This document shows positions 1 to 40,207 of a stretch of 40,207 nucleotides of DNA, in pieces; the first letter of the stretch is position 1, and each line of letters opens with the position of its first letter. The position numbers were made by a program, and so were the translations under genes. The notes under the pieces were generated by a model. It saw only the letters and a program-made list of their open reading frames with translations, did no database searches and had not been told where the DNA came from. Source of the DNA: Marinosulfonomonas sp. (lineage in GTDB: Bacteria > Pseudomonadota > Alphaproteobacteria > Rhodobacterales > Rhodobacteraceae); the NCBI GenBank assembly GCA_019090885.1, contig JAHRVC010000230.1:1-40207 (forward strand). The letters are read 5' to 3'.

Positions 1-431
1 GTCAGGATCGGCAGGTCGCGCAGGCGGCAAACTTCAAACAGCTTTTGGGTCTGGCTTTCTACGCCTTTGGCCCCGTCAATCACCATCACCGCCGCATCCA
101 CCGCCGTCAGGGTGCGATAGGTGTCTTCGGAAAAATCCGAGTGGCCGGGCGTGTCGACCAGATTGAACCGAAAATCGCCGAAATCAAACGACATCGCCGA
201 GGCCGAAACCGAGATCCCGCGGTCTTGCTCCATCTTCATAAAATCCGACCGCGTGCGCCGCGATTCACCTTTTGCGCGCACTTGCCCAGCCATTTGGATC
301 GCGCCACCATAAAGCAGAAATTTTTCGGTCAGCGTGGTCTTGCCCGCATCCGGATGGCTGATGATGGCAAAGGTGCGCCGCCGGGCAACTTCTGCCGGCA
401 GGTCGGGGCGATTATGACTGGTATCTAACAT
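1..431 (-). CDS. prfC: Peptide chain release factor 3 (RF3), N-terminal part; runs off the left edge
   Basis: Reverse-strand translation [55 protein letters not shown]...[17 protein letters not shown]...[36 protein letters not shown]: GTPase G1-G3 motifs characteristic of RF3. Confidence 0.93.
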
Positions 432-597
432 GTTTGCCCATATAGGGCAGGGCAGGCGGCGGTGCAAATACGTTCGCTTGCGGATGCTGTGCGAAAGGCA
501 CGGCAATCCCGGTTAACCCGATTTTCAGCAGTTTGGCGCAGGTTGCTTGCGGATGGATCGGTTTAAGGGATTGCGCCGTGTTCGGCGCGCTAACACA

Positions 598-1206
598 ATG
601 CAGAAAATCACTCTGACTTTTTGGGGCCTGCTGGCCTGTGTCTTCGTTGCGGCCTGCGGCGGCGGCGCTGCCGATGACGGCCACTCGAGCACAACGCCGC
701 CCCCAACCCAACCAACTTACGCTGGATATGAAATCGCATCTGCCGGTTTGCATAGCACCTGGGACATCGTCGCCGCGACCGACCCGTCGACCCTGCCAAT
801 CAGCGGCACGGCTGAATTCGCTGGTGTCATTCGTTTGGACGTTGAAAATAGCACGGGCGAGATTTCTATTGACGGCGCTTTGGCGTTGCAGGCCGATTTT
901 GGCACAAGCAGTATTTCGGGGGCGGCATCCCAGTTCGTTGATGAAAATGAGGGTGTTTATTCCGGTGACCTGTCGCTTACTAACGGGGTGATCGACCCCG
1001 CCGCTGATTTGTCTACAGAATATACATTTACCGGCAACCTTGATGGGGCGCTGACGGGCGCCGGTGAAACCTATGCAATTACGTCAAATCTGTCAGGCGA
1101 TTTTGTCAGTCCGACGACCGGCGCAGTAAAAGGGGTCGTTGCAGGGAGCGCGATCAGCTCATTTGGAACGGGCTATGTGTACGGTGTTTTTATCGGCGAG
1201 CGGTAA
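598..1206 (+). CDS. Predicted outer-membrane lipoprotein with TbpB-like (transferrin-binding protein-like) beta-barrel domain
   Basis: Signal peptide plus lipobox (MQKITLTFWGLLACVFVAAC); C-terminal 'LSGDFVSPTTGAVKGVVAGS...GYVYGVFIGER' resembles the TbpB-like barrel end. Start chosen at 598, inside the 547 ORF. Confidence 0.6.
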   Translation: MQKITLTFWGLLACVFVAACGGGAADDGHSSTTPPPTQPTYAGYEIASAGLHSTWDIVAATDPSTLPISGTAEFAGVIRLDVENSTGEISIDGALALQADFGTSSISGAASQFVDENEGVYSGDLSLTNGVIDPAADLSTEYTFTGNLDGALTGAGETYAITSNLSGDFVSPTTGAVKGVVAGSAISSFGTGYVYGVFIGER

Positions 1207-1419
1207 TCGTTCTTTCGTTCAGTGCGCCAATCCCGAAAGGGCCAGCTTGATGATAATAAAAAGCGCCACTATCTGGGGCACGCGAGGTATATTTTAGGGG
1301 TGCGGCGCAAAGACAGCTTCGCTCCTTGAGCGGCAACCCCACCCCTGCAACAATTGGGCTTTCTGTAAACCTCGCCTCAAGTATTCTGGGGTCACAGAAC
1401 CTCGCTTTGTCGCCCAAAA

Positions 1420-2583
1420 CTATCCTTCGGACGCTCGGCGCAACAGTTCATTGGCCTTGGTTCCGTTCAGTTGCGTGATTTGCAAGTCGTGCCCAAGCAC
1501 GGACCTTGCCCTGTGAATGTCTGACGTCAGGTTTTTTCGCACTCCGGGCGGAATCGCAAGGCGCGCACGGTGATCTGCCAACATCGTTTCGGCCGCAATT
1601 CCTTCTATATAAATGACTTCATGGCGGTCAAACAACAACTGATAGTAGTCCACAAACCCACCGGGCACTTGCACGACCGTAGTGCCGTTAATCAATAACC
1701 CGGCGCGTATGGTGACTTCGCTTTGCCCGACATTCATCTGATCGGTTCTTTGATAGACAAACAAACGGTGGTTTGGGCCAACGCACAAATCATTGGAATT
1801 ATTCAAGGCACCCGAGCGGATCAAAATTGGCGCAAAATCCCCGATTGCCCGATACGTCTGTTTGCCTATCCAGCGTATTGTCTGTGCCCCGTGATCGCGC
1901 GTCATAACCGCATCACCGATTTGCAGGGTTTCAATCACTGTCTGCGACCCGTCAGCCAGCAAGATATGGGTGCCGCGCGTGAAGGAAACACAGGCGATAT
2001 CGCTAAACCGTGTTTTGGCAGCGCTCCGATCTATCTTCACCAGGGTATAAATTTGGGCGGGAACCAAAGCTGACAGCGCCATCAGATATATTTCTGCGAT
2101 CAGTCCGGCACTGGTTTCAACAACGACAATTGCCTCGCTGGTTTCACCCGTTTGGGACATTAGCGTAATGCAACAATCCAGATAGACCGACGCGCCGGCT
2201 GCCCCGGCAACACTGTCAGATGCAATCAAAAACTCATCCCGTGAATTGCCCGGCGTCACTGATAGGCGGGTCGGGGTTGCCGATTTTCGCAGGGAATAAA
2301 CGTCTTCCAGAATCAAATGCGCGCAGTCCGTTATCGTGTCGCCCAAATTTGCTCCGGCCACGACGGTTATGTCCTGGGACCGGTAAACCGGCAGGGTGTA
2401 AATCGGGGGCGACTCTGGGATCTTGCTGTTGGTCACGGCGAGTTTTGCTTTTTGTGAATTGACGCGTTCAGGGTAAGGCAAATCTATGCGTGTTGCAGTT
2501 TGAGGGGCTGAAACCCCTGAATCTGCGCCAACCCCCTCCGGATTGTCGAGTTGGGCGAAACAACGAGCCCGATCAGCGAACAT
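1420..2583 (-). CDS. Hint (Hedgehog/intein) domain protein
   Basis: ACVSFTRGTHILLADGSQTVIETLQIGDAVMTRDHGAQTIRWIGKQT...NDLCVGPNHRLFVYQ: Hint_2-type motif common in Rhodobacteraceae; exact start uncertain. Confidence 0.8.
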   Translation of the reverse strand: MFADRARCFAQLDNPEGVGADSGVSAPQTATRIDLPYPERVNSQKAKLAVTNSKIPESPPIYTLPVYRSQDITVVAGANLGDTITDCAHLILEDVYSLRKSATPTRLSVTPGNSRDEFLIASDSVAGAAGASVYLDCCITLMSQTGETSEAIVVVETSAGLIAEIYLMALSALVPAQIYTLVKIDRSAAKTRFSDIACVSFTRGTHILLADGSQTVIETLQIGDAVMTRDHGAQTIRWIGKQTYRAIGDFAPILIRSGALNNSNDLCVGPNHRLFVYQRTDQMNVGQSEVTIRAGLLINGTTVVQVPGGFVDYYQLLFDRHEVIYIEGIAAETMLADHRARLAIPPGVRKNLTSDIHRARSVLGHDLQITQLNGTKANELLRRASEG

Positions 2584-2698
2584 TCATCACGGTTTTGCCA
2601 ATGTCCTGCGGGCTTGTTTTTACGAATCAAACCGCTCTCCCATTGCGGGCACAGGCGGGTTGGGCCATGTTGCGGCAAATTACATCAGCGGGGATGAC

Positions 2699-3478
2699 AT
2701 GGATCTGGGAATATCGGGCAAGACTGCACTCTTATGCGCGTCTTCAAAAGGGCTTGGGTTAGCCTGTGCCAAAGCATTGGCCGAGGCTGGCGTCAATCTG
2801 GTGATGAATGCGCGCGGCGCCGAAGCGTTGGAGGCATCGGGCGAAGAGATCCGGGATCGCTTTGGCGTAACGGTCACGACCGTCGCCGGCGATATCACAA
2901 CCGAGGCCGGGCGCGCTGCTGTGCTGGAAAGCGCGGAAAACATCGACATTCTGGTAACAAATGCAGGCGGCCCGCCGCCGGGAAAATGGACAGAATGGAC
3001 CCGCGATGATTTTATCGGCGCGCTGGATGCCAACATGTTGGCACCTATTGCAATGATGCAGGCGCTGTTGCCCGATATGATGGGGCGCGGCTGGGGGCGG
3101 GTGGTTAACATCACCAGCCAGTCGGTCAAAGGTCCGATCCCCGGACTTGGACTGTCCAGCTCGGCGCGCACCGGGTTGACAGGGTTTGTCGCTGTTACCG
3201 CGCGCGATATCGCCCATACGGGTGTTACGATCAACAATATGCTGCCGGGGATACATGCGACGGATCGGGCAGTCGCGCTGGATATCGCTATGGCCAAGCG
3301 CGAAAACATAACGGTAGAAGAATCTATTCGTCGGCGGACTGCTGGAATCCCGGTTGGGCGGTTCGGCACAGCGGATGAATTTGGCGCCACATGTGCGTTC
3401 CTGTGCTCGCAATATTCCGGCTATATCGTGGGTCAGAATATTCTGCTTGATGGCGGTGGTATCAACGCTACTTTCTAA
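2699..3478 (+). CDS. SDR family oxidoreductase
   Basis: MDLGISGKTALLCASSKGLGLACAKALAEAG...NAGGPPPG...IVGQNILLDGGGINATF: Rossmann/SDR motifs; start set at the ATG at 2699 inside the longer ORF. Confidence 0.85.
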   Translation: MDLGISGKTALLCASSKGLGLACAKALAEAGVNLVMNARGAEALEASGEEIRDRFGVTVTTVAGDITTEAGRAAVLESAENIDILVTNAGGPPPGKWTEWTRDDFIGALDANMLAPIAMMQALLPDMMGRGWGRVVNITSQSVKGPIPGLGLSSSARTGLTGFVAVTARDIAHTGVTINNMLPGIHATDRAVALDIAMAKRENITVEESIRRRTAGIPVGRFGTADEFGATCAFLCSQYSGYIVGQNILLDGGGINATF

Positions 3479-3575
3479 GGTCAGGGCGTTGGCCGGTCAC
3501 TTGCGACGCGGGCCAACGGCTGTTATCGGGCTGATGCCCGATGGGCCTAAAGAATTTAATACGGCGGAGAAGGAC

Positions 3576-4661
3576 GTGACCACACCGACACCACGTTTGG
3601 AGGTGCGCAACCTGATGCGCCACTTTGACGGCCGCCTTGCCGTCGATGACGTGTCGTTGCGGGTTATGCCCGGTCAGGTCACCTGTCTGTTGGGGCCATC
3701 AGGGTGTGGCAAAACAACGACGCTTCGCATTATCGCCGGGGTCGATCAGCAGGACAGCGGCGAGGTTTTGGTAGACGGCGCTTTGATCAGCGACGAAAGC
3801 ACTTTCATGCCGCCCGAGGCCCGCTCAATCGGCCTTATGTTTCAGGATTTCGCGCTGTTCCCGCATCTTTCAGTGGCCGAGAATGTTGCCTTCGGCCTAA
3901 CGGGCCCAAAACCTGAACAGCAAAAGCGGGTCGCTGATTTGTTGAAACGCGTCGATATGGCGGCGGCTGTTGATGCCTATCCGCATGAACTATCGGGTGG
4001 CGAACAGCAGCGTGTGGCACTTGCCCGCGCGATTGCGCCCCGCCCGCGTATCATGCTGATGGATGAGCCGTTCTCGGGTCTTGATGAGCGTTTGAAAGAT
4101 GATATCCGCGACACCACCCTGAGCGTGCTGAAAGACGAAGGCACAGCCGTATTGCTCGTGACCCATGAACCGGATGAAGCAATGCGCATGGCAGATGAGA
4201 TTGCCCTGATGCGCGATGGGCGCATTGTTCAGGTGGGCGCGCCATACAACATTTACAACGTGCCAAACGACTTGAAAGTGGCCGCATTTTTTAGTGATAT
4301 CAATGTGATAAGTGGCATTGTTAATGGATCTTTGGTCGACACGGCCTTTGGCGGTTTTTTGGCGCCCGGCCACCCGGACAAAGCCAGAATTGACATCGTA
4401 ATTCGCCCGCAGCATCTGCGCATCGATTTCGATCGCGATGGCAAAGGCCCCAACCCGACAGAACAAGACGGAACTCCAGCGCGGGGTGTCGTTGAACGGG
4501 CGCGCTTTGTTGGGCGGGAAAGTCTGATCGAGTTTCGGATGGATTATGACGGATCATTACTGAAAGCGACTGTACCGTCGGTTTTTCTACCGGATCCGGG
4601 CACACCGCTTTGGCTAATGATCCGCCGTGAACGTTGTTTTGTGTTTAAAAGCAATGATTAA
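3576..4661 (+). CDS. ABC transporter ATP-binding protein (Fe3+/FbpC-like, with TOBE-like C-terminus)
   Basis: Walker A GPSGCGKTT, signature LSGGEQQRVALARAIA, Walker B IMLMDEPFSGLD; GTG start preceded by GGAGAAGG; alternative ATG at 3534. Confidence 0.85.
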   Translation: MTTPTPRLEVRNLMRHFDGRLAVDDVSLRVMPGQVTCLLGPSGCGKTTTLRIIAGVDQQDSGEVLVDGALISDESTFMPPEARSIGLMFQDFALFPHLSVAENVAFGLTGPKPEQQKRVADLLKRVDMAAAVDAYPHELSGGEQQRVALARAIAPRPRIMLMDEPFSGLDERLKDDIRDTTLSVLKDEGTAVLLVTHEPDEAMRMADEIALMRDGRIVQVGAPYNIYNVPNDLKVAAFFSDINVISGIVNGSLVDTAFGGFLAPGHPDKARIDIVIRPQHLRIDFDRDGKGPNPTEQDGTPARGVVERARFVGRESLIEFRMDYDGSLLKATVPSVFLPDPGTPLWLMIRRERCFVFKSND

Positions 4662-4662
4662 C

Positions 4663-4680
4663 TTACATTACTTAATGTAA
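4663..4680. repeat. Inverted repeat TTACATT-ACTT-AATGTAA immediately after the ABC ATPase stop
   Basis: Perfect 7-bp arms read directly. Confidence 0.6.
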
Positions 4681-4840
4681 TAAATCAGCATAAATACAAT
4701 CGGATATTGATCGGCTGGTCATTTCGGCAGCGCAAATAGATACCTTAACAGGCTGATTAACGCAAAAAAATGTCGACCAAACTGGTTTTGGTGCTTTTCC
4801 AAACAGCACATAGTCCATACATATATTCAATGAATACACA

Positions 4841-4858
4841 GGGGCGACTGATCGCCCC
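4841..4858 (+). promoter_or_regulatory. GC-rich hairpin GGGGCGA-CTGA-TCGCCCC in the tatA 5' leader
   Basis: Perfect 7-bp stem with 4-nt loop, ending 18 nt before the tatA ATG. Confidence 0.5.
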
Positions 4859-4876
4859 GGATCAGGGAGAGAACCT

Positions 4877-5089
4877 ATGCTCAACAATATCGGCCTTCCC
4901 GGCCTTCTGCTGATCGCCGTTGTCGTGCTGGTCCTTTTCGGGCGCGGCAAAATCTCTTCGCTTATGGGCGAAGTTGGCAAGGGCATCACGTCGTTCAAAA
5001 AAGGCGTGAGCGATGGCACCAAAGAACTTGAAGACACCGCCGATGCGGCCCGCGACGTGACGCCGGAAGCTGAAAAAGACAAGGCCTGA
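4877..5089 (+). CDS. tatA: Sec-independent protein translocase TatA
   Basis: [43 protein letters not shown]: TatA signature; adjacent tatB and tatC. Confidence 0.95.
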
Positions 5090-5117
5090 TCGCCTGACCG
5101 TCGGGGATTGAACGCGT

Positions 5118-5699
5118 ATGTTTGACATTGGCTGGACCGAACTGCTGGTCATTGGCGTCGTTGCGCTGATCGTGGTTGGTCCCAAAGACTTGCCCGGAAT
5201 GTTCCGCACGCTTGGTCGGTTTACGGCCAAGGCGCGAGGAATGGCGCGGGAATTCAGTCGCGCGATGGAGGACGCCGCCGACGAGGCTGGGGTCAAGGAT
5301 GTTGCTAAAGACCTGAAAAAGATGACATCTGCAAAGAACCTTGGGCTGGATACGTTGAAAAATGCAGCTAAGGATTTTGAAAAATGGGATCCGCTGGACA
5401 CGCCCGAAAAAAGCAAGGGGCCAGCGACCGAAGCATTAAGTAAAGAGCGCGCCGAGTCCGCCAAAAAAATCCGTGAGTCGGCGGCCCAAAAAGCCAGCGA
5501 TCGCATTGCTGCAGAGAAAATAGCGGCAGCCAAACCTGCGACCCAAAAGAAGCCCGCCGCCAAGAAGCCTTCGGCCAAACCGGCCGCCAAGAAAGCTGCG
5601 GCCAAACCCGCCGGGAAAAAGGCGGTCGCGAAGACGCCAGCGAAAGCCGCTGCCAAACCGGCCGCCAAAAAACCGCGTGCCAAGAAGGCTGCTAAATGA
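5118..5699 (+). CDS. tatB: Sec-independent protein translocase TatB with long Lys/Ala/Pro-rich tail
   Basis: [34 protein letters not shown] motif; operon context. Confidence 0.95.
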
Positions 5700-6571
5700 G
5701 TAGCACCGACGACATCCCAGAAAATGAGGACATCGAAGAAAGCGCGGCCCCGCTGATCGAGCATCTGGCCGAGTTGCGCAACAGGCTGATCCATTCAGCC
5801 ATCGCCTTTATCATCGGCATGGTAATCTGCTTTACGGTGTGGAACCCGATCTTCAACTTTCTGACCGACCCCCTGTGCAGCGCCATGGCCGAGCGCGGCC
5901 AGACGGATTGCGGACTGATCCTTATCAAGCTGCAGGAAGGGTTCTTTGTCGCGATCTCGATTTCGCTGTTTGGCGGTCTTGTGCTGTCGTTTCCTTATAT
6001 CGGCTATCAGTTGTGGCGTTTCGTGGCACCGGGGCTTTACCGGACCGAAAAGAACGCGTTTTTGCCGTTTCTGGCAGCCTCGCCGCTGATGTTCCTGCTG
6101 GGGGCGGCGTTTGCGTTTTACGTGGTTATGCCGCTGGCGTTTGATTTCTTTCTGGGCTTCCAGCAGCCCGGCGGCCCCTCGGGTTCAGAAGGTGAGGCTG
6201 TCGCGGCCACCGTTGATTTTCAAGGCTCGGTTCAGGAATACCTGCGCCTGTCGATCAAGTTCATCGTGGCCTTTGGCCTGTGCTTCCAACTGCCTGTTTT
6301 GCTGACCTTGATGGGCAAGGCGGGGCTGGTCAGTTCCGAGGGGCTGGGCAATGTGCGCAAATACGCAGTTGTCGCGATCCTGTGTCTGGCCGCGATAGTT
6401 ACGCCGCCGGACGTCATTACCCAGATCATCCTTTTTGTCGTCGTCTACGGCCTTTACGAAGTGTCGATCTGGCTGGTGCGGCGGGTTGAAAAAAAGCGCA
6501 ATGAACGTCTGCGGGCCGAAGGTTTGCTGGACGATGAAGAAGACGAAGACGAAAGTGACGCCAATGAATGA
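5696..6571 (+). CDS. tatC: Twin-arginine translocase subunit TatC
   Basis: [21 protein letters not shown]...; six-TM architecture; ATGA overlap with tatB. Confidence 0.96.
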
Positions 6572-7409
6572 CGCGGCCCTTGAACGTATAGCACAGGCGC
6601 TGGAACGGATTTCGCCCAGCCCGCTTGATGCGCCAGATTTCGCAGGCGCGGATGCGTTCGTTTGGCATGTAGAGCCGGATCGCCTGGAACCTGTGGCCAA
6701 GGTCAACCGGGTGGATCTGGCGCTGCTTGTGGGGATCAATCGTTCGCGCGATACGCTGATGGAAAACACCATGCAATTTGCCCGTGGTTTGCCCGCCAAT
6801 AACGCCCTGTTGTGGGGCGCGCGCGGGATGGGGAAATCTTCACTGGTGAAGGCTGTGCATGGCGCCGTTGTGGCCAGCGGCCAGCAGTTGAAACTGATCG
6901 AAGTGCAGCGCGAAGACCTGCCTTCTATCGGGCGCTTGCTGAACTTGCTGCGCCAAACAGATGAACGATTCTTGCTGTTTTGCGATGATCTGTCGTTTTC
7001 CCATGACGACGAACATTATAAGTCGCTTAAGGCAATTCTGGACGGCGGAATAGAAGGGCGGCCTGAAAACGTGGTGTTTTACGCCACGTCGAACCGGCGC
7101 CATCTGATGCCACGCGACATGATCGAAAACGAACGATCCTCGGCAATCAGCCCGTCCGAAGCGGTCGAGGAAAAGGTATCACTGTCGGATCGTTTTGGCC
7201 TGTGGTTGGGCTTTCATGCCTGCACGCAGGATGAATACCTTGAAATGATCGGCGGGTATTGCGCGGCTTACAACCTAAAGATCGACGCCGAAATACTGCG
7301 CGCGGAGGCCATCGAATGGCAGGCGACGCGCGGGTCGCGCTCGGGCCGGGTGGCTTGGCAGTATTTCGTCGATCTGGCCGGGCGAAAAGGCGTTCAACTG
7401 GTCAGCTGA
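6564..7409 (+). CDS. DUF815-type AAA ATPase
   Basis: [18 protein letters not shown] (Walker A), [10 protein letters not shown] (Walker B), [13 protein letters not shown] at 6564 overlaps the tatC end. Confidence 0.85.
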
Positions 7410-7493
7410 GGCGCCTTTGGCGCCACGGTTTCTGGCACTTCGTGCGATTGGCACCAAGGTCTGCGCATCGGTTAAAAAAGCCGCAAAGCGTCC

Positions 7494-8645
7494 CTAGTTC
7501 AGCATTTCCGCCGGATCGACGCTTTCCAGCCCCTTGCGCACTTCAAAATGCAGAAAGCTTGGGTTTGCCGAACGTACCTTGGCGATCGTTTCACCACGTT
7601 TGACTTTGTCGCCTTTCTGGATCGTCAGCCGGTCAACACCTGCATAGACAGTCAGCAGGTTATTGGCGTGGCGCAAGACGATGATCGGCACTTGCTCGGT
7701 GTCACGGGTGATCGCGGCCACGGTGCCGTCGGCTGCGGCTTTAACGGCTGACCCGGCACTGGCGCCAATGTCGATGCCGTCATTTTTGCCCTTGGAATAT
7801 GCCCGGATGATATTGCCCGCCGCTGGCATCGCCAGAACGCCTTGATCTGTTCCACGGCTTCCCGATCCCAGATCAGGTGAAGGGGGGGCGGTGGGTTTGA
7901 CCAGCGATTCATTGGGAAGGGCGCGCGACGCACTTGGCGGCTCGGGCGTTGGTGATCCTTCGCCGGGGCCCGAAGGTTTGTCAGATGCAGGCGGCGCTGG
8001 TGCGGCAACCGGGATCAGCAACAGCTGGCCTTCGCGCACGGCCAGATCACTGCCCAGCCCGTTCCAATCTGCCAGTGATCGTGCCGACACATTGTAAAGG
8101 CGCGCAATGGAATAAGCCGTTTCGCCGCGCTCAACATGGTGACGAACTGGTTCGCCCTCGGCCTGTGAACTGGCCGCAGCAGGGCCGTTTGGACCGCCAG
8201 CACGATCAATGGCATTACCAGCAATTGAGGAAATATCCACACCACTGTTTGGCCCGATCGGGCCGCTGGTGATTGCGCCGGTTTGGGGCGAAGGCTCGGC
8301 TACGCGCCGGGGTAGGGCGATTACCTCATCCTGACGCAGCACCGCGCCGGGCGCGATGCCGTTGTAACTGGCCAGTTCGTCAGCCGGCAGGCCAACTCGG
8401 GTCGCGATATCGGCGATTGTGTCACCGCGCTGTGCAATGGCGACCTGATAATTTGGGTAGGACAGGATGCCACGATTGTCCGGGGCTGGCCGGTCGGCGG
8501 ATTGCTGGCGAACCGCGTCGGACGTGTCAAACCCATTGCCAAGGCCGCGCAGGTCAAAATCAAACCCGCCGTCACAAGCGCTTAGCAGGATCAGTGCGCT
8601 GCCCAGCAGGGCGGCGCGAATAGGGGATTGGCCAGTAATATACAT
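7494..8645 (-). CDS. NlpD-like lipoprotein: two LysM domains plus M23/LytM-like domain
   Basis: Lipobox LILLSAC; two LysM-like stretches (VAIAQRGDTIADIATRVGL..., HHVERGETAYSIARLYNV...); C-terminal M23-like fold. Confidence 0.85.
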   Translation of the reverse strand: MYITGQSPIRAALLGSALILLSACDGGFDFDLRGLGNGFDTSDAVRQQSADRPAPDNRGILSYPNYQVAIAQRGDTIADIATRVGLPADELASYNGIAPGAVLRQDEVIALPRRVAEPSPQTGAITSGPIGPNSGVDISSIAGNAIDRAGGPNGPAAASSQAEGEPVRHHVERGETAYSIARLYNVSARSLADWNGLGSDLAVREGQLLLIPVAAPAPPASDKPSGPGEGSPTPEPPSASRALPNESLVKPTAPPSPDLGSGSRGTDQGVLAMPAAGNIIRAYSKGKNDGIDIGASAGSAVKAAADGTVAAITRDTEQVPIIVLRHANNLLTVYAGVDRLTIQKGDKVKRGETIAKVRSANPSFLHFEVRKGLESVDPAEMLN

Positions 8646-8710
8646 TGCTCTTTTTCCTCATCACGCAGCCCTGTTTGCCGGGCCGTCAATATACCGCCCT
8701 TACGGGCCTA

Positions 8711-9352
8711 CTATTCTTGCCCCAAACCTTCCAGCAGGGGCACAAAACGCACGGTTCGCAGTTCTTCATAGTCGTAACCTGTGTCGGTGCGGGTGACCTT
8801 TATCAGGCTTTGCACCGCATCCGACTGGCCGACCGGCACCACCATGATACCGCCAATCCGCAGTTGCGCCAAGAGCGGACCGGGCGGGTCCTCGGCGGCG
8901 GCCGTTACCATGATCCGGTCAAACGGTGCCTGATCGGGCAGGCCGTGGCTGCCATCGGCGATAAACGTCGTGATATTGGACAGGTTCAACGCGTCAAACG
9001 CTTCCTGTGCTGCGCTGACAAGGCGGCGATAGCGGTCGACCGTATAGACGCGACGCGCCAATTGGCTAAGCACCGCGGCCTGATAGCCAGACCCTGTTCC
9101 CACCTCAAGCACCTTGTCACGCGATTGCACGTCAAGCGCTTGGGTCATCAGGCCCACAACCGACGGCTGGCTGATCGTCTGGCCGCAAGCGATTGGCAGG
9201 GGCATGTCTTCGTAAGCGCGCTCGGCGAAAATTCCGCGGATAAATGTGCCGCGGTCGATCTTTTCCATCGCCTCAAGCACGCGTTTATCGGTTACGCCTT
9301 TGGATCGCAGCGCGAACAGGAACTGCATTTTTTGTTCCGCGTCACCGGTCAT
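8711..9352 (-). CDS. pcm: Protein-L-isoaspartate O-methyltransferase
   Basis: [22 protein letters not shown]...[26 protein letters not shown]. Confidence 0.93.
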
Positions 9353-10131
9353 TAGATACGCGCCTTCAGCTCGTTTAGCGCGTCATGGGCCGTCAGATCG
9401 CAACGCATTGGCGTGATCGAGGTGTAGCCGTCCAGATTGGCCGCGACGTCGGTGTCTGGCTTGGTTGGGGTGTTTTGCGGGCCGCCTTTGATCCAAAGGA
9501 ATTTCCGTCCGGACGGTGACAGGTGCGGCTCGACACCGAAAAAACTGTCCCTGCGAAACCCTTGGGCCACGACCTTGTGGCCTTTGACGCCCGATGCCGG
9601 AACAGGTGGAAAATTCACGTTATAAAACAATCGGTAGTCGGCCGTATCGCCTATGCCACTGCCCAGAATTGCACGCACAGTATCCGCGCCAGTGGCGGCG
9701 GCGGCCTCAAACGGATTGTCCAGATCGGCCATATCAGGCCCAAAATATTGCGACATGGCAATCGCGGGCAAGCCTTGCAGCGCGGCTTCCATTGCGCCGC
9801 CAAGGGTGCCGGAATAAAGCGCGTTGTCGCCCGAGTTATTGCCCCGGTTAACACCCGACAATACCAGATCCGGGCGTTCTGGAAGCACGTCATAAAGCCC
9901 GGCCAGCACGCAATCGGCAGGCGAGCCTTCGGCCGCAAAGCGACGTTCGCCAAGCTTGGCAATCATCATCGGGTGCGTATAGCTGATGCAATGGCCAACG
10001 CCTGATTGCTCAAAGGCGGGTGCAACTGTCCAGACCTCACCGCCGTCGCCGGCAATCTCTGTGGCAATGTCATGCAGAACCTTCAGGCCCGGTGCATTGA
10101 TCCCGTCGTCATTTGTAATGAGTATGCGCAT
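9352..10131 (-). CDS. surE: 5'/3'-nucleotidase SurE
   Basis: [19 protein letters not shown]...[27 protein letters not shown]; 1-nt overlap with pcm. Confidence 0.95.
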
Positions 10132-10226
10132 GTTTTACCCGCCTGCCTGCTATTGATCCGTGAATAGAGGAGCCCGGCGGCGGCCACAAGCCGCCCTTGG
10201 CGTCAATTTGCGTGCGGGATATCCTG

Positions 10227-10874
10227 TCAGATGGTTGCCAGCAGTCGGCCAGCCTCATCGCTGGGGCTTGCCAGCGGGCTGCGATCTTCGCCAGGATAAA
10301 ACCGCGCGCGCAGGGCCGTCGCCATCGGGGCGGGCGACAGGATGTGCACTTTGGGTCCGGTGTTGGCCGTTTCGGCCTGCCAGCTTTTGGCAATCGCGAT
10401 CTGTGCGGCTTTGCTCGCGCCATAAGCGGCAAAGAACTTCTGGCCTGCGCGCGGGTCGTCAAGGAACACCGCCTGCCCATTGCTGGCATTTCGCAACAAC
10501 GGCTCGACCATTGGGATAAGCTGCGCGGTTGCGCTTGCGTTGATGGTGGCAGATTTTTCCCAGTCTTTGGCATCCAGATGCGCGGCTGGTGCCAGCGGGG
10601 CGGAATGGATCGCTGCATGCACCCAGATATCCACATGCCCCCAGCGATCAAAGATCGAGCGGCACAGATGCGCCATCGCGTCGGTCTGCGTAATATCCAT
10701 CGGTGCCAGTGTCGCCTGTCCGCCCGCTTTTTGAATGCGATCGTCCAGCTCCTCCAGCCCGCCGGTGGTGCGGGCCACGGCGATAACATGGTGGTCGGCA
10801 GCAAGTGCTTGGGCAAATGCGGCACCAATGCCACGCGAGGCACCTGTAACAAGGGCAATTTTTTGGTCTGACAT
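10227..10874 (-). CDS. SDR family NAD(P)-dependent oxidoreductase
   Basis: ALVTGASRGIGAAFAQALAADHHVIAVART...YGASKAAQIAIAKSW. Confidence 0.87.
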   Translation of the reverse strand: MSDQKIALVTGASRGIGAAFAQALAADHHVIAVARTTGGLEELDDRIQKAGGQATLAPMDITQTDAMAHLCRSIFDRWGHVDIWVHAAIHSAPLAPAAHLDAKDWEKSATINASATAQLIPMVEPLLRNASNGQAVFLDDPRAGQKFFAAYGASKAAQIAIAKSWQAETANTGPKVHILSPAPMATALRARFYPGEDRSPLASPSDEAGRLLATI

Positions 10875-10914
10875 AAGGGCAGGGTGTGGGGGGGATTGCA
10901 GGCCGGGTCAAGGG

Positions 10915-10946
10915 GGCTGTCCGGGCCAAAACCGACCCGGACAGCC
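10915..10946. terminator. Strong hairpin, likely intergenic terminator downstream of the AHSA1 gene
   Basis: GGCTGTCCGGG-CCAAAACCGA-CCCGGACAGCC: perfect 11-bp stem a few nt after the AHSA1 stop; T-rich ATTATTTT lies on the + side. Confidence 0.6.
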
Positions 10947-10953
10947 ATTATTT

Positions 10954-11451
10954 TCAGGCCAACAATTCTGCCAGCAGACCTTCCATAACTTCAAATCCGC
11001 TGCCCCAACCTTTGTCCATGCCGCCCATGGCGGAGGCAAAGCAGGCAAGCTCGGCATCACTTGCATCAACCGGCGTCTGGCTTAAGCGCAGATTTGTTTT
11101 GTCGCCCGCATCCTGAAACGCAACAGTTGTCAGCAACAGCGGCGGCCAGTCTGGCATCATCGGGTTGGCGATGTTGTTCCAGTCCTTGTCGGTTGCGGAA
11201 TAGTGATCCCAAACCATCAAATTCGGTTCGGATATTTCTTTGAAAACGACCTTTTGGAAATGCGAATTATCACCCCACTTCATTTCGTTTAGCCACATTC
11301 CACCGGGCTTCAGATCAAATTCGTGAATGATCGTTTCCACGCCCGGACCATACCATTTGTTCAACAGCTCAGGCTCGCTCCATGCGCGCCAGACCAGCGC
11401 GCGCGGGGCATCAAATTCCCGTTCAATGACGTATTCAGGCAGTTCACTCAT
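10954..11451 (-). CDS. SRPBCC/AHSA1 domain protein
   Basis: YVIEREFDAPRALVWRAWSEPELLNKWYGPGVETIIHEFDLKPGGMWLNEM. Confidence 0.87.
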   Translation of the reverse strand: MSELPEYVIEREFDAPRALVWRAWSEPELLNKWYGPGVETIIHEFDLKPGGMWLNEMKWGDNSHFQKVVFKEISEPNLMVWDHYSATDKDWNNIANPMMPDWPPLLLTTVAFQDAGDKTNLRLSQTPVDASDAELACFASAMGGMDKGWGSGFEVMEGLLAELLA

Positions 11452-11815
11452 TATTAATTTCCTTTTTCTGGGCTTTCTTCATGCTGGTAAGCACGTCTTC
11501 TAATTGGTCAAAACTTCCGCCCCAAAAGCGTTTGAATTCCGACAGCCAATCAACCGCCAGCGCCATTTTGTCGGCCTTCAGGCGGGCAGGGCGGCGTTGC
11601 TCATCAATGCCCCGCTCGATCAATCCGGCCTTTTCCAGCACTTTCAGATGCCGCGAAACGGCGGGCTGGGACATCTCAAACGGGGCGGCAATTTCACCGA
11701 CGCTGGCCTGACCGTCGCTAAGGCGCGTCAAAATTGCGCGGCGCGTTGGGTCGGCCAGTGCCGCAAAAACGGCGTCTAGGTTTGTTTGTGAAGGTGTATA
11801 ACTTGTTAGTTCCAT
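11444..11815 (-). CDS. ArsR-family HTH transcriptional regulator
   Basis: DAVFAALADPTRRAILTRLSDGQASVGEIAAPFEMSQPAVSRHLKVLEKAGLIERG; overlaps the AHSA1 gene by 8 nt. Confidence 0.9.
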   Translation of the reverse strand: MELTSYTPSQTNLDAVFAALADPTRRAILTRLSDGQASVGEIAAPFEMSQPAVSRHLKVLEKAGLIERGIDEQRRPARLKADKMALAVDWLSEFKRFWGGSFDQLEDVLTSMKKAQKKEINNE

Positions 11816-11883
11816 AACGTAATGGTTATATTATGAACAGCCTCTGTCAAGGTTCTTCTTCCGGCCAATAAATTTTCCGACGG

Positions 11884-12297
11884 CTAGCGGGCCTTGGAAA
11901 CGTGATAGGTCTGTGCAAGCCGCACGCAAAATTCCAGCGCATCATCGTCAAGTGGTTCGTTCAGCGGAGCAAGCAGGGCGCGGTTGCCCTGATACATAAA
12001 GGCATCCGGGTAATTCAGCCGCATCGTTTCCACCATCGTCGTCTGACAGTTCAGGAATATCGCGACATGATCGGGGTTTTTGGCCTTCCAAGCCAGCCGT
12101 ATGGTCGAGCCGCTTTTGCTGGCGGTCGTCAAATACGCCGGCTCACCCCATTTCAAGGTTTCGGTAATCGGCCCAACTGCCGGGTCCGACGCAGCAACGC
12201 TGAATACCATGGTCCTGATCTGATCGAATTTGTCCAATGCCGGTTTCGGGTAACCAACGATTGCCCCAGCAACGTCCGTTGGGATGTTCGGCGCCAT
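11884..12297 (-). CDS. DUF1801-like domain protein
   Basis: VAGAIVGYPKPALDKFDQIRTMVFSVAA...ETLKWGEPAYLT. Confidence 0.7.
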   Translation of the reverse strand: MAPNIPTDVAGAIVGYPKPALDKFDQIRTMVFSVAASDPAVGPITETLKWGEPAYLTTASKSGSTIRLAWKAKNPDHVAIFLNCQTTMVETMRLNYPDAFMYQGNRALLAPLNEPLDDDALEFCVRLAQTYHVSKAR

Positions 12298-13769
12298 TAC
12301 TCGGCAGCCGTTTTAATCTCAAACCCGCCCTCGACCATATCTGCCGGAACCACCGGATATTCGCCCGAGAAACACGCATCACAATATTGCGGCGATTTCG
12401 CATCGCGCCCGTTTGCTTCACCCACGGCGCGATATAGCCCGTCAAGCGAGATGAATTTCAGGCTGTCCACGCCGATATGGTCGCGCATTTCTTCTTCGGA
12501 CATATGGCTTGCCAACAGTTTGTCACGCTCGGGCGTATCCACCCCGTAAAAACACGGCCAAGCCGTTGGCGGTGAGGCAATTCGAAAATGAACCTCGGCA
12601 GCGCCCGCATCCAATATCATCTGTTTGATCTTCATGCTGGTAGTGCCGCGCACCACGCTGTCATCGACCAGAATAACCCGTTTGCCCCGGATCAGCGCCC
12701 GGTTGACGTTCAGCTTTAGCAGCACGCCCATATTGCGGATTTGTTCGGACGGCTCGATAAACGTGCGGCCCATATATTGGTTGCGGATAATCCCCATCGC
12801 GTAAGGAATGCCGCTTTCCTGACTGAACCCGATCGCTGCCGGGGTGCCGCTGTCGGGCACCGGGCAGACCAGGTCGGCCTCAACCGGGGCCTCGCGCGCC
12901 AGTTCAACACCAATGGCCCGGCGCGTTGTGTAAACCGACTGACCACCCTGAATGCTGTCGGGGCGCGAGAAATAGACATGCTCAAAAATGCAGAACCGAG
13001 ATTTCGCTTTTTCAAACGGATGAAAGCTCTGCAGGCCGCGTTCCTTGGAAATCACGACCATTTCGCCCGGCTCAACCTCGCGAATGAAATCGGCGCCGAT
13101 TATGTCCAGCGCACAAGTTTCCGAGCTTAGAACCCAGCCATCTTCGCCCACTTTTCCCAGCACCAGCGGGCGCACACCCAGTGGGTCGCGCACACCGATC
13201 AGTTTGGTGCGCGTCATTGCGACGATGGAAAAGGCACCCTCGACCCGGCGCAGCGCGTCTTTCATCCGTTCGGGAATATTGCGTTGCAGCGAACGCGCCA
13301 TCAGGTGGATGATACATTCACTGTCCGACGAGCTTTGAAAGATTGAGCCACGCTCGATCAGCTCGCGCCGCAGCGCAACGGCATTGGTGATGTTGCCGTT
13401 ATGGGCAATCGCCGCGCCACCCATGGAAAATTCGCCAAAGAACGGCTGCACATCGCGGATCTGCGTGTTGCCCTTTGATCCGGCGGTGGAATAGCGCACA
13501 TGGCCAATGCCGATCGGGCCGGGCAGGGTTTCCATCGTGCTGGCTTTGGTGAAATTGTCGCGCACATAGCCAAACCGGCGGGCCGAATTGAACCCGGCCT
13601 CTGGGTCATGTGTAACGATGCCGCCAGCCTCTTGGCCGCGATGTTGCAGCGCGTGCAATCCAAGTGCGACAAAGCTGGACGCATCGGCAACGCCGACAAC
13701 GCCGAACACGCCGCATTCTTCTTTTAGTTTATCGTCGTCGAACGGGTCAGCAGGGGGCATCTCTCGCAT
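12297..13769 (-). CDS. purF: Amidophosphoribosyltransferase
   Basis: EECGVFGVVGVADASSFVALGLHALQHRGQEAGGI...VILVDDSVVRGTTSMKIKQM. Confidence 0.97.
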   Translation of the reverse strand: MREMPPADPFDDDKLKEECGVFGVVGVADASSFVALGLHALQHRGQEAGGIVTHDPEAGFNSARRFGYVRDNFTKASTMETLPGPIGIGHVRYSTAGSKGNTQIRDVQPFFGEFSMGGAAIAHNGNITNAVALRRELIERGSIFQSSSDSECIIHLMARSLQRNIPERMKDALRRVEGAFSIVAMTRTKLIGVRDPLGVRPLVLGKVGEDGWVLSSETCALDIIGADFIREVEPGEMVVISKERGLQSFHPFEKAKSRFCIFEHVYFSRPDSIQGGQSVYTTRRAIGVELAREAPVEADLVCPVPDSGTPAAIGFSQESGIPYAMGIIRNQYMGRTFIEPSEQIRNMGVLLKLNVNRALIRGKRVILVDDSVVRGTTSMKIKQMILDAGAAEVHFRIASPPTAWPCFYGVDTPERDKLLASHMSEEEMRDHIGVDSLKFISLDGLYRAVGEANGRDAKSPQYCDACFSGEYPVVPADMVEGGFEIKTAAE

Positions 13770-13965
13770 TTCAGCGGGGCTCCGTTTTGATCATGTGGCA
13801 GCTGCCCTTCGTGTAGACTGTTCCGTGGCAAGTGTCACGAAAGGATCACGAAAACTGATGGCATATTTCGTTGGCCATCTAGCGCCGGGTTTTGCGCCAT
13901 TTGCACCAACCCAGCTTATGCCGGGTCAGTGCAATTTTATCTATCAGTCCTTGTTCGGCCGAAAT

Positions 13966-14535
13966 TTATTCGGCAGGCGCGCCACAGCTTCCGACAAGTT
14001 CTTCGTAGCGTTCCAAAATCCAGCCCGGAGCGTTTTCAGGGATCGAATCATTCAGGTTGTCCTGAACCGAAGCGAAAATCTTGATCGTCCGGCTGTCGTC
14101 AATCATCGGAATGCTCTGATCCAGCACGACGCGATCATAAATGACCAGCGCAATTGCAACCAGAACCAGCCCGCGCAGCACGCCGAACAAAAAGCCAAGG
14201 CCCTGATCCAAACCGCCGATGGCAGACCGTTTTACGGCTGACGAAAACAAAGGTGTGAAAATCGACACGACGATCAAGGCCACGGCAAAGACTGCCGCGA
14301 AGGCTGCAATCACCGAAAGTTCGCAACTGTCGGTCAAAAAGTCCTTCAAAATAGGTATTTCACGGATCAAAGGTTCGACGCGTGGCGCGAACATGTATGC
14401 CGCAACCGCTGCAACGACCCATCCGGCAATTGCCAACGCCTCGCGCACAAAGCCCCGCGAATAGGACAGAATTGCCGATACAATGACAATCAGCGCAACG
14501 CCGCCGTCAAGGATTGTGAAACCTTCCATGCTCAC
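13966..14535 (-). CDS. CvpA family membrane protein
   Basis: TILDGGVALIVIVSAILSYSRGFVREALAIAGWVVAAVAAYMFAP; adjacent to purF and radA. Confidence 0.87.
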   Translation of the reverse strand: MSMEGFTILDGGVALIVIVSAILSYSRGFVREALAIAGWVVAAVAAYMFAPRVEPLIREIPILKDFLTDSCELSVIAAFAAVFAVALIVVSIFTPLFSSAVKRSAIGGLDQGLGFLFGVLRGLVLVAIALVIYDRVVLDQSIPMIDDSRTIKIFASVQDNLNDSIPENAPGWILERYEELVGSCGAPAE

Positions 14536-14550
14536 CTCTCTTCGCGCGTG

Positions 14551-15915
14551 TTAGCCCGCGCCAAATATCTCGCCTACAAAACTTATAAGGTTCGACATTT
14601 GCCGAACCTGCTGCCCGTCGTCGGACCCGATTTTACTTCTCGTCGGAACAATAGCCTGAGAAAAGCCCAGCTTTCGGGCCTCTTTAAGGCGATTTTCTGT
14701 CTGTCCGACGGGTCGCAAGGCCCCTGATAGGCTAATTTCGCCGAAAACCACAGTGTCGGCGGGCAGGGCCACGTCTTCTCTGGCCGAAAGTAGCGCCGCC
14801 GCAACAGCCAGATCAGCCGCCGGTTCGCTGACTTTCAGCCCACCTGCGACATTCAGATAGACATCAAGCCCGGTGAACGGGATGCCGCAGCGCGATTCCA
14901 GCACCGCCAATATCATCGCCAGCCTGCTGCCATCCCAGCCGACAACGCTGCGTCGGGGTTGGCTTTGGGGTGTTGGCGAGATCAGCGCTTGAAATTCCAC
15001 CAGAACCGGGCGCGTGCCCTCGATCCCCGCAAAAACTACGGATCCGGGGGCCGGTTCATCACGCTCGCTTAGGAACAGGGCGGACGGGTTGGGAACTTCG
15101 CCAAGGCCAGATCCGGTCATCTCAAACACGCCGATTTCATCGGCCGGGCCAAAGCGGTTTTTCACCGCGCGCAGAATACGAAACTGATGGCCGCGCTCGC
15201 CCTCAAAATAAAGCACCGTGTCGACCATATGTTCGATCACGCGCGGGCCGGCGATCTGGCCGTCCTTGGTGACATGGCCGACCAGCACGACAGCCATGTT
15301 GCGCCGTTTTGCAAATGACGTCAGCTCATGTGCAGCCGCGCGCACCTGCGACACCGATCCCGGCGCACTTGCAACATTGTCTGACCACATGGTCTGGATC
15401 GAATCGATGATCGCGATGTCGGGTTTCTCCGCCTCTAGCGTGGTCAGAATATCGCGCAGGTTGGTTTCTGTGGCCAGCTTTACCGGCGCGTCCGTCAATT
15501 CTAGGCGCACCGCACGCATGCGCACCTGTGCCGCCGCTTCCTCGCCCGAGACATAGATTGCTTTCAGTCCAGCGCGCGCAAAACTGGCCGCTGCCTGCAA
15601 TAGCAGCGTCGATTTCCCGATGCCCGGATCGCCGCCCACAAGGATTGCGGACGCTGGCACCAGCCCGCCACCCAGCACGCGGTCAAGTTCACCAATGCCG
15701 GATTTTGTGCGTGGCGGCGGGGCTTCTTTGGTCGACAGATCGCTTAGCTCAACCCGCGCGCCGCGCGCAGCTCCCAGCGATTTGGCCGCCGGGCCGGTTG
15801 AAATCGCCACATCCTGGGTGATCGAATTCCACGCGCCGCAATCGTCACAGCGCCCGGACCATTTGGAATGGGTCGCGGCGCATTCGTTGCAGGTGAAAGA
15901 TTGAGCTTTTGCCAT
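14551..15915 (-). CDS. radA: DNA repair protein RadA
   Basis: FTCNECAATHSKWSGRCDDCGAWNS zinc finger; GGDPGIGKSTLLLQ; KNRFG motif. Confidence 0.96.
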   Translation of the reverse strand: MAKAQSFTCNECAATHSKWSGRCDDCGAWNSITQDVAISTGPAAKSLGAARGARVELSDLSTKEAPPPRTKSGIGELDRVLGGGLVPASAILVGGDPGIGKSTLLLQAAASFARAGLKAIYVSGEEAAAQVRMRAVRLELTDAPVKLATETNLRDILTTLEAEKPDIAIIDSIQTMWSDNVASAPGSVSQVRAAAHELTSFAKRRNMAVVLVGHVTKDGQIAGPRVIEHMVDTVLYFEGERGHQFRILRAVKNRFGPADEIGVFEMTGSGLGEVPNPSALFLSERDEPAPGSVVFAGIEGTRPVLVEFQALISPTPQSQPRRSVVGWDGSRLAMILAVLESRCGIPFTGLDVYLNVAGGLKVSEPAADLAVAAALLSAREDVALPADTVVFGEISLSGALRPVGQTENRLKEARKLGFSQAIVPTRSKIGSDDGQQVRQMSNLISFVGEIFGAG

Positions 15916-15957
15916 GGAAGCGTTTTAGACCAACCGTTGCGGCGGTGCCAGAAGGTT

Positions 15958-16968
15958 TCAGGGCGCGAATTTTGCCCGCGTGCGATTGGCGAAAGCGACC
16001 AGTGTCAGCATCACCGGCACCTCGACGAGCACACCGACAACCGTGGCCAGTGCGGCACCTGAATTCAGCCCGAACAGACTGATCGCGACAGCGACGGCCA
16101 GTTCGAAAAAATTCGAAGTGCCGATCAGCGCGCAGGGGGCGGCAATGCGGTGCGGCACTTTCAGCGCGAAGGCCGCGGCGTAGGCGATGGCGAATATCCC
16201 ATAGCTTTGCACGATGATCGGCACAGCAATCAACGCGATCACGGCGGGGCGCGCGACGATGACCTGTCCCTGCAGGCCAAACAGGATCACGACTGTGGCG
16301 ATCAACCCTATGATCGAAAACGGTTTTATCCGGGCCTGAAACCCTGCGATCGCTGCGGGGCTTCCAAGCCATTTGCGCGTCACAAGCCCGGCAGCCAGCG
16401 GCAGGGCCACGAATAGGGCGACAGATAGAACAAGGGTTTCCCACGGAACAACGATGTCCGAAACACCCAGCAAGAACGCCACGATTGGCGCAAATGCCAC
16501 GACCATTATCATGTCGTTCACCGAGACTTGCAGCAAAGTGTAATTCTCATCTCCGCGCGTCAGTTGCGACCACACGAACACCATCGCGGTGCAGGGCGCC
16601 GCTCCCAGCAGGATCAGCCCGGCGATATACTGCGAAGCATCCTCGGGTTGGATCCACGAGGCAAATACATATTCAAAGAACAGCACCGCCAGCGCAGCCA
16701 TGGTGAAGGGTTTGATCAGCCAATTGACAACGACAGTTATCATCAGCCCACGCGGTTGGCGCGCCACATTCTTCAATGATCCCGGATCAACGCCAACCAT
16801 CATTGGATAAACCATCGCCCAGATCAGCACCGCAACGACCAGATTGACCTGAGCCCATTCCGCCGCTGCGATGGCATCTATCAGGCTGGGCACGGTATTG
16901 CCCAAAATAATGCCGCCGATCATTGCCAGCGCGATCCAGATCGAAAGATATTTTTCAAAGTTGCCCAT
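15958..16968 (-). CDS. ACR3-family arsenite efflux transporter
   Basis: [27 protein letters not shown]...[37 protein letters not shown]...[18 protein letters not shown]; start set at 16968 inside the longer ORF. Confidence 0.9.
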
Positions 16969-17073
16969 TGGTGGCCCCCGCATGTCCGACGTGGCGTTTC
17001 CGCCGCTTTTTGGGGCTGAATACACCAAATTTAGCGATGGGGACCAGTGGTGAATTGATCGGGTGATTGATGA

Positions 17074-17538
17074 TTATTTCAGGCTGGGTTTTCGCGCGGT
17101 ATAATGCGAGATCGCGATCGACACCAGTATACAACCGGTGAACAAATAAAGCCCCCAGCCAGTTTCAACCCGCCCCACGCCAATGCCCTTAATAAGCACG
17201 ATATATAGCGCGATCAGGAAAATGTCGGCCATCGCCAGTTTTCCCAGAATGTTGAGCACCGGCAGCACCTTTCGCCGCAACAGGCCAAAGTGGATCAGCG
17301 CCAGCCCGATTGTTTTCAAATAGGGCGCGAATAGCGCGAATACTGTCACCAAAAGGGCAAGAAACACATCCGTGTCCCACAGCGATTGCAACCCGGAAAT
17401 GACGGATATTTCAGACAGGCTGAACAACGGTAAAATACCGGCGCGCAACAGTGGTGCGAACCACGCGATTGGGAACAACACAAGCAGCGCAAGGTTCGCC
17501 AGTTTCTTCAATGTGTCCAGTCGTGCGCTATGGGCCAA
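17074..17538 (-). CDS. Paraquat-inducible protein A-like membrane protein
   Basis: Multi-TM; 'KIDLGKLAMADIFLIALYIVLIK'-type PqiA segment (here LNILGKLAMADIFLIALYIVLIKG); next to mlaFE. Confidence 0.7.
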   Translation of the reverse strand: MAHSARLDTLKKLANLALLVLFPIAWFAPLLRAGILPLFSLSEISVISGLQSLWDTDVFLALLVTVFALFAPYLKTIGLALIHFGLLRRKVLPVLNILGKLAMADIFLIALYIVLIKGIGVGRVETGWGLYLFTGCILVSIAISHYTARKPSLK

Positions 17539-17564
17539 GTTCAGTTCCTTTACGACCTTCGGGC

Positions 17565-17960
17565 CTAATGCAAAAATGCGCCGGGGCTAAGCATCATGTG
17601 TGGGGCCGCCGCCAGCGCCCACGAAATCAGCGCCAGTATCAGCACGATACCTTTGCCGTATTCCTTTTTCCAGCGCAGCCGGACAAACAGCATCAATGCG
17701 ACCAGTGAAATGACAACTGATTTGAAATACTCCGACAAATCCAAATCGATAAAGTCGCCATCAAGGGTGCGAAATATGCCCATAAAACGCAGGTCATATC
17801 GCATCTCCCACAGAATGGCCGGAGCTGCCGCGAGGGTTGCAATGATTATCAGCGCACCCAAAAGCTTTCGGTGCTTCAAGACAGATATTCCGGCAACAAG
17901 TGAAAGGATCAAGGCCAGCGGAATGCCCAGGATCGCGAAGACATAAAACAAAATTTCCAT
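17565..17960 (-). CDS. Hypothetical membrane protein
   Basis: 131-aa ORF with several hydrophobic segments between PqiA-like and mlaF genes on the same strand. Confidence 0.65.
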   Translation of the reverse strand: MEILFYVFAILGIPLALILSLVAGISVLKHRKLLGALIIIATLAAAPAILWEMRYDLRFMGIFRTLDGDFIDLDLSEYFKSVVISLVALMLFVRLRWKKEYGKGIVLILALISWALAAAPHMMLSPGAFLH

Positions 17961-18010
17961 AAAAGACCTGTCTAATACTATTGCAATTGTGAAGCGCGGG
18001 AATAGGTCGG

Positions 18011-18757
18011 CTAGCGCACTGCCTCTATCGGCCCATCCTCGCGCCCGTGAATGAACTGATCAAGGTAAGGGTCGCCACTGGCGTCCATATCCGCAACCGG
18101 GCCGCTCCATTGGATCACCCCATCGTGCAGCATCGCCACGCGATCAGCTATGGCACGAACAGACGTCATGTCATGGGTGATTGTCATCGCGGTGGCGCCC
18201 ATTTCGGTAACAATTTCGCGGATCAACTCATTGATAACGCCGGCCATTATCGGATCAAGGCCGGTTGTGGGTTCATCAAAAAAGATGATCTCGGGTTCGG
18301 CGGCGATGGCGCGGGCAAGGCCGACGCGCTTTTGCATGCCGCCAGACAGCTCGGCCGGGAACAGATCGGCCACATCCGGTGACAGGCCGACGCGGCGCAG
18401 CTTTTCAATAGCGATTTCGCGGGCCTCGGCCTTGGGGCGTTTCAGCGATCCGCGCAGCAGACGAAAGGCAACGTTTTGCCAGACCGACAGGCTGTCAAAC
18501 AGCGCACCACCTTGAAACAACATGCCAAACCGGGCAAGGAAGGCGTCGCGCTCAGCTGTGGCCACATCCGCGCCGTCCAGCAGGATCGTGCCGCTGTCTG
18601 GTTTAATAAGGCCAAGTATGCATTTGAGGCATATAGATTTTCCGGTGCCAGAGCCACCAATGATAACCATGCTTTCCCCGCTGGGAATAGTCAGGTTAAC
18701 CCCGGTTAATACCTTTTTGGCGCCGAACGCCTTGTGGATATCGATAAGCTCTATCAT
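18011..18757 (-). CDS. mlaF: MlaF-like ABC transporter ATP-binding protein
   Basis: IGGSGTGKS, ELSGGMQKRVGLARAIA, IIFFDEPTTGLDPIMAGVINELI: MlaF hallmark residues. Confidence 0.88.
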   Translation of the reverse strand: MIELIDIHKAFGAKKVLTGVNLTIPSGESMVIIGGSGTGKSICLKCILGLIKPDSGTILLDGADVATAERDAFLARFGMLFQGGALFDSLSVWQNVAFRLLRGSLKRPKAEAREIAIEKLRRVGLSPDVADLFPAELSGGMQKRVGLARAIAAEPEIIFFDEPTTGLDPIMAGVINELIREIVTEMGATAMTITHDMTSVRAIADRVAMLHDGVIQWSGPVADMDASGDPYLDQFIHGREDGPIEAVR

Positions 18758-19536
18758 GCGGCAAAGAACAATTCTGTCAGGATATAGTTTGAAGCAAGAA
18801 TCAGGACCGAGGCCGAGACAACCGCATTCGTTGTGGCACGTCCGACGCCCTGCGCCCCGCGCGCTGAATTCATCCCATGGTAACAGCCCATCATGGCAAC
18901 GATAAAGCCAAAGACCGCGGCCTTGAGCAGGCCGGAAACCACGTCCCAGGACTCTAAAAAGTCAATCGTATTATTAAGATACGTGGCGGCATTAAAGTCG
19001 AGCCTTGTGACGCCAACTGTAAATCCGCCCATAACCCCGATCACATCGCCAATCGCCACAAGGATCGGCATTGTCAGGGTTGCCGCAACGACGCGCGGAA
19101 CCGTCAAGTATTTCATCGGGTGGGTCGACAGTGTAACGAGCGCGTCCAGCTGTTCGGTGACTTTCATCGTGCCAACCTCGGCGGCAATGCTGGCCGCCAC
19201 CCGGCCCGCCACCATCAAGCCGCCCAGAACCGGGCCAAGTTCACGCACCATGCCAATCGCAACAATCAACGGCACCACGGATTCGGCGTTGAAACGCGCG
19301 CCACCGGCGTAAATTTGCAAGGCCAGCGCGCCGCCGGTGAAAAAGGCGGTTAAGCCAACGACCGGAAGGCTAAAGTAGCCAATATAAAGAACGGCTTGCA
19401 AGAATTCTTTAAAGTAGAATGGCGGCCTGAAAATATGCCCAACTGCTTGCCCGGAAAATAGTGCGACACGCCCAATAGCGCCAAGCAAACCCAGCACCGA
19501 TCGCCCGACGGCACCAAGGGGGCTAAGCAATATCAT
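18754..19536 (-). CDS. mlaE: MlaE-like ABC transporter permease
   Basis: [37 protein letters not shown]: MlaE motif; ATGA overlap with mlaF. Confidence 0.9.
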
Positions 19537-20579
19537 GAACGGCCACTGTAGCGGCGGTTATATCGGTTGCCCAAACTGGTTAATACTTCGTAACCAATGG
19601 TGCCTGCCAAACCGGCCAGCGCGTCGACTTTCTGGTGTTCGCAGATGATGTCGAGTGTTCTAGGGGTTTCCGAAATATCGGTAATGTCGACGGTCAGCGC
19701 GTCCATGGATACCCGCCCGACAACCGGGCATTTATCGGCGCCACAATAAACGTTCACATTCTCGCCCAAGACACGAAACAACCCGTCGGCGTAACCGGCC
19801 GAAACCGTGGCAAGCCGGGTCAGGCGCTCGGCGATCCACGTATTGCCATAACCAACGCTTTCCCCCGGTTCCAGATCGCGGATCTGGATCACCGGCAGTT
19901 CAAGACGCACCGTCGGTTCGGCCGCTTCAAACGGCAGCCCGCCATAAAGGCCAATACCGGGGCGGGTCAGATCAAAATGAAAGTCAGGCCCCAACAAAAT
20001 TCCGCCCGTCGCAGCCAGTGACCGGGGCACCTGTAGGCCATCGGTCAACTCGTGAAACCGGGTCAGTTGCTGTTGGTTCATCGGGTGGTCTGGTTCATCA
20101 GCGCAGGCCAGATGTGACATCACCAGTTGCGGGCCGGCCTGCATCACAATTTGCTGCACGGCCAGCCATTCGGTTGGCTCCATGCCTAGGCGATTCATGC
20201 CGGTATCCAACTGCACCCCAAACGGGTGATCGGGCAGGGCCTCTAGGTGGCGGGTCAGCTGATTGAGCGAATTCACCATTGGCGTTAGCGCCATATCGGC
20301 GATCATATCGGTGTCGCCGGACATATGGCCCGAAAACACGAAAATTTCGGGCGTTGGCCCCAATGCGTCGCGCAGGGCAACGCCTTCCTCAGTGAAAGCA
20401 ACAAAGAATTTTCGCACACCGGCGGTTGTCAGCGCGCGTGCCACGCGGGCGGCACCCAGACCATAGCCATCGGCCTTTACCACGGCGCCGGTTTGCACAG
20501 TGATATGGGATTTGGCATTCAGCGCGCGCCAGTTGTTGGCCACGGCGTCCAGATTAATTGTCAGCTTTCCGGTGCTCAT
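19533..20579 (-). CDS. alr: Alanine racemase
   Basis: [16 protein letters not shown]...[10 protein letters not shown]...[16 protein letters not shown]; start set at MSTGKLTIN. Confidence 0.93.
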
Positions 20580-20685
20580 TGCGACGTTGTGCCGACGCGC
20601 GTGCGCAAGGGCAAGCAAGAAAACCGCGGGTGCGGAATTTGTTGAGCAAGTGTCGCGCGGGCGAAACGAAAGCGCGCGGTGGCGA

Positions 20686-22182
20686 TCAGTAGTCGTCCTG
20701 ATCGCTTTGTTGCCACGGGCGGGCAAGATCGGTGAACCGGGTAAAGCGCCCCTCAAATGCCAAATCGACCGACCCGATTGGCCCGTGACGCTGCTTGCCG
20801 ATCACGACCTCGGCCTTGCCGTGAAGGGCTTCCATTTCGGCCTGCCAGCTTGCCATTTTGTCCAGCTCATGATCGCCGGGCTTTTCGCGTTCTTTGTAAT
20901 ATTCCTCGCGGAAAATGAACATCACCACATCGGCGTCCTGCTCGATCGAGCCGGATTCGCGCAAATCTGACAGCTGCGGGCGCTTGTCTTCGCGGTTTTC
21001 CACCTGACGTGACAACTGCGACAGGGCGATGACCGGGATTTCCAGTTCCTTGGCAATTGCCTTCAGGCCCTGCGTGATCTCGGACACCTCGTTCACCCGG
21101 CTGTCTTTGGCCGTGGCCGGGCGCACAAGCTGTAAATAATCGATAAACAGCGCGTCCAGCCCGTGGGTGCGTTTCAGGCGTCGGGCGCGGGCGGCCAGTT
21201 GGCTGATCGGCAGGGCGGGCGTGTCGTCGATATAAAGCGGGCAGGCTTCCAGCGTTTTGGCGGCGTCGACAAAGCGGCGAAACTCGACCTCGGTCATGTC
21301 CCCCTTGCGGATGTTTTCCGATGGCACTTCGGCGGCTTCAGAGAGGATACGCGCGGCCAGTTGTTCGGCGCTCATCTCAAGGCTGAAAAAGCCGACAACG
21401 CCGCCGTCAACCGCGCCTTCGGTGCCGTCCTGCAAGGTGCCGCGCTTGTAAGCTTTGGCCAGATTAAACGCGATATTCGTGGCCAGCGCGGTTTTCCCCA
21501 TCGAGGGGCGCGCGGCCAGTATCAGCAGGTCAGAGCGGTTCAGACCACCCAGTTTTTTGTCCAGATCTTTCAGCCCGGTCGAAAGGCCCGCCAGCCCGCC
21601 GTCGCGTTGATACGCGGCGTTGGCGACGTTCACCGCGTCGGTGACTGCCTTTAGGAACGACTGAAATCCGGTTTCAGATTTGCCCTGCTCGCCAAGCATG
21701 TAAAGCGCCTGTTCGGCCTCGACGATCTGTTCTTTGGGCTCGCTGGCTACATCGACCCGCGCGGCCTTGTCCGATATGTCGCGCCCCAATGTCATCAGCT
21801 CGCGCCGGATCGCCAGATCATAGATCATATTGGCGTAATCGCGCGCCGCAAACGATGAGATGGCCGAGCCTGCAAGGCGCGCCAGATAGGCCGGGCCGCC
21901 AAGTTCTTTCAGGCCCTCGTCATCCTCCAGAAACGCCTTGAGCGTGACTGGTGAGGCCAACGCATTACGGCTGATCCGGGTCGAGGCGACCTCATATATC
22001 CGCGCATGTACCGGATCATAGAAATGATGCGGAGAAATGATTGCAGCGATGCGGTCATAAATGTCGTTATTGGTCAGAATCGCGCCCAGCAATTGCTGTT
22101 CGGCTTCGATGTTATGGGGCTGGGTTGAGGCGTCGGTTGGATCAGCCTGTTGATCCTGAATTGCGCGAACTTCGTTCATCAT
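20686..22182 (-). CDS. dnaB: Replicative DNA helicase
   Basis: [15 protein letters not shown]...[19 protein letters not shown]...[11 protein letters not shown]...[35 protein letters not shown]. Confidence 0.97.
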
Positions 22183-22413
22183 CTGCCCCTGATACTGCCC
22201 TGATCCCGTGATACGCTGCCCGTTAAGGGCGCTGCAAATTGTATGTTTTTGTGGATAATTTATGCGCGGATTTTCGGAGTCATATTTACCCTATATTGCG
22301 CCCAGATCGCAGGTTAGGTCAACATCTGCCACGGCGCTGTGCAAAAAATCGTTGCGCGACAAATGGTTTTCAACCGGGGTTCATGTCTTTGGCAAGGGGG
22401 CAGGCGCGAATCG

Positions 22414-23094
22414 TCAGTCCTTGGCACGGGCCGCCTGCCATTCGCGCGGGGCGCGCAAAAACGTCTCAACCGCGTCCAGTGTTGCGGCGTCGAAATATTC
22501 GCCCCGCCGCGCCTCGGCCAAAACATCCCACCATGTGCAAAGGTGGTGCAATTGAACGCCGTGATCGCCAAGGGTTTTGATCGTTTCGGGAAAGATGTCG
22601 TAATAAAAGATCACCGCCGTATGGGCGCAGGTCGCACCAGTTTCACGGATCGCATCGACGAAGGACAGTTTGGAGCCGCCATCGGTTGTCATGTCTTCAA
22701 CCAGCAGCACCCGCTGGCCTTCGCTCATCACGCCCTCGATGCGCGCATTGCGCCCGTAACCTTTGGGTTTTTTGCGCACATAGGTCATCGGCAGGGCCAG
22801 ACGTTCGGCGATCAGCGCGCCAAAAGGCATGCCAGCGGTTTCGCCACCAGCGATGTTGTCAAAGGCCTCAAACCCGGCGTCGCGCATAACCGTGACGGTC
22901 ATGAAATCCATCAGGGTTGAGCGGATGCGCGGGAATGAAATCAGCTTGCGGCAATCAACATAAGTAGGCGAGGGCAGGCCGGATGACAGGGTGAACGGAT
23001 CATCAGGCTTGAAATCAACCGCCTTGATTTCCAGCAGCATGCTCGCGCTCAGGCGGGCAATTTCTTCTTTTGCGGGGAATGAAGTGGGGATCAT
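22414..23094 (-). CDS. pyrE: Orotate phosphoribosyltransferase
   Basis: [18 protein letters not shown]...[14 protein letters not shown]. Confidence 0.94.
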
Positions 23095-24137
23095 GGGTTT
23101 ACCCTTACGTGCCAGTGCAAATCAAAGCCGGGGTCAAAAACCGTGACCGGGCCATCGTTGGTTTCGATTTTCGCGGCGTATTCCAGCGCTTCACCGCGGA
23201 TCAGCGTCAACGTGGAATCCGACGCGGGAAATTCATAAAACGCAGCACCATTGAGCGAGGTGAAGCCTTCCAGCTTGTCCAGCGCATCGGCGCGTTCAAA
23301 CACCTCGGCCAATATCGACATGGTGTTGGTGGCGGTGAAACAGCCCGCACATCCACAACCGCTTTCTTTGGCTGGATCAATATGCGGCGCACTGTCGGTG
23401 CCAAGGAAAAACCGTGGGTCGCCGGATGTGGCTGCGTCAAGCAGGGCTAGGCGATGAACCTCTCGTTTGGCGACGGGCAGGCAGTAATAATGTGGCCGGA
23501 TGCCACCTGCTAGGATATGATTGCGGTTGATCACAAGGTGGTGCGTGGTGATCGTTCCGGCAAGGTTCTTATCGGCGCTGGCGATGTAATCAACACCGTT
23601 CTTGGTGGTCACATGTTCCATTACCACCCGCAAATCCGGCGTGGCGCGGCGCAGTGGCTCTAGCACCCGGTCGATGAAAACCGCCTCGCGGTCAAAAATA
23701 TCCACGTCCGGGTCGGTAACCTCGCCGTGGACACATAGCGACAGGCCAATCTGGGCCATTTTTTCAAGCACCGGGCGGACCTTGTCAAAATCTGCGACTC
23801 CGCTGGCAGAATTGGTGGTTGCGCCTGCGGGATACAGCTTGACCGCCCAGATCAGGCCCGCGTCATGGGCGGCAGCGACGTCTTCGGGGTCGGTGTCTTC
23901 GGTCAGATAAAGCGTCATCAAGGGCGTGAAATTGGCCCCTTCGGGCAGCGCCACCATGATCCGTTCCAGATAGGCGCGGGCATCCGCGCCGGTCACAACT
24001 GGGGGCAGCAGATTGGGCATGATGATCGCGCGGCCAAAATGGCGGGCGGTTTCGGGCAGCACAGCCGCCAGCATATCGCCGTCGCGCAGGTGCAGGTGCC
24101 AGTCATCGGGGCGGCGTATTGTAAGTGTTTTTGTCAT
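23091..24137 (-). CDS. pyrC: Dihydroorotase
   Basis: [17 protein letters not shown]...[12 protein letters not shown]...[14 protein letters not shown] overlap with pyrE. Confidence 0.96.
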
Positions 24138-24176
24138 CGCAATGCGACTACACCGTTCGGTCCGGGTATTCCAGCG

Positions 24177-25151
24177 TCAAACCAGTTCAAGCGGGGCCGC
24201 ATTGGGCAGGCGACGCCCCTCGGCGCGCAGTGTGTTTTGCGATTTGGTCAACTGCTGACGAAAGCGCGGCGTGTTGATGCGCGACAGGACCGAGCGGCAC
24301 ATCAGCCCGGTCAGAAACGGACGCTCGGTATTTTCGACCGCGTTCAGAAAGGCGCGCAGGTAGGGCAGATAGTTGCGCCGCTCACGCAGGGCGGCGTAAA
24401 TATCAAGCGGGCGCAGCTGGCCTTTGGCCGCCTTTTTCAGCGTTGGCTCCAACACATCCATCCGGCGTAAGAAGGTTTCAATTTCATTGCCCAGATGGCG
24501 GCAGCGAACGCGGGTGATATTGGTGCCGGAAAACAGCGCTGCATGTATCGCATCAGCCTCAATTTCCGGATCGTAGAGAACAAAACAGGCCTGCGCGGCC
24601 TCTAGCATGTCGGGGGCATAACCGTAGCGATCGGTGAAACTGGTGCGCCGCATGTGGTGGAACCGGTCGTCCCATTCACACACCCTTGGATTAAGCGAGG
24701 CTTGGGGCGACAGCGCCAGCACGACCGATCCGGGTGCTGCGACAGAATAGGCGGCGGCAGCGTAGCCACAGGATTCGGCCCCGTAAAACACCACGTTTTC
24801 AAAATCGTCAAAGATGCCGTCGTCGATCAATCGGTCAAAAAACCCATAGACAGCCCGGTGGCGAAACCATGTTTCACCATGTGACAGAATGCAAAGCTGC
24901 GACCAGCCATTGCGACTGGCAACCTGCCAACCGATCGGCACATCGTGATTGGCATGGTCGCGCACGCTTTGAATGGTCTCAAATGTGACCAGCAACGTGT
25001 CGTTGCCTTTTAGAAACGTGGCAGAATGATCGGGGCCAAGCGGTTCAAAATAGCCGTGATCCTCGGCAATATCCTCGACTGCATCCAGCCACTGTTCAAG
25101 CGGCATGGATTTAGACGGATCAATAGAGTTTGGAATGCGCGATTTCGCCAT
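24177..25151 (-). CDS. Uncharacterised protein with alpha/beta-hydrolase-like core
   Basis: 325 codons; VVFYGAESCGYAAAAYSVAAPGSVVLALSPQASL resembles a nucleophile-elbow region; start set at MAKSRIPNSID. Confidence 0.6.
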   Translation of the reverse strand: MAKSRIPNSIDPSKSMPLEQWLDAVEDIAEDHGYFEPLGPDHSATFLKGNDTLLVTFETIQSVRDHANHDVPIGWQVASRNGWSQLCILSHGETWFRHRAVYGFFDRLIDDGIFDDFENVVFYGAESCGYAAAAYSVAAPGSVVLALSPQASLNPRVCEWDDRFHHMRRTSFTDRYGYAPDMLEAAQACFVLYDPEIEADAIHAALFSGTNITRVRCRHLGNEIETFLRRMDVLEPTLKKAAKGQLRPLDIYAALRERRNYLPYLRAFLNAVENTERPFLTGLMCRSVLSRINTPRFRQQLTKSQNTLRAEGRRLPNAAPLELV

Positions 25152-25301
25152 ACCGTTGCCAGCCCCCGCTAGAATGTCCGCACCCACGCAGACGTGCCAA
25201 GTGTAAGGGGCGGCAGGTATCGGTGGCAATGGGGGTAGCGTGTGGAAACAACCTGTTTCCGGCTTAGTCGGTCCGGTCCGGGCCGGGCTTGGCGAACATC
25301 G

Positions 25302-26339
25302 TCAGGAATTTTGCATGCCGCTGGACATCGGCTGGCTGGGCGGTGTGGTTAATAGACGGCCAAATAAAGCGCGGTTGGCTTCGTCTTTTAGCAGTTCGGG
25401 AAATCTGGCCCTGCGCCATGAACCGGCGCTGACATGCACGCTTCGCAACATCGGCTCTGCCATAAACTTGTCAAACGCCGCGTCCCGCTCGGCCTTTAGC
25501 GCGTCAATCGAGGTGTCTTCCTCGACGCACCAATTACGATCGACCCAATAGGTCATGCCGTGTGCAGCATCATCGCGGTTCGCGCGACCCCGGTCGCGTT
25601 TAAGGATATAGCTTTCCATCGCGCCAAGCGCATAATGGTTCAATTGCACCAATGCGGTGTTGTCCTGTCCAAACGGCGAAAACACCTGTTGGCGTTTGTA
25701 GCGTTCGCCCAATTCGCGCCCGCAGCCGTCAAACCAGCGCGCCTGATCGAGCCGCGATTTATCCGGGCTGCGCGGGCGATGCACGCCCAGTTTTCCGTAA
25801 ATTCCGTCATTGGCAAACAGCGTCTTGAACATCGTTGCACGCCACGACCAGTTCATCACCTTTGGGGCCGCGCGGCGGAATTGGTCGATGACCGAGCGGT
25901 TGTGAAAGCGAACCACATCATCATTACCAAACAGCCGCCATGTCAGGGTAATCGCCGTGGCGTCCGGCAGGGCATCCAGCAGGTCGGGCAGGCGGTGGTT
26001 GCCGACGTGGATGTTCACAAATTCGTCGATATCCAGCGTCATGATCCAGTCGGCGTCGCGAACTAGCGGATGTTTGTCGGCCAGCTTTAGTGCTGACCAT
26101 TGCACCGAGTTTTCATGCGGCCCGTCATTGCGCACATGGGTGATATGGCCCAACTTTTGCAACTGATCCAAAAGGACGTCGGTCGCATCGTCGCAATCGT
26201 TGGAAAAGATCAGAAAATCGGTGAAACCCACCGCCTGATGATGCGCCAGCCATTCCAGCACAAATGCGCCTTCATTGCGCAGCGTCAGAACGGCCAGAAA
26301 GCGCCGCTGATCTATGGTTTTATCGTCGCCTGTCGGCAT
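25302..26339 (-). CDS. Glycosyltransferase family 2-like protein
   Basis: RFLAVLTLRNEGAFVLEWLAHHQAVGFTDFLIFSNDCDDATDVLLDQL...WIMTLDIDEFVNI (DxD-like). Confidence 0.82.
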   Translation of the reverse strand: MPTGDDKTIDQRRFLAVLTLRNEGAFVLEWLAHHQAVGFTDFLIFSNDCDDATDVLLDQLQKLGHITHVRNDGPHENSVQWSALKLADKHPLVRDADWIMTLDIDEFVNIHVGNHRLPDLLDALPDATAITLTWRLFGNDDVVRFHNRSVIDQFRRAAPKVMNWSWRATMFKTLFANDGIYGKLGVHRPRSPDKSRLDQARWFDGCGRELGERYKRQQVFSPFGQDNTALVQLNHYALGAMESYILKRDRGRANRDDAAHGMTYWVDRNWCVEEDTSIDALKAERDAAFDKFMAEPMLRSVHVSAGSWRRARFPELLKDEANRALFGRLLTTPPSQPMSSGMQNS

Positions 26340-26425
26340 CTGCTGCCTCGCCCTGTTGCCGGGTCAATCTGCACCCTTATGGCGCAAATTTCCCGGCCGC
26401 ACAGGGCAAAACGAATAGGTGCGGG

Positions 26426-27634
26426 TCAGAAAAATGCCTGAAGCCCGGTTTGTGCGCGCCCAAGGATCAGCGCATGCACATCATGCGTGCCCTCATAGGT
26501 GTTCACGGTTTCAAGGTTCATCATGTGGCGAATGACCTGAAATTCTTCGCTGATACCGTTGCCCCCATGCATATCCCGCGCCATCCGCGCGATATCAAGC
26601 GCCTTGCCGCAGTTGTTGCGTTTAATCATCGAGATCATCTCGGGCGCGGCCTTTGCCTCATCCATCAGACGACCAACGCGCAGGCTGGCCTGCAGGCCCA
26701 TGGTGATGTCGGTCTGCATGTCGGCCAGCTTTTTCTGGAACAATTGGGTTTGCGCCAGCGGGCGTTTGAACTGTTTGCGATCCAGCCCGTATTGCAGGGC
26801 CGCATGCCAGCAAAATTCAGCGGCGCCAAGCGAGCCCCATGAAATGCCATAACGCGCCCGGTTCAGGCAGCCAAACGGGCCTTTCAGACCCTCGACATTG
26901 GGCAGCAGCGCGTCTTCGCTAACGTCCACATCCTGCATCACAATCTCGCCGGTGACCGAGGCGCGCAACGATAGTTTGCCGGTGATTTTTGGTGCGCTCA
27001 GACCGGCCATGCCTTTTTCCAGCACAAAGCCGCGAATTTTGCCGCCGTGGGCGTCTGATTTGGCCCAAACGACGAATACATCGGCAATCGGCGCGTTAGA
27101 TATCCACATCTTGTTGCCGGTCAGCCGGTATCCGGTGTCGGTTTTCTCAGCCCGGGTTTTCATTGATCCCGGATCAGAACCCGCGTCCGGTTCGGTCAGG
27201 CCAAAACAGCCTATTTTTGAACCGTCAATCAGGCCGGGCAGGTATTTGCGCCGCTGTTCTTCGCTGCCGTAGGCGTAGATCGGATAGATCACCAAGCTTG
27301 ATTGCACGGACATCATTGAACGGTAACCGCTGTCCACCCGCTCAATTTCACGCGCGACCAGACCGTAAGTGACATAGCCAGCGCCCAGCCCGCCGTATTC
27401 CTCGGGCACGGTGACGCCAAGCAATCCGGCGGCACCCATCTGCGGGAACAGGCCTGCGTCAACAGTTTCCTCGCGGTAAGCGTCGATCACTCGTGGGGCC
27501 AGAACGTCATCTGCAAAAGCGCGCGCGCCATCGCGCAGCATGCGCTCTTCTTCGCTTAGTTGATCGTCAAGGCGAAACGGGTCTTTCCAGTCAAAGGCGG
27601 ACAGGTCGGGGGCGTCTTTTGCGCGTAGGGTCAT
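26426..27634 (-). CDS. Acyl-CoA dehydrogenase, probably glutaryl-CoA dehydrogenase
   Basis: [23 protein letters not shown]...[46 protein letters not shown]-like C-terminus; start at MTLRAKD preceded by TGGAG. Confidence 0.88.
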
Positions 27635-27692
27635 TTTGGGCTCCATTGATTTGGGTGTTTCATAATCAATGGGGCGGCGTGCTGCAATGCGG

Positions 27693-28721
27693 CTATTTTC
27701 GGAACAACCGGATCACCACGGGGGCAAACAGGATCACCGTGAACAGTCGCAACACATGGTGTGCCACGACAAAGCCGACATCTGCCCCGGCAATAATCGC
27801 AATCATCGCCATTTCCGCCTGACCGCCGGGCAGGAAACTAAGCCAAACGTCAAGGTCACGCCCGGATCGAAATTGCAAGATAATCAGAATGAAGATGATG
27901 GAAAGTGCTGCCAGCAACAGCGAAAACAAAAAGCCTGCAACAACGTCTTCGCGCAATTCTTTGGCCGTGATGCCAGAATATTTGGTGCCTATTGCCATGC
28001 CGATAGACAGCTGGGCGATCCAGATCATTTCAACCGGCGGGCGCGATGTAATGACGCCCGTCAGAACCAATACTGCGGTCAAAATCAGCGGGCCAAGAAG
28101 TGAAGCACCGACCATGCCAACCCGCTCGGCTATTTTCCAGCCCGCAACGCCAGAGACTATCAGCAAAATTATTTCGTGAAGGGGCGTGTCGGCGGCGCTG
28201 ATGCCGGGTGGGCGGCTTAATTCCAGATCAAGAACAAAGGCCATCAGGAACGGCACAAGCGCGACGATGACCACGATCCGTGTGGCATGGATCAGCGACA
28301 TTGCCCGAACGTCGCCCCCCGCAGCTTCGCCAAAAAGGACCATATCTTGAAGGCCGCCGGGCAGGGCGGCGTAGTAAGATGTCACAGGATCAAACCCCAT
28401 AACCTTGTGCAAGAACGGATAGCCCACGGCACCGATCGCCAAAATGTACACCGGAATAAGCAGCAGCGTTGGCCAATGGGTGGGTAAGCTGTGCAGCAAT
28501 TCCGGCGTGACGTTTGAGCCGATCAATACGCCCAGAAATGTGCGGAAAAACACGCCCAGAACACCCAGATCCTGCATCTTGGTGCCTGCAAGCGCGAACA
28601 CCAGACAGCCCATCATCGGGCCCATCAACAGCGGCAGGGGCAGGCCAAGCCACACGAAAACAGCCGCCCCAAGGGCAGCGGCAAGGATCGTTTTTATGCG
28701 GGCCGGGGTAATCACGGGCAT
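27693..28721 (-). CDS. AbrB-family integral membrane protein
   Basis: [22 protein letters not shown]...[17 protein letters not shown]: duplicated AbrB-type membrane domains; start set at MPVITPARI. Confidence 0.82.
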
Positions 28722-28854
28722 CAGCCTTGTTAGGCATCGCGGCGGGGCAAGCGCAAGGGCGGCCAGAATATTTGTCCATTGCGCAGGTTCCGGGTCGCGG
28801 GCGGGGATTTGACGGATTAAGCCGCAATTATCGCAACATATCGGAGATTTTATC

Positions 28855-29334
28855 ATGCTGAAATATCTGCCCTACGACGCTGAATTTGTAACAGGCGTTC
28901 GCGCTGGCGGCCCGGATGCCAATGGGCAGGTGGCCGAGCGGTCTGTTTCGGACGGCGTGGGAAACCCGTGCCGGTCTTGCCTGAACGATGTGCCCGAAGG
29001 GGCCGACATGCTGATCCTTGCGGCGCGCCCGTTCCCAGAACTTCAGCCTTACGCCGAAACAGGGCCGATTTTTCTTTGCGGTGATGCTTGTGCTGCGTGG
29101 GATGGTGCGGGGGTGCCACCGATCCTTACAAACTCGCCGGATTATCTGGCAAAGGCCTATACGGCCGATCATCGTATCCTTTATGGCAGCGGAAAGGTTG
29201 TATCCGGCGGCGATCTGGCTTCCTATGCGCAGGCGCTTTTGCAAGATCCCGCAGTGGCTTTTGTGGATATTCGATCAGCGCGCAACAATTGTTTTCAGAC
29301 AAGGATTGTTCGGGATAGTGACAGCAGGATTTGA
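28855..29334 (+). CDS. DUF1203-like domain protein
   Basis: CRSCLNDVPEGADMLILAARPFPELQPYAETGPIFLCGDACAAW...LYGSGKVV. Confidence 0.78.
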   Translation: MLKYLPYDAEFVTGVRAGGPDANGQVAERSVSDGVGNPCRSCLNDVPEGADMLILAARPFPELQPYAETGPIFLCGDACAAWDGAGVPPILTNSPDYLAKAYTADHRILYGSGKVVSGGDLASYAQALLQDPAVAFVDIRSARNNCFQTRIVRDSDSRI

Positions 29335-30304
29335 TGACATACCCCAGATTGCCTTGGACTGGCACCGGGCCGGTAAAGGCGCGGCCCTTGCCACGGTGGT
29401 TCGCACGTGGGGCTCTGCCCCGCGGCCTGTTGGCAGTCAGCTGGCAATTTCCGGCGACGGGCAGATTGCCGGTTCCGTTTCGGGTGGCTGCGTTGAAGGC
29501 GCGGTGGTTGTCGAGGCGCTGGACATCTTGCGCGGTGCATCTCCGCGCATTCTGGAATACGGAGTGTCGGATGATGAGGCATTTGCCGTCGGGCTGGCCT
29601 GCGGTGGCACGATCCGGGTTTTGGTTGAACCGGTCGGCGATGGGCTAACCGCAGACATGCTCGCCGACATTTGCACCGCCCGCGCTGCACGTCGCCCGGT
29701 GGCCTATGTGGTTGATACTACCAGTTGGGATCGCCAGATTTTCTATAGCGGGCAGGGCGATCTGGATGATCGGTTTCGCGCCGATAAATCCGGATTTGAG
29801 GGTGAGCGTTTCATCGCTATCCATAACCCCGCACTTCGGCTGGCAGTTGTCGGGGCGGTGCATATCGCCCAACCACTGATGCAAATGGCGCGGCTTGCGG
29901 GGTTTGACACTGTTCTGATTGATCCGCGTGAGGCATTTGCGACAGCCGAGCGTTTCCCCGGCGAAAACATCGTGCATGAATGGCCCGACGCAGCGCTGGA
30001 CGCCTTTGGTCTGGACGCGCGCACTGGCGTTGTCACCCTGACGCATGATCCCAAACTGGATGATCCGGCGATAACCGCAGCACTGAAATCAGATGTGTTT
30101 TATTTGGGAAGTCTGGGGTCCACACGCACCCACGCCAAGCGGGTCGCCCGGCTGCAAGAGGCCGGGTTTTCGCCTGAAGATATCGAGCGCATTCATGCGC
30201 CGGTCGGGCTGGATATCGGCTCAAAATCCCCTGCCGAAATTGCAATCTCGATCATGGCGCAGATTGTGCAATCCCTGCGTCAGGGGCCGCCTTTGTCAGG
30301 TTAA
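29318..30304 (+). CDS. XdhC/CoxF-family molybdenum hydroxylase maturation protein
   Basis: [46 protein letters not shown]...YLGSLGSTRTHAKRVARL...PVGLDIGSKSPAEIAISIMAQI; GTG start at 29318. Confidence 0.88.
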   Translation: MTAGFDDIPQIALDWHRAGKGAALATVVRTWGSAPRPVGSQLAISGDGQIAGSVSGGCVEGAVVVEALDILRGASPRILEYGVSDDEAFAVGLACGGTIRVLVEPVGDGLTADMLADICTARAARRPVAYVVDTTSWDRQIFYSGQGDLDDRFRADKSGFEGERFIAIHNPALRLAVVGAVHIAQPLMQMARLAGFDTVLIDPREAFATAERFPGENIVHEWPDAALDAFGLDARTGVVTLTHDPKLDDPAITAALKSDVFYLGSLGSTRTHAKRVARLQEAGFSPEDIERIHAPVGLDIGSKSPAEIAISIMAQIVQSLRQGPPLSG

Positions 30305-30675
30305 AATATGCCCTGACAGACGATCATCACCACACCCGCAACAACAACATATCCTGCGTCCACGGCCAGCGCATAGCCAGACTTTCCTGCAAAGCTGCCG
30401 CTGGAAACCAGAAACGCAGCCGCCGCCAATATGGCGAGGATCGCTGTAATCAGCGCATCGGTTTGCGCGGTGACACCAACCACAAGCGCCAACAGAAACA
30501 GGGCAATAACCTGCGCCAGCATCGCACCCACGGGCATCGATTTTGCTGCTCCAAGCTCGACGCCCGACCCCGCAGCCCAGCCCTTGCCAAACAGTTTTCC
30601 GCTATACCATGCCCAGCCAACGATAAAGGCCACGCCGGTGCCGATGATGACGGCGATCCAGTTTAGGTTTTCCAT
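30301..30675 (-). CDS. DUF1761-like membrane protein
   Basis: MENLNWIAVIIGTGVAFIVGWAWYSGKLFGKGWAAGSG. Confidence 0.78.
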   Translation of the reverse strand: MENLNWIAVIIGTGVAFIVGWAWYSGKLFGKGWAAGSGVELGAAKSMPVGAMLAQVIALFLLALVVGVTAQTDALITAILAILAAAAFLVSSGSFAGKSGYALAVDAGYVVVAGVVMIVCQGIF

Positions 30676-30718
30676 TTTACTGTCCTTCGTATGATGAAAT
30701 AAAGCCGGTAAACCGACG

Positions 30719-31417
30719 CTAGTATTGGTCATGAAGTTGTAGCCATGACATGGTGAAATCCAACGCACCTTCGTTGCGCCCCTTGGGGGTAAGATCAAGG
30801 ATGTGGTAGGCGCCGTTGAGCATATCCAGCCCGCGCGAATAAGTCGAATAGGTGTGATACATCGCGCCGTTATCATCCCTTGAAAACACGCTGACACCGG
30901 GCATTTCACCGCCGCCACGTTTTATCGTGCGATAGTTATAGTTGGCGTTGCCCTCTGCAACATCCTGATCGCTGAATGTCACGCCAAAATCCTGGTTAAA
31001 GTTGGAACTTCCGGCCGATACCCAAGGCATCGTCCAGCCCATCCGCTCGCGAAACTTTTGCAGGGTTTCCAGTGGTGCGCTCGACACCATCGCAAGGGCA
31101 GTGTCACGCGCGCCAAGATGCGCCTCGGTGCCCTCAAAATTGTCCATCCAGAACGAACAGGATTTGCAGCCTGCCTGCCAATCGGGGGCGAACATAAAGT
31201 GGTAGACCACCAACTGGCTGTGCGCGCCAAAAAGATCGCCAAGCGACACAGCCCCGTCCTTGCCATCAAACTGATAGTCCTTTTCAATGCGCACCCATGG
31301 CAGTTCGCGACGAGCAGCGCTTAGGGCATCGCGGGTCCGGTTGAATTCTTTTTCGCGTTCCAGCAGGTTTTTACGTTGTTCCAGCCAGTCCTGACGTGAT
31401 GCAATTGTGATAGCCAT
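30719..31417 (-). CDS. DUF899 (thioredoxin-like) family protein
   Basis: LPWVRIEKDYQFDGKDGAVSLGDLFGAHSQLVVYHFMFAPDWQAGCKSCSFWMDNFEGTEAHLGARDT. Confidence 0.88.
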   Translation of the reverse strand: MAITIASRQDWLEQRKNLLEREKEFNRTRDALSAARRELPWVRIEKDYQFDGKDGAVSLGDLFGAHSQLVVYHFMFAPDWQAGCKSCSFWMDNFEGTEAHLGARDTALAMVSSAPLETLQKFRERMGWTMPWVSAGSSNFNQDFGVTFSDQDVAEGNANYNYRTIKRGGGEMPGVSVFSRDDNGAMYHTYSTYSRGLDMLNGAYHILDLTPKGRNEGALDFTMSWLQLHDQY

Positions 31418-31437
31418 TTTCTGTCCTTTCGGTAAAA

Positions 31438-32190
31438 TTAGGTTGCAGCTTCCAGCGCGGCGAGAATAGCACTCCAGCCGCCCTGATGGTTGTCGCGGGT
31501 TTCTTCGGACGCAAATTTGACGTGGTGCAGGTTCAATTGGGTGCCGCCCTGAACTGGTTTGAAATCCAGCGTGACGGTGCTGTCATCGACCGACACCGAC
31601 GATTGCCATGTAAAGATCAGTTGCGAATGGTGGGTGATTTTCTTGTAAATACCATGATGGGGGATTTCACCGTTACGACCTTGCATAACGATGTCAAAAC
31701 GCCCGCCTTCGACCGGATCGCTAGACGCGCGCGGCACGCTCATCCCGGCGCCGGGCAACATGAATTTAACCAGCATGGCCGGGTCGAGCCAGGCGTTGAA
31801 CAGCGTTTCAGCCGGGGCGTCGATTGTGCGTGATACAGTCAGTGATAGTTCAGTCATTTCAGGTTCCTTTGTCAGCAGATTATCCAGCGCCTCCAGCCGC
31901 ATATCCCAGATCGAACGGAGCTGATTGAACCAGCGATCAATCTCATTGACCGGCTCCATATCAATTTCGATCAGGTGGACGCGCCCGATGGTTCTGCGGC
32001 TTACCAGCCCGGCTTTTTCCAAAACTTTGATGTGTTTGGACACCGAGTTCAGGCTCATTTCATAGTGATCCGCCAGATCGGTTACCCGGGTCGCACCTTC
32101 CTGTGCGAGCAGCGTCAGGATCGAGCGCCGGGTCGGGTCACTGGCGGCCTTTAGAATATCGGAAAGGCGTGGATCATTTTGTTCAACCAT
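31438..32190 (-). CDS. Fused ArsR-type HTH regulator + SRPBCC/AHSA1 domain protein
   Basis: N-term LSDILKAASDPTRRSILTLLAQEGATRVTDLADHYEMSLNSVSKHIKVLEKAGLV; C-term LSLTVSRTIDAPAETLFNAWLDPAMLVKFMLPG in one 250-aa ORF. Confidence 0.87.
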   Translation of the reverse strand: MVEQNDPRLSDILKAASDPTRRSILTLLAQEGATRVTDLADHYEMSLNSVSKHIKVLEKAGLVSRRTIGRVHLIEIDMEPVNEIDRWFNQLRSIWDMRLEALDNLLTKEPEMTELSLTVSRTIDAPAETLFNAWLDPAMLVKFMLPGAGMSVPRASSDPVEGGRFDIVMQGRNGEIPHHGIYKKITHHSQLIFTWQSSVSVDDSTVTLDFKPVQGGTQLNLHHVKFASEETRDNHQGGWSAILAALEAAT

Positions 32191-32240
32191 ATGGGTGAGT
32201 AACCCTGTGCGGTCAGTTAGTCAACCAAATGGGTGAATAA
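32183..32240. promoter_or_regulatory. Two near-identical 20-nt direct repeats with internal imperfect dyads, candidate ArsR operator
   Basis: TCAACCATATGGGTGAGTAA (32183-32202) and TCAACCAAATGGGTGAATAA (32221-32240), 18/20 identical; the first covers the ArsR-SRPBCC start codon. Confidence 0.65.
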
Positions 32241-32338
32241 ATAATTGTCATTTGGCCGGACCAAATGTTCAATTCGGTATTCTCATTGCCCCGGCCGCGT
32301 GATTAATTCAGCCCAATTCAAATTCGCGGAGGGTATCT

Positions 32339-32824
32339 ATGACCAAGGTCTCGTTAAGCCTGAACGGCAAGCCGGTGTCAGGCAAAGTAGAGGGCCGCAC
32401 CTTGCTGGCAGATTTTCTGCGTGAGGGGCAGGGGCTGACCGGCACCCATATCGGTTGCGACACCAGCCAGTGTGGCGCGTGCCTTGTGCATGTGAACGGC
32501 GATCTGGTGAAATCCTGCACGATGTTCGCGCTGGAAGCCGAAGGGTGCGAGGTGACCACAATCGAAGGTGTGGCCGCCGGTGATGGCACGCTGTCCGGCA
32601 TTCAGGACGCGTTTCGAGAACATCACGGGTTGCAATGCGGGTTCTGCACACCGGGTATGGTTATGTCGACGGCCGAGCTGCTAAAGATTAACCCAAAGCC
32701 GAGCGAGGCCGATATTCGCGATCATCTGGAAGGCAATATCTGCCGCTGCACCGGGTATCATAACATCATCAAAGCGATCATGGCCGCCAGCGGTCAGGAT
32801 GTTTCGGGCATTGCTGCTGAATAG
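32339..32824 (+). CDS. Molybdenum hydroxylase (CO dehydrogenase-like) 2Fe-2S subunit
   Basis: [18 protein letters not shown]...[12 protein letters not shown]...[15 protein letters not shown]: both 2Fe-2S cysteine motifs. Confidence 0.93.
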
Positions 32825-32852
32825 GCGCACCGCCCCGAGGAGGCTGTAAACC

Positions 32853-33641
32853 ATGTATAATTTCGAAATTGAAAAACCCACGACGATTGACGGCGCTGTT
32901 GCTGCGTTGGCGTCAGATGAGGCACAGGCACTGGCCGGTGGTCAGACCCTGATCCCAACCCTAAAGGCCCGTCTTGCGGCGCCGGAAAAGCTGATCTCGC
33001 TTGCCGGAATTACTGCCTTGCAGGGCATCAGCACCGATAAATCCGGGCGTGTCTGCATTGGCGCCGGGGTGACCCATACGGGCGTTACAAACGAGGCTGC
33101 GGCCTATCCGGCGCTGGCCGCTTTGGCCGGGCAAATCGGTGATGTTGCGGTGCGCAACCGGGGCACAATCGGCGGCTCTGTCGCCAATAATGATCCCTCG
33201 GCCTGTTACCCTGCGGCGGTGCTTGCCTCGGGCGCGGTGGTCGTGACCAACACCCGCGAAATCGCGGCGGATGATTTCTTTGACGGCATGTTCACCACGG
33301 CGCTGGACGAGGGCGAGATCGTCACCCAACTGCGTTTCCCGGTGCCTAAGCAGGCCGCTTACGTGAAATTCAAGCAACCCGCGTCGCGGTTTGCATTGGT
33401 CGGCGTGTTCGTGGCCCGGTTTGCGGACGGCGTGCGCGTGGCGGTGACCGGTGCCTCGGAAGAGGGCGTATTTCGCTGGTCTGAGGCGGAAAAGGCCCTG
33501 TCGGGCGATTTTTCGGCCAAAGCGATTGCCGGGCTAAGCGCCAGTGCAGACGGGCTGATCGGTGACGCCCATGGTTCGCCAGACTACCGCGCCCATCTGA
33601 TCGGCGTGTTGACAGCACGGGCGGTTCAGGCGGCGGGGTAG
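32853..33641 (+). CDS. Molybdenum hydroxylase (CO dehydrogenase-like) FAD-binding medium subunit
   Basis: MYNFEIEKPTTIDGAVAALASDEAQALAGGQTLIPTLKARLAAP...VAVRNRGTIGGSVANNDPSACYPAAVLA. Confidence 0.93.
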   Translation: MYNFEIEKPTTIDGAVAALASDEAQALAGGQTLIPTLKARLAAPEKLISLAGITALQGISTDKSGRVCIGAGVTHTGVTNEAAAYPALAALAGQIGDVAVRNRGTIGGSVANNDPSACYPAAVLASGAVVVTNTREIAADDFFDGMFTTALDEGEIVTQLRFPVPKQAAYVKFKQPASRFALVGVFVARFADGVRVAVTGASEEGVFRWSEAEKALSGDFSAKAIAGLSASADGLIGDAHGSPDYRAHLIGVLTARAVQAAG

Positions 33642-33673
33642 CGGTTGGGCACGTCCAGTTCTATTCGGCTCCT

Positions 33674-33850
33674 TTAACGGTCCCGTGTCTGCATGTCCTT
33701 GTGAGTGGGACTACTTGGAATGTGGGCCATACTGGCAACGCCTTTCCGCCAACTGGGATCATTTTCGTGATCCGAAAAATAGTCGAATACAGCGTTCGGC
33801 GTTTGCGATACTTTGATCATTTCGGTTACCTCGGCGGTGGTCCGTAACAT
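33674..33850 (-). pseudogene. Truncated SRPBCC-like fragment (58 aa)
   Basis: MLRTTAEVTEMIKVSQTPNAVFDYFSDHENDPSWRKGVASMAHIPSSPTHKDMQTRDR*: N-terminal SRPBCC-like 'PxxVFDYFxDxENxPxWRxGV' with the rest missing; ends about 30 nt from the FAD-subunit gene. Confidence 0.6.
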
Positions 33851-33987
33851 TGGTTTGATCTCCAGAATTTCATCAGCACTCTTACGTGAGCGATGGTAAT
33901 CGAATTTGACTAGGCGCGGTGAACATCTGAAAAGGTGCGAGCATTTTGGGGCCTAATTTGTTCAGACGATAGTCAGGGGCAAGACAC

Positions 33988-34551
33988 CTAGTGCATTGGC
34001 AGGGTCGCGATATCGCCCGCTGCCAACGCGATGAAAAGCGCCGACAATATGATTGGCCCGGCGAACCAGAACCTGGTCGATTTCTCTGTCTTCGCCCATC
34101 GGAAGTAGAGCGCAGTCCCGATGACTGCCATCAGTATCTCGGTGCCAAAGATCGCATATTCGAAATCCCAGAGTCCAAAACCCAAAAGCGGGAAGTTGCC
34201 CAAATTTCCAGGCAACCATGGCATGTCGTTGTGATGAACCAAAAGGTCGATGATCCAATGGGAAAAACTGAGGCTCGCCAAGGTACTTCCGGCCGCTCGG
34301 GTCTTCCAGACAGAGACACCGATCCAGTAGGCCAACGCCGCAATGAGCATCGCTCCTACCAGAGAATGCGTATAAAGCGAGTCGATCTCGCTATGCCCAA
34401 ATGGCCCAGAGTTGTAGCCCTCAACGCCCACGGCGACCAATGGCAGAAACAGCAGGTCCATGAATTGCGGGGCCGCGACCAAAGCCCAAATTGGAAGTGT
34501 CGGTGCCAATGGTTTGACCATGGTGCCGAGTGCAAAGTGACCGATGAACAT
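33988..34551 (-). CDS. Multi-TM protein resembling YdjM-type metal-dependent hydrolases
   Basis: MFIGHFALGTM...FGHSEIDSLYTHSLVGAMLIAAL...SHWIIDLLVHHNDMPWLPG: conserved membrane His motifs; AAAGGA ahead of the ATG. Confidence 0.65.
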   Translation of the reverse strand: MFIGHFALGTMVKPLAPTLPIWALVAAPQFMDLLFLPLVAVGVEGYNSGPFGHSEIDSLYTHSLVGAMLIAALAYWIGVSVWKTRAAGSTLASLSFSHWIIDLLVHHNDMPWLPGNLGNFPLLGFGLWDFEYAIFGTEILMAVIGTALYFRWAKTEKSTRFWFAGPIILSALFIALAAGDIATLPMH

Positions 34552-34674
34552 CGCGTGTCCTTTCATTGAATAATCGGTCCAAACTGGAGCGATGCACAAG
34601 AATTAGGACATTCGAATATATTTCGAAACCGGCCAAATATTGATATTAAATATAGAAAAATGTATACATCAGTT

Positions 34675-35556
34675 ATGCGTTATTCATGGGACTACATCAG
34701 AACCTTTCAGGCCGTCTCGGAAACAGGCAGCCTGTCCGCTGCTGCCCGCGCGTTGCAAATCACCCAACCTACAGTCGGGCGGCACATTGATCTGCTCGAA
34801 GACGCATTGAATATGCCCCTGTTCGTGCGAAGTCGCGAAGGCATGACGCTTACCAAGAAGGGTGCTGATCTGGTGGCCGAGGCCGCGATGATGGAAACTG
34901 CGGCGACTGGGTTTGAGCGCCGTGCGGCAGGTCTAGACGAAGACGTGACTGGTGTTGTCCGTATATCGGCCAATGAGATTTTTGGCGTGGTGATCTTACC
35001 GCGTATCTTACCCAAGTTCATGCAGGACAATCCCGGTATTGAGATCGAACTGATTGTCAGTAACTCAACGGCAAATCTGCTTCAACGTGATGCTGATGTG
35101 GCTATCAGAATGTTCAGGCCAACACAGAATGACCTGGTAGCCCGCAAAATTGCTGACCTTTCGTTGGGTTTCTTTGGGCGTCGCAATTATCTGAACGAAA
35201 ACGGTGAACCCAAATCGCTTAGCGATCTACGGTCACACCGGTTCATTGGAATGGACCGGGAGACGTCGCTGATCGACGTTGGCAAAATGCTTGGCGAGAC
35301 CTTCACGCCCGGCGATTTTGCGTTTCGCTGCGATAATATCCTAACCCATATCGAAGCGATCAGATCTGGCGTTGGGATTGGCGTCACTCATCAAGGCTTA
35401 GCAGCCCATTGGCCCGAAGTTGATCAGGTGCTACCGCACATCCAATTGCCAAGCCTCGATCTTTGGATCGCTTGCCATTCGGAAGTGCAACACAACAAAC
35501 GCATCCGCGCGGTCATGGACTTTCTCGGCGAGGCGCTCCAGTCGCCCTACGACTGA
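34675..35556 (+). CDS. LysR-family transcriptional regulator
   Basis: WDYIRTFQAVSETGSLSAAARALQITQPTVGRHIDLLEDALNMPLFVRSREGMTLTKKG; start at 34675 or 34660. Confidence 0.92.
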   Translation: MRYSWDYIRTFQAVSETGSLSAAARALQITQPTVGRHIDLLEDALNMPLFVRSREGMTLTKKGADLVAEAAMMETAATGFERRAAGLDEDVTGVVRISANEIFGVVILPRILPKFMQDNPGIEIELIVSNSTANLLQRDADVAIRMFRPTQNDLVARKIADLSLGFFGRRNYLNENGEPKSLSDLRSHRFIGMDRETSLIDVGKMLGETFTPGDFAFRCDNILTHIEAIRSGVGIGVTHQGLAAHWPEVDQVLPHIQLPSLDLWIACHSEVQHNKRIRAVMDFLGEALQSPYD

Positions 35557-35661
35557 ATGCGGCCAACCCGAAGCGTATTCCTTAGGCCCAATCCGTGATA
35601 TTTGTTGGTGCAATAGGCCAGTGCGATATTTTTGTTGGACCCTTTGCGCAAGTCAATTTGT

Positions 35662-36117
35662 CTACGTGACCTCGTCGCGCAATTTGTCGATCATGGATCT
35701 AAACTCTGCAAGGTCAGGTAGCATTGCTGCGACCCGCTTGGAAGAGAACCGCGCTCCGAGTTCTTCGAATAGCGGTGCCATTTCGCTCAAGGCATCGTTG
35801 CAAAAATGCCTGCCGGCGGGCATTAACCAAACTTGTTTTGATCGCTTGTCTTCCGGATTGGGCCGCATATCAACGAACCCAAGCCTCTCCAGACCAGCGA
35901 GCGTATGTGTCATTGTCGTTTTGGCCACCTGAAAGGCACGTGAGAGCTCCAACGGGGTGGCGCCATCGCGAACCCGGATCAAATGGCTGACCACACCGAA
36001 ATGGGACACCAAAAGGCCGCTTGGCAGGCGCGCCTCAAGGAACGCCGTGCTGATTTGATTGATGATCCCCACTTCGTACATCAATGCGAAATAGGGATCA
36101 GGTTTGTCATTAACCAT
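35662..36117 (-). CDS. MarR-family transcriptional regulator
   Basis: LIRVRDGATPLELSRAFQVAKTTMTHTLAGLERLGFVDMRPNPEDKRSKQVWLMPAG; start overlaps the nitroreductase stop. Confidence 0.88.
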   Translation of the reverse strand: MVNDKPDPYFALMYEVGIINQISTAFLEARLPSGLLVSHFGVVSHLIRVRDGATPLELSRAFQVAKTTMTHTLAGLERLGFVDMRPNPEDKRSKQVWLMPAGRHFCNDALSEMAPLFEELGARFSSKRVAAMLPDLAEFRSMIDKLRDEVT

Positions 36118-37216
36118 GGGCGATACGCGTCTCCAGTGACCAGCGGGGGCTGGCATCAATTGCGGGACCGTATCCCAATCGCCCAAGCATTTGAACTGTT
36201 TCTCCGGGTGCTGCAAGAAATTCGTGGACCTGTGCATAGTGTGCAGACATTTCTGGATATTCTTGCAAGGCCTGACTGACAGGCTGCACCGATAACCCCA
36301 ACCCTGTTGCTGCGAGATGAAACCGTATCCAGTCCCGTCCTGCATTGATCTGATCAACCCGTGTGTTGCCAGTGCTGGTGATCACGCTGTAGGCATTGGT
36401 GGCGTTCATCGCCTTCTGGATCATGTCGCGCGCTTGTTTGAAACCAGTGCTGGTTGGATCAAGCTGATCTTCGCGGCGCAACATGCCCATGAGTTTCAGG
36501 CTTTCCAGAAATGGTCCGCCCAGCGCTATACCATCGGGGTTTGCTTCAATCTCGGCTTTGCCTAGCCGCATCAGATCAACGCTTTCTTTCATGATATGGG
36601 TGGTTGTCATCTCGATCTCCATTGCCGCCCACGTCAGGGTTCGCAGGGCAGAAACATCGGCCTGACTACTCTTGATCGTGGCAAATTCGGCTAGGGCCGT
36701 CAGCGCGTCAGCCTCAACCGGGCGATTTTCATAGCCAAGTCGGTTCGTATGGCGATCTAACACATGGGCAAACAGCGGATCTTTGATGCCGCCCTCGACA
36801 AGCTGGATCGCGGCAACAGGTCCATCATCATCCTCTGGGAAGAGATCGGTGTGTAACGCAAAGCCATCGTCAGCAGCGGCAAGGCGCAATAGTTCCAGAA
36901 AACACCCCATGCCGATGGTCATCTGACGGTCAAACGGGTCTGTATCTGGCAGGTTGCGTGCCTTGTCACGGTGAATGATCAGCAGGTCATCTCCCTGCAA
37001 TTCGGCGACCCATGGCTGCCTGTTATGTGGATTGGGTGCAAGGATCGCGTAGGAAAGCGCGCGCATCCTAGGTTCAGTATAGTGTCCGGCTGACGCCCAC
37101 GGGGCAAGTGCGCGGGTCGGGCGACGCGTTGCCAGAAAACCGCCAGCCGAAGCAGTCGCGGCCAGCACAACGCCACCGCCGATTAAGCCAATCATTTTAC
37201 GTCTTGAAAGTGTCAT
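36110..37216 (-). CDS. Nitroreductase-fold (Acg/FMN-type) protein with putative twin-arginine signal
   Basis: MTLSRRKMIGLIGGGVVLAATASAGGF signal-like N-terminus; YAILAPNPHNRQPWVAEL nitroreductase-like motif; start set at 37216. Confidence 0.75.
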   Translation of the reverse strand: MTLSRRKMIGLIGGGVVLAATASAGGFLATRRPTRALAPWASAGHYTEPRMRALSYAILAPNPHNRQPWVAELQGDDLLIIHRDKARNLPDTDPFDRQMTIGMGCFLELLRLAAADDGFALHTDLFPEDDDGPVAAIQLVEGGIKDPLFAHVLDRHTNRLGYENRPVEADALTALAEFATIKSSQADVSALRTLTWAAMEIEMTTTHIMKESVDLMRLGKAEIEANPDGIALGGPFLESLKLMGMLRREDQLDPTSTGFKQARDMIQKAMNATNAYSVITSTGNTRVDQINAGRDWIRFHLAATGLGLSVQPVSQALQEYPEMSAHYAQVHEFLAAPGETVQMLGRLGYGPAIDASPRWSLETRIAHG

Positions 37217-37226
37217 TGTACGATTC

Positions 37227-37272
37227 CATTTAGTTCGATATCGCAGTATATAGGGCGATATCGAACTAAATG
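37227..37272. promoter_or_regulatory. 18-bp perfect inverted repeat around the nitroreductase/marR promoter; candidate operator
   Basis: CATTTAGTTCGATATCGC (37227-37244) / spacer AGTATATAGG / GCGATATCGAACTAAATG (37255-37272). Confidence 0.8.
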
Positions 37273-37389
37273 TAAAGGGTAAAATTGAACTTTGTGTTGA
37301 TGAAAAATGCCAAACCGAAAGGAAAGTCGGAGGCGTCAAGTGTACCCGATGATCAGCTTGCGGTCTGCCGATACAACTCAAGGGCGTTC

Positions 37390-37827
37390 TTAGCCGTCTA
37401 TCATCATAATGCGCGCAGATACCGTCTTGAGCGTCTTCATTGTCACTTCGAGATCGCCTTGGCTGACTGTTTCAGTGACCTCGGCGACAAAATTCGTGGC
37501 AATCGGAATCAAAACCTCTTTTATTGCGTGGCCACGATCAGTAAGCGATACAACAACCCGCCGACCGTCCGTTTTGCCGGCGTTGCGCATTATCAGCCCC
37601 TTCTTTTCCATGCGTTCGAGCAGCCTTGTTGTGGTCGCTCTGTTGCGGGTTGTTGCATCTGCAATTTCACTCGGAGCGAGCCCATCTTTTTGCCATAGCA
37701 TGAGAAGCGCCGCCCATTCTTCGGCGGCGATAGGCTCTCCGGCGGCGGCAAAGCGCGATTGTATTTCTCTGCGGGACAGGAAGCTAAGCCGGTTCACCCA
37801 GAACAGGAGTATCTCTTCGTAGTTCAT
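37390..37827 (-). CDS. MarR-family transcriptional regulator
   Basis: LWQKDGLAPSEIADATTRNRATTTRLLERMEKKGLIMRNAGKTDGRRVVVSLTDRG. Confidence 0.9.
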   Translation of the reverse strand: MNYEEILLFWVNRLSFLSRREIQSRFAAAGEPIAAEEWAALLMLWQKDGLAPSEIADATTRNRATTTRLLERMEKKGLIMRNAGKTDGRRVVVSLTDRGHAIKEVLIPIATNFVAEVTETVSQGDLEVTMKTLKTVSARIMMIDG

Positions 37828-37852
37828 TACAAGCCCCTCTTTTGATGGTAGA

Positions 37853-37913
37853 TAATTGCACTATGCAATTAGATTGACAATACACAGATTCAGAATTAGT
37901 TGTATATTGCAAT
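37853..37913. promoter_or_regulatory. Divergent promoter region with MarR-type palindromes
   Basis: TAATTGCA-CTA-TGCAATTA (37853-37871), TTGACA -35-like box (37874-37879), ATTGCAAT palindrome (37906-37913). Confidence 0.65.
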
Positions 37914-37931
37914 TATATAGGAATACGTGGC

Positions 37932-38561
37932 ATGTTCAAATTTATCTTTGACTCTCACATGAATGACGATGTGATCGCATTTCACCCACCGCCGTGGGTC
38001 TCGATAGTCGCGGTTGTAACCCTTACGCTTACGCTCTTGCTGGCGGTCTTCATCTATCTTGGAATCTGGCTGGCTGTCATTTCAACGCTCTCGGCCACGA
38101 TCGCTTTTGTTCTCTGGCTGAGGGTTGGCTACGCCACCCCAATTAGCCGCCGCGCCTTACCCGGCCATATTCTCTTGATCATAGCACTGCTTGTTCATGG
38201 CGCGGAGCAGTTTGGAGGCGGGTATGCGGATGTCGTGGTCACGTCATTTCCCAATCTTGTACAGCCACCAAACATCATCACGGGTGCAAGCCTTGCACTG
38301 TCATTATCATTGAGCACCACGGTGATTTGGCTGCTTGGCGGCGCTATGGCATTCTACCATGTCCGTGTAGGTGGCTTCGTTATCTTATTGCTCGCCGTGT
38401 GGAGTTTGATGTTCCCGATCAGCCATCTAGCGATACCGCTACTTTCCGAGACAGCACCGTTTTGGGTGCCCGGCATGGCCAGCGGCATCGTTGTCTTCAT
38501 TCTCGCTTTGTCATCCTTGCGATTCACACTTAGCCAGTCACGTCGGAGAGCCTTATCATGA
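37932..38561 (+). CDS. HXXEE-like multi-TM protein, first paralogue
   Basis: Hydrophobic ORF; LLVHGAEQFGGGY and FPISHLAIPLLSETAPFWVPGMASG align by eye with motifs in the next gene. Confidence 0.55.
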   Translation: MFKFIFDSHMNDDVIAFHPPPWVSIVAVVTLTLTLLLAVFIYLGIWLAVISTLSATIAFVLWLRVGYATPISRRALPGHILLIIALLVHGAEQFGGGYADVVVTSFPNLVQPPNIITGASLALSLSLSTTVIWLLGGAMAFYHVRVGGFVILLLAVWSLMFPISHLAIPLLSETAPFWVPGMASGIVVFILALSSLRFTLSQSRRRALS

Positions 38562-39181
38562 CCACGAAAAACATCATTTACTTCATCATCGCTGCAACAA
38601 TATCAGTAGGCTTCACCACGCATCTTTTCCATACCGCTGGCTTACTACCCACATTAATCATTGGTTTCTGCGCTCTAGGCTGCGGCATCGTCTTTTGGTT
38701 GTTCACCAGTTTTAATCATCCTACCGACCCGGCCTTACTGCTTCCGCCATACCTCGTGACCGCAGCTATGTTGATGCTGCATATTGTGGAAGAACAAGTA
38801 TTTGAGTTCGGTCCCATGATTGCCGGAATTACGGCCGGCGTCTGGACCTCAGACCAATTTCTGTGGACCATCGGCTTCTTCTTCCCTGTCGTCTGGATTT
38901 TCGGCGCTTACGCGATCGCTCGACGGAATCCGCTAGGTGGTTTCGTGTCATGTTTCATTTTCACGGGCATGCTGCTTGGAGAGCCTACGCATCTGCTGAT
39001 CTTTCCGGTGCGTGAGGCCATCTTGCACGGTGGAGGATATGATTATTTTCCAGGAATGTGGACTGCGCTGGCACCATTGATCACCGGGCTATGGGGTATT
39101 GCGATTGTTGTCACTGAAGCCCGCAAAGACAAGCGTGCGGCATCCTTGAAAGGAGAAAAGGTATGGAGCTTGCAAAGCTAA
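38558..39181 (+). CDS. HXXEE-like multi-TM protein, second paralogue
   Basis: LMLHIVEEQVFEFGP (HxxEE), GEPTHLLIFPVREAILHGGGYDYFPGMWTALAPLITGLWG; ATGA overlap with the upstream gene. Confidence 0.62.
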   Translation: MTTKNIIYFIIAATISVGFTTHLFHTAGLLPTLIIGFCALGCGIVFWLFTSFNHPTDPALLLPPYLVTAAMLMLHIVEEQVFEFGPMIAGITAGVWTSDQFLWTIGFFFPVVWIFGAYAIARRNPLGGFVSCFIFTGMLLGEPTHLLIFPVREAILHGGGYDYFPGMWTALAPLITGLWGIAIVVTEARKDKRAASLKGEKVWSLQS

Positions 39182-39669
39182 CCGAACGATTCATGGGCAT
39201 GGATGATGCCACATGGGCCAAACACGCAAACCCATGGAGTGGATGGACGCGCATGCCAATCCTGCCGCTACTCAGCCTCGCAATTTGGAGCCGTGTTTGG
39301 CTTGGTTGGGGTGCGCTTTGGCTTATCTTAGCGGTTCTGGTCTGGACATGGATCAACCCGCGCCTGTTTGGGCCGCCGCCAAATGATCATGCATGGATGA
39401 CCAGAGCGGTTTTAGGTGAGCGGGTTTGGTTAGCAAGCAGTTCCCATCCGATCCCGCACCATCATGCGAGGGTCAGCCGGAACCTCAATATCGCGGCCGT
39501 GATCGGGGTCATCGTCCTCGCTTATGGACTTTGGCATCTTGACCCAGGATGGGCGATGGCCGGGCTTGTCATAACGGTGGGTGCAAAGCTTTGGTTTCTC
39601 GATCGCATGGTCTGGCTGCTGGCGGACATAACGGACGGTTCAGACCATGTTGGAGAAATTGCACCATGA
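39163..39669 (+). CDS. DUF6653-like small membrane protein
   Basis: MGMDDATWAKHANPWSGWTRMPILPLLSLAIWSRVWLGWGALWLILAVLVWTWINPRLFGPP; overlaps the upstream gene by 19 nt. Confidence 0.65.
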   Translation: MELAKLTERFMGMDDATWAKHANPWSGWTRMPILPLLSLAIWSRVWLGWGALWLILAVLVWTWINPRLFGPPPNDHAWMTRAVLGERVWLASSSHPIPHHHARVSRNLNIAAVIGVIVLAYGLWHLDPGWAMAGLVITVGAKLWFLDRMVWLLADITDGSDHVGEIAP

Positions 39670-39839
39670 CCCAAGCAGGTCTCAACAAGTCTGATGATCG
39701 CCATCATGTCGCTGTGGTTGGTGGTGGGTTTACTGGCATACAGTGCATTAAGTCCCTCAAGCGAGCCGATGTTCGGATATGTTCCGTGCAGAATGGAGCA
39801 ACCCGACTGCAACCCAAGCTGTGTTGGATGCCCTTATAA
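39666..39839 (+). pseudogene. Truncated NDH-2-like/FAD-dependent pyridine nucleotide oxidoreductase N-terminus (57 aa)
   Basis: MTQAGLNKSDDRHHVAVVGGGFTGIQCIKSLKRADVRI: dinucleotide-binding motif, then unrelated sequence and TAA; ATGA overlap with the DUF6653-like gene. Confidence 0.6.
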
Positions 39840-40058
39840 AGGGTGAACCCAAACGCGCACGCAGCTACTTTCGGTCCGGTCTACCGCTGCTATCGTTGCG
39901 GACGCTGCGGCGCGCGAAAAAAGGCTCAGGTTCGGACTTCCTGCGCAGTTTTCCGTCATTGCCATGGAACAATTTGATCAAGCGCAATATCCGCACTTTG
40001 TTCAACTGCCCGATATCCATTACAAGCAAGATAAGCTAATGAAACAGAAAGTAAGTCA

Positions 40059-40154
40059 GTGATCCGTAAATACAAAACCGAAGACACCGACGCCTTGATC
40101 ACTATCTGGGACAAGGCTGTCCGGGATCAGCGCCTATGGGTCCAAATAGCTTGA
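40059..40154 (+). pseudogene. Truncated GNAT acetyltransferase N-terminus (31 aa)
   Basis: VIRKYKTEDTDALITIWDKAVRDQRLWVQIA*: GNAT-like 'IRxYxxEDxDALIxIW' start, then stop. Confidence 0.45.
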
Positions 40155-40207
40155 TTTGATAAGGGAGTGTTTCTGGCTCATCGTAACCACTGAGGAGTGG
40201 ACGATGA

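Follow-up and report, generated by a model that had tools for sequence, protein, structure and literature searches.

The window, our term for the whole 40,207-nucleotide stretch analysed here, carries a conserved membrane operon, predicted to be MarR-controlled, that comprises one motif-complete and one degenerate HXXEE-like subunit. A scan that sampled one genome per species returned four further loci, all from Rhodobacteraceae: one in Litoreibacter meonggei (L004), two in uncultured Rhodobacteraceae (L005 and L007) and one in a Marinosulfonomonas MAG sharing its genus with the window (L006). A divergent marR gene, ORF1, ORF2 and a DUF6653 gene are present together in all four, so that the core stands in five Rhodobacteraceae genomes and the arrangement described in the first-pass annotation is not unique to this one. 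The features of the locus, in window coordinates, are the following.

36113-37216, minus strand: FMN-binding oxidoreductase of the Acg family, its N-terminus of twin-arginine type (NF047509, E 3.3e-69)
37390-37827, minus strand: marR1, MarR-family regulator of 145 aa, divergent from the operon, with a PF01047 match
37853-37871, no strand: putative operator 1, palindrome TAATTGCACTATGCAATTA, one mismatch to TARTTGCATNATGCAAYTA, kept in L004-L006
37897-37915, no strand: putative operator 2, palindrome TAGTTGTATATTGCAATTA, two mismatches to TARTTGCATNATGCAAYTA, found at equal spacing in L004-L006
37932-38561, plus strand: ORF1, multi-TM membrane protein of 209 aa, apparently a degenerate HXXEE-like paralogue (HGAEQ ... 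PISH ... PGM)
38558-39181, plus strand: ORF2, HXXEE-like multi-TM protein of 207 aa (H75xxE78E79, E142xxH145, Y163-F-P-G166)
39163-39669, plus strand: ORF3, DUF6653 membrane protein of 168 aa (PF20358, E 3.1e-43)
39666-39778, plus strand: 5' end of an NDH-2 gene, truncated by a deletion after about 37 codons; the DNA match to L004 stops there
39779-40039, plus strand: 3' remnant of a T4_deiodinase/AhpC-like gene, fused to the NDH-2 remnant; DNA 78% identical to L005 from position 7662

The end-to-start overlaps claimed for these reading frames are exact (ATGA at 38558-38561, 19 nucleotides at 39163-39181 and ATGA at 39666-39669), and the ATGA junction between ORF1 and ORF2 is retained in five of five Rhodobacteraceae loci, window included. 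The motifs claimed for the two proteins were likewise found, as HGAEQ, PISH and VPGM in ORF1 and as HIVEE, EPTH and FPGM in ORF2.

The proposed homology of ORF1 and ORF2 holds at the profile level: compared with ORF2 plus added ORF2 relatives, ORF1 reached an hhalign probability of 95% with a pairwise E of 4e-8 over 173 colinear columns. The orthologues alone gave a weak match (18%, E 0.0013), and the controls, for which eight further membrane proteins encoded in the window and the DUF6653 group were taken, stayed at or below 2%. A recent tandem duplication was not borne out. In a tree with weak support and long branches, ORF1 forms a separate clade on a branch of 3.3 changes beside other relatives and is not paired with ORF2, which suggests that the pair is old. 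Among 12 diverse ORF2 relatives, G43, W47, H75, E78, E79, F84, H145, F149, P150, Y163 and G166 are invariant and E142 nearly so. Every invariant residue is retained by ORF2. ORF1 of the window keeps the first histidine, the first glutamate and the later histidine, with glutamine in place of the second glutamate and proline at the position of E142; in L007 both histidines of ORF1 are gone. The HxxEE site of ORF1 thus reads HGAEQ or HGAEL, and FWAEL in L007, and the HxxEE motif itself is absent. Estimates of dN/dS, which are rough because several pairs are close to dS saturation or past it, were 0.03-0.06 for ORF2, 0.11-0.15 for ORF1, 0.14-0.16 for DUF6653 and 0.09-0.12 for MarR. Both ORF1 and ORF2 are under purifying selection, ORF2 being the most constrained and motif-complete subunit of the operon, and ORF1 looks like its degenerate partner. 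The genomes and plasmids searched gave no convincing relative of ORF1 beyond the operon (two partial matches, E ~0.007), and the viral contigs and phages searched yielded no relatives. A G192 match to ORF2 (E 5e-4) was dropped because it fell in a GC-rich region with no corresponding gene among the ORFs. A profile search of the PDB found no relative and a single chance match (E 1.8), and an AlphaFold2 model of ORF2 built from 5 sequences reached a pLDDT of 41.

Neither ORF1, ORF2 nor their orthologues matched PF13787, the HXXEE family of Pfam (curated cut-off 25 bits), and NCBIfam gave nothing useful for either protein. Two ORF2 relatives came close, both under the cut-off: L015 with 24.0 bits (E 6.7e-5) and L016 with 19.9 bits (E 1.3e-3). 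Against a small HXXEE alignment, ORF2 together with its relatives scored 82-90% in hhalign, and against five HXXEE proteins it scored 82-87% over about 110 columns; the ORF2 orthologues alone scored 3-5% and controls at most 2%. ORF2 carries the HxxEE motif as HIVEE, its H, E and E being invariant in the 12 relatives, and it shares with the PF13787 proteins HxxEE, a later xxH and PG motifs in equal order; the pair differs from them in scoring under the curated cut-off and in the missing second glutamate of ORF1. The HXXEE-like label given in the first-pass annotation is therefore tentatively supported at the profile level, by way of the relatives of ORF2, and fails as an assignment to the Pfam family, in which neither protein scores. 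On the grounds of the sub-cut-off relatives, the profile match and the agreeing motif order, we regard ORF1 and ORF2 as HXXEE-like proteins, judged by sequence, lying outside Pfam family membership.

ORF3 is a DUF6653 protein, as had been proposed (PF20358, 147.8 bits; cut-off 27), and a DUF6653 gene accompanies ORF1 and ORF2 in L004-L007. Of 199 genomes sampled from the family, 34 carry DUF6653, and within this sample it co-occurs with ORF2 in the genus of the window only. By eye, DUF6653 adjoins thioredoxin-like, Lon-N-like or exonuclease-like genes in many Rhodobacteraceae (L027, L028, L029, L034, L039, L043, L044), a setting that is unlike the present operon. The literature searched held five papers that name HXXEE and none that names DUF6653.

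The marR1 product matches PF01047 with 50 bits (Pfam cut-off 24.6), and orthologues are present in L004-L007 and in Leptospira (L008). The region between marR1 and ORF1 holds two 19-bp palindromes of the form TARTTGCATNATGCAAYTA flanking an invariant TTGAC. Both are kept in L004, L005 and L006, and L007 has diverged. The palindromes reported earlier in this shared promoter are thus confirmed as two matches, and none of 100 shuffles of the window holds two. All operator matches with at most two mismatches, in the genome of the window and in those of L004-L007, lie at this locus. A wide MarR regulon was accordingly rejected, no other close operator being found in the genomes searched, and the regulator appears to be a dedicated local one. 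The conserved operators support the claim of a MarR-controlled operon, and the simplest reading of these sequences is an autoregulated local MarR acting through putative palindromic operators. On plasmid lbp2 of Leptospira borgpetersenii (L008), a MarR gene 37% identical to marR1 is directly followed by an ORF2 homologue (hypothetical protein WP_002741272.1, 26-31% identical). A single two-mismatch palindrome, matched in none of 200 shuffles, lies directly upstream of this marR gene. The Leptospira pair resembles the window in its homologous MarR and ORF2 and in the matching operator before marR, but is co-directional and single-copy and has neither ORF1 nor DUF6653.

Downstream of DUF6653, the reading frame at 39666 runs for about 37 codons like the intact NDH-2 gene of L004 (440 aa; PF07992, PF22366) and then, at about 39779, joins the 3' part of a deiodinase-like gene. 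The complete FAD and NAD(H) domains of an NDH-2 are therefore missing from the window copy, and the 'NDH-2-like' ORF was rejected as a gene in its own right, being a deletion chimera with the deiodinase-like gene. An NDH-2 gene follows DUF6653 in L004 and L005, the L005 copy (6106-7221) having lost its GGGFGG motif for FAD binding to an in-frame deletion, with the remainder open; neither L006 nor L007 has one next to the core. The suggested NDH-2 redox partner of the complex did not hold up, given the remnant in the window, the loss of the FAD-binding part in L005 and the lack of such a gene beside the core in L006 and L007, and NDH-2 was rejected as a core operon partner. The deiodinase-like gene is intact in L005 (T4_deiodinase, PF00837, E 9e-16) and broken in L004. 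An acetyltransferase gene, which follows the operon in L004 and L005 too, is cut short in the window (40108-40207), and over its final 80-90 bases the contig matches IS3-family elements carried by Rhodobacteraceae plasmids. Judging from the chimera of the window, the NDH-2 deletion in L005, the broken deiodinase-like gene of L004 and the cut acetyltransferase, NDH-2 and the deiodinase-like gene were probably further members of the ancestral operon, and both are probably decaying in several lineages. The NDH-2 junction of the window may be an assembly error.

An Acg gene adjoins the core in three of the five loci (the window, L006 and L007). In L006 an 83% identical Acg gene follows DUF6653 and is accompanied by TTCGATATCG-type palindromes, and in L007 a 60% identical one lies within the operon, inserted between ORF2 and DUF6653. 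The Acg gene of the window forms with a second MarR gene (marR2, 35662-36117, minus strand) a unit apart, which has TTCGATATCG palindromes of its own. This Acg-marR2 unit recurs with CGATATCG palindromes in several Rhodobacteraceae (L072, L074-L077) and is widespread without the core. Acg is not required and not part of the core, and may be a functional associate of it. A large inverted repeat, TTAGTTCGATATCG ... CGATATCGAACTAA, lies at 37224-37275 upstream of the Acg-marR2 unit (35662-37275 in all). Elsewhere in the window, genes at 32339-33641 resemble those for two molybdenum hydroxylase subunits, the small (2Fe-2S) and the medium (FAD) one, and no gene for the large subunit adjoins them.

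As to function, the neighbourhood genes point to no substrate or inducer, and the nearest guide is MucF of Streptococcus mutans, which is annotated as HXXEE domain-containing (PMC9112991). MucF is a membrane deacylase that inactivates reutericyclin by removing its N-acyl chain, and 11 of 11 tested MucF homologues, from strains in which the biosynthetic cluster is missing, deacylate reutericyclin and were read by the authors as detoxifiers (PMC10161427). ORF2 is, like MucF, a small integral-membrane protein of HXXEE type, and the stand-alone MucF homologues are detoxifiers; the relationship is distant at best, ORF2 scoring under the PF13787 cut-off and being linked to MucF via the HXXEE family, not by direct alignment. 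Unlike MucF, the operon of the window has MarR control, a tandem partner in ORF1 and DUF6653. By this analogy we tentatively favour a MarR-repressed, translationally coupled membrane detoxification operon built around a hydrolase, which would most likely protect the cell, upon induction, from a toxic compound of fatty or membrane-active nature. An amphipathic organic compound would bind MarR and so release both operators. Within the membrane, ORF2, with ORF1 as a heteromer and with DUF6653, would then hydrolyse or otherwise inactivate either the inducing compound or a damaged membrane lipid, the H..EE/E..H cluster (H75, E78, E79, E142, H145) providing a general base or the ligands of a metal. 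NDH-2, the deiodinase-like protein and Acg would be optional redox accessories outside the core. We infer both the heteromer of ORF1 and ORF2 and the response to a small ligand, as the first-pass annotation did. MarR1 has no cysteine and one histidine among its 145 residues, which speaks against thiol switching and against a conventional metal site and fits an organic inducer better than a metal or a thiol. Against detoxification, the closer relatives of ORF2 lie in metal-efflux operons and not beside antibiotic genes.

These relatives raise the alternative that ORF2-type proteins use the conserved H/E cluster to bind a transition metal in the membrane or to move it there, the operon then being an accessory variant of metal resistance. 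ORF2 relatives stand beside MerR and an HMA-domain P-type ATPase in L014, and in L015 MerR is again a neighbour, together with a P-type-ATPase-like gene that has the DKTGTLT motif. On three mycobacterial plasmids the order is ArsR/SmtB, P-type ATPase, DUF3703 and the ORF2-like gene, and in Pelagibacterium a CDF transporter lies directly 3' of the ORF2-like gene; the vicinity of L016 holds no metal genes. The mycobacterial cassettes (L018 2989-7358, L021 2026-5486, L023 1960-6330) have a thioredoxin-domain gene next to them in L018 and L023, and their HXXEE-like membrane protein is annotated as hypothetical only. The ORF2-like proteins of all these cassettes (Mycobacteriaceae plasmids, Pelagibacterium, L014 and L015) belong to one family with ORF2 over its full length, with an hhalign probability of 99.8% and identical invariant residues, and H, E, E, E and H are good metal ligands. 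The cassettes differ from the operon in their regulators, which are of metal-sensor type (ArsR/SmtB or MerR), in their P-type ATPase or CDF neighbours, in being single-copy and in that no DUF6653 was seen. Conversely, the regulator is a MarR in the window, in its relatives and in Leptospira, there is no metal transporter in the cluster, and characterised HXXEE proteins are deacylases (PMC10161427). We consider metal handling somewhat unlikely, and rank the detoxifying hydrolase above it because the MarR has no evident metal site and the characterised HXXEE proteins that were found are enzymes. A metal-dependent hydrolase would reconcile the two.

Two further readings are less probable. ORF1 and ORF2 are small multi-TM proteins, one of them a degenerate paralogue, and MarR control is common among export systems; they could thus be a transporter or an immunity-type pair, exporting a compound or giving shelter from it with no chemistry involved. 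An enzyme fits better, given that the invariant charged residues are complete in one copy only and that HXXEE homologues have enzyme activity (PMC10161427), and we hold such a pair to be improbable. Equally poor prospects, or slightly poorer, attach to a membrane redox or respiratory complex in which the HXXEE-like proteins and DUF6653 would act with NDH-2, Acg and the deiodinase-like protein to counter stress from quinones or electrophiles. The order DUF6653, NDH-2 in L004 and L005, with the deiodinase-like gene next in L005, and the Acg flavoprotein at three loci speak for it, but NDH-2 is chimeric in the window, FAD-deficient in L005 and not beside the core in L006 and L007, and the Acg-marR2 unit of the window has palindromes of its own and occurs widely apart from the core.

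More broadly, and at the level of a doubtful proposal, HXXEE-type proteins may form a widespread superfamily of intramembrane hydrolases under MarR, TetR, ArsR and MerR regulators, of which this operon would be the first heteromeric form, with an active HXXEE subunit, an inactivated paralogue and a DUF6653 subunit. Five residues stand out for mutation. The locus ties HXXEE-like and DUF6653 proteins, two families whose functions are barely known or unknown, to a single dedicated regulator with its putative operator, and as this tie spans Rhodobacteraceae and in part Leptospira, the inducer could be screened for with a simple reporter. A single membrane-protein superfamily would also connect a MarR stress operon with metal-efflux cassettes and with an antibiotic deacylase.
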